A stretch of DNA of 64,000 nucleotides from Sphaerochaeta halotolerans (GCF_003429665.1 NZ_QUWK01000006.1:62001-126000); one strand, 5' to 3'; counted from the stretch's first letter, positions 1-64,000 are shown. Made by a program: numbers and translations. Notes: generated by a model from the sequence alone, not told the origin.

Positions 1-1
1 A

Positions 2-238
2 GCCCTGCAAGAAAGTGATGAAACATGGGATTTGGTCCTTGACCGCTATGGCATATGGCAAAAAGGAACGAGCCTTTGGGGAGAAGCCGTGCTCGCTGAG
101 GTCACTAATAACCCATTTGAACACCTTTCAACGTTGTTCCTCCAGACCTATTTTGAAGAACTTGGAAAACAGGAGGAAATCCTGAGAACCACACCGGTTC
201 CAAAAGGAAGCGGTTCCTTTCTGGAACTCTTTTGGTAG
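2..238 (+). CDS. C-terminal part of an unrecognised protein (5' end outside window)
   Basis: The frame is open from the first bases of the window to a TAG at 236-238, so this is the last 78 codons of a gene that begins upstream. The visible part is soluble-looking, with no membrane segment and no motif I recognise. It ends 11 nt before the ATG of the RarA fusion gene and runs in the same direction, so the two probably share a transcript. I cannot assign a function. Confidence 0.6.
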   Translation, partial: ALQESDETWDLVLDRYGIWQKGTSLWGEAVLAEVTNNPFEHLSTLFLQTYFEELGKQEEILRTTPVPKGSGSFLELFW

Positions 239-249
239 GATGCACAGGT

Positions 250-2439
250 ATGAATCTATTTACCGCAGCAAATGAAGCTGAAGAGAGAAAAAACCAACCA
301 CTTGCTTACCGAATGCGACCGCGTAACCTGGATGAGTACATCGGCCAGGATGCGATTATCGGGAAAGGTCGTTTGCTTAGGCGTGCGATACAGGCCGACC
401 AACTTTCCTCAGTTATTTTCTATGGTCCACCAGGAACGGGGAAAACCACCCTTGCGAGAGTCATTGCAAACACCACAAAACGGCATTTTTCCACGCTTAA
501 TGCAGTACTCTCCGGAGTGAAAGAACTTCGCTATGAGATTGAACAAGCACGCCAACGCTTGGAGTTGTACAGTCAAGGAACGATTCTTTTTGTGGATGAG
601 GTACACCGCTGGAACAAGAGCCAGCAGGATGCCCTACTCCCCTGGGTTGAAAATGGGACAGTTATTCTCATCGGCGCTACAACGGAAAACCCCTATTTCG
701 AGGTAAATGCGGCACTGGTGAGCAGGTCACGCATATTCCAATTGAAGAGTCTGACAAGTGAAGATCTTTTTGCCATCGCAAGGCAAGCTCTGAGGGATAA
801 AGATCGAGGATATGGTGAATATTCTGTACAGTTTGAGGAAGGAGCCCTGGAGCATTTGGTCGAGGTTTCGAACGGAGATGCAAGGAGCTTGCTCAATGCA
901 CTGCAACTTGCTGTCGAAACTTCCCTTGACGTCTTTCCTCCTGCCCCGGGAACCGAAATATTTATATCCAAAGATGCCGCAGAACAATCGATACAGAAAA
1001 AAGCAGTGCTGTATGACAAAGAGGGTGATTACCATTTTGATGTCATCAGTGCCTTCATCAAGAGCATTCGTGGCAGTGACCCCGATGCTACACTCTATTG
1101 GCTTGCGCGGATGGTCAGCGCAGGTGAAGACCCAAAGTTCATATTCAGAAGGATGCTTATCAGTGCCTGTGAAGATGTAGGGCTGGCCGACCCCTCAGCT
1201 ATTGTTGTGGTACAAGCGGATGCTCAGGCGTTTGAGCGTATTGGATTGCCTGAAGGACGGTTTCATCTTACCCATGCTGCTCTCTACCTAGCTACCACCG
1301 AAAAAAGCAACTCAACCATGGCTTTCTTTGATGCCCTTAAAGGTGTTGAACAACAAGCCCAAGATGAGGTGCCAAACCATCTTCGTGACGGCAACCGTGA
1401 TGCGAAAGGATTCGGGCATGGGGAAGGATACCTCTATCCTCACGCTTATCAAGATCACTGGGTTGCCCAGCAATACCTCCCCTCTTCTCTGCAAGGGAAG
1501 GTCTATTACCAGCCCAGTGACCAAGGGTATGAGAAAAGTATCAAGGAGAAGGTGCAGAGACACAGGGAAGAGCAGCTGGAAAGTGCCCAAAGCGATGCGT
1601 TCGTGGAGAACCTCACCTACTCTCCAGGCGACAAGAGCAGGCAAAGGTGGGTGAACAGGACCATCAGTGAACGAGGGGCGTTGCTCAAGGAGATACGGGA
1701 GCAACTCTTTCAAGGTATCCACCTGAGGCGGAGTGACCGGGTGCTTGTATGCAATGCCGGGCATGGATTGCTGCTTTGGGAAGCATATCGGGCAACTCCT
1801 GAAGGGTTGGTGGTTGCCCAGGTACGAAGCAAGGACCAGGAAGAACATATCAACCACTATGCGGCAACACTCTCTTCAGTGGAACGCCCCCATGTATACG
1901 CTGAGCCTCTTGAAACACTGCTACCACGCCTTGAAGATGGATTACACTTTGAAGCAATCATGGGAAGAAACGTGCTCAGTAGGGCAAAGCTCTCTGGACC
2001 CTTGCTTGCCGGTCTTCTCTCCCGCTTGGCAAAAACAGGATCCATCCACCTTGCTGAAAGTGTACCGGTTGCAGGCTCCAGGCTTTCACAGTTTATCATG
2101 GGAGAGGAGAAGCAGTTCCTTGAAAGGGCTGAAGCACAGCTCTACGGCGATCCTTCGAATCCTTTGACAAACTGGGATGAGAACGACTTGGAGACGCTTT
2201 TCAGTACTACTGGTATGGATTTGAAGATTCGTTCACTCGATTTGTTTGAACAGAGAATGATGGATGAACAAGACATTGAACGGTATCTTTCCGCATCCTA
2301 TCTACCAGCATGGAAAACGTTGGGAATACAGGTCGATGAGGGTGCTTTCAGAATTGCATTGATTGAACAGTTGGCCAACCGCCCGCTTGCATGGAAACAC
2401 CATCTGGCCATCATCCATGCCTATCAGGGTGGATCCTAG
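250..2439 (+). CDS. rarA: RarA/MgsA AAA+ ATPase fused to a methyltransferase-like domain
   Basis: The N-terminal ~430 residues are a replication-associated recombination protein A (clamp-loader-like AAA+ ATPase acting at stalled forks). Walker A GPPGTGKT lies at residues 59-66. Walker B/sensor motifs [17 protein letters not shown] and GATTENP follow. Typical RarA ends near 440 residues, but this protein is 729 long. The extra ~290 residues include a Rossmann-like stretch ([16 protein letters not shown]) reminiscent of SAM-dependent methyltransferases. Such RarA/unknown-domain fusions are known from cyanobacteria and spirochaetes; the function of the extension is not established. I chose ATG 250 over the upstream TTG at 232, which overlaps the preceding gene, because RarA proteins normally begin with a short MxLF segment. 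Confidence 0.88.
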
Positions 2440-2490
2440 AACGAGGCTTCACAGATAGGCGATGCCAAGCAGTGAAAAGATGTGAGTGGA

Positions 2491-2519
2491 AGCAACTGAT
2501 TGCATGCGAAGCAGTTGCT
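2491..2519 (+). terminator. possible weak terminator hairpin after the rarA fusion
   Basis: AGCAACTG (2491-2498) pairs perfectly with CAGTTGCT (2512-2519) around a 13-nt loop. A T6 run follows only 13 nt later, so this is not a textbook intrinsic terminator. It lies between rarA and the tRNA promoter. Confidence 0.3.
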
Positions 2520-2559
2520 CAGAGACCTTCAATTTTTTAGGAAATTTGGGAACGAGTTG

Positions 2560-2588
2560 TTGACAAAGAAAAGCGTTTAGGGCATAGT
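2560..2588 (+). promoter_or_regulatory. sigma-70 promoter of the tRNA array
   Basis: A consensus -35 TTGACA (2560-2565) is followed after 17 nt by CATAGT (2583-2588), a 4/6 match to TATAAT. It lies about 50 nt before tRNA-His and is the only good promoter ahead of the five co-directional tRNAs. Confidence 0.6.
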
Positions 2589-2638
2589 ATGCAACGTTGA
2601 AACGCACTGGTGATGGAAACCACTGCTTCAGCTACCAT

Positions 2639-2711
2639 GGTGGAAGTAGTTCAATGGTAGAGCACCAGATTGTGGATCTGGCTGTTGCGGGTTCGAGCCC
2701 CGTCTTCCACC
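2639..2711 (+). tRNA. tRNA-His(GTG)
   Basis: Acceptor GTGGAAG (2640-2646) pairs with CTTCCAC (2704-2710). The anticodon stem CCAGA/TCTGG encloses GTG. An encoded G at 2639 facing C2711 gives the extra G-1 pair characteristic of tRNA-His. The CCA end is not encoded. Confidence 0.95.
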
Positions 2712-2728
2712 CTAACCGGGTCGTGAAC

Positions 2729-2802
<74 letters not shown>

Positions 2803-2832
2803 AAGGTTTGGTTTTTGAAATTTTATTGTCAT

Positions 2833-2905
2833 GGGCCGCTAGCTCAGCTGGTAGAGCAGCAGACTCTTAATCTGCGGGTCAAAGGTTCGATCCCTTTGCG
2901 GCTCA
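2833..2905 (+). tRNA. tRNA-Lys(CTT)
   Basis: Acceptor GGGCCGC (2833-2839) pairs with GCGGCTC (2898-2904), including one G-T pair. The anticodon loop CTCTTAA gives CTT. The D-arm AGCTCAGCTGGTAGAGC and T-arm GGTTCGATCC are standard. Confidence 0.95.
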
Positions 2906-2943
2906 ATACATGGCGAACCTCGCTTAGGGGCAAGACATGCACC

Positions 2944-3025
2944 GCGAGAGTGGTGAAATTGGCAGACACGCCAGACTTAGGATCTGGTACCTTACGGTGT
3001 AGGGGTTCAAGTCCCCTCTCTCGCA
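2944..3025 (+). tRNA. tRNA-Leu(TAG)
   Basis: Acceptor GCGAGAG (2944-2950) pairs with CTCTCGC (3018-3024). The anticodon loop CTTAGGA gives TAG. The 82-nt length reflects the long class II variable arm. Confidence 0.95.
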
Positions 3026-3064
3026 AAGGACAATCCAAGTTGGAATGTCTGGCAAAACGGTTTT

Positions 3065-3136
3065 GCGAAAGTAGCTCAGTGGTAGAGCTCCACCTTGCCA
3101 AGGTGGATGTCGCGGGTTCAAGTCCCGTCTTTCGCT
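3065..3136 (+). tRNA. tRNA-Gly(GCC)
   Basis: Acceptor GCGAAAG (3065-3071) pairs with CTTTCGC (3129-3135). Anticodon stem CCACC/GGTGG encloses TTGCCAA, anticodon GCC. It is the last tRNA of the array and a terminator hairpin follows directly. Confidence 0.95.
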
Positions 3137-3139
3137 TTT

Positions 3140-3168
3140 AAGCAGTCAGAGAAATCTGGCTGCTTTTC
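3140..3168 (+). terminator. intrinsic terminator of the tRNA array
   Basis: AGCAG-t-CAGA pairs with TCTG-g-CTGCT around a GAAA loop, followed by TTTTCTTT. It begins 4 nt after tRNA-Gly. Confidence 0.8.
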
Positions 3169-3316
3169 TTTGAATTAGGAGCATAAGAGGCACAAACCTA
3201 TTAACTTTGTATTCTTTTATACAGATAAAATATATCTTATATATAATAAAGGCCTTCTTCCTCTTTTCTAAAGAAAGAAGCATACTATATGCTCAACGAG
3301 GCAAGGTGAGAAAGAA

Positions 3317-5737
3317 GTGTATAGTACCATAGTATTCTTGATGTTGTTCCTCACCGTTTGCCTATTGGCACTGGCAAGCGGGATTCTTGTGCTCCAGAGC
3401 AATCCCAAGTCTGTTTCCAACCGTCTCTTTTTCGCCTTGATCATTGCAACTACCATATGGTCAGCAGGTTTAGCTTTCGCTACTATTGCCCCGACCAGAG
3501 AAGGGGCTGAACTATGGCGGAGAATCTCAGCATTTGGATGGGGGTCTGTGTTTGCAATCTTTCTGCATTACATTATTCACATTTCAAGCAATCGCAGCAT
3601 GCAAAGAGCCTGGTGGTTTTATGCGGGTTTGTACGGACCAGCAATCCTGACCATTCTTGCCTTTGCGCTTCCTGTTGGATTGAATACAGAGCCCTACCAA
3701 CTAAGACACACAGAATTCGGTTGGGTCAATGTAGCTGAACACAATTTTTGGGACATAGTTTTCTATGCATACTATATTAGCTACACAATCACCAGCCTGG
3801 TCCTCCTTGCAAATTGGAGCAAAAAGAGCCAGGACAAAACCATCAAAAAACAAGCTCGCTTCATCTTTTTCACCATTCTCACGCTTCTAGTAGCTGCTAC
3901 CTTCACAGACATCATCCTGAGCAGCTTGGTCGGGTTCCTCCCCCAGATGGCACCTGTATTGATGCTGATTCCTGTGTCCATCCTGTACAATACCTTGCGG
4001 AAGAATCAGGATGATGGAGGGAATCCCCTGCAATTCAACATCAGCTACATTCATATCATCATCAGTGTAGTGTTCTACGTTTTCATTTCATTCTTACAAG
4101 TCAATTTCCGTTCAGAAAGCATTACCATAGGACAGATCCAGCTTGAAGAATCCACCTTCAGGGGTATTCTTACACAACTGCAGATGTTCATCTCAATCTA
4201 CCTAGTATTGCGGGAGTCCAGACCTGGGTTCATCGTCTCGATATTGATGAACAGCATTAATTTGTTGAGCTCTATTGTTTTCTGGGTCAGAATGGATTCC
4301 AATATTCCCCTTCCCGGGATTATCTCCTACCTTGGCGTACTTGTATTATTGTTGATCATCAGAACATTCAGAAAGCGGTCAGCCTCCTACATAGAGAAGA
4401 TACACTCCCAGCATCAGGATCTTGAGGAGTCAGAGAGAAAACTCTACAAACTTGCCTATTATGACTCGCTTACAGGATTGCCCAGTAGGGAATATTTTAT
4501 GGAAAAACTCCAACGATCATTGGAAAGAGCACGCAAGGATGATACACGTATAGGCATAATCTTCATCGATTTTGACTCCTTCAAGGCAATCAACGACACC
4601 GCGGGGCACATGGCAGGGGATCGGGTGTTGCAGCTGATTGCCCAACGCCTAGCAAAACGAATCGAAAAAATGGGGACCTTGGCAAGATTTGGAGGTGATG
4701 AATTCCTAGTGGAAATACCAGACTTGGAGACAGATTTGCCCATCCATGCCATTATTCAGTCCATCATGGAGTCCCTGAAAAACCCGGTGGTGGTTGGAAA
4801 TGACGAATATCACGTCTCAGCAAGCATTGGTGTTGCTATGTACCCAGATGACGGGGTGATTCCTGATACGTTGATCAAGAACGCAGACATTGCAATGTAT
4901 GAAGCAAAAGGGAGGGGCAAGAACCAGGCAGTATTCTGCACTGGAGAAATCAAGGATAGCACCACCAAGAACCATACCTTGGTGAACAATTTGTACTGGG
5001 CACTGGAGAGGGATGAACTGCAATTATTGTATCAACCAAAAATCTCATTGGAAAACAACACGATTATTGGGTTTGAGGCATTACTGCGGTGGCACAATAC
5101 TGATTATGGAGTTGTCAATCCACAGGTATTCATTCCGATGGCAGAGCAGACCGGAATGATTAAGCCGATTGGACTATGGGTGATGAAAACTGCCTGCCAG
5201 CAGATTAAACGATTTCAAGAGTGGACGCAAAGTGAACTATCCATCAGTATCAACCTTTCCCTGATTCAGCTTCGAGATACCTCCATCGTAAAGAACATGG
5301 CTGCAATACTACAAGAAACACAAATTCCACCCCATCTTATTGAGGTGGAAATTACAGAGAGCGTAGCATTCCAGGATGAACCGTTCATAATGGAACAACT
5401 ACAAAAGATCAAGGAATTGGGAATTTCGATAGCCATCGATGATTTTGGAACTGGGTATTCATCCTTCAGCAGATTACGGACGTTCCCCATTGACCTAATC
5501 AAGATTGATAGTGAGTTTGTCAGGGCAATCAGCAGTAATCTCCACAAGGATCAAGCTATTATCCGAAGTATCATCCAACTTGCAAAGAACCTTGACCTTA
5601 AAGTACTCGCCGAGGGCGTTGAAACGGAAGAACAGCTCCAGTTCCTCAAGAAAGAGGGATGTGATTTCATCCAAGGCTTTCTTTTTTATGCCCCGCTTCC
5701 CGCTAAATCAATCGAGGAACTGTTGAACTATACCTAG
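3317..5737 (+). CDS. membrane GGDEF-EAL cyclic-di-GMP turnover protein
   Basis: An 806-residue protein for c-di-GMP metabolism. The first ~230 residues carry about seven hydrophobic helices like the 7TM input module of some histidine kinases, then more hydrophobic helices to about residue 350. A GGDEF domain follows with an intact ARFGGDEF active loop (about residue 458). The EAL domain begins near 586 (EALLRW) with DDFGTGYSS and EGVETEEQ motifs, so both cyclase and phosphodiesterase sites look complete. The start is GTG 3317 with AAGGTGAG 6 nt upstream. A TATAAT at 3242-3247 is the likely -10, leaving a leader of about 60 nt. No c-di-GMP riboswitch was recognised there. No neighbouring gene indicates its signal. 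Confidence 0.9.
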   Translation: MYSTIVFLMLFLTVCLLALASGILVLQSNPKSVSNRLFFALIIATTIWSAGLAFATIAPTREGAELWRRISAFGWGSVFAIFLHYIIHISSNRSMQRAWWFYAGLYGPAILTILAFALPVGLNTEPYQLRHTEFGWVNVAEHNFWDIVFYAYYISYTITSLVLLANWSKKSQDKTIKKQARFIFFTILTLLVAATFTDIILSSLVGFLPQMAPVLMLIPVSILYNTLRKNQDDGGNPLQFNISYIHIIISVVFYVFISFLQVNFRSESITIGQIQLEESTFRGILTQLQMFISIYLVLRESRPGFIVSILMNSINLLSSIVFWVRMDSNIPLPGIISYLGVLVLLLIIRTFRKRSASYIEKIHSQHQDLEESERKLYKLAYYDSLTGLPSREYFMEKLQRSLERARKDDTRIGIIFIDFDSFKAINDTAGHMAGDRVLQLIAQRLAKRIEKMGTLARFGGDEFLVEIPDLETDLPIHAIIQSIMESLKNPVVVGNDEYHVSASIGVAMYPDDGVIPDTLIKNADIAMYEAKGRGKNQAVFCTGEIKDSTTKNHTLVNNLYWALERDELQLLYQPKISLENNTIIGFEALLRWHNTDYGVVNPQVFIPMAEQTGMIKPIGLWVMKTACQQIKRFQEWTQSELSISINLSLIQLRDTSIVKNMAAILQETQIPPHLIEVEITESVAFQDEPFIMEQLQKIKELGISIAIDDFGTGYSSFSRLRTFPIDLIKIDSEFVRAISSNLHKDQAIIRSIIQLAKNLDLKVLAEGVETEEQLQFLKKEGCDFIQGFLFYAPLPAKSIEELLNYT

Positions 5738-5776
5738 GGTACGGTTCCATTCATCTTGCCATGAAGAGATTGGCAC

Positions 5777-5785
5777 TGCTATGAT
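5777..5785 (+). promoter_or_regulatory. extended -10 element placing the transcript start at the GNAT start codon
   Basis: TGC-TATGAT forms an extended -10. It ends 6 nt before ATG 5792, so transcription would begin at or next to the A of the start codon. No purine-rich ribosome-binding sequence precedes the gene. Confidence 0.5.
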
Positions 5786-5791
5786 TGTTCC

Positions 5792-6340
5792 ATGAACAGA
5801 GAACCCCAGGATTACAGGCTTCCTGACACCCGCTCACTCACCATCAGGTCTCTCGAGCCAACTGATGCAACTCAGGCAGTCAAGTATATGCAGGCAATGT
5901 ATACCGACAGCCCTTTTCTTGCGCGTTACAGTGATGAGTGGAATATCAGTATTGAAGACGAGGCCGCATTTCTGGAGAATGCAGCCAAATCCCAGAATAG
6001 GCTGATGTTGGGAGGCTTTATCGATAATGTGCTGGTTGCTCTCTGTGACTTCTCCCCTTTGGGCTTAGCCTATAAAATGGCCCACCGTTGCCAGATAGGA
6101 ATTTCTGTTGCTACAAAACATCAGGGAAAGGGGATCGGCTCACTCATGATGAAAACCTTGATTTCTGCTGCTACTCAGACAGGATTCGAACAGATGGAAC
6201 TGGAAGTGGTGGCAAGCAATACAAGAGCCATGCAACTCTACAAACACTATGGTTTTCGAGAAATTGGCATGATTCCCCGCGGGTTCCGCTACCGTGAAGG
6301 TTACTATGAGGATTTGCTCCTGATGGCCAGGGAACTATGA
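5792..6340 (+). CDS. GNAT family N-acetyltransferase
   Basis: A 182-residue GCN5-related acetyltransferase of the RimI/Ats1 type. Motif A is visible as SVATKHQGKGIGSLMM, the acetyl-CoA pyrophosphate loop Q-G-K-G-I-G. Motif B is NTRAMQLYKHYGF. It transfers acetyl from acetyl-CoA to an amine, but the substrate cannot be told. ATG 5792 is the only sensible start and has no Shine-Dalgarno sequence; an extended -10 sits immediately upstream. The gene converges on the decayed ArsC-like gene. Confidence 0.88.
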   Translation: MNREPQDYRLPDTRSLTIRSLEPTDATQAVKYMQAMYTDSPFLARYSDEWNISIEDEAAFLENAAKSQNRLMLGGFIDNVLVALCDFSPLGLAYKMAHRCQIGISVATKHQGKGIGSLMMKTLISAATQTGFEQMELEVVASNTRAMQLYKHYGFREIGMIPRGFRYREGYYEDLLLMAREL

Positions 6341-6679
6341 CCATCAAGTAAACTGAGCTCCCACTCTTGCTCCCTGAATCCAAATAACACAAACTGGTCT
6401 GTAACCAGAAGCGGTCATTTGACTGGCATCCCTTCAGTACAGAGAAGGTCTAGCATCTCCTCATCCATCTTAGGAATTCGATTTTTCAGATGCATGAATC
6501 GGTATAGTTGACCACTGGTATTGAAAAAGCGTTTCAAGGGAACATTGCTTCGCCGATAGAGCTCACAAAGTTCCTCTTTATTGGGATGATCTTTCTTGAT
6601 ATCACGGTAGGTGTACGCCACGCGCCGTGCATCAAGGAATGCAATTGCTTTACTACAAGTTGTAACAGATAATGGTCAT
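6341..6679 (-). pseudogene. decayed ArsC/Spx-related thioredoxin-fold gene
   Basis: The minus strand carries a good start (ATG at 6679 behind a GAGGAG site) reading M-T-I-I-C-Y-N. A small deletion with a frame change near 6660 then disrupts the family's CxxC segment. The next frame continues with AIAFLDARRVAYTYRDIKKD and later FFNTSG, typical of the arsenate-reductase-related family. A TGA then replaces the expected arginine codon in the conserved VKRPLLV motif (VK-stop-PLLV), after which the frame reads on to the family's normal C-terminus. A frame-disrupting deletion plus a nonsense mutation make it a pseudogene. Confidence 0.85.
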
Positions 6680-6847
6680 ATAGGCTCCTCATAGCAATGG
6701 TAGCAAAGCGATGATCTGCTGGCAATCAGATAAATACACTCATTCCCCTAGACCAAAGCCCAAAAAGTTGCTATATACAATGTGTTTCGGGTAAAAGGTT
6801 TTTGCAAGTATCCTGCTGACAGGGTGGTCGAAAATCAACTGTTTATG

Positions 6848-6853
6848 TATACT
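6848..6853 (+). promoter_or_regulatory. possible -10 of the tig promoter
   Basis: TATACT lies about 80 nt before the trigger factor start. No good -35 is found at the right distance, so the call rests on the hexamer and position only. The rest of 6680-6933 shows nothing else. Confidence 0.3.
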
Positions 6854-6933
6854 TAGCAGGATTACATTGCAACAAAGGGCTTTGCCTAAGGATATACATG
6901 GTCCGAATGAGGACCGAAAAGGATGAACATAGG

Positions 6934-8283
6934 ATGATCGCTGATAAGAGTATCAAAGAATTGGAAAACTCCTCCGTCGCACTGACGGTCACTGTGACCG
7001 CTGACACCATCGAAAAAGACTACCAGGCAGCTTTGAAAAAGTATGCTGCTGACGTCCAGATCAAGGGTTTTAGAAAGGGCAAAGTCCCTGTATCCGTTCT
7101 GGAAAGTAAGTTTGGTAAGTCGATTCGTGAGGAAAGTACATTCAATACCATCGAAGACGCATTGAAGGAAGCATTGACTGATGTTGAAGACAAGTACAAG
7201 CCACTCTCCTTCAGCACCCCTGAGCTCCAGGATGAAGAGAGCCTTCTCCCCTTCGAGCCCAACAAGGACATCACCTTCACTGTCAAGTACGACATCATGC
7301 CCATTTTTGAGACCCCTGAATACAAGGGCTTGAAGGTTACCTACCCCAAGGTAACACTGAGTGAGGATGCGGTGAATGCTGAAATTGAAAAACTCCGCGA
7401 GCAGAATGCAATGGTCATCGACAAAGATGGAGCTGCAGAGATGGGAGACATTGTCACTGTTGACTACGTTGAGCTTGATGAAGAGAACAATGAGATTCCT
7501 GGAACTGAACGCAAAGAGTTTGTTTTCACCCTGGGCAGCACTACCAACTTCTACCAGATTGATGAAGATGTTGTCGGCATGAAAAGCGGTGAAGAGAAGA
7601 TATTCTCCAAGACCTACCCAGAGGATTCAACCGTTGAGGGGTATGCTGGAAAGACCATTACCTTGAAGGTAAATGTCCAAAGTGTAAAATTCCGAGATAT
7701 CCCTGAACTCGATGATGAGTTTGCACAGGATGTCAAGGAAGAGTACAAGACTGTTGATGACCTGGTTAGCGCAACCCGTGAGAAGTTGCAGGCAGCGCTC
7801 GATGCAAAGCTTGAGTCAGAAAAGCTCAATGCTTTGAGCGAAGCACTGCTACAGAAGGCTACCATTGAGGTTCCCCAGAGCATGATCGACATGGAAGTGG
7901 AGCAGAGTTGGAAGCGTTACATCCAGCAGGTCGGCCTGAGTGAAGAGCAGATTTTGCAGTTCCTCAAGTTTCAGAATCAGACCAAAGAGGACATCACCGC
8001 CCCTTGGAGAGAAGCTGCTGCAAAGTCACTGCGCCTCCAGTTGATCATGGAAAAGATCAAGGAAGCCGAAGCGTTCCCCCTTGAGGAAGAAGAAGTGAAA
8101 AAGGCCATGGACGAGCAGCTGACGGAAATAACCGATCAGGCTCAGCGGGATTACTACCGCACCATGATTGAGGATGACTTGCGCTTCCAGAAGATTGCAC
8201 CGTTCTTGCAGGAGAACAATACGTTCGTGGAAGGTGAGGAAGTCTCCTATGAGACGTTTATGAGCGAAACCTACGGCGCATAG
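6934..8283 (+). CDS. tig: trigger factor, ribosome-associated chaperone and peptidyl-prolyl isomerase
   Basis: A 449-residue trigger factor, close to the family norm. It binds ribosomal protein L23 at the exit tunnel and shields nascent chains. The N-terminal ribosome-binding signature is seen as IKGFRKGKVP. A central FKBP-type domain (GDIVTVDYVELDE) and the helical C-terminal chaperone domain follow. ATG 6934 is chosen over the in-frame ATG 6898 because it places the conserved KSIKELENSSV strand at the N-terminus and has AAGG 11 nt upstream. It is first in the tig-clpP-clpX order common to many bacteria, but a terminator separates it from clpP. Confidence 0.95.
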   Translation: MIADKSIKELENSSVALTVTVTADTIEKDYQAALKKYAADVQIKGFRKGKVPVSVLESKFGKSIREESTFNTIEDALKEALTDVEDKYKPLSFSTPELQDEESLLPFEPNKDITFTVKYDIMPIFETPEYKGLKVTYPKVTLSEDAVNAEIEKLREQNAMVIDKDGAAEMGDIVTVDYVELDEENNEIPGTERKEFVFTLGSTTNFYQIDEDVVGMKSGEEKIFSKTYPEDSTVEGYAGKTITLKVNVQSVKFRDIPELDDEFAQDVKEEYKTVDDLVSATREKLQAALDAKLESEKLNALSEALLQKATIEVPQSMIDMEVEQSWKRYIQQVGLSEEQILQFLKFQNQTKEDITAPWREAAAKSLRLQLIMEKIKEAEAFPLEEEEVKKAMDEQLTEITDQAQRDYYRTMIEDDLRFQKIAPFLQENNTFVEGEEVSYETFMSETYGA

Positions 8284-8313
8284 CCGTAGACGTTCAAGAG
8301 TGCTTAGTGTGTG

Positions 8314-8344
8314 AAAAGGCGGTTCCTCACTGGTTCCGCCTTTT
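8314..8344 (+). terminator. intrinsic terminator between tig and clpP
   Basis: AAAAGGCGG (8314-8322) pairs perfectly with CCGCCTTTT (8336-8344). The A-rich 5' arm lets it work in both directions. Some readthrough into clpP is possible because no other promoter is obvious in the 30 nt that follow. Confidence 0.8.
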
Positions 8345-8374
8345 CAATCCCAGCTACCAAAGGGGGTTTTTACC

Positions 8375-8980
8375 ATGAATACCAATCCTGAAAGGATGCA
8401 ATCCAACATACCGATGGTCGTCGAGCAATCAGGTGTAGGTGAAAGAGCATATGATATTTTCAGTCGCTTGCTTAAAGACCGCATCATCTTCCTCGATGGT
8501 GAGATTACTGATGCAACAGCCGACTTGGTTGTGGCTCAGATGCTGTTTCTTGAGTCTGAAGACCCAACTAAGGATATCAGCCTGTACATCAACAGCCCTG
8601 GTGGATCAGTTACCGCTGGTTTGGCTGTCTACGACACCATGCAGTATCTGCATAGTGACATCCAGACCATCTGCATGGGGCAAGCAGCAAGCATGGGTGC
8701 TTTGCTCCTCTGTGCCGGACAGGAAGGAAAACGATTCATCCTCCCCTCTGCACGGGTTATGATTCATCAACCGTGGGGAGGAGTTGAAGGCCAATCATCG
8801 GATATCTCCATCCATGCCAGAGAGATTGGTCGTCTGAAGAATTTGACCATTGACATCATCGCGAGACATACCCATAAGACCTATGAGCAGATCGCCAAGG
8901 ATGTTGAACGAGATTTCTTCCTCGGTAGTGATGATGCTGTCTCCTACGGCATTGTCGACAGTGTTATGAGAAGGAGTTAG
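8375..8980 (+). CDS. clpP: ClpP ATP-dependent protease proteolytic subunit
   Basis: A 201-residue serine peptidase of family S14 that forms the double-heptamer chamber used with ClpX. The catalytic triad is visible: Ser106 in [10 protein letters not shown], His131 in MIHQPWGG and Asp180 in VERDFFL. A strong AAAGGGGG ribosome-binding site precedes ATG 8375. The stop lies 2 nt before clpX, whose AGGAG site is inside the end of clpP, so the two are translated as a pair. Confidence 0.97.
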
Positions 8981-8982
8981 TA

Positions 8983-10212
8983 ATGGCAAGAAATGCAAAA
9001 GTCTGCTCGTTCTGTGGAAAAAGCCAAGATGAGGTCAAGCGATTGATAAGCGGACCTGGCGTTGCCATCTGTGACGAGTGCATCAAGGTCTGTAATGATA
9101 TGCTTGCAGGAGACCCAAGCTTCCAGGAGGAAGTAGTCGGTCTACCTGAGCACATCCCTACCCCTCAGGAATTGAAGGAGTACATGGATGAGTACGTTAT
9201 AGGACAAGAGGATGCAAAACGGGTACTCGCGGTTGCCGTGTACAATCACTACAAGCGCGTTAAATATCAGAAACAGATATCCGAGCAAGGTGTAGAGCTG
9301 GACAAGTCAAACATCCTAATGGTGGGGCCCACCGGTACAGGAAAGACGTTGCTTGCATCCACACTTGCAAAGAAGCTGCAGGTTCCCTTCGCAATTGCCG
9401 ATGCTACGACACTCACTGAAGCAGGATATGTCGGTGAGGATGTGGAAAACATACTGCTCAAGCTTATCCAGAATGCAAATGACAATATCAAGGCAGCTGA
9501 ATTCGGGATCATATTCATTGATGAAATCGACAAGATTGCCAAGAAGGGAGAAAACCCATCAATCACCCGTGATGTCAGTGGTGAAGGTGTACAGCAGGCT
9601 CTTTTGAAGATCATCGAAGGCACGGATGCCTCTGTTCCCCCACAGGGTGGGCGCAAACATCCAAACCAGGAGATGTTGAAGATCAACACACGAAACATTC
9701 TTTTCATCTGCGGTGGTGCGTTCGTAGGTCTGGACAAAGTCATTGAGAAACGGGTCTCCTCCCATGCCATGGGATTTGGAGCGAGCATCGTCAATGCACA
9801 GGACAAGGACTTGCATACATTGTACAGCAAAATGCTTCCAGACGATTTAGTGAAGTTCGGCTTAATCCCTGAGTTCATTGGGAGACTTCCCATCCATGTT
9901 GCTCTGGACAATCTGACCAAGAATGACTTGATGCGGATTATCCTTGAACCAAAAAACTCCATTATTCGCCAGTATGAAGCATCGTTCCGCTTGGATGGAA
10001 TTGAGTTTGTATTCAAGAGCGATGCGGTAGAAGCTGTTGCAGAGAAAGCCTTTGAACAGAAGACCGGTGCCCGTGGACTCCGCTCCATTGTGGAGAATGT
10101 AATGATGGGAATCATGTACGACATACCTTCCATCAAACAGGTCAAACAGGTAATCATCGGTCGGGAGTGCGTCATTAATGGTGAACAACCTGAGGTTATC
10201 CGTGGAGCGTGA
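8983..10212 (+). CDS. clpX: ClpX ATPase subunit of ClpXP
   Basis: A 409-residue AAA+ unfoldase that delivers substrates to ClpP. It has the N-terminal C4 zinc-binding domain (CSFC...CDEC), Walker A GPTGTGKT, the pore loop GYVGEDVEN, Walker B FIDEIDKI and the RKH loop. The length is normal. The 3' end overlaps the start region of the downstream DHH gene. Confidence 0.97.
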
Positions 10213-11200
10213 AATATTCAGCTACCCCCCAATTGATGAAGAGATTCTTGCATTGTTGAGAAATCGTGAAGAGTTTGTTGTCATCGGACATGTCAGTCCC
10301 GATGGGGATTGCCTAAGTAGTCAGATGACAATGAACTCCTTGCTCCTGAAGATGGGGAAAACAGTCCATATAGCAAATGCTGGGCCATTCGATCGCTCAG
10401 AGATTGCTTATCTCCGCTCTGATTTCCTCAATCATATCGATCAAGATCTGAAGCAGAGAGATCCTGTAATTGTGGTAGTTGACTGTAGTTCGCCAGAACG
10501 TATTGGTCACCTTGCAGAGGAGATTGAGGGGCTTACCACCGTGGTGTTCGACCACCACAGCAGTGGGGAGCAGTTCGGTACCTACCGCTACATTGTCCCC
10601 CGTTCGGTTTCTACCACGTTGATCATCATGCAGCTCTACAAAGCCTTGGATATTGAGATCAGCCAGGAGATAGCCGAGCACCTCTTCTTTGGGTTTGCCA
10701 CTGATTCAGGATTCTTCCGTTTCATCAATGCCTACCGGGGAGAAACACTTCGTCTTGCTGCTGAACTTGTTGACCTAGGAGTATCCCCTAATTTGATGAA
10801 TGACCGTATGTCAGGTGGCAAGAGTTTAGGGTACATTAAATACTTGGGCAAGCTCATCGATCGAAGTGAAAGTTTGTTCGATGGAAAGGTGATGATTTCC
10901 ACCAGTTATCTTGAGGACAATAAGCAGTATATCACCACCGACAAACCGAGTGATTCACTGTACACGATGTTGCTCTCAGTGCAGGGTGTCGAGGTAGTGC
11001 TCTTCTTCAAGGAACTGGAAGCGGAAAAGACCGAGATTGGGTTCCGTTCCTCGCATCAAAGTAGTATCGATGTCGGAGCTTTGGCTGAAAGTTTTGGTGG
11101 CGGCGGGCACAAGAAAGCCGCTGGAGTCACGCTCAACAAATCAATCAAAGAAGCTAAGAAATTGCTTTTGCAAGCTATCGAGACGATGCTGAAAGCCTAA
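10178..11200 (+). CDS. DHH-family phosphoesterase, NrnA/PAP-phosphatase-like
   Basis: About 340 residues with the DHH domain ([18 protein letters not shown]) and the C-terminal DHHA1 domain with the [13 protein letters not shown] glycine-rich motif. NrnA-type enzymes degrade nanoRNAs and dephosphorylate pAp in the cytoplasm; c-di-AMP phosphodiesterases share the fold, so the exact substrate is open. The start is uncertain. ATG 10178 overlaps clpX by 35 nt with GGGAG 10 nt upstream; GTG 10202 is an alternative. Overlap with clpX implies co-transcription. Confidence 0.85.
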
Positions 11201-11202
11201 CT

Positions 11203-11218
11203 TGGCATACACATTGCA
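11203..11218 (+). promoter_or_regulatory. sigma-54-type (-24/-12) promoter
   Basis: TTGGCATACACATTGCA carries GG at 11204-11205 and GC at 11216-11217 with exactly 10 nt between them, matching the RpoN consensus TGGCAY-N6-TTGCA. The predicted start is near 11229, leaving a ~23-nt leader with an AAGGAGG ribosome-binding site before ATG 11252. No enhancer-binding protein gene is in the window. Confidence 0.6.
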
Positions 11219-11251
11219 TGGATATGTGCATCATTCCACAAGGAGGCACCC

Positions 11252-12253
11252 ATGCAATGGCTACCGCTCTCTGAAGAAGAGAGCAAGACTTTAACAAATC
11301 AGGTGGTCTGTTACCAACAGGACCAGACAAACACCACCCTCTATCGCACCATCCACAGCAAGACGCAACAAATCCTCTATGCCCTTCCCTACTATCTTCG
11401 TCTGCTTGAGGAAGAGGATTGTAGTGAATTCCTCCTGTTCTGTTACAACACCATTGACTACTATCTAACCACCTATCGAATTGGCAGACTTTCCTATATT
11501 GGGTATCTTACCCAGGTGGTCCGTAAACGAACCAAATATTTCATCACCCAAAAAAGAGCGATGATTGCCAGAGAAAAATTGATCTATGCAAGCGAACGAT
11601 ACCAGAATCCACAGGTATATAAAGAACCAGAGTTGACTGCAGAGACAGCCTCCTATACAGCTTTCGAAGGGTTCCTGGTTTCAAAGATGGATTCTCTCCC
11701 TTCACTTTTCAATCGTTTGCTTCACGAACGGAAGACAAGTGGGAAGATGCCTCTTCCCCATCTCCAGCGTCTGAAGCAAGAGCTTTCAGCCCCCGTTAAT
11801 CGAAAACGGTTCCTTATCGTACTTTCCCTCGCTCCTCAACTTGCCAATGAATACTTACTGGAAGATCTTGCAGCGCTTCTAGAGGTTGATGCACACTTAC
11901 TCAACCAATATCTCAATACAGCAAACCTTCTCTTGGAAGAGAAAGAGCGATGCAGAAAAGAATTCATTGCTACAAGCAATCGGCACTTCAGAAGATTGCT
12001 GGAAATTGAGGGTGATTTGCAAACAGAAATAGATACAGCAGCAATCGAGCGTCTGGAAACGCTGAGAGATTGGACCATTAGGGTATATAAGGCGAAAGTA
12101 AACCAAATCAGGAACATGGAGTTCCGTTTGAGTCACTATCAACTAGGGAAATTGCTGCATATACCCAAAGGAACCATTGACAGCTCAGTCCACTACATGA
12201 AACGCGTACTCAGACAGTATATGGACGAACTTTCTGACAATGAGTATCTTTAG
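11252..12253 (+). CDS. sigma-70-like protein with separated region 2 and region 4
   Basis: A 333-residue protein that I do not recognise as a named gene. Residues about 45-110 resemble sigma region 2: an acidic start, then a helix series ending YIGYLTQVVRKRTKYF. The last ~45 residues (LSHYQLGKLLHIPKGTIDSS, then a basic helix) look like the helix-turn-helix of region 4. About 180 helical, charged residues lie between. A divergent sigma factor or a sigma-derived regulator are both possible. A strong AAGGAGG precedes ATG 11252, and the -24/-12 promoter upstream suggests RpoN control. rdgB follows 4 nt after the stop. Confidence 0.55.
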   Translation: MQWLPLSEEESKTLTNQVVCYQQDQTNTTLYRTIHSKTQQILYALPYYLRLLEEEDCSEFLLFCYNTIDYYLTTYRIGRLSYIGYLTQVVRKRTKYFITQKRAMIAREKLIYASERYQNPQVYKEPELTAETASYTAFEGFLVSKMDSLPSLFNRLLHERKTSGKMPLPHLQRLKQELSAPVNRKRFLIVLSLAPQLANEYLLEDLAALLEVDAHLLNQYLNTANLLLEEKERCRKEFIATSNRHFRRLLEIEGDLQTEIDTAAIERLETLRDWTIRVYKAKVNQIRNMEFRLSHYQLGKLLHIPKGTIDSSVHYMKRVLRQYMDELSDNEYL

Positions 12254-12257
12254 GAAC

Positions 12258-12863
12258 ATGAATATTCTATTGGCATCAAATAATGAGCATAAAAAAGAGG
12301 AATTCTCCAGAATCCTCACTGGTCATACCATCGTACTCCCCAGGGAATTGGGCATCGATTTCGACTATGAGGAAGATGCCGAGACCTTCACTGAAAATGC
12401 ACTGGGAAAAGCGAGGGCTCTTGCATCCCAAGCTCCAGAGGGGTACAAAATCCTTGCCGATGACTCAGGGCTCTGTATCGACGCATTGGAAGGTCGCCCA
12501 GGAGTCAGGACCGCCCGATATGGATTGGAAACATTTGGAAGAATGTTGGAGAGTGGGGAGAGAAACGAATTCCTGCTGAAAAATATGGCTCATCTTGAGA
12601 AGAAAGAAGAACGGAGCGCACAGTTTGTGTGTGCGTTGGCATTTGTGATGGATAAACGACGGGAGTTCACCTTCTGTGAGACAGTGGATGGGTTCATTGC
12701 AAAAGAGAGTTACGGAGAAGGTGGATTCGGTTACGATCCGGTATTCATCGTGAAGGAAGAGGGAAAGACCATGGCCGAACTTTCTGATGAAGAAAAAGAC
12801 CGCTACAGTCACCGTGGTAAAGCCTCCCATCATTTGATTACTTTGTTAGGAGAAATTTCATGA
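12258..12863 (+). CDS. rdgB: RdgB/HAM1 non-canonical purine NTP pyrophosphatase
   Basis: A 201-residue ITP/XTP/dITP pyrophosphatase that clears deaminated purine nucleotides. The N-terminus MNILLASNNEHKKEEF, the ADDSGLCIDALEGRPGVRTARY block and GGFGYDPVF are family signatures. ATG 12258 is preferred because the family starts with this strand; ATG 12240 in the same frame overlaps the previous gene. Its 3' end overlaps pepF by 4 nt (ATGA), indicating coupled translation. Confidence 0.93.
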   Translation: MNILLASNNEHKKEEFSRILTGHTIVLPRELGIDFDYEEDAETFTENALGKARALASQAPEGYKILADDSGLCIDALEGRPGVRTARYGLETFGRMLESGERNEFLLKNMAHLEKKEERSAQFVCALAFVMDKRREFTFCETVDGFIAKESYGEGGFGYDPVFIVKEEGKTMAELSDEEKDRYSHRGKASHHLITLLGEIS

Positions 12864-14641
12864 GTATACAGACACGAGCAGAACAACGGGAACAGGATAC
12901 CTGGGACCTTACCAGTCTCTTTGCTGACGAGGCAGCATGGGAAGCTGCAACAGAGAAACTGAAGCAACGTATCACAGAAGCCCCCAGTTTGAAGGGGTCC
13001 CTTGCAAAGGGAAAAGAATCGTTTCTGACAACGATGCAATGGTATGAGGAGACAAGCATTCTCCTGGAGAGGATTTACAACTGGGCTTTTCTGGGATATG
13101 CATCCGATGCCTCTGATACTGCCAATGTCAAACGATATAGTCTTGCTGCCAGTCTCTTGAGCCAACTCTCTGCTGCAATGGCGTTCTTCGACCCTGAACT
13201 ACTGAGCATTGAGGATGCGACAATCGAGCGATACTTGAAGGATGCAGACTTTGCTCCGTACCATGTATACATAAAAAAAGCCAGACGGTTCAAAGCCCAC
13301 ATACTCAGTGAGGGGGAAGAACGTCTTCTGGCTCTCCAAAGCGAAGTAGCTTCCACACCACGTAATACTTTCAGCGATCTTACCAATGTTGATTTTGATT
13401 TTGGCGAGATCGATGGAAAACCTCTGACCCAGAGCTCCTTGAGTTCCTTCCTGATGCACGAGGACCGAAATCTGAGAGAGCGGGCATACAGACAGTTCTA
13501 TGGAGTATACGAGAAGAGTAAGCATGCCATCGCCAGGCTCTATGAGGGCCAAGTGAAACAGGATATCTTCAGGGCCAAAGCGCGTGGGTATGAGAGCTGC
13601 AGAGAGATGGCACTTTTCCCGGATAATGTGCCGGTTTCAGTGTATGACAACTTGATCAAAGCTGTACATGAGGCACTCCCTGCCCTCCATCGCTACTACA
13701 GGATGCGGGCGAAACTCCTTGGCTTGGACAAGCTCTCCCATTGGGATGTCTATGTCCCTCTGGTAAAGGGTGTAACAAGCAAGACCCCCTATGAGGAAGC
13801 TGTAGCCTTGATCGGGGAAGCTCTCGCTCCACTGGGAAGCGAGTATGTCAACACTATCACCAACGGACTGACAAAGGATCGTTGGGTAGATCGCTATGAG
13901 AACAAGGGCAAGCGCAGTGGAGCATTCAGCAGTGGTACGTTTACCAGCAAACCCTATATTCTCCTTAACTACAAGGAAGATGTGCTGCGTGATGTCTTTA
14001 CCGTAGCCCACGAAGGGGGACATTCAATGCACAGCTATTACAGCGCCAAGAACAACCCCTACTTCCACTATGACTATACCATCTTCGAAGCGGAAGTGGC
14101 ATCGACATTCAATGAACAACTCCTCGCAAAGTACTTGATTGACCATGCCAGCGACGACAGGATGAAGGCATATATCATCGGCAAACAGCTTGATGACATC
14201 ATAGCTACGCTCTTTAGGCAAACGATGTTTGCCGAGTATGAGATGATCATCCACAGGGAGGCTGAGGATGGCGTACCGATCACCCTCGAGTTGCTGAGAA
14301 GTGAATACCGTAAGCTGTTGGAACAGTATTTCGGAGAGGCAGTCTCCTTTGCAGAAGAGAGCGACTTGGAAGGGTTGAGGATACCGCATTTCTATAGCCC
14401 GTTCTATGTCTACAAGTATGCAACAGGGCTGAGTGCGTCCATAGCCCTGAGCAAGAAAGTCCTCAACGGGACAGAGGAAGACAGGCAGTCATACCTCAAC
14501 TTCCTTTGCAGTGGAGGCAGTCTCTACCCTATCGAGTCACTTCGGAAAGCTGGTGTTGACATGCAGAAGGAGGAGCCTGTAAAGGATGCCCTTTCCACCT
14601 TCTCGGTTCTTCTGGACCAGGCTGAAAGCCTGCTCCCGTAA
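12860..14641 (+). CDS. pepF: oligoendopeptidase F (M3 zinc metallopeptidase)
   Basis: A 593-residue cytoplasmic oligopeptidase. The zinc motif HEGGH is at residues 384-388 (VAHEGGHSMHSYY), with the downstream glutamate region FEAEVASTFNE. The length fits PepF. It is the last gene of the run that starts with the sigma-like gene, overlapping rdgB by 4 nt. No T-tailed terminator follows, but a GCCCTC/GAGGGC dyad lies 4 nt after the stop. Confidence 0.95.
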   Translation: MSIQTRAEQREQDTWDLTSLFADEAAWEAATEKLKQRITEAPSLKGSLAKGKESFLTTMQWYEETSILLERIYNWAFLGYASDASDTANVKRYSLAASLLSQLSAAMAFFDPELLSIEDATIERYLKDADFAPYHVYIKKARRFKAHILSEGEERLLALQSEVASTPRNTFSDLTNVDFDFGEIDGKPLTQSSLSSFLMHEDRNLRERAYRQFYGVYEKSKHAIARLYEGQVKQDIFRAKARGYESCREMALFPDNVPVSVYDNLIKAVHEALPALHRYYRMRAKLLGLDKLSHWDVYVPLVKGVTSKTPYEEAVALIGEALAPLGSEYVNTITNGLTKDRWVDRYENKGKRSGAFSSGTFTSKPYILLNYKEDVLRDVFTVAHEGGHSMHSYYSAKNNPYFHYDYTIFEAEVASTFNEQLLAKYLIDHASDDRMKAYIIGKQLDDIIATLFRQTMFAEYEMIIHREAEDGVPITLELLRSEYRKLLEQYFGEAVSFAEESDLEGLRIPHFYSPFYVYKYATGLSASIALSKKVLNGTEEDRQSYLNFLCSGGSLYPIESLRKAGVDMQKEEPVKDALSTFSVLLDQAESLLP

Positions 14642-14669
14642 ATGTTGCCCTCATTTTTCAAAAGAGGGC

Positions 14670-14699
14670 TTGACGAGCTCCCCGCCCTTGTTGTATTGT
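14670..14699 (+). promoter_or_regulatory. promoter of tRNA-Leu(GAG)
   Basis: TTGACG (14670-14675) and TATTGT (14694-14699) are 18 nt apart. They lie 40 nt before the tRNA. Confidence 0.55.
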
Positions 14700-14738
14700 T
14701 GGCACGTTCACTTCAGGAGCGAACAATATTACAGGAAT

Positions 14739-14823
14739 GCGGTAGTGGTGGAATTTGGTAGACACGCTAGCTTGAGGTGCTAGTGGGAGAAATCTTGTGC
14801 TGGTTCAAGTCCAGTCTACCGCA
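14739..14823 (+). tRNA. tRNA-Leu(GAG)
   Basis: Acceptor GCGGTAG (14739-14745) pairs with CTACCGC (14816-14822). Anticodon stem CTAGC/GCTAG encloses TTGAGGT, anticodon GAG. A long class II variable arm and GGTTCAAGTCC T-arm are present, and the total length is 85 nt. CCA is not encoded. Confidence 0.95.
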
Positions 14824-14828
14824 ATGGA

Positions 14829-14878
14829 AACAACCTCTTTGTAGATATAGAAATATCAACAAAGGGGTTGTTTTGTTT
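14829..14878 (+). terminator. intrinsic terminator of tRNA-Leu(GAG)
   Basis: A three-segment hairpin: AACAACC with GGTTGTT, CTTTGT with ACAAAG, and GATAT with ATATC, around an AGAA loop, then TTTTGTTTT. It begins 6 nt after the tRNA. Confidence 0.85.
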
Positions 14879-14897
14879 TGACAGAACAAAAAACCCC
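14864..14897. repeat. second hairpin overlapping the tRNA-Leu terminator
   Basis: GGGGTT-g-TTTTGTT (14864-14877) pairs with AACAAAA-AACCCC (14885-14897), 13 bp with a single bulged G. It shares bases 14864-14872 with the 3' arm of the terminator, so the two structures exclude each other. Confidence 0.6.
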
Positions 14898-15417
14898 GAA
14901 AAGACGATGCGGCATCAAAAATGGCATCAGCGAATCATTTCCTAAAGCCTATTCTGGCGCTACTCACAATTAGCCAGGAGTTCGGTGTTCTAACTGTTTA
15001 TCTCATCAGCATTGTGCATCCTTGGTCGGTTTTCTCTCCCAAGTCACCTTACCCGTGTTGATGCAGAATGGGCTACGCTACCCACTTCCGGTACACGCAG
15101 AAAGTGCAGGGACATAGAGCGTCTATTCTGTGGTTTTGGTGCTTACCCTCTTCCTATCTCTCTCTTTCTCTTTTTCCTAAGAAAAGCAGTGATTTCACTC
15201 TCTAAAAAGAACAGCTTTACAGAGTTCTTGCTTGCAACCTACCTCAAGCAATTGCATCTCTATCTTTTCCTACAACTCGCTGAGTCCTCTGCACAGGAAC
15301 TGCTGCAATGTTCCTTCACTCCCATCACTTCTGAAGTATTCTATGCCTACGCTCTGTATCTGCAGGCACTTTGCTTGCCAACACGGCGATCTGTTTGAAT
15401 ATATTAAAAGGCTGGGA
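14898..15417. other. 520-bp stretch without a recognisable gene
   Basis: This lies between tRNA-Leu and the transposase. Open frames in it have no family resemblance. Two short direct repeats GGCATCA occur at 14911 and 14923. Because a transposase gene sits next to a tRNA gene, I looked for a copy of the tRNA 3' end that could mark an attachment site and found none. Confidence 0.5.
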
Positions 15418-16980
15418 TTATGCTCCTGCTTCGACAGCAAAGCCCAATGCCCTAAAGATTGCCTTGTCCTGTTCATTCAGCTCACTCCGATAAGGAGTGT
15501 CATTCTCTCTGAATGTCACTTCCTGTTGATCCATCACAGAAAAAAGGGCTTGGTTCAGGCTGTAGGATGTCTCCTTCAGTTTCTCCAATACATTCTGTCG
15601 GATAATTTCGGAAACGAGTTGGAGAAATACCCTACCGGGGAAATACTGGGGAGACTGTATGTGCAAGACCCTGCAATCCTCCTGATTCATCAGGTTATTG
15701 AACCGATGCTCAAAGTCATTACGCTGTTCATACTTGGCAAGCGCTTGCTCTGCAGAAAGTCCTGTATTTGTGATCACAGCCCAGAACCCTGCCTGAGAAG
15801 CTTCAAAGGTTCTCAGCGGATCTCGGCTCAAACTTACCCTGTTGCTCCCGTTTGGTCGTTTGCGTACTTTGAAATACGTCTCATACAACCGAGCATGTTC
15901 CTCGAGGGGTACTTCAAACTCCAATTCCCGCTTGCATCTTCCCAACAAGGAAAGCAGGTTGCTTCGCTGACTTTCCCTCCACTGCTCATCATAATACAGG
16001 TGGATGGTAAGCGATTCTGCCTCAAGGAACGGGGCAGCAAGACTCAGACTTTTTAGTTCCCTACCCTTGCAATCATAGAGTACTGTACCTTCTACAATGG
16101 CTTCACGATGCTCTTCAATGAATTGTACCAACCATCGTTTTCGTGTTGGAATGCGGATGATAAACTGATAGCCCAATTCCACCAATTCCTGGATCCTGGG
16201 TATGGAGAAATACCTTCGATTGAGCATCAGCACCGTATCGGTATCGGCTTCCAGCGTATCCATCACATTCGCAATGGTCTTGCTGCTGAGCATCGTCCCA
16301 TCCAGAATCTGAAAGGAGTATGGAAGAGGGATATCACCATGTGCAAGCAAGATAATGGTATTCTGTTCCAATGCCTCTATATCCCGGTTATAACCATATT
16401 GTAGGAATGGATTATGATTCTGGTAACTGGCGGTACTGCATAGGTCAAAGATGATTTCACGCTTATCTTCATCGAAATTTTCCAAGCAACGCTGCCCCCA
16501 GAGTCTGAGAAACTCAGCATCAAAAGAACGGAGCATTGCCTGTATTTCAGGAAGACTGTCCACACCCCTATAGATTCCCTGCTTCCAATGCGTAGCATAG
16601 GATAGAGGGTTGTTTACACAGAGCAAGTACCATGCAAGATGCAAGAGTTTTTCTATTTTCTCGATGCTCAGAAGCGGCTGCATCCACGCTTTTAGTGAGA
16701 GTTCTTTCTCGACTAATTCCTGCAACTGCTCAAACGCATATCGACGGAACGTCGGGATAGCTTTTACTGTCTCCGCTCCCTGGCTCTCAAGCTCTTGGAG
16801 GTACGTAGGATTGTAGAGGGGTTCCCCGGTCACTCCATCAAGTTTACCTATACATCGGCGTTTATGACGTGTCTGCTTTTTATCCGGGTCCCAATAGTAT
16901 TGGTCCTCATATAAATACGTGACATGATTCTTCTTGTTAGCTATTTCAATGACTTTAGGGCGTGATAATCTCGAAACCAT
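15418..16980 (-). CDS. IS4/IS1634-type transposase, possibly inactive
   Basis: About 520 residues of a DDE-superfamily insertion sequence transposase. The first catalytic Asp is likely in IIFDLCSTASY. A C-terminal Y-x2-R-x3-E-x2-F-type block is present as YEQRNDFEHRFNNLM. Where related transposases have DRG/DRx-F, this one reads MLNRRYFS, an Asn at the second catalytic position. ATG 16980 is assumed; a TTG at 17016 would add 12 residues. Upstream, CCATGTTATAAT occurs twice (16977-16988 and 17052-17063). I could not identify terminal inverted repeats or target duplications, so element ends are undefined. It lies between tRNA-Leu and an ABC transporter operon and is oriented against both. Confidence 0.75.
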   Translation of the reverse strand: MVSRLSRPKVIEIANKKNHVTYLYEDQYYWDPDKKQTRHKRRCIGKLDGVTGEPLYNPTYLQELESQGAETVKAIPTFRRYAFEQLQELVEKELSLKAWMQPLLSIEKIEKLLHLAWYLLCVNNPLSYATHWKQGIYRGVDSLPEIQAMLRSFDAEFLRLWGQRCLENFDEDKREIIFDLCSTASYQNHNPFLQYGYNRDIEALEQNTIILLAHGDIPLPYSFQILDGTMLSSKTIANVMDTLEADTDTVLMLNRRYFSIPRIQELVELGYQFIIRIPTRKRWLVQFIEEHREAIVEGTVLYDCKGRELKSLSLAAPFLEAESLTIHLYYDEQWRESQRSNLLSLLGRCKRELEFEVPLEEHARLYETYFKVRKRPNGSNRVSLSRDPLRTFEASQAGFWAVITNTGLSAEQALAKYEQRNDFEHRFNNLMNQEDCRVLHIQSPQYFPGRVFLQLVSEIIRQNVLEKLKETSYSLNQALFSVMDQQEVTFRENDTPYRSELNEQDKAIFRALGFAVEAGA

Positions 16981-17063
16981 GTTATAATTTATAGCATTCT
17001 TTTTTTTATTAATCAAGAGTAAAGTACCCCGACCAAACTATTTATACCATACCATGTTATAAT
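16977..17063. repeat. 12-bp direct repeat at the transposase 5' end
   Basis: CCATGTTATAAT at 16977-16988 recurs at 17052-17063. The first copy covers the transposase start codon read on the minus strand. It could be a regulatory site or a trace of the element's boundary; neither can be decided here. Confidence 0.4.
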
Positions 17064-17172
17064 CAGTAAAAGTACACAAAACTTTAAGGGTAAAGAAATA
17101 GCTATTCTACTGTTGTGCTAAATAGCAATTCATTGTTACAATTCTATATCATTTTTTTCAAAGGAGTTTATT

Positions 17173-17958
17173 TTGAAAAATACGAACAAATTGTATCGAA
17201 AGTTGCTTATTATTGGATTGATGTTACTAATTTCGCTTCCTGCCTTATTCGCACAAGGTCAGCAGGAATCTGCTAATACCATCACCTTCGCTGGTTCCGG
17301 TGGGTATCCTCCATTCAACTACATGACAGAAGATGGTGATATCATTGGTTTCGATGTTGATGTTGCTGCCGAGATCGCCAATCGTCTGGATATGGAATTG
17401 AAGTATGTAGCTACCGCATGGGATGGTATTGTTGAGGGACTCAGAGCAAAGCGCTATGACGGAATCCTGGGCAGTATGGGAATCACAGAGGAACGTGAAG
17501 CAGTAATCGACTTTTCCATACCTTACTATTACAGTGGCCCCCAGTTGATCGTCATGAAAGACAGCGGTATCAATTCGGTGGAAGACCTGACCAGTGAGCA
17601 TACCCTTGGCTTGGTTACCGGCACCACCTTCGAGAACGATGCAAAGGTCCTTGGCACCAAAGTCAAGCTTTATGAAGATGACAACCAGACCTTGATCGAA
17701 CTGCTCAATGGTCGTGTTGACGGTGTTCTGACTGACAGAATTGTTGGGTTGAATGCCATCAATCAACTGAAAGAGGGAAATAAGCTTACGCTCGTAGGAT
17801 CGGTACTTCGCAGCGAAGTCATGGGCATTGGATTCCATGAGGATGACGATGAGCTCCGTGAGCAGGTCAATGCTGCACTCCGTGATATGTTTGCCGATGG
17901 CACCATGAAAGAGATTAGTGCAAAGTGGTTCAACGGTGAAGACATTACCGTAGAGTAA
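17173..17958 (+). CDS. periplasmic polar amino-acid-binding protein of an ABC importer
   Basis: A 261-residue family 3 solute-binding protein (HisJ/GlnH type). An N-terminal signal peptide has a hydrophobic core LLIIGLMLLISLPALF and a probable cleavage after ALFA. No lipobox cysteine is present, so it should be periplasmic. FAGSGGYPPFNYMTEDGDI, with G-x-D-V-D-V, matches the ligand-binding start of the family. The start is TTG 17173 with AAAGGAG 6 nt upstream. It leads a three-gene operon with the permease and ATPase; the amino acid cannot be named. Confidence 0.92.
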   Translation: MKNTNKLYRKLLIIGLMLLISLPALFAQGQQESANTITFAGSGGYPPFNYMTEDGDIIGFDVDVAAEIANRLDMELKYVATAWDGIVEGLRAKRYDGILGSMGITEEREAVIDFSIPYYYSGPQLIVMKDSGINSVEDLTSEHTLGLVTGTTFENDAKVLGTKVKLYEDDNQTLIELLNGRVDGVLTDRIVGLNAINQLKEGNKLTLVGSVLRSEVMGIGFHEDDDELREQVNAALRDMFADGTMKEISAKWFNGEDITVE

Positions 17959-17972
17959 GGGAGAATCCTACC

Positions 17973-18641
17973 ATGAATATATTACCATGGGATCTAACGG
18001 TGATTCCCCAGCGTTTTTTCCAATTCGCTGATGCAGCACTCTATACGTTGCAGATCACCTTTTTTGGGATTCTTCTTGGTCTTATAATTGGATTGGTGGC
18101 CGCACTCGGCCGCCTTTCCAAACGTCAGTGGATAAGTGCTCTTAGTAAAGCATATATCTTCCTCATCAGGGGAACACCGCTTTTGGTGCAGTTGTTCATT
18201 ATTTACTATGGCCTTACCAGTATTGTAACCATTGATCCCATTCCCTCTGCAATTATTGCACTGGGAATACATAACGGAGCTTACATTGCTGAAATCTTCC
18301 GTGGATCAATCCAATCAATCGATTATGGACAGATGGAAGCTGCTCGAAGCTTGGGTATGACGCAAGGGAAGGCAATGCAACGCATCGTGCTTCCTCAAGC
18401 CTTTAAACGAGCTGTCCCCCCATTGGGCAATCAGTTGATCATCGCATTGAAGGACAGCAGCCTTGCATCCACTATCGCCGTTCCGGAGCTTATGCTCAAG
18501 GGAAGACAGATGGGCTCCTCTTCCTTCATGTACATGGAGATGTTTCTTATCGTCGGCATCTGGTACTTGATCATGACGAGCCTGCTCTCATTCGTGATGC
18601 ATCGCATCGAACAAAGATTGAAGGTGAGTGACCATGACTAA
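17973..18641 (+). CDS. amino-acid ABC transporter permease (HisM/GlnP type)
   Basis: A 222-residue inner-membrane permease with about five helices. The cytoplasmic EAA loop is visible as [23 protein letters not shown], the ATPase contact site. It begins 14 nt after the binding-protein gene and its end overlaps the ATPase start by 8 nt. A single permease gene implies a homodimeric channel. Confidence 0.93.
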
Positions 18642-19404
18642 ACAAACACATAAGACAGAAGAGACAATCCTGAAGATAGAACATCTCAAGAAGTGGTTCG
18701 GGGACCTCGAAGTCCTCAAGGATATCAACCTCGAAGTAAAACGAGGCGAGGTGGTCGTAATCATTGGCGCCTCTGGAAGTGGAAAGAGCACATTACTCCG
18801 CTGTATAAACTTTCTGGAGAAAGCCCAGAAAGGAAAGATTTACGTCAACGGGAAGCAGGTAAGACAGCAGGAAAAACAATTGAACAAGGTCCGCCAGGGT
18901 CTTGGAATGGTCTTCCAGCACTTCAACCTCTTCCCTCACATGACTGTCATCGGGAATGTAATGGAAGGCATGATCCACGTCAAGAACATGCCCAAGGAAA
19001 AAGCTAGGGAAAAAGCCCTCGAGCTCTTGGAGCAGGTAGGACTGAGTGACAAAGCTGATATCTACCCTGCCATGATTAGTGGAGGACAGAAACAGCGTGT
19101 TGCCATCGCCCGGGCTCTCGCCATGGAGCCTGAGATAATGTTGTTTGACGAGCCTACCAGTGCACTCGATCCTGAGTTGGTTGGAGAGGTACTCTCAGTT
19201 ATGACTGACCTTGCAAACAAGGGGATGACAATGCTGGTGGTAACCCATGAGATGTGGTTCGCCAAGGAGGTTGCAGACCGCGTTATTTTTATGGATGATG
19301 GAATCATCCTTGAGGAAGCTCCCCCTGAGGAGATGTTCAGTGCCCCAAAGGAAGAACGCACCCTTGCCTTCCTGAAACAGGTGCTTCCTCCACAAGACGA
19401 ATAA
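18634..19404 (+). CDS. amino-acid ABC transporter ATPase (GlnQ type)
   Basis: A 256-residue ATP-binding subunit. Walker A is GASGSGKST, the signature is [15 protein letters not shown], Walker B is [14 protein letters not shown] and the switch His lies in VVTHEM. ATG 18634 is chosen over the in-frame GTG 18628 because AAGGTGAG sits 5 nt ahead. It closes the importer operon, followed by a terminator. Confidence 0.95.
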
Positions 19405-19429
19405 GAACCATGCAAACAATTGTATTAAG

Positions 19430-19460
19430 ACCCTTGCTTTACCCGGCAAGGGTTTGTTTT
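19430..19460. terminator. terminator of the ABC importer operon
   Basis: ACCCTTGC (19430-19437) pairs with GCAAGGGT (19446-19453), followed by TTGTTTT. It lies between convergent units and could serve both. Confidence 0.8.
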
Positions 19461-19483
19461 ACGTGATATACCTCAGACAATAA

Positions 19484-20045
19484 TCAACGTAACTGCACTA
19501 AAGCCAAGCTGCTATTTACGACTCGTTTAGCCTTCTGTGAGGCGAGCACATGTGAGAATGTAGTTCCGGAAAAAGCCCACAATGAGATTGCGGAAAAACT
19601 CATCATCGTAAAGAAGAGTGCACTGAGAAACAAGGCTGGTACGCTGTGGTTCATACTACTGAGAAATATAGTGTAAAGTGTAAGGGCAAGTACCAGTACC
19701 TTTGGATTGAAGAGCTGAAGCAATAACCCATCCTTATAATCCAGCAACTTGGAGCCCTTTTGAGAGAGCGTATAGTCTGCATGCAGTACCCGATAGGCAA
19801 GATAGAGGATGTAAGCCGCTCCCAGATATTTGCATAATCTCAGGAAGAATGTGAGCAACGAGCGATACAAAGATCCCACAAATCAGCATGATGGAGAAAA
19901 AGCCGGTTGCAATTCCCAGGAAATACGGCATGCTCCGCTTATACCCCGCCTGCATGCCCATGATTGCACATCTGATGGTGTTTGGACCTGGGGTAAACGT
20001 AGTCACACATGCAAATATGAACACTGAAACATAATCAATCTCCAT
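19484..20045 (-). pseudogene. LysE/RhtB family amino-acid exporter with a frameshift
   Basis: The first frame (20045 down to about 19845) gives the family N-terminus with TTFTPGPNTI and two hydrophobic helices. A second frame continues with LCKYLGAAYILYLAYRVL and further helices to a stop at 19484. The switch between frames near 19845 needs only one inserted or lost base, inside the third helix. Joined, the product is about 187 residues, close to the usual ~200. It may be a true pseudogene or a sequencing error, since no second lesion is visible. Confidence 0.8.
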
Positions 20046-20136
20046 GGGATTCCCCTATGCTGATTATAGCAGAAATGCACTGTGTAGGCCAAAAGAATCC
20101 CCGGGAAACCCCGGGGAGAACATGAGAATCCTTTGA

Positions 20137-21426
20137 TTAGTACTGCTTCGGTCCTGCAGCAAGAGCCTGCTCAACCAAGGCATAGAAATTGCTGACACTC
20201 ATGGTTGCACCAGCAATATCATCGGTATGGCCGCCATCATCCTTGTAGCTGATCTGCGTAGGATCCTGGGTGGAGAGCAGGTATGCTTCGACTGCAGCAG
20301 CCTGTTCATGCCAACCCTTGCCGATTTCACTGTGTGCTATCATCCCATACCCACCTTCAGCAGCAACCTGTTTCTTGTCACGACCGTCCTTGTCCACTCC
20401 ACTCCAGTAGACGCTTTCAATGTTGCCATTGTTGACCAACAAGGAAACATACCCTTTCCAACCGGATGAGCTGAAAGTCTCATCACTGGCATAGTAGGAA
20501 CCATCCTGGAAAGGACCGATTTCATTTGGGCCAGCTGCAAGCGCTTCCTTGGCAAGATCATAGAAGGCATTAACATGGATGGAGACTCCTGCAATATCAT
20601 CAGTATGGCCCTCGTCATCTTTGTACGTAATACCTTCAAGGTCCTGGGTCTCAAGCAAATATGCTTCAGCCTTGGCAGCCTGTTCATACCACTCTGCCTG
20701 TGCACCACCGAACTTAACCATATTGTAGTTTCCAGCCTTGTCATACGGCTTCTTGTCATCGCCAGTTCTATTGACTGCGCTCCAGTTGACAGCAGCAATA
20801 CGTCCATTGAGAACGGTCAAGGATACATATTCTTTCCAACCGGAGGAAGGATAAGAATCTGCTATGGCAAAGTATGCTCCATCCTCATAGGGGCCACGGC
20901 CAACAGGACCGGAAGCAAGAGCTTCGCTGGCAAGGTCGAAGAATGCATTTACATGGACGGAGACCCCTGCGATAGCATCGGTGTGACCTTCAGCATCACT
21001 GTAACTAATGGCAGTAGGGTCCTGGGTCTCAAGCAAATATGCTTCAGCCTTGGCAGCCTGTTCATACCACTCTGCCTGCGCATTACCGAACTTGACCATG
21101 TTGTACTTACCAGCTTTATCATAGCTTTTCTTGTCCGCACCAGCATTGATGTTCACTCCATTCCAATCAGCATCAATGATTTTTCCACCTTCGACAGTAA
21201 GGGTCACTGTCTCCTTCCATCCGGAAGAAGCGAAGCTGTCAGCTGCTGCGAAATATACGCCATCTGCGTATGTTCCAGTTGCCACAGGTGCCGTTGCAGA
21301 AACAGTCGGTGCAGCTTTCGGTGCAGCAGTAGCTGCCTGGGTTTCTTCACTCTCTGACTTGGCACAACCAGCAAAGGTAAGCATGATAGCCAAGACGGTC
21401 AGAACCAGCAATAGATGTTTTTTCAT
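20137..21426 (-). CDS. lipoprotein with three tandem FMN-binding domains (PplA-like)
   Basis: A 429-residue exported lipoprotein: signal peptide with lipobox LTFAGC (Cys21), then an Ala/Pro linker and three copies of a ~125-residue FMN-binding domain (PF04205 type, as in RnfG, NqrC and Listeria PplA). Each copy begins DG.Y.A.......SGWK and ends at G-H-T-D-x-I-A-G. ApbE attaches FMN covalently to a Ser/Thr in this region. Domain 3 has the canonical IAGATMS; domains 1 and 2 have IAGVSVH and IAGVSIH. Domains 1 and 2 share a 60-nt identical stretch at 126-codon spacing. GAGGAG precedes the start. It is divergent from ndh2, suggesting a partner in quinol-to-flavin electron export. Confidence 0.85.
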   Translation of the reverse strand: MKKHLLLVLTVLAIMLTFAGCAKSESEETQAATAAPKAAPTVSATAPVATGTYADGVYFAAADSFASSGWKETVTLTVEGGKIIDADWNGVNINAGADKKSYDKAGKYNMVKFGNAQAEWYEQAAKAEAYLLETQDPTAISYSDAEGHTDAIAGVSVHVNAFFDLASEALASGPVGRGPYEDGAYFAIADSYPSSGWKEYVSLTVLNGRIAAVNWSAVNRTGDDKKPYDKAGNYNMVKFGGAQAEWYEQAAKAEAYLLETQDLEGITYKDDEGHTDDIAGVSIHVNAFYDLAKEALAAGPNEIGPFQDGSYYASDETFSSSGWKGYVSLLVNNGNIESVYWSGVDKDGRDKKQVAAEGGYGMIAHSEIGKGWHEQAAAVEAYLLSTQDPTQISYKDDGGHTDDIAGATMSVSNFYALVEQALAAGPKQY

Positions 21427-21493
21427 CGTAAGATACTCCTCAAATACTTGAAAATCGTTCGAACATTATCTATATATAATCATATACTGATTT

Positions 21494-21522
21494 TTGACAC
21501 ACATGCAATATCGTCATAAAAT
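21494..21522 (+). promoter_or_regulatory. strong forward promoter 360 nt ahead of ndh2
   Basis: Consensus TTGACA (21494-21499) and TAAAAT (21517-21522) are 17 nt apart. Transcription from here would give a long leader or a separate small RNA through the structured stretch 21657-21709. Confidence 0.5.
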
Positions 21523-21656
21523 TATCAATAGTAATTTTTAGTAACAATAAATTGTCATTATTTACTTATATTTAATAATGTTATACAGAATAGTATACCC
21601 ATTGCTTTACTCTGATATCAAAAATGTGTCAAAAAAAAATTTACAAATTTCTTTAC

Positions 21657-21709
21657 GGTAAGTACCGCTCGCAGGAGCATTACCTTACAAGGAACGAACT
21701 CCTGTAGCG
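21657..21709 (+). other. structured RNA candidate in the divergent intergenic region
   Basis: CGCT-cg-CAGGAG (21666-21677) pairs with CTCCTG-t-AGCG (21699-21709). GTAAG/GGTAA at 21657-21662 can alternatively pair with CTTAC/TTACC at 21680-21688 inside the loop. This gives mutually exclusive folds. No known riboswitch consensus, including the FMN element, was recognised. The rest of the 455-bp gap (21427-21881) is AT-rich and codes for nothing I can see. Confidence 0.35.
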
Positions 21710-21752
21710 CATGAATAAATAAGGATTTGTGTATTTTGTATCGATAAAAACA

Positions 21753-21761
21753 TGGTATAAT
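21753..21761 (+). promoter_or_regulatory. extended -10 promoter of ndh2
   Basis: TGG-TATAAT is a perfect extended -10. The predicted start near 21768 gives a leader of about 114 nt. The -35 region is weak, as expected for an extended -10. Confidence 0.55.
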
Positions 21762-21806
21762 TGCATTAATTCCTAGTTTTATGCTAGAGTGTTTTCTTAT
21801 GAGACC

Positions 21807-21839
21807 AGGTGGGGTGGTAATACCTTTTCTCACCTTTTT
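21807..21839 (+). terminator. possible attenuator in the ndh2 leader
   Basis: AGGTG (21807-21811) pairs with CACCT (21831-21835), with an inner GGT/ACC pairing, followed by T4. It lies between the extended -10 promoter and the ribosome-binding site. The stem is short, so the call is tentative. Confidence 0.3.
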
Positions 21840-21881
21840 ACTATATCTCTCTGTACCCGCACAGGGCCAACAAGGAACGTG

Positions 21882-23822
21882 ATGATGGACAAGAAACAGA
21901 TTGTTATTTTGGGCGGAGGCTATGCAGGAGTGCATGCAGCAAAAGCACTGCACAAGGCATTCAAGAAACAGAAAGACAAGGTTGAGATTACCTTAATCGA
22001 CAAGAACAGCTACCATACTCTTATGACTGAGCTGCATGAGGTTGCAGGAAATCGTGTTGATGAGGAATCGGTTAAAATTTCTTATGATCGCATTTTCTCA
22101 GGTAAAATGGTGAATGTTGTACAAGACAAGATCACCAATATCGATTTCAAAAAGCAGGTACTTACTGGAGAGAAGTCAACCTACTCCTATGACCAACTTC
22201 TGATCAGCACAGGTGCCCAAACTGCCGATTTCAATATACCTGGGGTAAAGGAACATGCCTTCTACCTGTGGGGCCTCGAGGATGCACTGAAGCTCCGCAC
22301 CCATATTGAACACACGGTACGTGAAGCCGCTAAGGAAGTCGACCAAGAAAAGCGCAGAGAGATGCTTACCTTTGTAGTTGCAGGTGGTGGCTTTACCGGT
22401 GTAGAGATGATGGGTGAACTGATAGAATGGCTTCCCGTCCTCTGCAAGAAACACGGTATCGACTTCAAGAAAGAAGGGCGATTGATCAACTGTGAGGGAC
22501 TGGGAAATATCCTGAACATGCTTCCAGAAAAACCACGGGAAAAAGCGGTCAAACGTATGGAAAAGAAGGGTGTTGAAATTATGCTCAACAGCCTGATCAC
22601 CAATGTCGAAGCAGATAGGTTCACCACCAAGAATGGGGATGTCATAAAGACCAGAACCCTGGTTTGGACCTGTGGAGTACGTGGTACTGAATTCTGTGAG
22701 AGGCTTCCCCTCTCCGATGGGAAAATCGGGAGAAAAGCCGTAAACGAGTTCATGCAGAGCCCCGACTACCAGAACGTCTATCTTGCCGGCGATGGAATGT
22801 GGTTCATCGAGGATAATCGTGCAGTCCCGCAGATTGTTGAGGCGGCAGAACAAACTGCAAAGACTGCTGCTGAAGGTATTATCTATACCATCAAGCAAGA
22901 ACTTGGATTGGATGCAACGCCACCAAAACCATATAAATCTAATTTCCATGGGTACATGGTATCCATCGGAGGGACCTATGCGGTAAGCCACACAGCGGGC
23001 ATCTCTCTTTCAGGATTCTTTGCCGTCGCACTGAAGCATCTCGTTAATCTGTACTATCAGAGTGGGGTTTGTGGAGTCAATGCAATCTGGGCATATATCA
23101 AGCATGAAATTCTCGAGGTCAAAGACAAACGTTCGTTGATTGGCGGACTGGCTACCTACAAAATTCCTTCCTATTGGACTGTGTTCCTTAGAATGTACCT
23201 TGGTGTCATGTGGCTCATCGAAGGTATCAAGAAGATCGCGGAAGGCTGGCTTACCGATACCACTGGGTCGAAGGTATACTGGGGAGCCCCTGCAGATGCA
23301 GGGTCAGCAGACAGTTTGGCATCTGCAAGCCAAGCAGCAGTGGAAACAGTAGTGGAAACAGTAGCATCTGCAAGCCAGGCGGTAGGGGACGCTGCTTCTG
23401 GTGCAGTCCAACAGCTTGCACCTCCTCTGCTCTCTCAGCCTCTTGGAATCTTCACATGGGTCAATGATACATTCGTTGCCCAAGTTCCTTATTTCTTCCA
23501 GATCATGATTGTCCTTGCAGAGACGGGTATTGGACTCCTGTTCCTTGCCGGTCTCTTCACCTTCCCGGCGGCCATTGTATCCATCGGCCTCTCTATCACA
23601 TTCCTCATCGGTGCAATGGCAGGCAAGGAAATCCTTTGGTACATAGCAGTATCCATTGTCATGCTCGGTGGAGCTGGAAAGGCCTTTGGATTGGATTACT
23701 GGGTCATGCCATACATAAAGAAACTTTGGAACAAGACCCCATTTGCAAAGAAAACCTATTTCTACCTCGACGAACCTGAATTCACACGGAAACAGATGGA
23801 AAAGAAGTTGGGCAGGAAGTAG
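21882..23822 (+). CDS. ndh2: type II NADH dehydrogenase with C-terminal membrane (DoxX-like) extension
   Basis: A 646-residue protein. The N-terminal ~410 residues are a monotopic NADH:quinone oxidoreductase: FAD fold ILGGGYAGVHAA near residues 9-20, NADH fold VVAGGGFTGVEMMGEL, and VYLAGDGMW for FAD closure. Ordinary NDH-2 ends near 400-450. Here a membrane part follows with a helix (YWTVFLRMYLGVMWLIEG), an Ala/Ser-rich linker, and three or four further helices resembling DoxX. The same layout is known for the Ndh2 of Listeria extracellular electron transfer. ATG 21882 (or 21885) is chosen because AAGGAA lies just upstream; the longer frame from GTG 21789 adds non-homologous residues. The stop is 6 nt before the prenyl synthase gene. 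Confidence 0.88.
   Translation: MMDKKQIVILGGGYAGVHAAKALHKAFKKQKDKVEITLIDKNSYHTLMTELHEVAGNRVDEESVKISYDRIFSGKMVNVVQDKITNIDFKKQVLTGEKSTYSYDQLLISTGAQTADFNIPGVKEHAFYLWGLEDALKLRTHIEHTVREAAKEVDQEKRREMLTFVVAGGGFTGVEMMGELIEWLPVLCKKHGIDFKKEGRLINCEGLGNILNMLPEKPREKAVKRMEKKGVEIMLNSLITNVEADRFTTKNGDVIKTRTLVWTCGVRGTEFCERLPLSDGKIGRKAVNEFMQSPDYQNVYLAGDGMWFIEDNRAVPQIVEAAEQTAKTAAEGIIYTIKQELGLDATPPKPYKSNFHGYMVSIGGTYAVSHTAGISLSGFFAVALKHLVNLYYQSGVCGVNAIWAYIKHEILEVKDKRSLIGGLATYKIPSYWTVFLRMYLGVMWLIEGIKKIAEGWLTDTTGSKVYWGAPADAGSADSLASASQAAVETVVETVASASQAVGDAASGAVQQLAPPLLSQPLGIFTWVNDTFVAQVPYFFQIMIVLAETGIGLLFLAGLFTFPAAIVSIGLSITFLIGAMAGKEILWYIAVSIVMLGGAGKAFGLDYWVMPYIKKLWNKTPFAKKTYFYLDEPEFTRKQMEKKLGRK
23319..23377 (+). repeat. 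short in-frame repeats encoding the ndh2 linker
   Basis: GCATCTGCAAGCCA occurs at 23319-23332 and 23364-23377. TGGAAACAGTAG is tandemly duplicated at 23341-23364. Together they encode an Ala/Ser/Val/Thr-rich linker between two membrane parts, a likely site of length variation by slippage. Confidence 0.7.
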
Positions 23823-23828
23823 GCAATC

Positions 23829-24815
23829 ATGTCAGATTTTTGGGACGATGAGCCTCACATCCAAGCACAACTCCAGGTAGTCCGAAAAACAATTGGGCAA
23901 ACCGTTGCCACCGCACATGGTTTTATCAAGCCAATTCTTGAAGATTATGTGAACAGCACCGGTAAAATGCTTCGTCCTGCCTTAGTGCTCATCACCAGTA
24001 TGATTGGTAATCAGGATCGCAGCGAGGATGCTATCAGGGTGGGCTCAGTTATTGAGCTCATCCATCTTGCATCATTGGTGCATGATGATATTATCGACCG
24101 AGCCCCAAAACGACGAGGCAATACTTCTGTCTATGCGAAGATAGGCGCTAAACAGGCTGTACTGGCAGGAGATTTTCTCCTAGCACGTGCTTTGTCACTT
24201 GTCAGCGGAAAAGAACGGGGCGGCGATAGCCAGGTTGTATCACGAGCGCTGACGCGTCTCTGTGAGAGTGAACTTGAACAGGATGCTGGACAAGGAGATT
24301 TCTTCATAGACCGAAACACCTATCTTCGTCGGATTGGTGGAAAAACCGCCAGCCTTTTTGCACTAAGCTGCTACAGTGGTGTAGCGCTGCAGGAAATCAA
24401 TGAAACAATGAACAAACTTGCCCATCGCATTGGTTACTGCATGGGAATGGCATTCCAGATTCAAGACGATATTTTGGATTATATCGGAAGTAGCAAAAAA
24501 CTTGGCAAGCATACCGGTGGTGATGTGAAGAGCGGTATTCCTACCCTACCGCTTATCTGTGCCTTGGAACTAGAGAACGAATGGGGCAAACAAGAATTGA
24601 AGAACGTACTCACGGACAGAAAAATCCCGTTGGACCAACGTACCACCAAACAAGTTCTCTCACTGGTGGAAGAACTGGGTGGTATACAAAAAGCGCAATT
24701 TCTTGCAGAATCCTATAAGATGCGAGCTTTGGAAGAGATACACCGCCTCGGAAACCCTGAGGTTGAGCGTATGTTGATTTCCCTGTTTGAAAAATTATCT
24801 GCTCGCTCAGTATAG
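23829..24815 (+). CDS. long-chain polyprenyl diphosphate synthase
   Basis: A 328-residue trans-prenyltransferase that builds the isoprenoid tail of quinones. Both aspartate-rich motifs are intact: DDIID (HDDIIDRAPKRRGNTS) and DDILD (QIQDDILDY). The length fits octaprenyl/heptaprenyl synthases. It starts 6 nt after ndh2, so the quinone-reducing enzyme and a quinone-tail enzyme are co-transcribed, paralleling the ndh2/dmkB pairing of the Listeria electron-export locus. The chain length cannot be read from sequence alone. Confidence 0.88.
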   Translation: MSDFWDDEPHIQAQLQVVRKTIGQTVATAHGFIKPILEDYVNSTGKMLRPALVLITSMIGNQDRSEDAIRVGSVIELIHLASLVHDDIIDRAPKRRGNTSVYAKIGAKQAVLAGDFLLARALSLVSGKERGGDSQVVSRALTRLCESELEQDAGQGDFFIDRNTYLRRIGGKTASLFALSCYSGVALQEINETMNKLAHRIGYCMGMAFQIQDDILDYIGSSKKLGKHTGGDVKSGIPTLPLICALELENEWGKQELKNVLTDRKIPLDQRTTKQVLSLVEELGGIQKAQFLAESYKMRALEEIHRLGNPEVERMLISLFEKLSARSV

Positions 24816-24823
24816 GAATTGTT

Positions 24824-25096
24824 ATGGATACTACATATAATCTTGATGCTGATCTCAGCGGTGAAGAACGAGTCTTCCATGATTCGTATGATAGGACACT
24901 GCTGTACCTTGAAAATCGACAAAAAATGGCACCTGTGTCTTTGATTGTTCTTGAAGGAGAGCTCCATCATCTCACAGTTTATGAAGGACAGGATTGGGTG
25001 GGGCGTGGCGAATTGAAGAACAGCGAGATACAGGGGCAGATTTACGCCTACATTGCATTCATCGGCAAGATGAAAGAAGAGCTGCAGAACGAGTAA
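24824..25096 (+). CDS. 90-residue protein of unknown function in the ndh2 operon
   Basis: I do not recognise this protein. It has no signal peptide or membrane helix, is acidic and predicted compact (a central VSLIVLEGELHHLTVYEG strand pair). AGGA precedes ATG 24824, which lies 8 nt after the prenyl synthase stop, so it is the last gene of the ndh2 operon. It may be a real accessory protein or a small conserved cytoplasmic protein unrelated to the pathway. Confidence 0.6.
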   Translation: MDTTYNLDADLSGEERVFHDSYDRTLLYLENRQKMAPVSLIVLEGELHHLTVYEGQDWVGRGELKNSEIQGQIYAYIAFIGKMKEELQNE

Positions 25097-25130
25097 CCAC
25101 CCTGTAGCTCCTAATGCTATCGATTAATCA

Positions 25131-26274
25131 TCAACCAAGCAACGTCTTCTGACCATCCAAGCTTCTCAGCCCAGAAATTTCCTCTGTTACTTCAAGCACA
25201 CCATGATACTCCTGATTGTTGTTTCTCACGGCATAGTAACGGATCAAGATGAACTGGGAACCCTTTTGGATCCAGAAAGACCCATTGCCCTTTCTCCCTG
25301 CCTTGAAGTCAGAAATCAGCTTCTCCACCACTGCAAGACTCTTCGGTGGATGACAATGCTCAACATCACGTCCGATGATACTCCGTGTTCTCGGGAAGAT
25401 ACGTTCCTTGCCCTCACTGAAGAAGCGGACCTTGTCATCGGCTCCAACAAAGGTAATATCAGAGAGTAGGGTATTCAGCGTCCAAGCCAACTCTTCCAAG
25501 GTAAAATGACCACTGGGAAGTTTGATTTCTCCACTTACTTCCTGATTGGGGATAAAGTCATCCTTGCCGTTCATACTCGCATTCCAGCGATACCAGGTGG
25601 CTGCATCAGAAGGGCTTGCTTCTTCGATGCCACCACCATTGAAACAACATCCGATTTCGGTACTATCGCGAGCAACGGTCAACAAAGCATCATTGTCCAT
25701 GCAACCATGAAGCATTGGTATGAGGATGTTGTTCTCTTTATCAATCATGCTTCTCACCTGTTTTTCAACGCGGGCAAGCTCACTCTCAAGTACCTCTCCG
25801 TTGGTTTCCAATGTACGGATCAGTAGCTTGTACATCCCCCTGATTTCATCATCAACACCCCACATCACCTTAGGAGGGGCGGTAATTCCTGCCTTCTCAA
25901 GGTAAGGGAAAAGGAGGTTCTCTTTTCTGGAATAGTGGTTGTCAATCTTGCTGAGACTCTTGAGTGCTGCCAAGAGATCAGCTCATGTCCGTTCATTATT
26001 ATCAGAGTTACAAGCTTTTACTGCCGTTGTAAACACTCCATCCAGAAAAGCGAGCAATCCCTCATTTTCCTTGAGGAACACAAAGGCAGGAAGGCCTGCA
26101 GTCTACTCTATGGTTTGTCCACCATTGATCTCTTCCACACTCCCGCCAAAAATGGAAGCATGTACATCACAGAGTTTCTGCACTTGTTCTTCGTTAATCT
26201 TTCCTTCTTCAATCAGTTTCTTTTCAGCTGTAGCTAAGTCTTCTGCACTGATGGTCCCGAATTCTGTTTCGTAT
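25131..26274 (-). pseudogene. DUF438/PAS hemerythrin-like gene with in-frame stops and lost 5' end
   Basis: One continuous minus-strand frame gives KLCDVHASIFGGSVEEIN, then a TAG, then FVFLKENEGLLAFLDG, then a TGA, then an HHE-like helix set (NHYSRKENLLFPYLEK) and a PAS-like C-terminus. The order matches DUF438 proteins, which combine a DUF438 helix region, a hemerythrin-like metal site and PAS. The family's first ~25 residues are missing: a TAA sits upstream with no start codon. Lost start plus two stops in the same frame mark an old pseudogene. The intact 280-codon 3' part might still be expressed from an internal start. Confidence 0.85.
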
Positions 26275-26302
26275 TAATTCCTACCTACATGATTTGAATG
26301 CT

Positions 26303-26332
26303 AAAAAGCGCTCCAACAGCGAAGCGCTTTTT
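26303..26332. terminator. bidirectional intrinsic terminator
   Basis: AAAAAGCGCT (26303-26312) pairs perfectly with AGCGCTTTTT (26323-26332). It lies just downstream of the CBS gene, read on the minus strand, and ahead of the DUF438 remnant. Confidence 0.85.
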
Positions 26333-26359
26333 GTAAAAATGTGTATGCAATTACCTCTC

Positions 26360-26803
26360 TTAGTAGGCATTTGTTATATAGTGTTCCAATTCGCCAATTT
26401 CAAAATCACGCTCCTCAAGAGCCGCCTTGACTACATCGCCGATTGACACCATCCCGATAACTCGGTCATTGTCCACAACAGGAAGGTGGCGGAATCTACC
26501 AGCAGTCATAAGCTGCAAGCAGTCATCAAGATTCTGCTCAGGTTTGATGCAGGTGACACCTACTGTCATCACTTCCTTTACGGGAACTGATGCCGTATTC
26601 AGGTGCTCCAACCTGTGAGAGAAATGGCGGACAATGTCTCGCTCTGAGAGAATTCCCTTGATATCCCCATTCTCATTAAGTACCAACAGTGCACCAATCT
26701 TATGCTCGGTAAGCTTCAAAAGGGCATGTGCCAAAGTATCTTCAGGGGTGATACTGTAAACGGTGCTTCCCTTTTGATCCAGAATTGATTGTACGTTCGC
26801 CAT
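26360..26803 (-). CDS. tandem CBS-domain protein
   Basis: A 147-residue protein made of two CBS motifs (LNENGDIKGILSERDIVRH and VVDNDRVIGMVSIGDVVKAAL). CBS pairs bind adenine nucleotides and usually regulate a partner; stand-alone versions are of unknown role. GGAGG lies 6 nt ahead of ATG 26803. It is monocistronic, with a strong terminator after it, and divergent from the permease pair. Confidence 0.85.
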   Translation of the reverse strand: MANVQSILDQKGSTVYSITPEDTLAHALLKLTEHKIGALLVLNENGDIKGILSERDIVRHFSHRLEHLNTASVPVKEVMTVGVTCIKPEQNLDDCLQLMTAGRFRHLPVVDNDRVIGMVSIGDVVKAALEERDFEIGELEHYITNAY

Positions 26804-26960
26804 ACATAACCTCCATTTCGTATATTATCTAACTCCCTTCTACCACAAGCGTACTCCACCGGTAGGAATTTCGCAAGGAAATAATGGGAGGCTTATCTGC
26901 ATTCTAGCGTGATTAATTCCCTCTATTTTCGCCTCATATACACAATATATGCACATATGA

Positions 26961-26989
26961 TTGCTAATAGCAAGTAATTGTGTTATATA
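26961..26989 (+). promoter_or_regulatory. promoter with palindromic operator ahead of the permease pair
   Basis: TTGCTA (26961-26966) and TATATA (26984-26989) are 17 nt apart. The -35 is embedded in a perfect 13-nt palindrome TTGCTAATAGCAA (26961-26973), well placed for a repressor. The predicted start is ~23 nt before the ribosome-binding site of the first permease. Confidence 0.4.
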
Positions 26990-27018
26990 TTGCCATATCT
27001 TTAAATGAGGACCTCTCC

Positions 27019-27504
27019 ATGAATCTGATACTCTATAGTGCTACAGCACTTTTATTGATGCTTTCGTTTCTTAAGGACAAGGAGAAAACAAAGAATGCGC
27101 TCAAAAAAGCGTGGAAAGCGTTTGAAAACATTCTTCCCCAATTTCTTGTCGTGATTCTTTTGGTAAGCCTCCTCCTCAGCGTTCTCGACCGCGAGACCAT
27201 CGTGAAAATCATCGGCAAGGAATCAGGATTGACTGGGATTGTCTTGGCCGCTGTTGTAGGATCTATTACCCTGATACCCGGCTTTATAGCATTCCCCACT
27301 GCAGCATTACTGCTGGAGGGAGGAGCTGGGTACATGCAGATCGGGGTCTTCATATCAACACTGATGATGGTAGGTGTTGCAACCCTTCCTGTTGAGATAC
27401 AGTATTTTGGGAAACGCTTGGCACGCTACCGAAATACACTTGCCTTTATATTCTCATTCATTGTTGCCTACGTCATTGGAAAGGTTCTGGAGGTGGTGCT
27501 TTGA
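27019..27504 (+). CDS. half-size DUF318/YraQ-like permease, first subunit
   Basis: A 161-residue membrane protein with four or five helices. KIIGKESGLTGIVLAAVVGSI and IPGFIAFPTAALLLEGG are typical of the YraQ/UPF0718 permease family (ArsP-related). Full members are ~300-350 residues; here two half-size proteins are made from adjacent genes. ATG 27019 with GAGG upstream is used rather than the ATG at 26980, which falls in the promoter region. The transported substrate is unknown. Confidence 0.75.
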   Translation: MNLILYSATALLLMLSFLKDKEKTKNALKKAWKAFENILPQFLVVILLVSLLLSVLDRETIVKIIGKESGLTGIVLAAVVGSITLIPGFIAFPTAALLLEGGAGYMQIGVFISTLMMVGVATLPVEIQYFGKRLARYRNTLAFIFSFIVAYVIGKVLEVVL

Positions 27505-28034
27505 CAGCTATGGTGAAACGCTACAGTTCTTTCCTGCTTGTTCTTGTAATGCTTGGGGGTATCAGCCTATTCAACCAAGAACTGGGAAAAGGTGTATTCG
27601 ATATCACGATCATGCAGCTTAAGGAAATGCTACTGGTCATCCCCCCTATCTTCGTCTTGTTGGGCTTGCTTGATGTGTGGGTACCCAAACAGACAATGGT
27701 AAAATTCATGGGCAAAGGCAGTGGATTGAAGGGCATCCTACTCTCTCTGCTTATCGGTTCTGCTGCAGCAGGGCCTCTCTATGGGGCATTTCCAGTAGCG
27801 GCGGTGTTTATGAAAAAGGGAGTGACATTCCCCAACATCCTCATCTTCATCGGGGCATGGTCCACGACCAAGATACCTATGATTCTCTTTGAGTTCTCAG
27901 CTTTGGGTGCACCCTTTGCACTGACACGACTGCTTATCGACATCCCGGGTATCATCATCATCGCTTTCCTACTGCAAAAACTGATGGGCAGGGATGAGAT
28001 AGAGGCAATCTACGAGAAGGCAAGAGCACAGTAG
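27501..28034 (+). CDS. half-size DUF318/YraQ-like permease, second subunit
   Basis: A 177-residue membrane protein with about five helices. It repeats the family motif seen in the first subunit: FMGKGSGLKGILLSLLIGS and AGPLYGAFPVAAVFMKKG. The start is TTG 27501, overlapping the previous stop by 4 nt, with GGAGG 8 nt ahead. The two halves probably form one transporter. It converges with the Fnr-like regulator gene. Confidence 0.75.
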   Translation: MTAMVKRYSSFLLVLVMLGGISLFNQELGKGVFDITIMQLKEMLLVIPPIFVLLGLLDVWVPKQTMVKFMGKGSGLKGILLSLLIGSAAAGPLYGAFPVAAVFMKKGVTFPNILIFIGAWSTTKIPMILFEFSALGAPFALTRLLIDIPGIIIIAFLLQKLMGRDEIEAIYEKARAQ

Positions 28035-28041
28035 CAGACAC

Positions 28042-28755
28042 TCAGTCAACGAGGTATGAGAGGTCGGTGAGTTTTGCAAGGTCCAGAATTCGGATCACCC
28101 GATTCCCCACAGCAAGGATGATACCATCTTCCTCGAACTGTGTAAGCTTTCTGCTCAGCGTCTCTCGTGCAATCCCAAGATAGTTAGCAAGTCCCTCCCT
28201 ACTCAAGGGGAGGGTTATTTCCAGGAAATTCCCATTATAGTGACCATAGGATTCCTTGAACTCAAGCAGAAGGCTGGCAATTCGCATGTCTGCATTACGC
28301 CCTCCCATGCTCTGCATTGCATTTTCGAGTCGGCTCATCCGATTTGCCATGGCTTCGATGATCTCTATGGCAACCTGGCTGTGTTCAGCTAACAGGTTTT
28401 CAAAATTCGTCTTGCTCAGGGTGCAGACGGTGGTCGGTTCCAGAGCTTCCACTGTATAAGGAACCCGTTCCTCCGTGAAGAGAAACCTGGCACCAAAGTA
28501 GTCATTGACAGGAAAGATATAGAGGATCTGCTCTCTTCCGTCCGGTGTAATGCGATACGCCTTTGCACTCCCCTCCCTGATGACGGTAAATGCTGAAGCC
28601 TTCTCTCCCTCACGTACGATGATCTCCCCTTTCTTATAACGGTGGTGTTCCATCTCACTGGTAAGCGCGTGTACTGCATCACGTTGCAGAGAGGAGAAAA
28701 GTGGTACATTTCTTAGACAGAGATCATTGCTACAACCATCACATGCATCGGGCAC
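28042..28755 (-). CDS. Crp/Fnr-family regulator with a likely Fe-S oxygen sensor
   Basis: A 237-residue cytoplasmic transcription factor. Cys5, Cys8 and Cys13 near the N-terminus (C-x2-C-x4-C) plus Cys111 mirror the four [4Fe-4S] ligands of FNR. A cyclic-nucleotide-type beta barrel and dimer helix follow. The recognition helix reads ARETLSRKL, with R197-E198-x3-R202 as in Crp, which predicts TGTGA-type half-sites. The start is GTG 28755 with AGGAG 11 nt ahead. It is divergent from pflB, and a perfect TGTGATT dyad lies in the shared region, so it probably controls pfl and itself in response to oxygen or redox state. Confidence 0.85.
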   Translation of the reverse strand: MPDACDGCSNDLCLRNVPLFSSLQRDAVHALTSEMEHHRYKKGEIIVREGEKASAFTVIREGSAKAYRITPDGREQILYIFPVNDYFGARFLFTEERVPYTVEALEPTTVCTLSKTNFENLLAEHSQVAIEIIEAMANRMSRLENAMQSMGGRNADMRIASLLLEFKESYGHYNGNFLEITLPLSREGLANYLGIARETLSRKLTQFEEDGIILAVGNRVIRILDLAKLTDLSYLVD

Positions 28756-28787
28756 AGTATTTTTAACTCCTACTAAATTACTTGGTT

Positions 28788-28803
28788 TGTGATTTCAATC
28801 ACA
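28788..28803. promoter_or_regulatory. Crp/Fnr-type operator between the regulator and pflB
   Basis: TGTGATTTCAATCACA is a perfect dyad with 7-bp arms and a 2-nt centre. An extended -10 TGG-TATTTC at 28822-28830 would start transcription near 28837, placing the dyad centre at about -41.5, the class II activator position for pflB. Confidence 0.65.
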
Positions 28804-28875
28804 GAATAAAAACCGTCATCATGGTATTTCTATGCTATCTGAAGTATACGAAAACGTACAGAAAGGGGAAATACT

Positions 28876-31080
28876 ATGAGTGAAGATACATATTACGAAA
28901 TCAATACGAGAAAGTACATCACGGAGCACTACACTCCTTATGACGGAGATGACTCCTTCCTTGCAGGACCCACTGTACGGACAAAAAAATTGTGGGAAGA
29001 ACTCAAGGGACTTCTCGAGATTGAACGCCAACGAGGTGGCATGTATGACATTGACGAACATACCATCTCCACTATTATCAGTCACAAGGACGGATATATC
29101 AACCGAGATCTTGAGCAAATTGTAGGACTGCAGACGGATGAACCTCTCAAACGTGCCATCATGCCACTGGGAGGAATCAGGCTTGTGCACACTGAGTTGA
29201 AGGCATACAACCGTACCCTACCGGAATCCATCGATGAGGTGTTCAAGTATCGCAAGACACACAATGACGGAGTCTTTGACGTGTATACAGAACAGATGCG
29301 TAAAGTACGTCACAGTGGCATCATCACCGGGCTTCCGGATGCATATGGCAGAGGACGAATCATCGGCGACTATCGAAGAGTGCCTCTTTACGGAGTCGAT
29401 TATCTTATCAAGCAGAAACAGAGTGCCAAGGAAAACTACCTCTTTGATGCAATGAATGAGGAGGTAATCCGCGACCGTGAAGAGCTCAGCGAACAAATCC
29501 GCAGCCTCATGGAGCTGGGGGAAATGGCAGCCATCTATGGGTATGATATCTCAAAACCTGCAACTGATACAAAGGAAGCCATCCAGTGGTTGTACTTTGC
29601 ATTCCTTGCAGCAACCAAGGAACAAAACGGTGCTGCAATGAGTCTCGGAAGGGTTTCAACCTTCCTAGACATCTACGCAGAGGAAGATCTGAAGAAAGGC
29701 CGTTTCAGTGAAGCAGAAATCCAGGAGTTGGTAGATCATTTCATCATGAAGCTCCGCATAATCCGATTCCTCAGGACCCCCTCCTATGATGAGCTGTTCA
29801 GTGGAGATCCCACCTGGGTAACTGAATCCATCGGTGGCGTCACTCATGATGGCCGACATCTGGTTACCAAGATGAGCTACCGCTTCCTGCACAGTCTGAC
29901 CAATCTCGGGCCTGCACCAGAGCCAAACCTCACAGTGTTGTGGAGTAATCGCTTACCAGAGTCCTTCAAAAAATTCTGTGCGGGCATCTCCATAAAGACC
30001 TCTTCAATCCAATATGAGAACGATGACCTCATGCGTAAGGATTATGGTGACGACTATGGAATTGCCTGCTGTGTCTCAGCCATGAAACTGGGGAAACAGA
30101 TGCAGTTCTTTGGCGCACGGGTCAATCTGGCAAAAACCTTGCTCTATGCAATCAACGGAGGAAGAGACGAGAAGAGCGGAGAGCAAATCGGCCCTAAATT
30201 GGCCCCGCTCACCGATGAAGTCCTTGACTACGATACCGTCATGGATCGGTATGAGGCAATGAGCAGCTGGCTTGCAAAACTGTACATAGACACCTTGAAT
30301 GTCATCCACTACATGCATGACAAATACAGCTATGAACGTCTCGAGATGGCCTTGCACGACACCCAGGTCATGCGCACCATGGCAGGAGGCATTGCAGGAT
30401 TGAGTGTTGTCGCAGACAGTCTTTCTGCCATCAAGTTTGCAAAGGTAAAGCCCATCCGGGATGAGAGGGGCCTGGTGGTGGATTTTGAAATCGAAGGAGA
30501 CTTCCCCACCTACGGAAACAACGACGAGCAAGTAGATTCCATCGCCAGGGACCTGGTAAGAGGCTTCATCACAAAGATGAGGAGACACACGACGTACAGA
30601 AAAAGTATCCCCACCCTCTCCATACTTACCATCACCAGCAATGTGGTCTATGGGAAGAAGACAGGAAGCACCCCAGACGGGAGAAAGGCAGGAGAACCCT
30701 TCGCACCGGGAGCAAACCCGATGCATGGACGGGACAAAAAAGGGAGTATAGCAAGCATGAAGAGTGTGGCAAAGCTCTCCTATGAAGATGCGCAGGACGG
30801 AATTAGCTACACATTCTCGATCATTCCACAGACCCTTGGAAAAGACAAGCAGATACAGATTGCAAATCTGGTCACATTGCTTGATGGATATTTTATCGAG
30901 GGAGGGCACCATATCAATGTGAATGTCATGGAAAAGGAGACGTTACTCGATGCTATGGACCATCCAGAGAAATATCCCCAGCTAACCATCAGGGTAAGTG
31001 GATATGCAGTGAATTTCATCAAGCTCACCCGTGAACAACAGCTTGATGTCATCAACCGCACCTTCCATGGAAGCCTATAA
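28876..31080 (+). CDS. pflB: formate C-acetyltransferase (pyruvate formate-lyase)
   Basis: A 734-residue glycyl-radical enzyme that splits pyruvate with CoA into acetyl-CoA and formate in anaerobic fermentation. The adjacent catalytic cysteines are Cys398-Cys399 (IACCVSAM). The radical glycine is near residue 709 in RVSGYAVNF. The AAAGGGG site precedes ATG 28876. pflA follows 10 nt downstream in the same operon, and the upstream dyad suggests anaerobic activation by the Fnr-like protein. Confidence 0.97.
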
Positions 31081-31090
31081 GGAGTCAACT

Positions 31091-31858
31091 ATGAGCATAC
31101 AGGGAAATATACACAGTGTTGAGAGCTTCGGAACGCTGGACGGACCAGGGCTCAGGTATGTTGTATTTTTGCAGGGATGCTCCCTGCGTTGCCGCTACTG
31201 CCACAACCCAGATACGTGGAATATGAAGGGAGGAACTCTTCAGAGTGTTGATGAAGTGGTGGATGATATCCTCAGCTACAAGAACTTCATCAAAAACGGA
31301 GGAGTGACCCTCAGTGGAGGGGAGCCTCTGAGGCAACCAGCGTTCTCCCTGGAGCTCATAAACCGATTGAAACAAGCGGGAATCCACACTGCGCTGGATA
31401 CTGCAGGAAGCGTTCCTTTGGAAATCTCAAGGCCGGTACTGGATGCAGTGGATATGGTCTTGCTCGATATCAAGAGCCTGGATGACAAACTCTGCTTCAG
31501 TCTAACCGGTATGGGAAACGCAAATACCCTGGCAACACTCTCCTATCTACAGAACATCAACAAGAGGGTCTGGTTACGCCATGTACTGGTTCCTTCTTGG
31601 ACATTGGAAGAGAAAAAACTGGAAGACCTAGCCTCCTTCCTCTCCTCTTTCAGTTGCATTGAGCAGGTGGAGTTGCTTCCCTACCATCGCATGGGACAGT
31701 ACAAATGGGAACAGTTGCATCTTGCCTACTCACTGTCAGATGTGAAAGAGCCTACCAGAGAAGAGCTCACCATGGCTCGCTCCATTTTCGAGAAACAGGG
31801 GCTTTCGGTTCTGATGACATCCTACAAAGAGGAGCAGTCACGGAATAAGGCTGGCTAG
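31091..31858 (+). CDS. pflA: pyruvate formate-lyase activating enzyme
   Basis: A 255-residue radical SAM enzyme that installs the glycyl radical on PflB. The cluster motif is CSLRCRYC (C-x3-C-x2-C). GGVTLSGGEPL and the DTAGS region match the SAM-binding parts. ATG 31091 with AAGGAG 8 nt upstream is used; the longer frame from 31031 runs inside pflB. A palindromic repeat starts 3 nt after the stop. Confidence 0.96.
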   Translation: MSIQGNIHSVESFGTLDGPGLRYVVFLQGCSLRCRYCHNPDTWNMKGGTLQSVDEVVDDILSYKNFIKNGGVTLSGGEPLRQPAFSLELINRLKQAGIHTALDTAGSVPLEISRPVLDAVDMVLLDIKSLDDKLCFSLTGMGNANTLATLSYLQNINKRVWLRHVLVPSWTLEEKKLEDLASFLSSFSCIEQVELLPYHRMGQYKWEQLHLAYSLSDVKEPTREELTMARSIFEKQGLSVLMTSYKEEQSRNKAG

Positions 31859-31860
31859 AC

Positions 31861-31912
31861 AATGAAAGGTATCAATACCTCAGGGCAAGCCCTGGACTCA
31901 GGAGGCGTTGCC
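31861..31912. repeat. 52-bp multi-palindromic repeat, copy 1
   Basis: It consists of three successive short hairpins: GGTAT-ca-ATACC, CAGGGC-aa-GCCCTG and AGGC-gtt-GCCT (extended to GGAGGC/GCCTCC). The same sequence with few changes is at 37557-37608. In this copy all three stems are intact. More dyads follow (CCCC/GGGG at about 31922-31937; GGAAGGCA/TGCCTTCC at 32024-32051), so the unit may once have been longer. It may also terminate the pfl operon. Subterminal hairpins without inverted ends recall IS200/IS605-derived non-autonomous elements. Confidence 0.7.
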
Positions 31913-32074
31913 TCCTTTTCCGCCCCAAGGGACGGGGTATCTCACCTTGCTTTCCCGGCACTCGCTCCAGAAAGGAACCTTCCTGCTGATCCCTTTCCTC
32001 TCGCTCCGTTGGGGAATAAAACAGGAAGGCAACCCAACAGGAGTGCCTTCCCAACGAAAACGAATCATCTACTA

Positions 32075-32447
32075 TCAACGCTCTTTCTGGGGAACCAGAA
32101 AGAGTTGTTCCCTATCATATCCCTGTTCTTCGGCAATAGCCTTCAAGGTTGCAAGCGTAGTATCACTCACCTTGGGGTACGGGAGAGAAACCAGAGCCCA
32201 CGGGTATTCCGCTTCAGCCAATCCAAATACAAGATAGTCGGAGGTAAAGAGTCCGAAAAACCTGACTTTCAAATGACTAAGAGAATAGCCAGCTTTTGCC
32301 GCAACCAGGATCTTTTCAAAGCAGTGTTGGGAGCAATCAACTACATACCAATCTCCTAGATAGCGTTCGAGATCAAGGGAGTTACCCTATCCAAAGGAGG
32401 AGCATTGCAAGCATACCGCCCAAGGAAAGCAAGCCATTCCGTTTCAT
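32075..32447 (-). pseudogene. blc: bacterial lipocalin (Blc) pseudogene
   Basis: A GGAAGG site and ATG (32447) start a signal-peptide-like segment (MKRNGLLSLGGMLAMLLLW) that hits TAA in the frame. A second frame resumes with LDLERYLGDWYVVD, the lipocalin GxW motif. It continues through KVRFFGLFTSDYLVFGL and ends DREQLFLVPQKER, the family C-terminus. Compared with intact Blc, about 40 residues are missing after YSLS and about 10 after ALVS. A frameshift plus two deletions mean it is dead. Blc is an outer-membrane lipoprotein that binds lipids. Confidence 0.85.
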
Positions 32448-32924
32448 TCATTGCCTTCCCTGTTCCCGCTCATTGCGGGACTTCTTTAGTTGTGAGAGCG
32501 TCTCATCCAGCATTTCTTTAAGTACTTGATATCTTCTCCCCTGTTCACTTTTGTCATCGGAAAGCAAGCAGGAAGCAATATGATCTGGAACGGAGACAGC
32601 CTTCTGTTCCAGCTCCCTTCCCTTCTCAGTAAGTTGAACCATCACAGTTCGCTCATCACTTGGAAGACGATGTCTCTCGATCATACCGGAGGTTTCCAGC
32701 CTTTTTAGGAGAGGACTCATTGTTCCTGTGTCGAGACTGAGCGCCGTACAGAGTTCACCTACCGTTCCTTCCTCGTGTTCCCAGAGATAGAGCATGGTGA
32801 TGTACTGGGAATAGGTGAGACCCAGATGAGTAAGCAAAGGACGATACGCAGCCATCAATTCCCGCTCCAAGGCATAGAAACGAAAACAAAGCTGGTTCGA
32901 AAGCAGCAGTTGTGGATAAGCCAT
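32448..32924 (-). CDS. MarR/OhrR-family peroxide-responsive regulator
   Basis: A 158-residue winged-helix regulator. The N-terminal LLLSNQLCF places a cysteine (Cys13) where OhrR carries its peroxide-sensing cysteine. The DNA-binding core reads GTVGELCTALSLDTGTMSPLLKRLE, with wing RLPSDERTV. The ATG overlaps the gpx stop by one base (TGATG), so it is translated with the peroxidase. Its likely role is repression of its own operon until oxidised by organic peroxide. Confidence 0.87.
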   Translation of the reverse strand: MAYPQLLLSNQLCFRFYALERELMAAYRPLLTHLGLTYSQYITMLYLWEHEEGTVGELCTALSLDTGTMSPLLKRLETSGMIERHRLPSDERTVMVQLTEKGRELEQKAVSVPDHIASCLLSDDKSEQGRRYQVLKEMLDETLSQLKKSRNEREQGRQ

Positions 32925-33400
32925 CACAGCACCTCCTCTAGTTTCGGGATGATGGTAAGGGGAGAATCTTTAGGGGCATACCGATGTACCGTTACCCCAT
33001 CCTTCTCCACCAAAAACTTGGTGAAGTTCCATTTTACTGTCCCACCAAAAGCTCCTGGAGCTTGTTTTTTCAGCCAAGTAAAGAGGGGGTGGGCTTCCTT
33101 TCCATTAACATTGATCTTACTCATCAGAGGAAAGGTCACACCATAATTGAGGGTACAGAATGCTTGGATGTCTGCATCACTACCCGGCTCTTGATGAGCA
33201 AATTGGTCACAAGGAAACCCGATCACTACAAGTGATCGGTCCTTGTACTGTTGATGAAGTTTCTCGAGCTCTTCATACTGAGGGGTAAACCCACACTTAC
33301 TTGCGGTGTTCACAATCAGCAGGGTCTTCCCCTTCAGTTGGGAAAAGTCAAACTCACTCTGATCATTCTTCACGGCTTTGAAATCGTATACTGTAGCCAT
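32924..33400 (-). CDS. glutathione peroxidase family thiol peroxidase
   Basis: A 158-residue Gpx-fold peroxidase. The peroxidatic Cys36 is in NTASKCGFTPQY. The resolving/second motif GFPCDQF and the WNFTKF tryptophan complete the active site. In bacteria without glutathione such enzymes usually use thioredoxin. It has cysteine, not selenocysteine. It is first in a two-gene operon with the OhrR-like regulator, behind a consensus promoter. Confidence 0.92.
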   Translation of the reverse strand: MATVYDFKAVKNDQSEFDFSQLKGKTLLIVNTASKCGFTPQYEELEKLHQQYKDRSLVVIGFPCDQFAHQEPGSDADIQAFCTLNYGVTFPLMSKINVNGKEAHPLFTWLKKQAPGAFGGTVKWNFTKFLVEKDGVTVHRYAPKDSPLTIIPKLEEVL

Positions 33401-33430
33401 AGACTCGTTTCTCCTAATTAAGTTGGATAC

Positions 33431-33459
33431 AATATAACTGAAGCCTATATAAATGTCAA
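33431..33459 (-). promoter_or_regulatory. consensus promoter of gpx-marR
   Basis: Read on the minus strand: TTGACA (33459-33454), 17 nt, TATATT (33436-33431). The spacer carries an imperfect ATATAG...TTATAT dyad that could be the regulator's operator. The -35 overlaps the stop codon of the aldo/keto reductase gene. Confidence 0.65.
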
Positions 33460-34481
33460 TTGTTGCTGGACTCTGCCCAAAGATTTATATTTCCTTCCTT
33501 TGCAAAGGAATCAATCCGTTTAAGTTCTTCATCACTAAATTCCAGATTATTCAAAGTTTCTACATTTTCCTTGATTTGTTCAGGAGAACTGGCGCCGATA
33601 AGTACACTGGTAATCTCTTTGCGTCTCATACACCAAGCAAGTGCCATCTGGGCAAGGCTTTGTCCACGCTCCTGAGCGATAGCGTTGAGAGATTTGATAT
33701 TATCAAGATTTTCCTTGGTCAACATCTGCTGGCTGAGAGAACTACCTTTTCGAGCCGCTCTGCTATCTTCGGGAATGTCTCCCAAGTACTTGTCGGTAAG
33801 CATCCCCTGTGCAAGAGGAGAGAAACAAATGGCTCCGACTCCTAGCTCATCCAGTGTGGAAAGTAATGATTCCTCCACCCAACGGTTTAGCATCGAGTAG
33901 GATGGTTGATGGATCAGTAGCGGTACCCCCATATCCTTCAGGATGGCATGAGCTTCCCTTGTTTTTTCTGCGGAATAGGAAGAAATCCCGACATACAGGC
34001 ACTTGCCCATCTTATATGCAGAAGCGAGAGCTCCCATGGTCTCTTCAAGAGGGGTATCTGGGTCATACCGGTGACTATAGAAAATATCGACATATTCCAA
34101 ACCCATCCGCTTCAAGGAAGCATCAAGACTACTGAGGAGGTACTTCCTGCTCCCCCACTCCCCATAGGGACCTGGCCACATCAGATAGCCTGCTTTACTG
34201 GAGATGATCAGCTCATCCCGATGAGAGCGAAAATCCTGGGCAAACAGTTTACCAAAATTCAGCTCTGCTGACCCTGGAGGCGGCCCATAGTTGTTTGCCA
34301 GATCAAAATGCGTGATGCCAAGATCAAACGCAGTGTGTAGCATCTTTCTTGCATTGGAGAGGGACGTCTGGTCCCCAAAGTTGTGCCAGAGCCCCAAGGA
34401 GATGGCCGGTAACTGCAAACCGCTTTTTCCACAGCGGTTGTATTTCATGGAATCGTATCGTTCTGGTTTCGGTGTATACAT
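33456..34481 (-). CDS. aldo/keto reductase, YghZ-like
   Basis: A 341-residue NADPH-dependent reductase. The N-terminus (GLWHNFG, ITHFDLANNYGPPPGSAELNFG) is very close to YghZ, an L-glyceraldehyde 3-phosphate/methylglyoxal reductase. The catalytic Asp-Tyr-Lys-His set lies in this region and in ISSKAGYLM and FYSHRYD. ATG 34481 with GGAGG upstream matches the YghZ N-terminus. It probably detoxifies reactive aldehydes; the position next to a peroxide-defence operon fits a stress role. Confidence 0.92.
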   Translation of the reverse strand: MYTPKPERYDSMKYNRCGKSGLQLPAISLGLWHNFGDQTSLSNARKMLHTAFDLGITHFDLANNYGPPPGSAELNFGKLFAQDFRSHRDELIISSKAGYLMWPGPYGEWGSRKYLLSSLDASLKRMGLEYVDIFYSHRYDPDTPLEETMGALASAYKMGKCLYVGISSYSAEKTREAHAILKDMGVPLLIHQPSYSMLNRWVEESLLSTLDELGVGAICFSPLAQGMLTDKYLGDIPEDSRAARKGSSLSQQMLTKENLDNIKSLNAIAQERGQSLAQMALAWCMRRKEITSVLIGASSPEQIKENVETLNNLEFSDEELKRIDSFAKEGNINLWAESSNN

Positions 34482-34600
34482 ACATTCCTCCTACTTGTCT
34501 TATAGTATATCCGATATGGATGTAAATCTATATCCTTTTCTTTTGACGTATTAACTTCCTTACTCTACACTAAAGACTAACTGACAAAAGGGAGGCTTCT

Positions 34601-35362
34601 ATGAGTACACGTTCAAATAGCTTGGCTTTTATCGTTGCACTCACGTATATTGCAATGATTGCTGTAAATGCATTGGCGAATATACTTCCCATCGGTGGTA
34701 TGGGTACCGGTGAGGTTTCTGATTCGTACCCGAATCTGTTTGCACCGGCAGGTATCACATTTTCCATCTGGGGGGTCATCTATCTTTTGCTCGCATTGCA
34801 CACCATTTACCAGTTCAGGAAGGGAAATGAGCGTATCCAAATTATTTTTTCCATCTCAAGTGTGGTCAATATAGGTTGGCTTTTCTCCTGGCACTATCAG
34901 AAAATTGGACTTTCGCTGCTCTTAATGCTCGTACTCTTAGTGTGCTTGATTAGAATCAATGATTTGATTGACCTAAAATCCATGGACAGACAATCCTACT
35001 GGGCACTCACGGTACCTTTCTCGGTCTATCTGGGTTGGATAACCGTAGCAACGATTGCAAATGTCACCACCTTCCTTGTCTCGATTGGTTGGTCTGGTTG
35101 GGGAATCAGTGAAATGACTTGGACAGCAATCGTCCTTGTCGTGGGTATTCTAATTGCTCTTTCCTGGGCATTCCGTCGGCGTGAACCAGCCTACTTGCTC
35201 ACCTTGATCTGGGCATACACCGGTATATTGATCAAACACACCTCCCAGGAAGGATTCAACGGCAACTATCCATTGATCTTGGTTGTTGTAGCGATTGGGC
35301 TTACTGCGTTTAGCATCTCGTTTGGTGTGTTAATCCTGCAAAAAAAACAACCTTCTGCATGA
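34601..35362 (+). CDS. TspO/MBR-related (tryptophan-rich) membrane protein
   Basis: A 253-residue integral membrane protein with seven or so helices. NLFAPAGITFSIWGVIYLLL and a Trp-rich later part (WLFSWHY, GWSGWGISEMTW) place it in the extended TspO-related family. TspO binds porphyrins or sterols; the longer relatives are uncharacterised. AGGGAGG precedes ATG 34601. It is divergent from the aldo/keto reductase and apparently alone. Confidence 0.75.
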   Translation: MSTRSNSLAFIVALTYIAMIAVNALANILPIGGMGTGEVSDSYPNLFAPAGITFSIWGVIYLLLALHTIYQFRKGNERIQIIFSISSVVNIGWLFSWHYQKIGLSLLLMLVLLVCLIRINDLIDLKSMDRQSYWALTVPFSVYLGWITVATIANVTTFLVSIGWSGWGISEMTWTAIVLVVGILIALSWAFRRREPAYLLTLIWAYTGILIKHTSQEGFNGNYPLILVVVAIGLTAFSISFGVLILQKKQPSA

Positions 35363-35634
35363 TGCAGAGCAAGGATGGAGGGCAATGCTCCTGAACTTTG
35401 GAGATAATGCTGTTTTTCTGTCTATGATGAAGGGGAAGGCTCGGAAAGTGTCAACAAAACAGTGTACTTCCTCTTCTGACGCTCGAGAAAAATTTACGAT
35501 AAGGATCTTTCTTGTTTCTACCTGTATGGCCAATGGGAGACTTTCCCTCATGCTCCAGTATTTGGGCATATACGCATAAAACTCAAATTGCAGTAGCACT
35601 AAAAGAAACCTGAGGTCGACCCACAAGTGGATAC
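35363..35634. other. 272-bp gap without a recognisable gene
   Basis: Both strands hold short open frames, but none has a ribosome-binding site or family resemblance. A CTGCAT-g-ATGCAG dyad near 35353 lacks a T run. Confidence 0.4.
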
Positions 35635-36246
35635 TCAGCCCCTTATAGAGGCGAAACCACCTGCTCGAGGGGTAGTCTTATACCAGAGCGCCAAATCAAT
35701 GGCCCACTTTTTTCCCCCATCATACACATGTATCAAGCCAGAATCTGCATCCAACGCTACGATGGTAACCCAGTGCCAGGAGTCAAGATTCATGACATCT
35801 CCATGATGGAGATTGAGAAATGCAACCGGCTGATCTAAAGAAAGGCTTTCCTTGATAAAATTCAACACCTCCGGGAATGGAGGACGCGCCTCCTTTGCTT
35901 TGGGAAGAGAAAAGCCTACGACCTCCCCATTGATATGCTGTTCAGTAAGTGCTGAAGAAAGCCCCTTGGTAAACTGACTCACTAAATGAACTCCCATCAA
36001 GGTTGGAGTCACATGAGTCCAAAGCTGTTGCATCAAGGCAACCGCCTGGTCTTGAGCAGCTGCTGCTGGCTCTCCTTTATGCTTTCCAAGATTGTACAAC
36101 ACAAGATGGGTTGCAGTTGTTGGACCACATCCCGCCCGTCTCTGCCATGACAGGGGAAACCACTCTTGGTCAGCTCCATAATATAATGTATCTCCCGAAT
36201 GAATATGCAGATATTCGGGATGCTTGAGAGATAGTAACGATGACAT
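35635..36246 (-). CDS. C39-like cysteine peptidase-fold protein
   Basis: A 203-residue protein with a papain-like pattern: Cys40 in AGCGPTTATH and His in DSWHWVTIVALD, followed by an Asp. This is typical of C39-like/bacteriocin-processing-fold proteins of unknown substrate. It has no signal peptide or transporter domain. ATG 36246 behind AGGAGGAGT is preferred to the longer frame. It follows the rhodanese gene, whose end lies 15 nt inside the longer frame's start, in the same direction. Confidence 0.7.
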   Translation of the reverse strand: MSSLLSLKHPEYLHIHSGDTLYYGADQEWFPLSWQRRAGCGPTTATHLVLYNLGKHKGEPAAAAQDQAVALMQQLWTHVTPTLMGVHLVSQFTKGLSSALTEQHINGEVVGFSLPKAKEARPPFPEVLNFIKESLSLDQPVAFLNLHHGDVMNLDSWHWVTIVALDADSGLIHVYDGGKKWAIDLALWYKTTPRAGGFASIRG

Positions 36247-36260
36247 TACAGTGACTCCTC

Positions 36261-36659
36261 CTATCTGACAGTTCCATACGGCCAATTGATAATGCCGCCG
36301 AAATCATACACCGCTGTGTATCCCTGCCTGGCCAACGCTTTGGAAGCAGAGGCACTCCGTGAACCACTCCTGCAGTAGACAAGCAGAGTCTGTCCAGTAT
36401 CAGGAATCAAGGAAAGATCTCCCGCTTCAATCGACTGTAAGGGAACATTGATAGCTCCTTGGATGTGTCCGTCAGCATACTCCCCTGGTGTACGTACATC
36501 AACAATGACTAGGTCTTGCTGTTCCTGCATCATGGAAAAGGCAGCTTCCGCCGTAATCTTTTCATATGAGCCGGTTTTTGCATTTGGCTGTCGTGTTTTC
36601 CAAATCACCCCTACCACGAGGACAAGAAGGATAAGGACTATAATCAATATCTTACTCAT
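36261..36659 (-). CDS. membrane-anchored rhodanese-domain protein
   Basis: A 132-residue protein. The first ~20 residues are an uncleaved hydrophobic anchor, then a single rhodanese domain with VDVRTPGEYADGHI and the active loop YCRSGSRS (Cys96). Rhodaneses move sulfane sulfur; single-domain anchored forms are of unknown partner. AGGAG lies about 11 nt before the ATG. It is co-directional with the C39-like gene. Confidence 0.88.
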   Translation of the reverse strand: MSKILIIVLILLVLVVGVIWKTRQPNAKTGSYEKITAEAAFSMMQEQQDLVIVDVRTPGEYADGHIQGAINVPLQSIEAGDLSLIPDTGQTLLVYCRSGSRSASASKALARQGYTAVYDFGGIINWPYGTVR

Positions 36660-36767
36660 TTACTAGGTTCTCCTATACTCAAGATGCCGAAAACACAACG
36701 CAACGTCAAGACAAAGAGAAGGCCAGAAAGAATATTCCCTCTGACCCACAATTGATGAGATGAGAAA

Positions 36768-37334
36768 CTACTCTTCTGAGATTTCCTCTTCCAAGAGTGC
36801 ATCAAGATAAGAAAGCAAGACCTCAGCTTTGATCAGATCACTCTCGGCACTGGCTTTTTCCAGTTCATACTGTCGTTCCAGCTTCTCTGCCTGTTGTTTG
36901 TAGGCATCTTTCAAATTCTTTACCGGATAGGAAGCAAGGACATAGACCGTTCCATCAGGGGCGTTGTAATACTCCTCAATAGAGACACCCCGTAAGGCAA
37001 TGCTCACCGTCTGCACACTGAGGTTCTGGAGGACCTCCAGCATCTGTTTGCTCCTCAACACTTCTCCAGACTCCTCTACAAAGGTGACAAGGGCATTATC
37101 TACAGTGGTTGACGCCCATCGACCGATTGCATCCCGGGCGGCTGACTCGGCTCGCATTTTACTGAGTTGCTGTGTGGACTGTTTTGCTGCCCCTACCTCG
37201 TAGTGCAGGGAACGGGTGCTCTTTGGAGGGTGTGTAGTCCAGTACGGGGATCCATCTGCATTGGTTTTCGGGGTAATCGCACACGAAGCTGCAAGCAGGA
37301 TGCACAAAAGGCTTACCAACATGATTCGTTTCAT
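36768..37334 (-). CDS. LPP20-family lipoprotein
   Basis: A 188-residue outer-envelope lipoprotein. The lipobox is LLAASC. The body has the LPP20 pattern: short Pro-rich start (SPYWTTHPP), AESAARDAIGRWASTTVDN helix, and a strand set with VSIEEYY and VYVLASYPV. The C-terminus is a charged, coiled-coil-like helix. ATG 37334 with AAGGA upstream fits the signal peptide. It is last in the lipoprotein cluster 36.8-40.3 kb, which it shares with two LPP20-like proteins, LpoB and a broken gene. Confidence 0.75.
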   Translation of the reverse strand: MKRIMLVSLLCILLAASCAITPKTNADGSPYWTTHPPKSTRSLHYEVGAAKQSTQQLSKMRAESAARDAIGRWASTTVDNALVTFVEESGEVLRSKQMLEVLQNLSVQTVSIALRGVSIEEYYNAPDGTVYVLASYPVKNLKDAYKQQAEKLERQYELEKASAESDLIKAEVLLSYLDALLEEEISEE

Positions 37335-37345
37335 AGCAATGTTCC

Positions 37346-38049
37346 TTATTCCAGACAGGCGGCAAGGCTCCAATAGGTATCAGTTTTCTTCTCATAGTAA
37401 TAGGCTATGATGGTAACCCCCTGGAGTAAGCCACGCTGAGCCTGGTAGAGCGAGCGCTTCATCTGCCCGTTCTCTGTTGTCACATTCTCGATTGAATAAG
37501 CGTGTTCAGTCTTCAAATCGAGAAGATTTTGAGCGGCAGCAAAATCTGCTGCCTCCAATGAAAGGTATCAATACCCCAGGGCAAGCCAAGGACTCAGGAG
37601 GCGTTGCCTTCTTGGCTGTATTCACTCTCATATACTCGAGCTTCTTGGTCTTCCTGAGTATTCTTCATCACCATGACGGCACCTGCACCAGGGTCAAAGT
37701 GAATATCGAGAATTTCTAGTTGACTGATAGTTCCAGCCATTGCTGTATCACCAAAGAAGGCCGATTCATCCATTGCAAAGGATTGCAAACCCTTGTCTGA
37801 GCGATACAAAGTCACCAGCCTACTATCCAGCGCAAGGGCCTGCTTGACATGCATGGACCTTGCAACTGAAATGATTGCCTCACGTACCATTCTCTCTTGG
37901 GTGGAATAGGGACCAGAAAGCCACACATACACATTGGACGGATAAGAGAGCGAATCATCCTCTGGTCTTGAGACACTGGTGGTAGTGCAACCAAAGCAGA
38001 ACAACACCATCAGTAAACTGAGAGCCACTACATGTTTGGGTACTGACAA
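37346..38049 (-). pseudogene. lipoprotein gene split by insertion of the 52-bp repeat
   Basis: The 5' part (38049-37609) encodes a lipoprotein signal (lipobox FCFGC) and a body with VYVWLSGPYSTQERMVREA up to ARVYESEYSQ. It then runs into the repeat, reading EGNAS and a stop. After the repeat an open frame in a different phase (from 37556) continues with EAADFAAAQNLLDLK to a natural-looking end at 37346, 12 nt before the next lipoprotein ATG. The reading frames on the two sides do not match, so the insertion both stops and shifts the gene. Uninterrupted, it would be about 220 residues. Confidence 0.75.
37557..37608. repeat. 52-bp multi-palindromic repeat, copy 2, inside a lipoprotein gene
   Basis: The same unit as at 31861-31912, in the same orientation. 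GGTAT-ca-ATACC is intact; the second stem is altered (CAGGGC-aa-GCCaag) and the third is AGGC-gtt-GCCT. Both copies start AATGAAAGGTATCAATACC, and outside the unit the flanks differ. Its position inside a reading frame shows it moved. Confidence 0.75.
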
Positions 38050-38051
38050 AC

Positions 38052-38636
38052 TCAGTTAGCTCCCTTCAGCAAATTGGCGAACGCTTCTTTCATCTTGGTG
38101 TTGGCGGCCTCGGCTGCTTCACTCTCGACAAAGGCTTCTGCCACGGCTTCCGATGCTGGCTCAAAATTCTGCTCGATGTTGGCAATGGGAATGGAACAGA
38201 GTACCCAGACCCCATTTTCTGCATCAACCCAGATATCTTCGGTACTGACACCTGAGAGGGTTGCCTCTGCTACCTGCTGGCTGATCACTTCCATTGCATC
38301 GAGTGCTTGGCGATCATCACCGCTGCCTGCGTCGTTGATATAGGTGACCACAACTTCCTTGACCTGTGTGCTGATCCAAGCGGCAATCTTGTTCTTTGCC
38401 TCAACGGTAGCACGTTTGATTGAGTTCTGCTTATCACTCATCTTGCCGTATCCAGTCTCAAAATGCATGTCTTGGGTTGAAACAGTCTTATAGACCCAAT
38501 CCGGCTGCGGGATACCTTCGGCTCCAATTATGACTGGACGCTCAGGTTCAACCGGCTCGGCAACCTTTGCGGTGGCACAACCGGTCATAGCGAGTGCAAG
38601 CAGTACGAGCACCAGAATCGTTAGCATCTTTTTCAT
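38052..38636 (-). CDS. LPP20-like lipoprotein
   Basis: A 194-residue lipoprotein with lipobox AMTGC. The N-terminal proline-rich stretch is followed by PQPDWVYKTV and a GYGKMSDKQNSIKRATVEAK helix, then VSTEDIWVD and VWVLCSIPI strands, the LPP20 arrangement. ATG 38636 with GGAGG fits the signal sequence. It ends 2 nt before the interrupted lipoprotein gene, so the cluster is transcribed as an operon. Confidence 0.75.
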   Translation of the reverse strand: MKKMLTILVLVLLALAMTGCATAKVAEPVEPERPVIIGAEGIPQPDWVYKTVSTQDMHFETGYGKMSDKQNSIKRATVEAKNKIAAWISTQVKEVVVTYINDAGSGDDRQALDAMEVISQQVAEATLSGVSTEDIWVDAENGVWVLCSIPIANIEQNFEPASEAVAEAFVESEAAEAANTKMKEAFANLLKGAN

Positions 38637-38648
38637 AGCATCCTCCAA

Positions 38649-39668
38649 CTATGTTTCATCCCCAAGCGTTTCCAGCATCAGGGTGAAAAATCCATCAACA
38701 CCAGATGAACTCGCAGCTTTCAACGCCTTTGCAAGGGCATCCCTCTCAGACATAGCTGCTACTCTCTCTGCCTTTTCATAGGAGACATACACCTGCTTGC
38801 TGTCCTTCAGCTGGACAGCTAACGCATAACGGGCATAGGCATACGGACTGCCCTTCATCATGATTGGTTCTACGGTGTACCAGACTTCCAGTACGGCATA
38901 GGGGTTCTGTGCACCTGTAGCAAATCCCCACTCTTGCAACCCCTGTTCAAATGCTGCTTTGAGCACTGGAGCAGCACTTCCACGCTCGGGAAGCTCCACT
39001 GCAATGGTAATTTCCCGGGCCAACGCTGACAAGGCACGATCGATGGGTGCAAGCACCTGCATTTGTGGTTGCCTGAGCAAAACCTGCAACTGGTCATACA
39101 AAGCCTGCTGTTGCTTTGCCAAATCCCGTGTTTCACGGAGTAGTACGTACTCTCCAAGCAAGGTATCAGCAGAAGCTGAGCGAAGCCTCAGTTGAGCAAT
39201 GGAACTGCCCAACTCAGTAATTTGTTTCTGGTAAAGAGAAGCAGTACGCTCACGATGGAGTGCAACACGTGCATGAACTCTTCCAAGGTCGTCAGTGTAG
39301 ACATTAACGACTTCAGAGCCAATAATCTGATCAGTTTTACTGGTAATACTGCCAAGCTCCATCATTTCAGAAGCTTCTGTAAAGGTTACATTCCCCAGTG
39401 CATCAGTAGCTGCTGTAGAAAGACTGCTGACTTCAGTAACTGAGCGAACTTGGGCATTGAAAATCTGAGACAAACTGGAGAGTGCTGCATCAACAGCTTC
39501 TTGCCGTGTAGAACCAGAACCTACCGCACAGAGGTAGGTATCCTCATCATAGGCGGCATCATAAGGGTGGTCGATCCAGGAAGGAGGAACCTTGGAGGAT
39601 CCTAAGGAGGTACAGGAGATACCCATGATCAATACAAGCAATACTGGTACCACAAGATAGTGTCTCAT
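38649..39668 (-). CDS. large LPP20-type lipoprotein
   Basis: A 339-residue lipoprotein (signal ending IMGISC). VPPSWIDHPYDAAYDEDTYL and GSGSTRQEAVDAALSSL are typical of LPP20/surface antigen lipoproteins. A second half with SALAREITIAVELPERG and VQLKDSKQVYVSYEKAERV resembles a repeated fold. Function is not established; such proteins sit at the outer membrane. The next gene begins 12 nt downstream. Confidence 0.75.
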   Translation of the reverse strand: MRHYLVVPVLLVLIMGISCTSLGSSKVPPSWIDHPYDAAYDEDTYLCAVGSGSTRQEAVDAALSSLSQIFNAQVRSVTEVSSLSTAATDALGNVTFTEASEMMELGSITSKTDQIIGSEVVNVYTDDLGRVHARVALHRERTASLYQKQITELGSSIAQLRLRSASADTLLGEYVLLRETRDLAKQQQALYDQLQVLLRQPQMQVLAPIDRALSALAREITIAVELPERGSAAPVLKAAFEQGLQEWGFATGAQNPYAVLEVWYTVEPIMMKGSPYAYARYALAVQLKDSKQVYVSYEKAERVAAMSERDALAKALKAASSSGVDGFFTLMLETLGDET

Positions 39669-39676
39669 GTACCCTC

Positions 39677-40288
39677 CTACAGCTTGTACTTACTCTGCTT
39701 GATGAGCTTCTTGATTGTCTCTTCTCCAACCCATACTTTCTTGTTGGTCTCGATGTCAATCAATTCTGCTGAAACATAGTAGGTCCTGACCATCTGACCC
39801 CCGCTCTGGTCAAGATTGGTTCTCACTGATCCTTGCAGGAGGTAGTCAGCCCCAATCTCTTTACCGAGGGCTTTCGCTGTCTCCTCGCTGGCAAAAAACT
39901 GCTGCTCCTCCCGCTCTTCCCTCACCGAAGCACGGAAACTCTGATCAGCAACCATATCCACCTTTCCTGAGTTGATGAGAGCCATTTCATACCGTTTTGC
40001 AATAATTGAAGTATCGATATGCTCACTGCTGCGGTTGAGGAATGTTCCTACAATGACCACAGGATTGTCTCCAGGATGTGCCATCTTGTACTGCGTAATC
40101 CATGGAGAGGATAAACTGGAGTCCACCAGTGCCTCCGCCACAATACGAATATCGGTGTCGTTCCAGTTTCCGCTCAAGTCTATATCGGTGTCTGCACTAA
40201 TACGACTGACCGATACGGGAGACTGACATGAGAGCAAGAGTACAGAGAACAGCACCAGAGAAAAACCGGAGAGGCTTAGACGTTTCAT
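39677..40288 (-). CDS. LpoB-like penicillin-binding-protein activator lipoprotein
   Basis: A 203-residue lipoprotein (lipobox VLLLSC) with the LpoB domain: an LSGNWNDTDIRIVAEAL start, VVIVGTFLNRSSEHIDTSII, and GADYLLQGSV with the closing KKVWVGEETIKKLIK. LpoB of enterobacteria is an outer-membrane lipoprotein that activates PBP1b. Homologues in phyla with different PBPs are common and less defined. ATG 40288 with AAGGAG 7 nt ahead is chosen over GTG 40291. It heads the lipoprotein operon and is divergent from the COG3014 gene. Confidence 0.87.
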   Translation of the reverse strand: MKRLSLSGFSLVLFSVLLLSCQSPVSVSRISADTDIDLSGNWNDTDIRIVAEALVDSSLSSPWITQYKMAHPGDNPVVIVGTFLNRSSEHIDTSIIAKRYEMALINSGKVDMVADQSFRASVREEREEQQFFASEETAKALGKEIGADYLLQGSVRTNLDQSGGQMVRTYYVSAELIDIETNKKVWVGEETIKKLIKQSKYKL

Positions 40289-40409
40289 CACAAATCTCCT
40301 TCACATTCCAAGTCGGTATATGCGAACAGTGTAACAGACTCCACATTGCTTGTGTAGAAATTAAAGGCAGGAAAAGTGATGTATTCTCCATTTTTTTAGC
40401 GATTCATTA

Positions 40410-40438
40410 TTGCGCCACGCATAGCCAAATGCTACATT
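40410..40438 (+). promoter_or_regulatory. promoter of the COG3014-type lipoprotein gene
   Basis: TTGCGC (40410-40415) and TACATT (40433-40438) are 17 nt apart, and TGC directly before the -10 makes it an extended element. Confidence 0.45.
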
Positions 40439-40466
40439 GTGCCCATACAGGAAGAGGAAGGATGTA

Positions 40467-41786
40467 ATGAAATACTGCAAGAGTGTAGCAATTGGGTTGC
40501 TTTTTCCTCTCCTTCTTATGCTCAGTGGGTGTACATCCTTCATGGATCTTTCAGCAACCCAGTCACTCTACAAGGGTGCACAGTATCAAGGAGCATATGA
40601 AAGCCTTCTCCTGGAATCCCCTTCCCTTCTCAAGAAGCAAGGCCCAATTATCGTCAACTATGACCTTGGCATCCTTGCACATCTGAGTGGGAATTATAAG
40701 GAATCCAATACGTACTTCAATGAATCCGAACGACTCATCTGGGAATCATACACTGAGAGTGTTTCAGGAAATATCGCTTCATTCCTTGTAAATGACAACA
40801 CCAAAGCCTACCAAGGGGAAGCATATGAAGACATGTATCTCAATGTCTTCAAAGCCTTGAATTATATGCATCTTGGGGAAACTGAAGCAGCATTGGTAGA
40901 GCTCAACCGGAGTATTGAGAAACAGACATTTTTACGGCAAAAATATGAACAGTATGAAAAACAGGTATCTGAATATGCAAGGAATGAGGGGTTGGACACA
41001 CCAGCAATCCAGACCTATGCAACAGCATTCTCCACGAGCGCACTCTCCAATTACTTGAGTGCGTCGGTAGCTCAATTCCTGGGGGAAGAGAATACCCTGC
41101 ACTATGCAATCGACCAAGTACATCATGCATTTTCCTCCCAGCCATCACTCTATCCCTTCCCTATACCTTCTGTAGTTGCAATTGAGAAAGATCCATTCCC
41201 AAAAGAAAAAGGAAGGGTCCAACTGGTCTCTTTCAGCGGACAATCACCGTTGAAGGAAGAACGTGTTGAGAGGGTGTATATTTCTAGGTATAACAGGGCC
41301 AAGATTGCCTACCCCGTCCTTGTAGGGGTTGCCTCCCAAGTAGAGGCTGTGCGGGTCTCCATCGAGGGGCAGGGGGTATTTCCCCTGCAAAAGATTGAGT
41401 CGATCAGCAATATTGCCATCGATACTTTTAGAATGAAGAGTGAATTGATCAAAATGAAAGCAATCACGCGAGCAATGGCAAAATCAGTGGGGATCGCCCT
41501 CTATGACGATTATGCTGCGCAGGATGACAACGTAACTGCAGAGGAAGAACTTCTCGGTATAATCTTCCGCATCGCTCAAAATGTTACAGAGAGTGCTGAT
41601 GTACGCAGCACTCACTTCCTTCCGTCTGATGCATGGGTGGGATATGTGGACCTCCCAGAAGGGACCTACACCATTACCACCGAGTTTCTGAACGCCTCCA
41701 ACCAAGTACTTCACCGTAGCTCGGAAAAAACAATCCAAGTGCAGGCAGGAACTTTGCATCTAGCAGAAGCATACTCTCCCCGTTGA
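40467..41786 (+). CDS. COG3014-type lipoprotein
   Basis: A 439-residue lipoprotein (lipobox LMLSGC). The N-terminal half has TPR-like helices (YNYDLGILAHLSGNY-type pairs, NYMHLGETEAALVELNRS). The C-terminal half is strand-rich and ends TIQVQAGTLHLAEAY. COG3014 proteins occur next to LpoB and LPP20 genes in several phyla, as here on the divergent strand. ATG 40467 with GGAAGG is used instead of the longer frame. No biochemical role is known to me. Confidence 0.8.
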   Translation: MKYCKSVAIGLLFPLLLMLSGCTSFMDLSATQSLYKGAQYQGAYESLLLESPSLLKKQGPIIVNYDLGILAHLSGNYKESNTYFNESERLIWESYTESVSGNIASFLVNDNTKAYQGEAYEDMYLNVFKALNYMHLGETEAALVELNRSIEKQTFLRQKYEQYEKQVSEYARNEGLDTPAIQTYATAFSTSALSNYLSASVAQFLGEENTLHYAIDQVHHAFSSQPSLYPFPIPSVVAIEKDPFPKEKGRVQLVSFSGQSPLKEERVERVYISRYNRAKIAYPVLVGVASQVEAVRVSIEGQGVFPLQKIESISNIAIDTFRMKSELIKMKAITRAMAKSVGIALYDDYAAQDDNVTAEEELLGIIFRIAQNVTESADVRSTHFLPSDAWVGYVDLPEGTYTITTEFLNASNQVLHRSSEKTIQVQAGTLHLAEAYSPR

Positions 41787-41794
41787 TAAAGAAA

Positions 41795-41821
41795 TACGCT
41801 TCCTGGAAATGAGGAAGCGTA
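41795..41821 (-). terminator. terminator hairpin between convergent genes
   Basis: TACGCTTCCT (41795-41804) pairs perfectly with AGGAAGCGTA (41812-41821). The T-rich tail (ATTTCTTTATC) is on the minus strand, so it mainly ends the small gene at 41845-42012. Confidence 0.7.
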
Positions 41822-41844
41822 GTGGACATAGCAAGAGGAGATTC

Positions 41845-42012
41845 CTATGTATCCTTATCCTCATCGCTTTCGTACCGATCATCATCACCCAAATCATAGC
41901 CATTGGGCTTTTGAGAATCCTTGTGTTGCTGTTTCTTCTCGTCAATATCCCATTCGAAATCTGTTTCAAAATCTCTGGGCCGTCTGATTGTTTCTCTTGC
42001 ATGCCTTCTCAT
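41845..42012 (-). CDS. 55-residue charged protein of unknown function
   Basis: AAAGGAG lies 9-10 nt before ATG 42012. The product is highly charged: an Arg-rich start (MRRHARETIRRPRDFETDFEW) and an Asp/Glu-rich end. It has no hydrophobic segment. A good ribosome-binding site at one end and a dedicated terminator at the other support a real gene. I do not recognise it; it might be a nucleic-acid-associated small protein. Confidence 0.5.
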   Translation of the reverse strand: MRRHARETIRRPRDFETDFEWDIDEKKQQHKDSQKPNGYDLGDDDRYESDEDKDT

Positions 42013-42096
42013 AGTCAATCGCTCCTTTCTAACGAAAAACCAATTGAGGTAAAAACCATTCCTCATCTATAACCATCATACTACAGGCGAAAATCG

Positions 42097-42564
42097 TCAA
42101 GTGTGTTCTGTCCCTGCAAGCAAAAACTCCTTGATCTGATTGAACACCACATCATGTCTCATTCCTTCAAACACAACACAAGAGATACGATGGTACCCAA
42201 TTCGCTTCAAGGATCGTTCAGTATCAGACAGGCCTCGCGCTCCTCTCGGTATCGGGTCATCCTTTCCCGTACTTGAGAGAATGGGAAGGTTGCTCTTGGT
42301 CGGATGAAAGGAGGACCAATCATGGAGACGATGCAGTGCATCAAAATGGTGCAGTTGGTACTTGAGGTTCTTCCTGTATGGGTCATGGAGCCGTTCTTTC
42401 ACAACCTCTGGATTCGAACAGACCCATTTCAAGTTGGCTGAGGTGGTATGCTTGGTGGAAATCATACCATGGCCATGGGGTGTGAACAGCAATTTCATGG
42501 TCATAGGAACCAATGTAGAGACGGCCATTGGGCCAAAGGAGTGACCAAGCAAAAAGAGCGGCAA
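42097..42564 (-). pseudogene. remnant of an alpha/beta hydrolase (lysophospholipase type)
   Basis: The frame starts at LPLFLLGHSFG, the nucleophile elbow (GHSFG), so the ~90 N-terminal residues of the family are missing and there is no start codon with a ribosome-binding site. It continues with DWSSF, then SSTGKDDPI (acid region) and VVFEGMRHDVVFNQ (catalytic His). Material between the elbow and the lid is also shortened. It lies directly after the helicase gene and overlaps nothing. Confidence 0.7.
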
Positions 42565-42639
42565 GTCGGTGCCCTCTCTGGTCGCTTACCAGGGCACAGT
42601 ATTATCCATGAATTCGATAAGAACAAGCAGAAACGAACG

Positions 42640-45591
42640 CTATGCAATGGTTTGTGATGAACGCTCCACTAATTCCAGAATATAGGAGTAAAGACTCTGG
42701 GGAACAGGATGAACGAGAGCAAACCGCATCATCACCACAGGAAGATGCTTTCCTTTCCCATTCATCTTTGAACTGGGTGCATTGCGAAGAAAGGTAAGCG
42801 GGCCGAGGTAGTAGAAGGAACGGCCCTCATCATTGCTCTTCTGCACAAAAAGCAAAATCTCAATTGGCCCCATCTCCCCCCGAATCGCTCTCACTTCCTT
42901 AGAATCGAGGTGTACATTGTTTCGGGTCTCCCAGACAAATTGTTCAGGGGAGAGAAATCTATCCCGGTAATCAATTCCGGGATCAATGGTTTTGGAATCC
43001 TTGTGGTAGGTGACAAAGATGGGGCACATACGATGCTTGTAGTCAACCTTGTATCCATAGATGGTATTGGCCTCATCCTTCTCCCATCCCAGTAGCCGAC
43101 ACACTTCCTGACGGCTGTACTTCTGGTAGAGCACCAGGTCATGAGCACCACGACGCTCAGCAAAATCATTGAGATAGGAGTACTTGCTGACTTCGAGAAG
43201 ATCTGCAAGTTCACTTCGATACTCACCATTCTCCAACAGGTCTGAGAAGGATGGACTCATCCTTATCCCCCCTTTCGTCAATGTCACATAGGAGAGAGAG
43301 CCAAATGGCTCCTTGTGTCGTTCCTGGAAGAATTGGTTGGTCAGAATTCTGAGTGCCGATTTTATGGATTGGTTTGTCGGGATAAACCCATAGGATTCCT
43401 GAATCAACCTAGGCAACTGTGTGTAAGAGACCTCCCCTTCATGTTCCAGAAGGATGGCGAGAATACACGTCTCCTGGATCCTCACTCCCCTGGCAAGGAT
43501 CTTCCCGAGAAAATACAGGCTCTTACAGTGAAGCTCAGTAAGTGTGGTCAAATACTGCTTTTCCACTTTTCCCTTGAACTGAGCATACGTTCCAGCATAC
43601 TCAAGGATGACGATAGGTGAGAGAGATCCCATCGTGAGAAAATCAACAAGCTTGGGTATCCTTCCCAGCCGTTGCTTCAAATTCGTATATTCTTGTCCAA
43701 GCAACGTCTTATTGTTGAAGGAAACCCGATTGATTGCATCAAAAATTCTTCCTTTGGCCACTGAATCAAACTGTATGGTCGATGGTCCACTCAAGGCTGT
43801 GGAACCTTCACTTAACAGCATTCGAAGGGTATCCTTACGATAAGTTCTATCCCCAAAGAGAGCAATGGGTATCATATAATTGTTTGCATGATTTCCAATA
43901 AAATCTATTACAGTAAGGAATTCCTTTCCAGGGTACTTCCTGAGTCCTCTCCCCAACTGCTGTACAAAGATAATTGCCGACTGCGTTGGTCTGAGCATCA
44001 CCACCTGATTCAAGGAAGGAATGTCCACCCCTTCATTGAAAATATCCACTGTCACCAGATACTCCAGTGCATCCCCTCCCGTTTCCTTCTCCAACCGCAG
44101 AAAGGCCGCTTCCCTCGCCTCTTGGGTATCCTTACCTGAGAGAGCCAATGCTTTTCTTCCCAATCCACTCAGTGCCTGTGCCAGGAATTCAGCATCCTTG
44201 TTCCGACTGCAGAAAATCAAGCCACGTACGCGCCTGCTACCGATACTGTATCGGTTGAGCATCTGGTTGATATGTCTCACCTGCTCAACCTTTTCCAAAC
44301 GGGCAAAATCTTTGTATTGAACATCCTCATGCCCCTCTATGGAAAAATCCGTTACCCCATAATAGTGAAAAGGACACAGCATACCAGCATCCAGTGCTTG
44401 GTTAAGCTGAATCTCACAGGCAACGGAATAGTCGAATTGTTGGAATATGTCCCTGTCATCATTGCGGTACGGGGTTGCTGTCATACCCAGGAGAAATGCC
44501 GGTTGAAAGTGATCAAGGACCTTCTGGTAGGATTCAGCTCCTGCATGATGCACTTCATCAATGGCAATATAGTCAAACCAGGTCCGGGGAAACGTATACA
44601 AGACTTCATCTTTGGACAAGGTCTGGACGGTAGCAAAAAGATAGGAGGCATCTGTTTCCTTGTTCCCCCCCGAGAGAATACCACACGACAAATCAGGGCC
44701 AAGATGTTCCTTGAACCGTGCAAGAGCCTCCTCAGCAATCTGCTCTCGGTGCACAACAAAGAGGAACCTTCTCGGGCGAAGCCGCTCTACATCCTTGATC
44801 AAGAGAATTGTCTTGCCGGTACCGGTAGCTGAAATCAGCAAGGCCCTATCCTTTCCTTGCTCACGAAGTGTATCGAGTCCATTCAATGCTTGGACCTGCA
44901 TAGCATTCAGTACCAGATGTTCTTTTACATCTTGCTCCTGGAGTGCAGGAAGAGAAGGAAGTGGCAGTGGCTCAAAACGCTTGCTTGCATGCAGCGCTGT
45001 ATATACCTTGCGATAGTGTGCAATCCAAGCAGGACTCACCTCCACTGCATGATTCCAAGCTTTCAGAAAGGCCTCCTCAGTCTGCTGAACTAGACTACCA
45101 GCAGATGAACTGACGAGAAACAAGTTCCACTCCTGGTTGGTGGCCAGTGCCTCATGGGTTAGATTGGAGCTTCCTACGACTAAGGTCGTATATGCCTGTT
45201 CCCGTGTAAAGAGATACCCCTTGGTATGAAATGCTTTTTCGGTGTATACCCTGAGTTCAATGGACGGAAAGTGTTCAAGTAGAAAAGAGAGGGCATCTGG
45301 ATCGGTGAAGGTGAGGTAGTCGGACGTAAGGATTTTCCCCTTCACTCCCCTCCTTTGCGCTTCATACAGTGGCTGTAAAAGCATCGCTAAACCACCCTTG
45401 GTGATAAACGCAACACTGAATGAGAAAGAGGTGCAAGCAGTAAGTTCGCATTCCAGGGTCTCCATGACTTTTGTCCTTGGCGGATCATTGAGTACCAAAT
45501 GCGGACGTAGACTCACTGAAGAAGGAAGGCGTGAATCAAGGAAGCTTGTCTCGAGGCTTGCAAGCAGCCGACCATCTTGCATGTTCTTCAT
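42640..45591 (-). CDS. PLD-nuclease/superfamily 2 helicase with DUF3427-type C-terminus
   Basis: A 983-residue protein in three parts. Residues ~30-165 are a phospholipase-D-like nuclease half site: His122-Thr-Lys124, then SSN at 141-143. Residues ~225-600 are an SF2 helicase: ATGTGKT (255-261), DEVHH (345-349), GMTATPYRND and a QLGRGLRKY motif VI. The last ~370 residues match DUF3427. The ATG overlaps the Nudix stop (ATGA), so the two proteins are made together. Proteins of this build are widespread and poorly characterised; roles in DNA repair or phage defence are proposed. No methyltransferase or other defence gene is adjacent. Confidence 0.85.
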   Translation of the reverse strand: MKNMQDGRLLASLETSFLDSRLPSSVSLRPHLVLNDPPRTKVMETLECELTACTSFSFSVAFITKGGLAMLLQPLYEAQRRGVKGKILTSDYLTFTDPDALSFLLEHFPSIELRVYTEKAFHTKGYLFTREQAYTTLVVGSSNLTHEALATNQEWNLFLVSSSAGSLVQQTEEAFLKAWNHAVEVSPAWIAHYRKVYTALHASKRFEPLPLPSLPALQEQDVKEHLVLNAMQVQALNGLDTLREQGKDRALLISATGTGKTILLIKDVERLRPRRFLFVVHREQIAEEALARFKEHLGPDLSCGILSGGNKETDASYLFATVQTLSKDEVLYTFPRTWFDYIAIDEVHHAGAESYQKVLDHFQPAFLLGMTATPYRNDDRDIFQQFDYSVACEIQLNQALDAGMLCPFHYYGVTDFSIEGHEDVQYKDFARLEKVEQVRHINQMLNRYSIGSRRVRGLIFCSRNKDAEFLAQALSGLGRKALALSGKDTQEAREAAFLRLEKETGGDALEYLVTVDIFNEGVDIPSLNQVVMLRPTQSAIIFVQQLGRGLRKYPGKEFLTVIDFIGNHANNYMIPIALFGDRTYRKDTLRMLLSEGSTALSGPSTIQFDSVAKGRIFDAINRVSFNNKTLLGQEYTNLKQRLGRIPKLVDFLTMGSLSPIVILEYAGTYAQFKGKVEKQYLTTLTELHCKSLYFLGKILARGVRIQETCILAILLEHEGEVSYTQLPRLIQESYGFIPTNQSIKSALRILTNQFFQERHKEPFGSLSYVTLTKGGIRMSPSFSDLLENGEYRSELADLLEVSKYSYLNDFAERRGAHDLVLYQKYSRQEVCRLLGWEKDEANTIYGYKVDYKHRMCPIFVTYHKDSKTIDPGIDYRDRFLSPEQFVWETRNNVHLDSKEVRAIRGEMGPIEILLFVQKSNDEGRSFYYLGPLTFLRNAPSSKMNGKGKHLPVVMMRFALVHPVPQSLYSYILELVERSSQTIA

Positions 45592-45980
45592 GACAACAAG
45601 TGTTCCACTTTCTGTACGATGGGAATATCTGCCTCAGCCCAGTCGAGTTGCCATAACTCTTCTTTCTGCAACCAACGGCTTGCCTGATGCTCACGCAACT
45701 GTATTGTTCCTTTCTGTATACTTCCCCTATAGGCATGCATGATGATGAAAAACCCGGGATACTGATGCTCCACCTTGATAAGATAGTGTTGTACTTCAAT
45801 AGTGACTCCAAGCTCTTCTTGGATTTCTCTTATCAGTGCTTCGCGTCCTGTCTCACCTGCTTCCAATTTACCTCCAGGGAATTCCCACATACCTCCAAGT
45901 GCTCCTTGGTTCTTCCGTTGGGCCGCAAAAACACGGTTATCCTCGATCAATACCAATGCGGCTACTTCCATCTGTTTCAT
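45588..45980 (-). CDS. Nudix (MutT-like) nucleoside triphosphate pyrophosphohydrolase
   Basis: A 130-residue Nudix enzyme. The Nudix box runs GGKLEAGETGREALIREIQ-EELG, complete with the catalytic glutamates. QGALGGMWEFPGG ahead of it matches MutT/CTP pyrophosphohydrolases. It may hydrolyse oxidised or non-canonical nucleotides. The start has no Shine-Dalgarno sequence and sits 7 nt after a -10 element. Its stop overlaps the helicase start by 4 nt. Confidence 0.9.
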   Translation of the reverse strand: MKQMEVAALVLIEDNRVFAAQRKNQGALGGMWEFPGGKLEAGETGREALIREIQEELGVTIEVQHYLIKVEHQYPGFFIIMHAYRGSIQKGTIQLREHQASRWLQKEELWQLDWAEADIPIVQKVEHLLS

Positions 45981-45987
45981 GGAGATA

Positions 45988-45996
45988 ATCCTAGCA
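45988..45996 (-). promoter_or_regulatory. extended -10 placing the start of transcription at the Nudix ATG
   Basis: Read on the minus strand TGC-TAGGAT is followed by 7 nt and the ATG. A TGGTCA 17 nt upstream could be the -35. Confidence 0.45.
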
Positions 45997-46110
45997 GCAG
46001 AGCGTGCTTTTGACCAGGGGAAAAGACACTTTCAGTGAAGGCTGTTCACCCATTGCACGAATTTTCTCTTACAATTTTGCAAAATATGTTCAATTGCAGT
46101 GGCACGTTGA

Positions 46111-46139
46111 TTGACATTCACCCGTGGCCATGGTAGTGT
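46111..46139 (+). promoter_or_regulatory. promoter of the RRM protein gene
   Basis: Consensus TTGACA (46111-46116), 17 nt, TAGTGT (46134-46139). A start near 46146 leaves a leader of ~155 nt, unusually long for such a small gene. Confidence 0.5.
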
Positions 46140-46270
46140 GCAGTTGCTTTGATTTTTTGCGTTGCAGCTAGTCCCTTACCCTCTCTATGTTCGTGTTCTT
46201 CATTTGAATCCCATCAGCAGACAGGTTAAACGTTCGAAACTGCGCCAAAATGAGCAAATACTTTTTTAAG

Positions 46271-46287
46271 ACAGGCTAAAGGCCTGT
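46271..46287 (+). promoter_or_regulatory. hairpin abutting the RRM gene's ribosome-binding site
   Basis: ACAGGC-taaag-GCCTGT forms a 6-bp perfect hairpin ending one base before the AAGGA site. Its position suggests control of translation initiation or mRNA stability. Confidence 0.45.
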
Positions 46288-46301
46288 AAAGGATGCTTTT
46301 A

Positions 46302-46574
46302 ATGGCAAAGAAAATTTATGTTGGTAACATGAGTTACAACACCAGCGAAGAGGAACTTCGTGACCTGTTCGCACAGTATGGCACTGTATTGAGTGCAAAC
46401 ATCATTATCGATCGCGAGACCCGTCGCCCCAAGGGCTTTGGTTTCGTAGAGATGGAAGACGATTCTGCTGCAGTTGCTGCTATCAGCCAGCTTGACGGTC
46501 AGGATTTTGGCGGCCGCAATCTTCGTGTAAACGAGGCAATTGCAAAGCCCCGCCCGAGCTACAACCGTTACTAA
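46302..46574 (+). CDS. small RRM-type RNA-binding protein
   Basis: A 90-residue single RNA recognition motif. RNP2 is IYVGNM near residue 4 and RNP1 is KGFGFVEM near residue 46, with aromatic residues in place. The tail is short and basic (AKPRPSYNRY). Such proteins are common in cyanobacteria, spirochaetes and other phyla and are often cold-induced or abundant RNA chaperones. ATG 46302 (MAKKIYVG) with AAGGA 9 nt ahead is chosen over the ATG 9 nt upstream. It is monocistronic. Confidence 0.93.
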   Translation: MAKKIYVGNMSYNTSEEELRDLFAQYGTVLSANIIIDRETRRPKGFGFVEMEDDSAAVAAISQLDGQDFGGRNLRVNEAIAKPRPSYNRY

Positions 46575-46594
46575 GCTATTGCTTTGTACAAATC

Positions 46595-46621
46595 AGGAAC
46601 CCTTCGGGGTTCCTTTTTTTG
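46595..46621 (+). terminator. intrinsic terminator of the RRM gene
   Basis: AGGAACCC-ttcg-GGGTTCCT, a perfect stem with a UUCG tetraloop, followed by seven T. Confidence 0.95.
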
Positions 46622-47237
46622 TACCTTTGGATCAATGATACAAAATTAGGAAAATCAGAGTACAAGGCCAAAAAATATCGCTTCCATCGATTGCTAATAC
46701 TTTTGGTTTAATACGTAGTTGAAAAGATTCTTCCAGAATATACAACCCAATTACTTTTCGCATGAACTGCTTAACACCAACAATTTGTAATCGTTGCATG
46801 TTCTTAGCAGGTCTTTCACATCAATTTGATGAATATCGTTGACCTAGATTTTGAATCCTTCTGTGGAAAACGTTCACAAATAATGCTGAATAGTTCAGCA
46901 TGGTAGCGTTTCTTAGGGTAATGTCATATGCTGTATACACTGCAATGGTTAGGCTTTTCCCCTGTAACATTACACCCCGCCCTCCGGTTCTTATTCCGTC
47001 GAAATCTGAGACTAACGTTGCAAATCACTCCAAATGGGGCAACACATTTTCCGTCCACGTTCCTATTGCCCTCTATTCCCAGATGTTATCAACAAAATAC
47101 CGCATTAATATTCTACCAAACATCCACAGCTGTGCCTTTTTCTGGTGACTTTCAATTTGTTTGAGCATTCGTCAAGTATATGGATTTATTCACTAAAACG
47201 ACATTCAAGAACCTATCATTTAATGGTGAGAAATATT
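46622..47237. other. AT-rich gap of about 620 bp without a gene
   Basis: No frame has a credible start or family resemblance. Base composition shifts visibly to AT-rich compared with the genes to the left, as in the nuclease-like gene that follows. It contains one perfect inverted repeat (46883-46901). Confidence 0.5.
46883..46901. repeat. perfect 8-bp inverted repeat
   Basis: ATGCTGAA-tag-TTCAGCAT. No T run follows, so it is not a simple terminator. It might be a binding site or the trace of a mobile element end. Confidence 0.5.
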
Positions 47238-47268
47238 TTTACAATTGGTAATTTCATTGTGTTATAAT
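47238..47268 (+). promoter_or_regulatory. extended -10 promoter of the PD-(D/E)XK-like gene
   Basis: TGT-TATAAT (47260-47268) is a consensus extended -10. TTTACA (47238-47243) lies 19 nt upstream, slightly long for a -35. Confidence 0.5.
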
Positions 47269-47295
47269 GAGTTATACTTATTAAGGAGTACAGAT

Positions 47296-48750
47296 ATGGC
47301 AAGTAAGAATCTTGAACTCATTGGAATGTCAATCAAAGACTTTACCAATTTGCTCAATGCAAGCAAAGAGGATAGAGAAATACTCTTTAGAGAGGCTCAC
47401 TTGATTCCCACATATAAGAAGCTCGATGAACTAAGTCTTGCTTCAGTATTCTTATCATCTTTGACTATGATCGAAGAATTCAGAAATCTTTTTTGTAAGG
47501 AAATTGGACTCTCTCGGATTGGGTATCTGAAAGCCTATACTGAAGTCTCATTTCCAAAAACAACGATATATGATGAATCTAGCATCAAAAAAGGCCCCTT
47601 AAGGGTCGATGGGTTATTATTACAAATTGCTGGCGGGAAAATCAAAGATGGAGTTCTCTTCGAAATGAAAATGGGTTCACAAGAAGTGAACAGTAGACAG
47701 ATAAATACTTACTTGAACCTTGCAAAAGAATTAAAAATTCCTAGATTGGTATCAATCTCAAATCAATTTGTTCCCAGCCCGACAGACTATCCGGTAGAAA
47801 TCCAACGCACAAATTCCGTTTCATTGTATCACTTTTCATGGCGATATATTATAACTCTCGGAAGCATTCTTCTAACTGATAATGATCTCAACATAAGTGA
47901 TCCAGATCAAGTAAAGATTATGAGAGAGGTCATGAGTTTTTTCAATCACCCTAATGCTGCTGTGAATACATTCGATAGCATGAGTAGGGAATGGAGTGAG
48001 CTAGTCGAGGGTGTTAGAGCCAGAAAAGAATTCAGCAAGAATAATCCATGTTTGGCTGTAGCTATCCAAGATTGGATCCAGGAAGAACAAGACCTTGCAC
48101 TAAAGATGAGTGATAAACTAGGAGTTATGGTTGATTGTAATAAGAGACAATACAAAACCATGCAAGAACGAGTAGAAGCAGAGAAAAGGCAAATTATCGA
48201 GAAAGAGATTCTTGAATCTCAATTTCGCATAAAGAACGCTGTCTCCACTTTGAATGTTCAAGCATATCTTGGCACAAGAAGAGTTGTTTGTTGTGTTGAG
48301 GTTAGAATCCCCCAGGATAAGAAAACTGCTTCTGCTCGGCTAAATTGGCTCAAACGCCAGATTGATGCTTGTAAACTGAAAGATGAAAAAACATTTTCTT
48401 CAATTGAATCTGGATTGTGGCTAAATGCTATGGTAAAAGGTCGAATGGCAAATCCGAAGGAACTCTATTCCTCATATGAGCAACTTCTTGAGGAATCGAA
48501 AAATTGTGATGTCAAAAGTGTCAGAATCAGTTATGAAAAAGATTTGGCAGCCCGATTTACTCAAAACAAAAAATTCATTGAAGAATATGAAAAACTAGTA
48601 CTGGCCTTCTATAGTGTGCTTGTACAGAATCTGAAAAACTGGGAAGAAACTCCTCCAAAAATGAATATCCGAGAAGCTGTTGAGTTAGCATCGTCAGAAG
48701 CGAATATAGATTTTACAAAAAATTCAACAATACCAACTACACCCTCTTGA
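47296..48750 (+). CDS. orphan protein with PD-(D/E)XK nuclease-like motif
   Basis: A 484-residue protein that I cannot name. Residues 80-145 carry the spacing of a PD-(D/E)XK nuclease core: Glu83 (AYTEVSF), Asp105 (RVDGLLL), Glu123-x-Lys125 (LFEMKMG), then Gln135 in SRQINTYL. The rest is helical and charged, with a probable coiled coil near residues 275-320 (MQERVEAEKRQIIEKEILES). It has no signal peptide. AAGGAG lies 7 nt before ATG 47296. The gene and the DNA before it are AT-richer than the surroundings, and A/T-ending codons dominate, suggesting transfer. An uncharacterised defence or restriction-type nuclease is possible. Confidence 0.65.
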   Translation: MASKNLELIGMSIKDFTNLLNASKEDREILFREAHLIPTYKKLDELSLASVFLSSLTMIEEFRNLFCKEIGLSRIGYLKAYTEVSFPKTTIYDESSIKKGPLRVDGLLLQIAGGKIKDGVLFEMKMGSQEVNSRQINTYLNLAKELKIPRLVSISNQFVPSPTDYPVEIQRTNSVSLYHFSWRYIITLGSILLTDNDLNISDPDQVKIMREVMSFFNHPNAAVNTFDSMSREWSELVEGVRARKEFSKNNPCLAVAIQDWIQEEQDLALKMSDKLGVMVDCNKRQYKTMQERVEAEKRQIIEKEILESQFRIKNAVSTLNVQAYLGTRRVVCCVEVRIPQDKKTASARLNWLKRQIDACKLKDEKTFSSIESGLWLNAMVKGRMANPKELYSSYEQLLEESKNCDVKSVRISYEKDLAARFTQNKKFIEEYEKLVLAFYSVLVQNLKNWEETPPKMNIREAVELASSEANIDFTKNSTIPTTPS

Positions 48751-48775
48751 TTCTATCAATAGAAACATATATGCT
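48747..48775 (+). promoter_or_regulatory. promoter of trpB-trpA
   Basis: TTGATT (48747-48752), 17 nt, TATGCT (48770-48775). The -35 overlaps the stop codon of the preceding gene. No TrpR box or leader peptide was recognised. Confidence 0.5.
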
Positions 48776-48795
48776 CCTATCTCAAGGAGTCATGC

Positions 48796-49980
48796 ATGGA
48801 ACCAGGACGATTCGGCCCCTACGGCGGCAGGTATATCCCAGAAACCCTAATGAGTGCCATCCTAGAACTGGAAGCAGCCTATGACAGGCTCAAGGGTGAT
48901 GCCACCTTCCAAGAAGAACTCAATACCCTCTACACGAACTATGCTTCGAGGCCAAGTCTCCTGACCTTTGCAGAGAATGTAACAGAGGACCTTGGGGGAG
49001 CGAAAGTGTATCTCAAACGGGAAGACCTGAATCATACAGGATCCCATAAAATCAACAATGTTCTCGGGCAATGCCTACTGGCCAAGCACATGGGAAAAAA
49101 GCGGGTAATAGCTGAGACCGGTGCGGGACAGCATGGGGTTGCCACAGCCACGGTTGCCGCACTCATGGGACTTGAGTGTGAAATTTTCATGGGAAAGGTT
49201 GATTGCCAGCGCCAGGCACTCAACGTCTACCGTATGCGCTTGCTTGGTGCAACGGTCCACCCGGTGGAGAGCGGTACCCAAACCCTCAAGGACGCTGTCA
49301 GTGAAACGATGCGGGAGTGGACCAAGAGAATCGATGACACCCACTACGTGCTCGGCTCTGTCATGGGTCCACACCCCTTTCCTACGATGGTTCGGGATTT
49401 CCAGAAAATCATCGGTCGGGAAGTAAGAACCCAGATACTTGCAGCAGAAGGGAAATTGCCCGACTACATCATTGCCTGTGTAGGAGGAGGATCGAATGCC
49501 ATTGGAATCTTCCATGAATTCATAGGAGAACCATCGGTTCATCTCGTTGGGTGTGAAGCGGCGGGAAAGGGAATAAACACCAAGAAACATGCAGCAACCC
49601 TAACCAGGGGAAGCGAGGGAGTCTTCCATGGTATGAAAAGCATCTTCTGCCAGAATGAGGATGGTCAAATCGATGAAGTTTACTCCATCAGTGCTGGACT
49701 AGACTATCCAGGTATCGGCCCGGAGCATGCCCAGCTGTTTGCCACCAAACGAGCAACATATGTACCGATCACAGATGCTGAAGCGGTCGATGCCTTCACG
49801 TATCTCAGCAGAAAAGAGGGGATCATCTGTGCCATTGAGAGTGCCCATGCACTCGCCTATACCATGAAGCTTGCTCCTACCCTGGATAAGGAAAAAATCA
49901 TCGTGGTTAATCTCTCTGGACGGGGGGACAAGGATGTGGCAGCAATCGCCCGTTACCAAGGAGAGACACTCTATGAATGA
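48796..49980 (+). CDS. trpB: tryptophan synthase beta subunit
   Basis: A 394-residue PLP enzyme joining indole and serine. The Schiff-base lysine is Lys85 in HTGSHKINN; the phosphate loop is GGGSNAIG. Length and sequence fit the TrpB1 type that partners TrpA. AAGGAG precedes ATG 48796. It opens the trp cluster, and its end overlaps trpA by 8 nt. Confidence 0.97.
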
Positions 49981-50749
49981 TCGTATCCAAAACGCATTTT
50001 CTAACGGAAAAGCTTTCATCCCCTTCGTGACCTGTGCTGACCCAGACATTTCACTGACAGAAGAGTTGGTACTCGCTATGGTAGATTCAGGAGCTGACCT
50101 GGTCGAACTGGGACTTCCCTTCTCTGACCCCATCGCAGAAGGCCCAGTAATCCAGCAGGCAGATGAACGTGCTCTCGCATCAGGATTCAAGATTCATGAC
50201 CTTTTCACCTTGATTGAGCGACTGAGAAATCATACGCAGATTCCCTTGGTCTGCATGACCTACCTCAACCCGGTATACCGGTATCAGAAAGATCGATTTC
50301 TGATGAGTGCAAAACAGGCCGGTCTCGACGGAATGATTATCCCTGACCTTCCTTATGAGGAGCAGGGAGAAATCAAGGGCTCATGCAAAACCCATGAGAT
50401 CAAGTTGATCAGCATGATCTCCCCGACAAGTAGAGAGCGGATCATCACGGTCTCAAAAAACAGCGAAGGTTTTCTCTACTGCGTCAGTTCCCTAGGAGTA
50501 ACAGGGATGAGAGCCAGCCTTACCGACAATGCTAAGGAAATGGTAGAGCTTGCAAAAGCACATAGCAACACCCCGTGTGCAGTAGGATTTGGGATTCACA
50601 CTCCAGAACAAGCCCACCTTATTGCTTCCTATGCAGATGGCATTATCGTAGGTTCAGCAATCATGAACATTATTGCCGAGAAAGGGAGTGAAAGCGTTCA
50701 ACCGGTCTCCCGATATGTCCAACAGATGAAGCAAGCCATCATGGTATGA
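49973..50749 (+). CDS. trpA: tryptophan synthase alpha subunit
   Basis: A 258-residue TIM barrel that releases indole from indole-3-glycerol phosphate. The catalytic Glu lies in [12 protein letters not shown], with the catalytic Asp in PFSDP. ATG 49973 overlaps the end of trpB; the longer frame to 49871 is inside trpB. A terminator hairpin covers the stop codon. Confidence 0.96.
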
Positions 50750-50761
50750 TGTCTTTTTTTT
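50737..50761 (+). terminator. terminator between trpBA and trpEGDCF
   Basis: CATCAT-ggt-ATGATG followed by TC and eight T. The stem overlaps the trpA stop codon, so translating ribosomes could prevent it from forming. Confidence 0.65.
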
Positions 50762-50770
50762 ACCCGAACA

Positions 50771-50788
50771 GTTTCTTTCTATAGAAAC
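50771..50788 (+). promoter_or_regulatory. hairpin ahead of the trpE ribosome-binding site
   Basis: GTTTCT-ttctat-AGAAAC ends one base before the AAGGAG of trpE. Together with the preceding terminator it could gate expression of trpE and the genes after it. No Trp-rich leader peptide is seen. Confidence 0.35.
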
Positions 50789-50801
50789 AGAAGGAGTATG
50801 C

Positions 50802-52274
50802 ATGCAGTATTATCCAACACAGGAAGCAGCACTGGCCTATCAAGATGAAGATGGCTACCTTCCACTCACCCTCGAAATACTTTGTGACCAACACACGCCT
50901 ATCACCCTGCTTTCTCGTTTGAAGACAGAGACTTCCCACTGTTTTTTGCTCGAGAGTGTCGACAGCCGTCAAAGATGGGGACGGTACTCCTTCCTCGGAT
51001 ACGACCCCTTGTTGGCCCTTTCGACCCAAGACCATCTCACCACCGTACAACACCGGGATGGAAGCATAGCGACATCAGAAGAACATCCAGAGAAGGTAAT
51101 CAGAAGGGTACTGAAGGAGTACAAGAGTCTCCCTATCGATAAGCTACCTCCTTTCACTGGTGGTCTCGTTGGATACTTCAGTTATGACTACATCAAATAC
51201 CAGGAGTCACATCTGCTTCTTGACTACACGGAGGATGAAGCCTTCAAGGACCTCGATCTCATGTTCTTTGATCAGGTCATCTGCTTCGATCACTACCGCC
51301 AGGTTTTAACCCTCATCGTTACCTACCGAGCAAGCGAGGGTTCTCAGGGATACACAAAAGCTCAGAGACGGTTGCTTGCAATGCTCAAGATCGTGCAAAG
51401 CGAGGCTCCTCTTACACACTTCACAGGTGTATTGAAAGAACCTCTACGACCGCTCTTCAGCAAAAACACCTACTGCACCATGGTGGATAAGGCAAAACAC
51501 TACATCAGGGAAGGAGATATCTTTCAAGTGGTGCTTTCCAATCGTTGGGAAGCTGCATTCGAAGGGAGCCTAATGGACACCTATCGGGCACTGAGGACCA
51601 TCAATCCATCCCCGTATATGTTCTACTTCTCGGGCAATGAGATTGAACTTGCCGGTGCTTCGCCAGAAACCTTGGTCAATTTACAAGATGGCATCCTGCA
51701 CACCTTCCCTCTCGCCGGTACCCGAAGACGGGGAGAGACCGAAGAGGAGGATCTTGCAAACGAAAGGGATCTTCTTAGCGATGAGAAAGAACTTGCAGAA
51801 CATAATATGCTGGTCGATCTTGGCCGCAATGACCTTGGAAAGGTATGTGAATTTGGCAGTGTTGAGGTGGAATCCTATCTCCAAATCCAACGCTACAGCC
51901 ATGTAATGCACATCGGGTCCACCGTAAAGGGAACCATACGAAAAGATCATGATGCCCTCTCGGCCATAGCCTCAGTACTCCCTGCAGGAACCCTAAGCGG
52001 TGCACCCAAGCTTCGTGCCTGCCAGATTATCGAGGAGCTGGAACACACACAACGTGGCATCTATGGAGGGGCTGTTGGCTATATCGGGAGCAATCAGAAC
52101 ATGGATACCTGTATTGCCATACGCCTAGCATACCGAAAAGGGAATACGGTGTATGTACGAAGTGGAGCGGGTATTGTAGCAGACAGCGTAGCGGAGAGTG
52201 AGTATGCCGAATGTGAACGAAAAGCAAAAGCGGTGGAGGAAGCCTTGCAAAGAGCTTCAGGAGGTATCCTATGA
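50802..52274 (+). CDS. trpE: anthranilate synthase component I
   Basis: A 490-residue chorismate-using enzyme. The conserved C-terminal catalytic part includes PLAGTRRRGETEEED, LAEHNMLVDLGRNDLGKV and PAGTLSGAPKLRA. The N-terminal LLESVDSRQRWGRYSFLG region carries the Leu/Glu-Ser type tryptophan feedback pocket. Its ATG overlaps with nothing upstream, but its end overlaps trpG by 4 nt. Confidence 0.96.
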   Translation: MQYYPTQEAALAYQDEDGYLPLTLEILCDQHTPITLLSRLKTETSHCFLLESVDSRQRWGRYSFLGYDPLLALSTQDHLTTVQHRDGSIATSEEHPEKVIRRVLKEYKSLPIDKLPPFTGGLVGYFSYDYIKYQESHLLLDYTEDEAFKDLDLMFFDQVICFDHYRQVLTLIVTYRASEGSQGYTKAQRRLLAMLKIVQSEAPLTHFTGVLKEPLRPLFSKNTYCTMVDKAKHYIREGDIFQVVLSNRWEAAFEGSLMDTYRALRTINPSPYMFYFSGNEIELAGASPETLVNLQDGILHTFPLAGTRRRGETEEEDLANERDLLSDEKELAEHNMLVDLGRNDLGKVCEFGSVEVESYLQIQRYSHVMHIGSTVKGTIRKDHDALSAIASVLPAGTLSGAPKLRACQIIEELEHTQRGIYGGAVGYIGSNQNMDTCIAIRLAYRKGNTVYVRSGAGIVADSVAESEYAECERKAKAVEEALQRASGGIL

Positions 52275-52864
52275 TCCTATTGATCGACAACTATGACAGC
52301 TTCTCATACAACCTCTATCAGATGGTAGGAGCCTTGGAGCCAGAGATCAAGGTGATTCGAAATGATGCAATGACTGTAGAGGAAATTGCGACACTTGCTC
52401 TTCAGGCAATCATCATTTCCCCAGGTCCGGGGACCTGTGAAAATGCAGGAGTCATCATCAGCCTCGTACAGCAACTGGGACCTACGGTTCCAATACTTGG
52501 AGTCTGCCTAGGACATCAAGCCATCGCTACTGCGTTCGGTGCTACCGTCACCTACGCAAAAAAGCTCTACCATGGGAAACAGTCCAGCTGTGTACTTGAT
52601 CACACCTCCCCCCTTTTCCACAATCTAGGACGAGAAGAACGGGTAGGTCGCTACCACTCCCTTAGCGTTGACCCAAAGAGCCTTCCCTCCTCTCTCACCC
52701 TTACAGGATGGACAGAAGATGGACAGGTCATGGCAATACAACACAACCAGTATCCCATCTATGGCGTGCAATTCCACCCAGAATCGATCCTTACCCCCTC
52801 AGGGAAAACGATGTTGGGAAATTTCCTAACCCTCGCAAAAGATACCCAAGGAGCAACACAATGA
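52271..52864 (+). CDS. trpG: anthranilate synthase component II (glutamine amidotransferase)
   Basis: A 197-residue class I amidotransferase that feeds ammonia to TrpE. The nucleophile is in LGVCLGHQAI, and the His-Glu pair is in GVQFHPESI. It is a stand-alone TrpG, not fused to TrpD. Overlaps of 4 nt (ATGA) on both sides indicate coupled translation. Confidence 0.95.
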   Translation: MILLIDNYDSFSYNLYQMVGALEPEIKVIRNDAMTVEEIATLALQAIIISPGPGTCENAGVIISLVQQLGPTVPILGVCLGHQAIATAFGATVTYAKKLYHGKQSSCVLDHTSPLFHNLGREERVGRYHSLSVDPKSLPSSLTLTGWTEDGQVMAIQHNQYPIYGVQFHPESILTPSGKTMLGNFLTLAKDTQGATQ

Positions 52865-53874
52865 TACGAGAAGCCATCAAGCAACTCAGTATGAAACAGG
52901 ACCTGGACTACCGCACAGCATTGTCTGTCATGCATGAAATCATGGAAGGCAAGGCCACCCCTGTGCAGATGAGTAGTTTTCTCACTGCCCTCTCCCTAAA
53001 GGGTGAGACAATCGAGGAGATTACCGCCTGTGCAGAGAGTATGAGAAGCCACTGCATTCGCCTGCTGCATGACCTACCGGTCCTTGAAATCGTGGGTACC
53101 GGTGGGGACCACCTTAAAACCTTCAATATCTCATCAACCAGCAGTATCGTCATCTCCAGCATGGGGGTACCGGTTGCCAAACATGGCAATCGCGCTGCCT
53201 CCTCTGCTTGCGGAGCTGCCGATGTTTTTGAAAAGCTGGGAGTAAACATCCAGGTTGATGAACAGAGAAGCAAAGCAATACTGGATGCGATTGGACTCTG
53301 CTTTCTCTTTGCCCAGAATTACCACATCAGCATGAAATATGTCGCACCGGTACGAAAGGAGTTGGGTATCAGAACCGTGTTCAATATTCTCGGTCCTTTG
53401 GCCAATCCTGCAGGAGCTTCCCTGCAACTCATGGGTGTATACGATGAGAGCCTCATTATTCCCTTGGCTCAGGTGATGACCAACCTTGGAGTAAAGCGGG
53501 GAATGGTGGTCTGCGGGGAAGATGGTATGGATGAAATCACCTTGACAGGAAAGACCAATATCTGTGAAGTGCAGGATGGTACCTTCACACACTATTCAAT
53601 CACCCCTGAACAATTCTCACTGGAACGATGCAGCCAAGAGGATCTCACCGGAGGCGATGCAGAGGAAAATGCCGGGATTACCCGATCCATTCTCAGTGGC
53701 ACGCTCCATGGGCCCAAACGAGATATTGTACTGCTCAATAGTGGTTGTGCGCTCTATATCGCAGGGAAAGCAAGCAGTATAGCAGAAGGTATCGACATGG
53801 CAAGGGAAGCAATCGACAGCGGGAAAGCTCTACAGCAACTCGATGCGTTCGTAAAGCTGTCCAACGAGGAGTAA
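52861..53874 (+). CDS. trpD: anthranilate phosphoribosyltransferase
   Basis: A 337-residue enzyme transferring phosphoribose from PRPP to anthranilate. The glycine-rich PRPP loop is GTGGDHLKTFNIS, followed by VAKHGNRAASS. ATG 52861 overlaps the trpG stop; the longer frame to 52708 is inside trpG. Length is normal. trpC follows 3 nt downstream. Confidence 0.96.
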   Translation: MIREAIKQLSMKQDLDYRTALSVMHEIMEGKATPVQMSSFLTALSLKGETIEEITACAESMRSHCIRLLHDLPVLEIVGTGGDHLKTFNISSTSSIVISSMGVPVAKHGNRAASSACGAADVFEKLGVNIQVDEQRSKAILDAIGLCFLFAQNYHISMKYVAPVRKELGIRTVFNILGPLANPAGASLQLMGVYDESLIIPLAQVMTNLGVKRGMVVCGEDGMDEITLTGKTNICEVQDGTFTHYSITPEQFSLERCSQEDLTGGDAEENAGITRSILSGTLHGPKRDIVLLNSGCALYIAGKASSIAEGIDMAREAIDSGKALQQLDAFVKLSNEE

Positions 53875-53877
53875 GGT

Positions 53878-54642
53878 ATGGACATCCTGCAAACGCTCGC
53901 TGCAAGTACTGCTGAGCGGTACCAAAAGAAAGAGCCGGTAACCCTCGAAGCACAGGCATTCTCCTGCGTACTGGAAGATCAACCATTCAAGCATGCATTG
54001 GGAGGGTCTCACCTTGCTGTTATCGCAGAAGTGAAACACGCATCCCCTTCAAAGGGAGTAATTGCTTCTTCCTTTGATCCAATCGCTATTGCTGAAGAAT
54101 ATGAAAAGGGTGGAGCCTCCGCATTAAGCGTACTCACCGAACCTACTCGTTTCCTTGGTGATGATGCCTATCTGACCTCCATTGAAAAAGCCGTTTCCCT
54201 TCCCCTCCTACGGAAGGATTTCATCATCACTCCCTACCAGATCCTGGAATCGCGAATTCTGGGCGCTTCCGCACTTCTGCTCATCGCAGCCCTGCTTGAT
54301 ACACAAACATTGGCATCCTTTCTTGCACTCACCAGAAGTCTTGGCATGGATGCCTTGGTTGAGGTACACGATGAGACGGAGCTTGAGATGGCACTGAAGG
54401 TAGGAGCAGCCATCATCGGAGTGAACAATCGCAACCTGAGAACCTTTCTCGTCGATCTTGGAACAAGCATACGGCTTTCATCCATGATTCCCTCCTCTGT
54501 GATTTCGGTAAGTGAGAGTGGTATTCAAGGAAGAGAGGATGCAATGACGCTCAAGAGTGCAGGGTTCTCTGCAATCTTGGTGGGAGAACAGCTGATGAAA
54601 AGCCGTAATCGAGCAAAAGCCATAGCGGAGTTGAAGGTATGA
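53878..54642 (+). CDS. trpC: indole-3-glycerol phosphate synthase
   Basis: A 254-residue TIM barrel. AEVKHASPSKGVI holds the catalytic lysine region (His replaces the usual second Lys of EIKKASPSKG). PLLRKDFIITPYQI and GVNNRNLRTF are family signatures. GAGGAG precedes ATG 53878. It is separate from trpF, which it overlaps by 4 nt. Confidence 0.96.
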   Translation: MDILQTLAASTAERYQKKEPVTLEAQAFSCVLEDQPFKHALGGSHLAVIAEVKHASPSKGVIASSFDPIAIAEEYEKGGASALSVLTEPTRFLGDDAYLTSIEKAVSLPLLRKDFIITPYQILESRILGASALLLIAALLDTQTLASFLALTRSLGMDALVEVHDETELEMALKVGAAIIGVNNRNLRTFLVDLGTSIRLSSMIPSSVISVSESGIQGREDAMTLKSAGFSAILVGEQLMKSRNRAKAIAELKV

Positions 54643-55229
54643 CTAAAATCAAACTCTGCGGCATGCAAAATGAAGCGCATATCGAATGGGCCAATGAGGC
54701 TGGATGTGACTATATTGGGTTTGTCTTCGCTCCAAGTAGGAGACAGATAAGCAGGGAGGTTGCAGCCAATCTGCGTACACGCGTAATCCCTTCAGTTTCG
54801 GTTGTGGGAGTGTTTGTCGATGAACCGGTAATGCATATCGCTCACATAGTGAACGAGGGAATCATTGACCTCATCCAGTTGCATGGAGGGGAGGATGAAG
54901 CGTACCTCCTAGCCCTTCGCTCTCTCTGTCAGCTTCCCATTATCAAAGCAGTGTGCAGCCCACGTAATGCAGAAAAAGCCTCCACCTCAGCAGACTATAT
55001 CTTGCTCGATGGGGCAACGGGAGGAAGTGGAAAGGTGTTCGACTGGAACCAAGCTCATGGATATGACAAACCGCTCTTTCTTGCAGGAGGATTACATGCA
55101 GGGAACCTGGAGAAAGCAATTAAAACCGTCGGCCCCTACGCAGTCGATCTGAGCAGTGGGTTGGAAGAACATGGAGAAAAGCAACGGCATCTCATGTTGC
55201 AGGCAACGGCTATCGCTCATGCACTATGA
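54639..55229 (+). CDS. trpF: phosphoribosylanthranilate isomerase
   Basis: A 196-residue TIM barrel catalysing the Amadori step of tryptophan synthesis. KLCGMQNE carries the catalytic Cys; FAPSRRQIS and ILLDGATGGSGKVFDW follow, with the general-acid Asp. It is the last gene of the cluster. No clear terminator follows in the 300-nt gap. Confidence 0.95.
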   Translation: MTKIKLCGMQNEAHIEWANEAGCDYIGFVFAPSRRQISREVAANLRTRVIPSVSVVGVFVDEPVMHIAHIVNEGIIDLIQLHGGEDEAYLLALRSLCQLPIIKAVCSPRNAEKASTSADYILLDGATGGSGKVFDWNQAHGYDKPLFLAGGLHAGNLEKAIKTVGPYAVDLSSGLEEHGEKQRHLMLQATAIAHAL

Positions 55230-55525
55230 ATCCATCATAATGCATAACTCACATCCCCCATACATGCCACTGGTCCATGTTACTGGATGGGAAGCGCAAG
55301 GCAAGGCTAAAAACCTGCTGGACCATTTGATACTAATTCTCTGAACGGGATATGATAAAAGTTCAACAGAAAATCTCTCTTTCTGTCTTCGAGGGGAAAT
55401 CCTTTTATTCCAGCATGCAGGAATCCTTTACAATGTTCTACTTTATTGGTATGGTCTAACAGATTGAATAGTTACTTTTCAACAGGGCATTGCAATGCAA
55501 TCACATCTGCGCACGGGGGAAAAAT
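55230..55525. other. 296-bp gap between trpF and the HNH gene
   Basis: No gene is seen. It holds the promoter of the HNH gene near its right end (55427-55455). Confidence 0.5.
55427..55455 (+). promoter_or_regulatory. promoter of the HNH endonuclease gene
   Basis: TTTACA (55427-55432), 17 nt, TATGGT (55450-55455), with TGG directly before the -10 giving an extended element. Confidence 0.5.
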
Positions 55526-56074
55526 ATGCCACCCAAGTATGTAAAAACCATGCAGGAAGAGCTTTTTTATGAGTATGCGAAACTCATATCCCGGTCTGCG
55601 TTCAACGGAAAAATAAATTACGGATTCGTGTCAAACAGGTTCAAGGCCCTTCGTGACGGCAAGATCACGATATCGGGGACCATTCGGGAATGGCAAAGAG
55701 AACAGGAGCTTCCGAAGGAATGCGTTTTTTGCGGGGCACAGGAGAATTTGCACATGGATCACCTGATTCCACGCAGTAGAGGTGGTAAGGATTCTGCGGA
55801 CAACATGGTATGGTCCTGCCGGAGCTGCAATACCTCTCGAGGAGACAAAGGCGTTTTCGTGTGGCTTGGTTTGAAAAGAAAGGATAATCTGCATTGCCTG
55901 GTTGCAGGAAAGTATCTGAAGCAGCTTTTCGAACTGCATGAAGAGAAAGGGACCATGAACATCCGAGAGGATACTATCGAACAACTCTGCGGAACATGCA
56001 GAAATAAGTCTGCCTGCATCGAGTGGAATACGGAAAAAAAGCTTACCTGTTTTTGTCTGGAGAGTGTTTTTTGA
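55526..56074 (+). CDS. HNH endonuclease with a second cysteine cluster
   Basis: A 182-residue protein. The HNH core spans residues 66-107: Cys66-x2-Cys69 and Cys98-x2-Cys101 bind structural zinc, around MDH (77-79, metal-binding His79) and Asn93. The C-terminal 30 residues hold a further Cys set (C155-x2-C158-x5-C164-x10-C175-x-C177), which could bind another metal. The N-terminal 60 residues are unlike known targeting domains. ATG 55526 behind GGGGGA is used. No restriction methylase or phage gene is adjacent; the glycosylase gene overlaps its 3' end from the other strand. Confidence 0.85.
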   Translation: MPPKYVKTMQEELFYEYAKLISRSAFNGKINYGFVSNRFKALRDGKITISGTIREWQREQELPKECVFCGAQENLHMDHLIPRSRGGKDSADNMVWSCRSCNTSRGDKGVFVWLGLKRKDNLHCLVAGKYLKQLFELHEEKGTMNIREDTIEQLCGTCRNKSACIEWNTEKKLTCFCLESVF

Positions 56075-56561
56075 ACGAAACTTGCTGCAGACCCAAGCCT
56101 TTTGCCCAAAGCTCACGCTTCTCTTCAAAGCTGAGTGTGTAGGCAGGGCTGGTGGAAGGCATGCAGAGGAATTCGCAGGATTCAGGGAGATAGCCCACAA
56201 GGCGCATGTAGAACGCTTGTGCTTTTTTCCCGTTGAACAGTACTCTTTGTATTGCAGGGTGTCCCTGGAAAAATTGTGTGAAATCATTTGGTATCACCGT
56301 TGTGTATGCAGAATCGGCAGAGCCCTTCCGCTCGAAGGCTGAAAGGACATCCCACAGGGCTATATCGTGAGAGAGCAACAACTCCCACTTCTGCTCGTAA
56401 TGTTCAATCTCACCACCTAGCAGGTCACGCATGATCGGCCAGAAAGCATTCCTTTCATGGCCATAGTACTGCTGTTTCAAGGCAGATCTGACACTGGGAC
56501 CGGTACCTAGGATAAGAGCGGTACTACTGGGACTTTCGATCGGGGGGAATCCGTGCAACAT
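56043..56561 (-). CDS. DNA-deoxyinosine glycosylase (Mug/UDG-like)
   Basis: A 172-residue uracil-glycosylase-superfamily enzyme. ALILGTGPSVRS, QQYYGHERNAFWPIM and PSTSPAYTL match deoxyinosine/uracil base excision enzymes of this small family. AGGAG lies 7 nt before ATG 56561. Its 3' end overlaps the HNH gene by 32 nt in the opposite direction. It acts in repair of deaminated bases. Confidence 0.88.
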   Translation of the reverse strand: MLHGFPPIESPSSTALILGTGPSVRSALKQQYYGHERNAFWPIMRDLLGGEIEHYEQKWELLLSHDIALWDVLSAFERKGSADSAYTTVIPNDFTQFFQGHPAIQRVLFNGKKAQAFYMRLVGYLPESCEFLCMPSTSPAYTLSFEEKRELWAKGLGLQQVSFKKHSPDKNR

Positions 56562-56615
56562 GGAATACTCCTATGGATTAGCCCTCATTCTATCTGCTGG
56601 TTATCCTTCCGTCAA

Positions 56616-56644
56616 TTGTACAGAATTTCAAGACGTGATACTGT
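56616..56644 (+). promoter_or_regulatory. promoter placing transcription at the EamA start codon
   Basis: TTGTAC (56616-56621), 17 nt, TGA-TACTGT (56636-56644). The -10 ends 8 nt before ATG 56653, so the transcript would be leaderless or nearly so. Confidence 0.5.
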
Positions 56645-56652
56645 TCTCTATC

Positions 56653-57564
56653 ATGGATAGCAATCTTATACTCGGACAGTTGCTCGCACTCGTCACTGCT
56701 GCCTGTTGGGCGCAGAATTCCATCATCTACCGTCATCTGGGAAAGCAGGTCGGTTCTGATGCCGTAGCACACATCCGTATGTGGCTTGCCTTGCCAGCCA
56801 TCGTCCTGCTTACCTATGCAATGGAAGGCATCTGGTTTCCCCTTTCTCTTTCTCCACGAACGTACTTTTTTCTCTTAACCAGCGGTGCACTTGGGTACTT
56901 CATTACCGATAAATTGCTCTTTCAAGCCTATATACTGCTGGGAAGCAGGGAATCAATGGTGATCATGACGCTTTCCCCAGTGGTAACCGCCATTTTTGGA
57001 TTCTTCCTTTTCTCTGAAAAACTGAATGGAATTCAGGTCCTGGGCATTCTCACCACCATCCTCGGAGTGTTGCTGATGGTTCTGCTCGAGGGCAAACCAC
57101 TACGTGCACAACAAGAACAGAAAGATCGCTCAACTGGCTTGCTATTCGCCATCCTTGCTTCAGTTTTGCAATCGGTCTCGTTTCTCATGGCTAAATTTGC
57201 GATGGACGAGACCGGTCCGGTTTCGACAAATCTATTACGCAACGTTGGTGGACTCTCCCTGTTCATTATCTACAACTTCCTGTACAAGAAGAATGGCAGG
57301 CAACACTTCGCGCTGGTAAAAAAGCCACGAATCTTGCTCCTCCTCCTCTTTGCCGCTCTCGCTGGACCAGTGTTGGGGATGACGAGCCAGATGAAGGCAT
57401 TTACCCTGGCACCGGTAGGGATTGTTACCACCATTACCCAAATCTCCCCCATACTCCTTCTTCCTTTCGACCGCTTCATACTGCATAAGGATGTCACACC
57501 TGCCAGCCTTGGAGGCACGCTGCTCTCCATCGCAGGGGTTGCTGTGCTGTTTCTTGCAGCCTGA
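56653..57564 (+). CDS. EamA/DMT-family transporter
   Basis: A 303-residue inner-membrane transporter with ten helices in two EamA repeats (the first begins LALVTAACWAQNSIIYRHLG; the second begins AILASVLQSVSFLMAKFAM). The family exports small metabolites such as amino acids; no substrate can be told. ATG 56653 is preferred to the longer frame from 56560, because the longer N-terminus is not membrane-like and the promoter overlaps it. No Shine-Dalgarno sequence is present. Confidence 0.87.
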   Translation: MDSNLILGQLLALVTAACWAQNSIIYRHLGKQVGSDAVAHIRMWLALPAIVLLTYAMEGIWFPLSLSPRTYFFLLTSGALGYFITDKLLFQAYILLGSRESMVIMTLSPVVTAIFGFFLFSEKLNGIQVLGILTTILGVLLMVLLEGKPLRAQQEQKDRSTGLLFAILASVLQSVSFLMAKFAMDETGPVSTNLLRNVGGLSLFIIYNFLYKKNGRQHFALVKKPRILLLLLFAALAGPVLGMTSQMKAFTLAPVGIVTTITQISPILLLPFDRFILHKDVTPASLGGTLLSIAGVAVLFLAA

Positions 57565-57570
57565 AGTATC

Positions 57571-57599
57571 TTGCCTAGCTATCCACATTTCGCTACGCT
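57571..57599 (+). promoter_or_regulatory. promoter placing transcription at the ABC-F start codon
   Basis: TTGCCT (57571-57576), 17 nt, TACGCT (57594-57599). Only 6 nt separate the -10 from ATG 57606. Confidence 0.5.
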
Positions 57600-57605
57600 C
57601 AAGAT

Positions 57606-59468
57606 ATGAATGTACTCTCATTGGAATCGGTCTCAAAGACCCTCAAAGACGAACCGCTGTTTCAGAATGTAAGCTTTGGACTGGAAGAGGGGGACCATGT
57701 TGCCCTGATCGGTCGAAACGGAGAAGGTAAATCAACCTTTCTCAAAATTCTCGCAGGACACATATCTCCGGACAGCGGAACCATCGCAATGAAAAATGGC
57801 ACCGACTTGGTTATGCTGGAACAGGGAGTGCAATTCAGGGAAAAAGAAACAGTCTCTTCCTATCTGCTGCAGGGAAGTGGAATGAGAATTGCCGCTTGGA
57901 ACGCTTACCAGCATGCCCTCTCTCACCCAGAAGATGAAGCGAATCTGATCAAGCAAAGTGAATTAATGGAAAGCCTCGATGGATGGAACCTCCAGAGTGA
58001 CTATAGCTCCCTGCTCGGTGAGCTAGGGCTCTATGACATCATGGATTCCCCCATGGCTACACTCTCTGGAGGCATGCAAAAGAAGGTAGCAATTGCCCGA
58101 GTGCTTGCTGCTCATCCAACCATGTTGCTGCTCGACGAGCCGACCAACCACCTTGACATCGAAACGATTGAATGGATGGAGTCCTACCTGAAAGGAAGCC
58201 CTGCAACCATCATACTGGTTACCCATGACCGCTATTTTCTCGATACTGTCTGTTCAACGATTCTGGAGTTGGATGGAGGTCAAATCTATCTTCATCCTGG
58301 CTCATTTGCTGACTACCTTGCACGACGTGAACAACGCATTGAACGGTTGCAGAAAGAACAGGACAGACTGAGTACCATTCTCAGGAGAGAACTTGCTTGG
58401 CTCAGACGTGGCCCAAAGGCCCGCACTGGAAAGGACAGCGGCAGAAAAGACCGCATTGAGGCGATGCTGGAAAACCAAGCCACTGTTGGAGACCAGGCAC
58501 AGAAATCCTTTCAATCAGCAAGCAGACGGTTGGGGAAGAAGATTCTTGAAGCAAAACATCTCAGTAAAGCGTTCAACGGAGAAACGGTCATTGCTGATTT
58601 CTCATTTTCCTTTACCAAGGGAAAGAAGATCGGGGTGGTAGGACCGAACGGGAGTGGAAAAACCACACTGCTCGATATGCTCTGTGGGCATCTTGCAAGT
58701 GACAGTGGTACCCTTGATATCGGTGTAAATACCATTTTTGCCTACTACGACCAGACAGGAAGGAATCTTGAAAGTGGGAAAACCATTTTGGAGTTTGTGG
58801 AAGAGATTGCCACCCAGGTAGTGCTCGGCCCTACTCAGGTAGTGAGTGCTGCAAAATTCCTGGAGCTTTTTGGATTCCCCACATCGATGCACAGAAGTGC
58901 AATCGCTACCCTCTCAGGAGGAGAGAAGCGAAGACTCTATTTAGTCTCCAGGCTTCTCTCCAATCCTAATTTCCTGATGTTGGATGAACCGACAAATGAC
59001 CTGGACCTCCCTACCATGGAGAACTTGGAACAGTACATCCAAGATTTTGAAGGGTGTGTACTCATCGTCTCCCATGACCGTGCATTCCTCGATCTCACAT
59101 GCGACGAGCTGTTTGTGCTTGAGGAAGGTGGGTCAGTGCGCTATGAGGCGCAGCGCTACAGTGAGTGGAAAGAGCGAATGCAAAGTGCACAGTCCAAACA
59201 GAAAGAAATACCAGAGGTTTCGGTACAAAAAGCATCAAGGAGATCAGAGCAGAAAGGGCTCTCATACCGGGAAAAGCAAGAATTTAAGGCTCTTGAAGAG
59301 AAGATGAGTAGCCTCTCTCAGCGTATCGATATCTTGGAAGCAAGCTTCTCCCATGCTGAAACCACAGAAGAGGGTACGCTTGCAGAGCGCAGCGAAACAT
59401 ATCACAACCTAAGGGCAGAACTTGACATGGTGGAACAAAGGTGGTTGGAACTTGCGGAAAAACTCTAA
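57606..59468 (+). CDS. ABC-F family ATPase (Uup-like)
   Basis: A 620-residue soluble protein with two ABC domains and no membrane part. First domain: GRNGEGKST, LSGGMQKKVAIARVL, LLLDEPTNHLDIETI. Second: GPNGSGKTT, LSGGEKRRLYL, LMLDEPTNDLDLPTM. The linker and a C-terminal coiled coil (REKQEFKALEEKMSSLSQRI) fit Uup, an ABC-F implicated in ribosome/DNA-related functions. No Shine-Dalgarno sequence precedes the ATG. The 3' end overlaps the start of the barrel protein gene by 17 nt. Confidence 0.92.
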   Translation: MNVLSLESVSKTLKDEPLFQNVSFGLEEGDHVALIGRNGEGKSTFLKILAGHISPDSGTIAMKNGTDLVMLEQGVQFREKETVSSYLLQGSGMRIAAWNAYQHALSHPEDEANLIKQSELMESLDGWNLQSDYSSLLGELGLYDIMDSPMATLSGGMQKKVAIARVLAAHPTMLLLDEPTNHLDIETIEWMESYLKGSPATIILVTHDRYFLDTVCSTILELDGGQIYLHPGSFADYLARREQRIERLQKEQDRLSTILRRELAWLRRGPKARTGKDSGRKDRIEAMLENQATVGDQAQKSFQSASRRLGKKILEAKHLSKAFNGETVIADFSFSFTKGKKIGVVGPNGSGKTTLLDMLCGHLASDSGTLDIGVNTIFAYYDQTGRNLESGKTILEFVEEIATQVVLGPTQVVSAAKFLELFGFPTSMHRSAIATLSGGEKRRLYLVSRLLSNPNFLMLDEPTNDLDLPTMENLEQYIQDFEGCVLIVSHDRAFLDLTCDELFVLEEGGSVRYEAQRYSEWKERMQSAQSKQKEIPEVSVQKASRRSEQKGLSYREKQEFKALEEKMSSLSQRIDILEASFSHAETTEEGTLAERSETYHNLRAELDMVEQRWLELAEKL

Positions 59469-60735
59469 AAACCTGATAGTTCTGGTTTGTATCCTGTTGG
59501 CAGGTTCTTCCGTTGTATCAGCAAGCATAGAATCACTCACTATGGGGAAAAACAATGACTGGTATACGATGGGACTCGGCTATAACTATGACGACGGACT
59601 ATCCTATGGTTCTAGTGTGGAAGCAGTCTTTTCGTCATCGTTTACCTTGAGTCTTACCAGTGGTGGATACACTGACCGTATCAATACAGAACAACGCTAT
59701 GATGTAGTCTCCCTGGTAGCTTCATACCCACTACAGCATCAATGGTTTACATTCACCCCAAGAGTAGGATTCGTTGCCAGTGGAGATCTTGCCTTCGATG
59801 AAGCACAGAATTTTCTTCATAGTTTTATTGGTCGTGATCTCCTCGACCTCACCTATGCAACCGAGGAACTATCACTGCATCCTTCCATCGGAGGACGTGC
59901 TCTCATCGGGTACAAGGAAGGGATGACAAAACTCTCCTTGGAGTTTGACCTGGATTACTCCCACAACTGGGAACAAACATATAGTGGTAATCTGCGTATC
60001 CAGTTCAGCTCCTTCCTCTCCGTACGTCTAGGGTATCTTGCAAGAAACACAAGCCACTCCTTTGCCTTGCATGAGGAAATGGTCGAACGCTACCAAGGTC
60101 CCTTCCTCTCCTACCAGTATGATGGAGGACTGTTGCATACCCAGTTCATCTCATACCTGGAAACTGGACGTTCTTTTGGAGGCTTTAGTTTTGATGTAGT
60201 TTCCTTGTGGAAGAAGAAACAGTTCCGTTCTGCTGATTTTGTTTTCTCCACTGGTTTCCTGTATGACTTGATCGGCCAGCAAAACCGGCTTTTTTCCTTC
60301 TCTTACAAGACTTTGAGTTTCGAAATTCGCCATAAGAATGGACCAATGTTCAACGACATGGAAGACCAGGAAGACCGGCTCAATGTTGGATCCTGGATGA
60401 TCGGGTATTCCTGGAATATTCCTATTACCCCTCGATTAGTGCCCTACGGAAAACTGCTTGCAGGTATCCAACGTTTCAATCTACAGTATGACTTCACCAA
60501 TACAGTAGTAGAATCACTCCACCCCACCATCGCTGTTGAGATTGGACTGAAAGGATTGGGTATTCCAGGTTGGGTCATTGAAAAACAGAACTATCGACTG
60601 CGTTTCACTTCGACGCTACAGTATGTCTTTGGGACGGATGAGATTGCAGATATAGATTCCTCTTTTTCCGAACACATCGGTCCTTGGATCCTCATGACAG
60701 GAATTGTCATAGACGTGGAGCATGATCAGGGGTAG
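59452..60735 (+). CDS. probable outer-membrane beta-barrel protein
   Basis: A 427-residue exported protein: signal peptide (NLIVLVCILLAGSSVVSA) and then alternating strand patterns rich in Tyr, Ser and Gly with short turns through to the end, as in barrel proteins. No family is recognised. The start is TTG 59452 with AAAGGTGG 7 nt ahead, inside the end of the ABC-F gene. The last 29 nt overlap the 3' end of the convergent protease-like gene. Confidence 0.65.
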   Translation: MRKNSKNLIVLVCILLAGSSVVSASIESLTMGKNNDWYTMGLGYNYDDGLSYGSSVEAVFSSSFTLSLTSGGYTDRINTEQRYDVVSLVASYPLQHQWFTFTPRVGFVASGDLAFDEAQNFLHSFIGRDLLDLTYATEELSLHPSIGGRALIGYKEGMTKLSLEFDLDYSHNWEQTYSGNLRIQFSSFLSVRLGYLARNTSHSFALHEEMVERYQGPFLSYQYDGGLLHTQFISYLETGRSFGGFSFDVVSLWKKKQFRSADFVFSTGFLYDLIGQQNRLFSFSYKTLSFEIRHKNGPMFNDMEDQEDRLNVGSWMIGYSWNIPITPRLVPYGKLLAGIQRFNLQYDFTNTVVESLHPTIAVEIGLKGLGIPGWVIEKQNYRLRFTSTLQYVFGTDEIADIDSSFSEHIGPWILMTGIVIDVEHDQG

Positions 60736-63394
60736 GGAAAAAGTCTAGGATGCCCTGTCCGTTTATACCAATGGTGATATTCCAATCATCAGGTCCAAAA
60801 AGATACGCAAAACGAACAAATGGCTGGAAGGCAGAAGAGGATCCACCTATCACATAGTTACCGGTGAGTGCCACTCCCAGCGCCCACGCTTCTTCCCACT
60901 GTATTGTACTATCAGCAAGGTACCAGGCGGTTTGTGCAGAGAGTTCCAACCCTGCCTTGGTCAATCCTCCGTAGAGGAAAGGAAAATCAAGGAGGGCAAG
61001 GGGAAGCAGGTAGGATGCAGAGAGGCGAACCTTTGCATCCCCATCCCCTCTAGGACTGAAAGAGAAGAGCGGGTACGCACTCCCTACCCCTTGGGAGCTG
61101 GTAATACCAGAAAGAGAGGCCCTTGCCATGTGGCGACTTGAGAATAGTCTCTGTTGGTGCATGACGCTTGCAAAGACGGCAAATCGCTGTGTGGAAGCAT
61201 CTCCTTGTGTCAGCATTTGGAATCCAGCGACTGCTTCATTCATGCTGGGTCCAAAAAAGTCGATCGTACGGTAATCTCTAGACATGGAGTACCCACCAAG
61301 GGCAAGCGTTGCCTCTCGCTCCCATACAGAATAATTCGTAATCACCGAGAGAGATGGTTGCAGGGAAAACCGTGTGATAGTGTTAAAACCTGCATGATAG
61401 TACGCAGGAATGTCGACCGTCGCTGATGCACTGGTAAGATATGTGTCAGAGTCGTAGTCATACACATTGAGATCACCAGCGAGCTGGAGGGAATAGTTGC
61501 CTCCGGCATATTGATACACCACGTTTGAAATCGGCCGCATTCCCTGGAAGGAGTATCCAATACTCCCAATCAAGCTCTGCTTTCTAAGATTACTGGTTGC
61601 ATGAAACCAGAGGCCAGGTTGCATATTGTTTGCTTCCACGAAGGGGAATGGGAGCACAAGGTTGAGATGCAGGTGGTCCCGATACGGTAAAACAGGGTAT
61701 TCTATCTCTTCTTCAAAGTTTCTAGGGGCTCTCTTCGGCTCAGTAAAATTGGCTGGGGCATGCTCCATACGATCCACCGCTACTGATTTCAAGGCAATCC
61801 CTTCTGGGGTATAGGTCTCATAGATGAGGGAGCCGCTGATGATCCGTGCAGCGAAGATTCCTGAAGGATCACTCAAGAGTTTTACCGTTCCATCTTCTTC
61901 CCCATCATAGCGGTAAACGCTGAATATTCCTTCATGCTCTCCAACAAAGAGGATGGTTCCATCTTCAGCAAACAAAGGAGCACGCAGTTCATCTTGTGTT
62001 GGCCCAACGAGCGTTTGTACGTTTCCGCTCTGATCAAGAAGCTTGATTGCTGAATTGCCTTCTTCCAGTGCAAGGAAGATGAGCAGTGAGCCATCTGCAT
62101 TCAAGGAAGGTTCAAGCAGGCTTGAGCCCTCCTCCTGATACAAAGGCACTACAGATTGCTGCTCCAAGTAAATTTCCATCAGCTCATAATTGGTGCCGGA
62201 AATGCGAGAAGCAACCGCCCGCTTCCCGTCTCTACTGAGAGCGGGATGTACCAGCCGTTGGTGCTCGGTCAGTCGGGTAACTTCTCGACTCTCCAAGTCC
62301 AGAAGATAGAGGTCACTGTAGCTGACTTGGACCATGGAAAGATTTGAGGGGTTAGTGGGATCGATGGATTCAACAGAGAGCAGGGCTTGTTCATCGGAGA
62401 GTGTTACTGATGATCGACCGGAAATTGGAAGGGGGAACATGCTCTCCGGTTCTTTTTCCCCTGCATACCGGTACAACGCTGAGCCATCATAGGGGCTCTC
62501 TCTAAAACCCACCATCCCAATCTTTGTCTCGGTAGGTAGATAGGAGTTTCCTTGACCCCTCTTGCTGAGGATATCTCCTGCAACAGGAGCAAGTGACTGC
62601 TTCCGTTCATCCAAGGCAAAGGTGAACATTTCTTTTGCTGAATGACCTGTTACCTTACGAAATGCAGGAGAAAGCCCAAAGAACGGGAAGGCGGCAAACT
62701 TTCTGTTGATCGTGTTGAATGCATCAACGCCATAGGTGTTGATCAAATAATCCACCATCAGGTATCCAGTGACATAGATACGACCAGAAGGGGTGAAAGG
62801 ACCGTTGTATGCACCCTGGGCAAGGCTCCACATCGAGTCTTCCTGCAAAGGTACTTGGTAGGAGAGTGCAAAGGGAAGCGAGTCTCCCCTTCCCCCTTCC
62901 GCGAATGTTGTCTCGGTATGGGTGGTTATTCCTTCAATCCACCAGCCCGGCATAAAGACAGTGCTGAAGGCATTCACACCAGGACCCAGAAATCCCAGGA
63001 CCTTGGCCAATCCTACATTTGCATTCAGATGCAGGTAGTGCGTCAGCTCATGGGTGTAGAGGCTCTTTAACCAGCTTGCCGTCCGGCTCCCAATGAATCG
63101 GTCATCTGGGCTGGTGATGTATAAGTAAATGGAGGCTGGAAAGGGAGCATAATACCCATTGGCCCAGGCGGTCTTTCCGGTCATGACAACTGGTACTTTC
63201 CCATCGCTCTCATAATCCAGGTATGAGGCAAGGTTTTCATAGACCTCATCAGCAAAGGAGGCAACTTCCCTTGCAAACATCTGGTCCTGTTCCTCAAATA
63301 TGATGATGGTATGCTGTGTCTCTATTTGTTGGTAGGCATACACAGAAGAAGCAAAAAAAGAAACAAAAAGGACAAGCAGTACAAACTTTCGCAT
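60707..63394 (-). CDS. exported metallopeptidase-like protein with propeller and barrel domains
   Basis: An 895-residue exported protein. A signal peptide (FVLLVLFVSFFASSVYA) leads to a gluzincin peptidase domain: zinc motif H115-E-L-T-H119 and the third-ligand Glu153 in PGWWIEGIT. The middle (about 290-560) shows repeated SxDG-type beta-propeller blades as in TolB/WD40-like proteins. The last ~330 residues look like a membrane beta barrel ending in an aromatic-containing strand (DWNITIGINGQGILDFF). ATG 63394 behind GGAGG is chosen. I know of similar peptidase-propeller proteins in Bacteroidetes and spirochaetes, without established function. Confidence 0.7.
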   Translation of the reverse strand: MRKFVLLVLFVSFFASSVYAYQQIETQHTIIIFEEQDQMFAREVASFADEVYENLASYLDYESDGKVPVVMTGKTAWANGYYAPFPASIYLYITSPDDRFIGSRTASWLKSLYTHELTHYLHLNANVGLAKVLGFLGPGVNAFSTVFMPGWWIEGITTHTETTFAEGGRGDSLPFALSYQVPLQEDSMWSLAQGAYNGPFTPSGRIYVTGYLMVDYLINTYGVDAFNTINRKFAAFPFFGLSPAFRKVTGHSAKEMFTFALDERKQSLAPVAGDILSKRGQGNSYLPTETKIGMVGFRESPYDGSALYRYAGEKEPESMFPLPISGRSSVTLSDEQALLSVESIDPTNPSNLSMVQVSYSDLYLLDLESREVTRLTEHQRLVHPALSRDGKRAVASRISGTNYELMEIYLEQQSVVPLYQEEGSSLLEPSLNADGSLLIFLALEEGNSAIKLLDQSGNVQTLVGPTQDELRAPLFAEDGTILFVGEHEGIFSVYRYDGEEDGTVKLLSDPSGIFAARIISGSLIYETYTPEGIALKSVAVDRMEHAPANFTEPKRAPRNFEEEIEYPVLPYRDHLHLNLVLPFPFVEANNMQPGLWFHATSNLRKQSLIGSIGYSFQGMRPISNVVYQYAGGNYSLQLAGDLNVYDYDSDTYLTSASATVDIPAYYHAGFNTITRFSLQPSLSVITNYSVWEREATLALGGYSMSRDYRTIDFFGPSMNEAVAGFQMLTQGDASTQRFAVFASVMHQQRLFSSRHMARASLSGITSSQGVGSAYPLFSFSPRGDGDAKVRLSASYLLPLALLDFPFLYGGLTKAGLELSAQTAWYLADSTIQWEEAWALGVALTGNYVIGGSSSAFQPFVRFAYLFGPDDWNITIGINGQGILDFFPTPDHAPRL

Positions 63395-63652
63395 GGTAGG
63401 CATACCTCCAAAGATACTGGTACTACTGTACACTACCCTGTTTATGAGGTAAACAGACTAGGAATAGGGCTCTTCGCATTTCTACATTAGCCATGAGAGA
63501 TATTGCCAATATAGGGTGAAATCTCATGCGTAATCTGCAGTATGGTGGTTGTGTACTGAGGGAAGACGTACAACTTGAGTTCTATTGTGCTCAAAGGGAG
63601 GCTTTCTATTCAACACTGCTAGCGACTGGAGTTCTGTATCAACCGCAAAGAC
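63395..63652. other. gap between the protease-like gene and the ilvE terminator
   Basis: No gene is recognised. The open plus-strand frame from 63526 runs across ilvE and is its shadow. Confidence 0.5.
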
Positions 63653-63681
63653 AAAGCCCTCACGATACATGTGAGGACTTT
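63653..63681 (-). terminator. terminator of ilvE
   Basis: On the minus strand AAAG-T-CCTCAC pairs with GTGAGG-G-CTTT, then TGTCTTT follows. It begins 25 nt after the ilvE stop. Confidence 0.7.
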
Positions 63682-63705
63682 GATCTAAAATGGTATGCAT
63701 ATCAA

Positions 63706-63999
63706 TCAGGCGATGGTATGAATCCAGCCTTTTGGAGCTTCAATTCTACCCATCTGGATACCGGTGAGGGTATCATAGAGTTTTTGGGTGATTGGGCCCA
63801 TTTTCTCCATTCCGCTCGGCATGGTAATAACACCATTTTCTGTGGTGATGGAACCAATGGGAGAGAGGACAGCAGCTGTACCACACAAGCCACCTTCCAC
63901 GAATTCAGAGAGTTCGCTTACCGGTACTTCACGCTCTTCAGTCTCCAGATGCAAATACTCTTTTGCTACATACATGAGCGATCTTCTGGTGATTGAGGG
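63706..63999 (-). CDS. ilvE: branched-chain amino-acid aminotransferase, C-terminal part
   Basis: The frame enters from beyond the window end and stops at 63706. The visible 97 residues read PSITRRSLMYVAKEYL, then EFVEGGLCGTAAVLSPIG and KMGPITQKLYDTLTGIQMG, the C-terminal signature of class IV PLP branched-chain aminotransferases of about 350 residues. The Gly-Thr-Ala segment binds the PLP phosphate. It converts leucine, isoleucine and valine to their keto acids and back. Confidence 0.93.
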   Translation of the reverse strand, partial: PSITRRSLMYVAKEYLHLETEEREVPVSELSEFVEGGLCGTAAVLSPIGSITTENGVITMPSGMEKMGPITQKLYDTLTGIQMGRIEAPKGWIHTIA

Positions 64000-64000
64000 G

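Follow-up and report, generated by a model that had tools for sequence, protein, structure and literature searches.

The locus and its NADH dehydrogenase

The window analysed here is a stretch of 64,000 nucleotides of the Sphaerochaeta halotolerans genome (G000:C46:62001-126000; an essentially complete draft of 2.93 Mb). It was re-examined, and all of the module parts named in a preliminary description of this DNA were found in their places, including a lipoprotein gene divergent from the operon claimed there, which encodes an extended type II NADH dehydrogenase (NDH-2) and a polyprenyl diphosphate synthase (PPS); a 90-aa ORF was recognised as its third gene. The features are as follows:

20137..21426, minus strand: triple FMN-binding lipoprotein (PplA-like), 429 aa, with FMN_bind repeats and lipobox
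20905..21270, minus strand: FMN_bind repeat 1 (aa 53-174), site DAIAGVS at 20959-20979
20527..20889, minus strand: FMN_bind repeat 2 (aa 180-300), site DDIAGVS at 20581-20601
20149..20511, minus strand: FMN_bind repeat 3 (aa 306-426), site DDIAGAT at 20203-20223; the sole Pfam-recognised repeat
21427..21881, no strand: divergent intergenic region, promoter-like sites at 21494-21522 (plus, 11/12) and 21621-21592 (minus, 10/12)
21882..23822, plus strand: type II NADH dehydrogenase with C-terminal membrane extension (Ndh2-like), from profile, tree and fold
23166..23819, plus strand: DoxX-like membrane extension of the NDH-2, from profile matches and relatives
23829..24815, plus strand: long-chain polyprenyl diphosphate synthase (DmkB-like), from PF00348, TIGR02748 and DDxxD motifs
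24824..25096, plus strand: 90-aa ORF after the PPS, from conservation; no family match in profile searches

The order and orientation of the lipoprotein, NDH-2 and PPS genes were constant in 7/7 inspected loci of the genus, and the conservation of this arrangement is therefore well above chance. The PPS matched PF00348 (205 bits) with both DDxxD motifs present, and it scored 209 bits against TIGR02748, under the model cut-off. The 90-aa ORF lies directly 3' of the PPS gene in most inspected genomes of the genus (55-87% identity) and is also kept there in some sister genera. The intergenic region is well conserved in one relative; over the whole scanned stretch the promoter scan gave 10 sites where 8.1 were expected, a count that is not significant and shows no excess over shuffles.

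Other genes of the window flank the module. A LysE-family exporter gene (19484-20045, minus strand) is frameshifted here and intact (197 aa) in close relatives. A DUF438-hemerythrin-PAS gene (25131-26280, minus strand), possibly encoding an oxygen or redox sensor, has in-frame stops in its N-terminal third, is intact (407 aa) in relatives and is the module's neighbour in most genomes of this genus. Two adjoining half-size ArsP_1-type permeases (26980-28034, plus strand) form a pair that several relatives also have beside the module; others have a single gene.

The NDH-2 gene starts at ATG 21882 or 21885, behind AAGGAA. The N-terminal ~400 aa of its product resembled the Caldalkalibacillus NDH-2 in Foldseek (TMt 0.93-0.94), and the C terminus forms a membrane extension of ~245 aa. 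The preliminary description had called this extension DoxX-like; its membrane character stood, but the DoxX match was weak here, the window protein scoring 19.6 and 17 bits against DoxX/DoxD, both under the cut-offs, for which reason only DoxX-'like' is used, while 22/33 of its NDH-2 relatives matched DoxX at E<=0.01.

Since the catalytic domain has the ordinary NDH-2 fold, the locus could be read as an ordinary respiratory NDH-2 and its quinone pool beside an unrelated lipoprotein. Enzymes of that kind have ~400 aa without an extension and group with YjlD/4nwz, and neither is true of the window NDH-2. It was 92% identical to the partial NDH-2 of Sphaerochaeta sp. S2 and ~90% identical to that of another Sphaerochaetaceae genome, and outside its own family it shared 44-58% identity with NDH-2s of EetA/EetB loci, which have the extension in common with it, as against 31-34% with two ordinary NDH-2s. 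A 39-row tree, for which relatives were gathered by similarity and which held two ordinary NDH-2s (PDB sequences) and no Listeria Ndh2, placed the window protein among spirochaetal NDH-2s, adjoining clostridial ones from EetA/EetB loci, with a 100/100 branch separating the two ordinary enzymes from this group. As a sequence comparison the tree speaks against the ordinary type but gives no measure of closeness to Listeria Ndh2; the distinction from ordinary NDH-2 on which the preliminary description depended was upheld.

Co-occurrence bears on the same question. Among 139 genomes of the order, the lipoprotein was found in 36, the NDH-2 in 37 and a UbiA prenyltransferase in 36; lipoprotein and NDH-2 occurred together almost without exception, in 35 genomes (Fisher 3e-29), and lipoprotein and UbiA in 33 (Fisher 5e-25), p-values that ignore kinship, and the co-occurrence partly mirrors clade structure. 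Losses tend to coincide, as in G102, which has neither NDH-2 nor lipoprotein and whose UbiA is broken by a stop codon. Cytochrome bd was absent from all 139 genomes and no cytochrome-c assembly protein was found in G000, so these two usual quinol outlets, the ones looked for, are missing. An ordinary respiratory role is already disfavoured by this evidence and seems to us very improbable.

The triple FMN-binding lipoprotein and its flavin sites

The lipoprotein has a signal peptide and a lipobox, FAGC, at Cys21. Tandem FMN domains had been claimed for it, and the domains were confirmed, but 'tandem' understates their number: three repeats of ~120 aa are present, with motifs at residues 150, 276 and 402. 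Repeat 1 matched the C. thermocellum structure 2kzx (phmmer E=1e-40) and repeat 3 matched Pfam PF04205 (28.2 bits, cut-off 22), while repeats 1 and 2 were not recognised in the PF04205 scan. An AlphaFold2 model (pLDDT 86) contained one fold three times, and in a Foldseek search with this model only 2kzx and 3o6u passed E 0.001. The latter, CPE2226, is according to the authors of that work the closest structural homologue of the covalent-FMN domains of SaFMN3 and CbFMN4 (PMC10339131). With a signal peptide and more than one FMN_bind domain, the protein has the features by which multi-flavinylated extracytosolic proteins are recognised. It scored 98 bits against the exception-level NCBIfam model for PplA, NF041941 (cut-off 325), covering positions 3-250 of 302; by this alignment it is homologous to PplA, yet it falls below the threshold and so is not filed as PplA.

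The established ApbE motif is D-x-x-[S/T]-G-A-[S/T], and in tests an A-to-V change reduced flavinylation to ~50% in one model protein while T-to-S changes reduced it by 10-55% (PMC12052999); Listeria PplA is modified at two threonines (PMC8906456). The repeat 3 site, DDIAGAT, departs from this motif at one position, and the sites of repeats 1 and 2, DAIAGVS and DDIAGVS, depart from it at the fourth and sixth. Among the FMN repeats of relatives AGVS was commonest, DAVSGVT and DAISGVS also occurred, and one genus had three canonical sites. The terminal Ser/Thr was retained in the motifs found across relatives, and the site aspartate was present in nearly all repeats, in several genera; the remainder of the motif had exceptions in L017, where repeat 1 reads DAIASVS, and in L040, where a single motif was found.

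It could be that the AGVS repeats are unflavinylated and that the lipoprotein holds one FMN, in repeat 3, or serves as a flavin carrier with non-covalent binding, which is compatible with electron export as the main explanation. The lowered flavinylation of both substitutions in the tests cited above and the presence of AGVS in all three repeats of several relatives are in keeping with this; retention of the aspartate and terminal Ser/Thr across several genera argues against it, as do the graded intermediates DAVSGVT, DAISGVS and DDIAGAT, which fit continued selection for a hydroxyl attachment site. Loss of flavinylation at AGVS is in our view unlikely, and from the motif alignment we provisionally take these sites to be retained for flavinylation of serine. 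The AGVS repeats are a natural test of how much deviation from the ApbE motif is tolerated.

Other site types were seen elsewhere. Four-repeat FMN_bind proteins with AGVT/AGVS sites are encoded at L137:7967-9610 and L120:3122-4909, and one of the two belongs to a Clostridiales genome, so the A-to-V site also occurs outside the spirochaetes. In one genus, canonical DAISGAT-type sites are found in a three-repeat lipoprotein (L036:1489-2802) whose genome, G082, gave no NDH-2 or UbiA match.

Partner genes and supply of the quinone head

The preliminary description had found ApbE and EetA/EetB missing from the window, and both were located elsewhere in the genome. The single ApbE (C46:168703-169743), ~43 kb past the window end, has a signal peptide and a lipobox and is a predicted exported lipoprotein. 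Its second-best PDB match was 4ifu/4xdt (208 bits), which we take to be the ApbE of T. pallidum. The best was 7esa (266 bits), which is Listeria FmnB (PMC8906456), and the alignment pairs the catalytic residues TSG-YER, HH and D. Two further FMN_bind proteins of the genome are Rnf/Nqr-type subunits, which the lone ApbE must also serve, and its presence is therefore not specific to the module. The EetA-EetB pair lies at C46:188870-190475, ~63 kb past the window end (EetA, NusG_II 77 bits; EetB, PF07456 109 bits; no NCBIfam model matched either). The EetB-like protein has an additional C-terminal membrane half here, and the extra membrane protein that follows EetB, considered with regard to the flavin exporter FmnA, gave no family match.

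In this genus ApbE and EetA/EetB are thus distant from the module, and the single UbiA lies on another contig (C43). In sister genera the genes are contiguous: lipoprotein, EetA-EetB-EetC (EetC being the extra membrane protein beside EetA/EetB), ApbE and NDH-2-PPS adjoin in L048 and L050, and likewise in L047, L049 and L060 save that at one position the contig ends or EetB is unlisted, and in part in L052 and L055; a contiguous layout was also seen in L068, L071, L072, L075 and L108. Beyond the spirochaetes, an NDH-2/EetA/EetB/PPS core occurs with ApbE in Clostridium prolinivorans, C. drakei, C. folliculivorans and C. zeae and with no adjoining ApbE in Caloramator and Fusibacter, and NDH-2-EetA-EetB occurs in Vallitalea.

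Of the quinone genes, for which the preliminary description had proposed a search, those for tail and attachment were found. The UbiA was closest to 1,4-dihydroxy-2-naphthoate (DHNA) prenyltransferases (up to 168 bits against MenA models, below the cut-offs), and in two other spirochaetes (L097, L130) its relatives (42-44% identity) adjoin NDH-2 and PPS. The search for head-group enzymes covered MenD and MqnA/D. All 139 genomes of the order were without a MenD above cut-off, and there was no convincing MqnA/D match in module carriers. Because MqnA/D matches fell almost wholly in genomes without the module and no MenD passed its cut-off, the head group is probably scavenged or imported, as in L. 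plantarum, where Ndh2 and PplA carry DHNA-dependent electron export although a head pathway is likewise missing (PMC9888254, PMC10746273).

Two sets of matches were rejected. MenD matches at ~75 bits are acetolactate synthase, the one in this genome falling on an IlvB-like ORF in L043. PF02621 matches were set aside as evidence of the Mqn pathway in module carriers, almost all being in other genera; the only lipoprotein carrier with such a match was G096 (42 bits), an 80% complete MAG.

UbiD was found in seven genomes, 7/7 of them lipoprotein carriers (Fisher 5e-5), and the one UbiD scanned passed the menaquinone decarboxylase model TIGR03701 (660 vs 496). Four loci of this kind were inspected (L052, L053, L058, L061): behind the UbiD gene come those for an MqnP-like UbiA, for UbiX and for an ABC importer whose binding protein is of SsuA/NMT1 type, and the whole group adjoins the lipoprotein gene. 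An importer of this family is the neighbour of a MenA-type UbiA in two more loci, L108 and L075, from Pleomorphochaeta and a relative, and is also found inside the EET loci of C. drakei and Vallitalea; G000 had no UbiD and no such importer beside its UbiA. The importer loci are:

L058:11179-16498; L061, L053, L085; L075:2314-5787; L109:14059-16536; L126:8915-17601: SsuA/NMT1-type ABC importer loci

From their gene position these transporters are candidate importers of naphthoate quinone precursors, and together with MqnL/P/M they form a candidate salvage set in some relatives. A 2016 survey predicted that menaquinone-precursor importers exist, then unannotated (PMC4746308), and the recurrent ABC importer is a testable candidate for them.

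Proposed electron path and relation to known systems

All of the genes are present in one genome, and they are linked by homology, fold, conserved clustering and co-occurrence. In this Sphaerochaeta-type spirochaete the locus probably forms the core of a FLEET-type system, one for flavin-based electron export. We infer the path from NADH through quinone to FMN from Listeria and L. plantarum, and likewise infer covalent FMN and quinone scavenging. NDH-2 would oxidise cytosolic NADH and pass electrons to a membrane naphthoquinone, its tail made by the polyprenyl synthase and its soluble naphthoate head, probably from outside, attached by the lone MenA-type UbiA. The exported ApbE would attach FMN groups to the three lipoprotein repeats, EetA/EetB would relay electrons to them, and the lipoprotein FMN would reduce an acceptor outside the cytoplasm. 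The preliminary description had electrons pass from NADH via quinone to a surface flavoprotein; the partner genes and the NDH-2 grouping support this route, its quinone genes being those for tail and attachment, while the step beyond the diderm outer membrane is conjectural. Electrons might leave by way of a lipoprotein exposed on the surface or of soluble shuttles (flavin or quinone), or the chain might end in the periplasm.

In the last case quinol would reduce the FMN lipoprotein, which would feed a periplasmic reductase or detoxify oxygen or peroxide, making the system an NADH oxidase for oxygen tolerance and not one of extracellular transfer. The cell is diderm with no conduit identified, the operon adjoins in the genus the DUF438-hemerythrin-PAS protein, a Crp-family regulator and pyruvate formate-lyase, and SaFMN3, a three-FMN protein, is readily oxidised by oxygen once reduced (PMC10339131). 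However, sister-genus loci lack these neighbours and have EetA/EetB/ApbE, the genome yielded no FMN_bind domain in a protein of fumarate-reductase type, and the closest functional relatives reduce iron or electrodes. We regard a periplasmic end-point as rather unlikely and favour electron export.

More tentatively, and as a possibility we would hold with some doubt, the observations can be read jointly: Sphaerochaetaceae may export electrons cytochrome-independently across a diderm envelope in complete dependence on scavenged quinone heads, naphthoate precursors would enter through the SsuA/NMT1-type importers that adjoin MqnL/P/M or a MenA-type prenyltransferase (in the EET loci of relatives, in C. 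drakei and in Vallitalea), and ApbE would flavinylate serine in the relaxed AGVS site.

The usual view of this spirochaete family is that its members are plain fermenters. If the module works, the cells could rid themselves of reducing power beyond the cytoplasm with no need of cytochromes. This would help to explain the family's presence in iron-reducing and electrode communities, and the cells would depend on neighbours for quinone precursors; the apparent lack of a head pathway suggests such scavenging.

Several known systems can be compared. The late futalosine enzymes MqnP/MqnL/MqnM have counterparts in some relatives, whose UbiD passes TIGR03701 and whose UbiA is MqnP-like; these stand without MqnA/D, beside the SsuA/NMT1-type importer and inside EET loci, and are absent from the window's genome. 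Treponema pallidum, with a flavin-trafficking ApbE and the flavinylated lipoprotein Tp0171, is likewise a case of periplasmic flavinylation in a spirochaete. No NDH-2 or Eet genes are known from T. pallidum itself. Multi-flavinylated proteins (PMC8238504; SaFMN3/CbFMN4, PMC10339131) are also extracytosolic with several FMN_bind repeats of the CPE2226 (3o6u) fold; SaFMN3/CbFMN4 have DxxxGAT sites, whereas AGVS predominates here and the partner set is that of FLEET. FLEET has been proposed in Gram-negative PVC-group lineages, Ca. Effluviviacota (PMC11323493) and Shingomicrobia (PMC12057145), likewise from genomes and outside Gram-positives but in another phylum; the available sections of these two papers name no spirochaete and do not raise quinone-head supply. 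In the open-access literature, as far as its text was available, our search found no description of FLEET in spirochaetes, and one may exist.

The closest likeness is to FLEET itself. Listeria monocytogenes exports electrons with an extended Ndh2, the quinone-tail enzyme DmkB and the FMN-lipoprotein PplA. The full set in L. monocytogenes and Lactiplantibacillus plantarum comprises Ndh2, PplA, EetA, EetB, DmkA, DmkB, FmnA and FmnB, and this genome has homologues of Ndh2, PplA, EetA, EetB, DmkA, DmkB and FmnB: an extended NDH-2, an exported FmnB-like ApbE, the NusG_II/PF07456 pair, and a tail enzyme with a DHNA prenyltransferase. The one-locus arrangement is split in this genus and contiguous in sister genera. 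Unlike the Listeria and L. plantarum systems, this one has a diderm host, three FMN repeats as against the two attachment sites of PplA, AGVS-type sites, dispersed genes, an EetB with an extra membrane protein fused to it or encoded after it, and no DHNA pathway enzyme found. The module is a diderm version of the known Listeria-type system, with a three-flavin protein.
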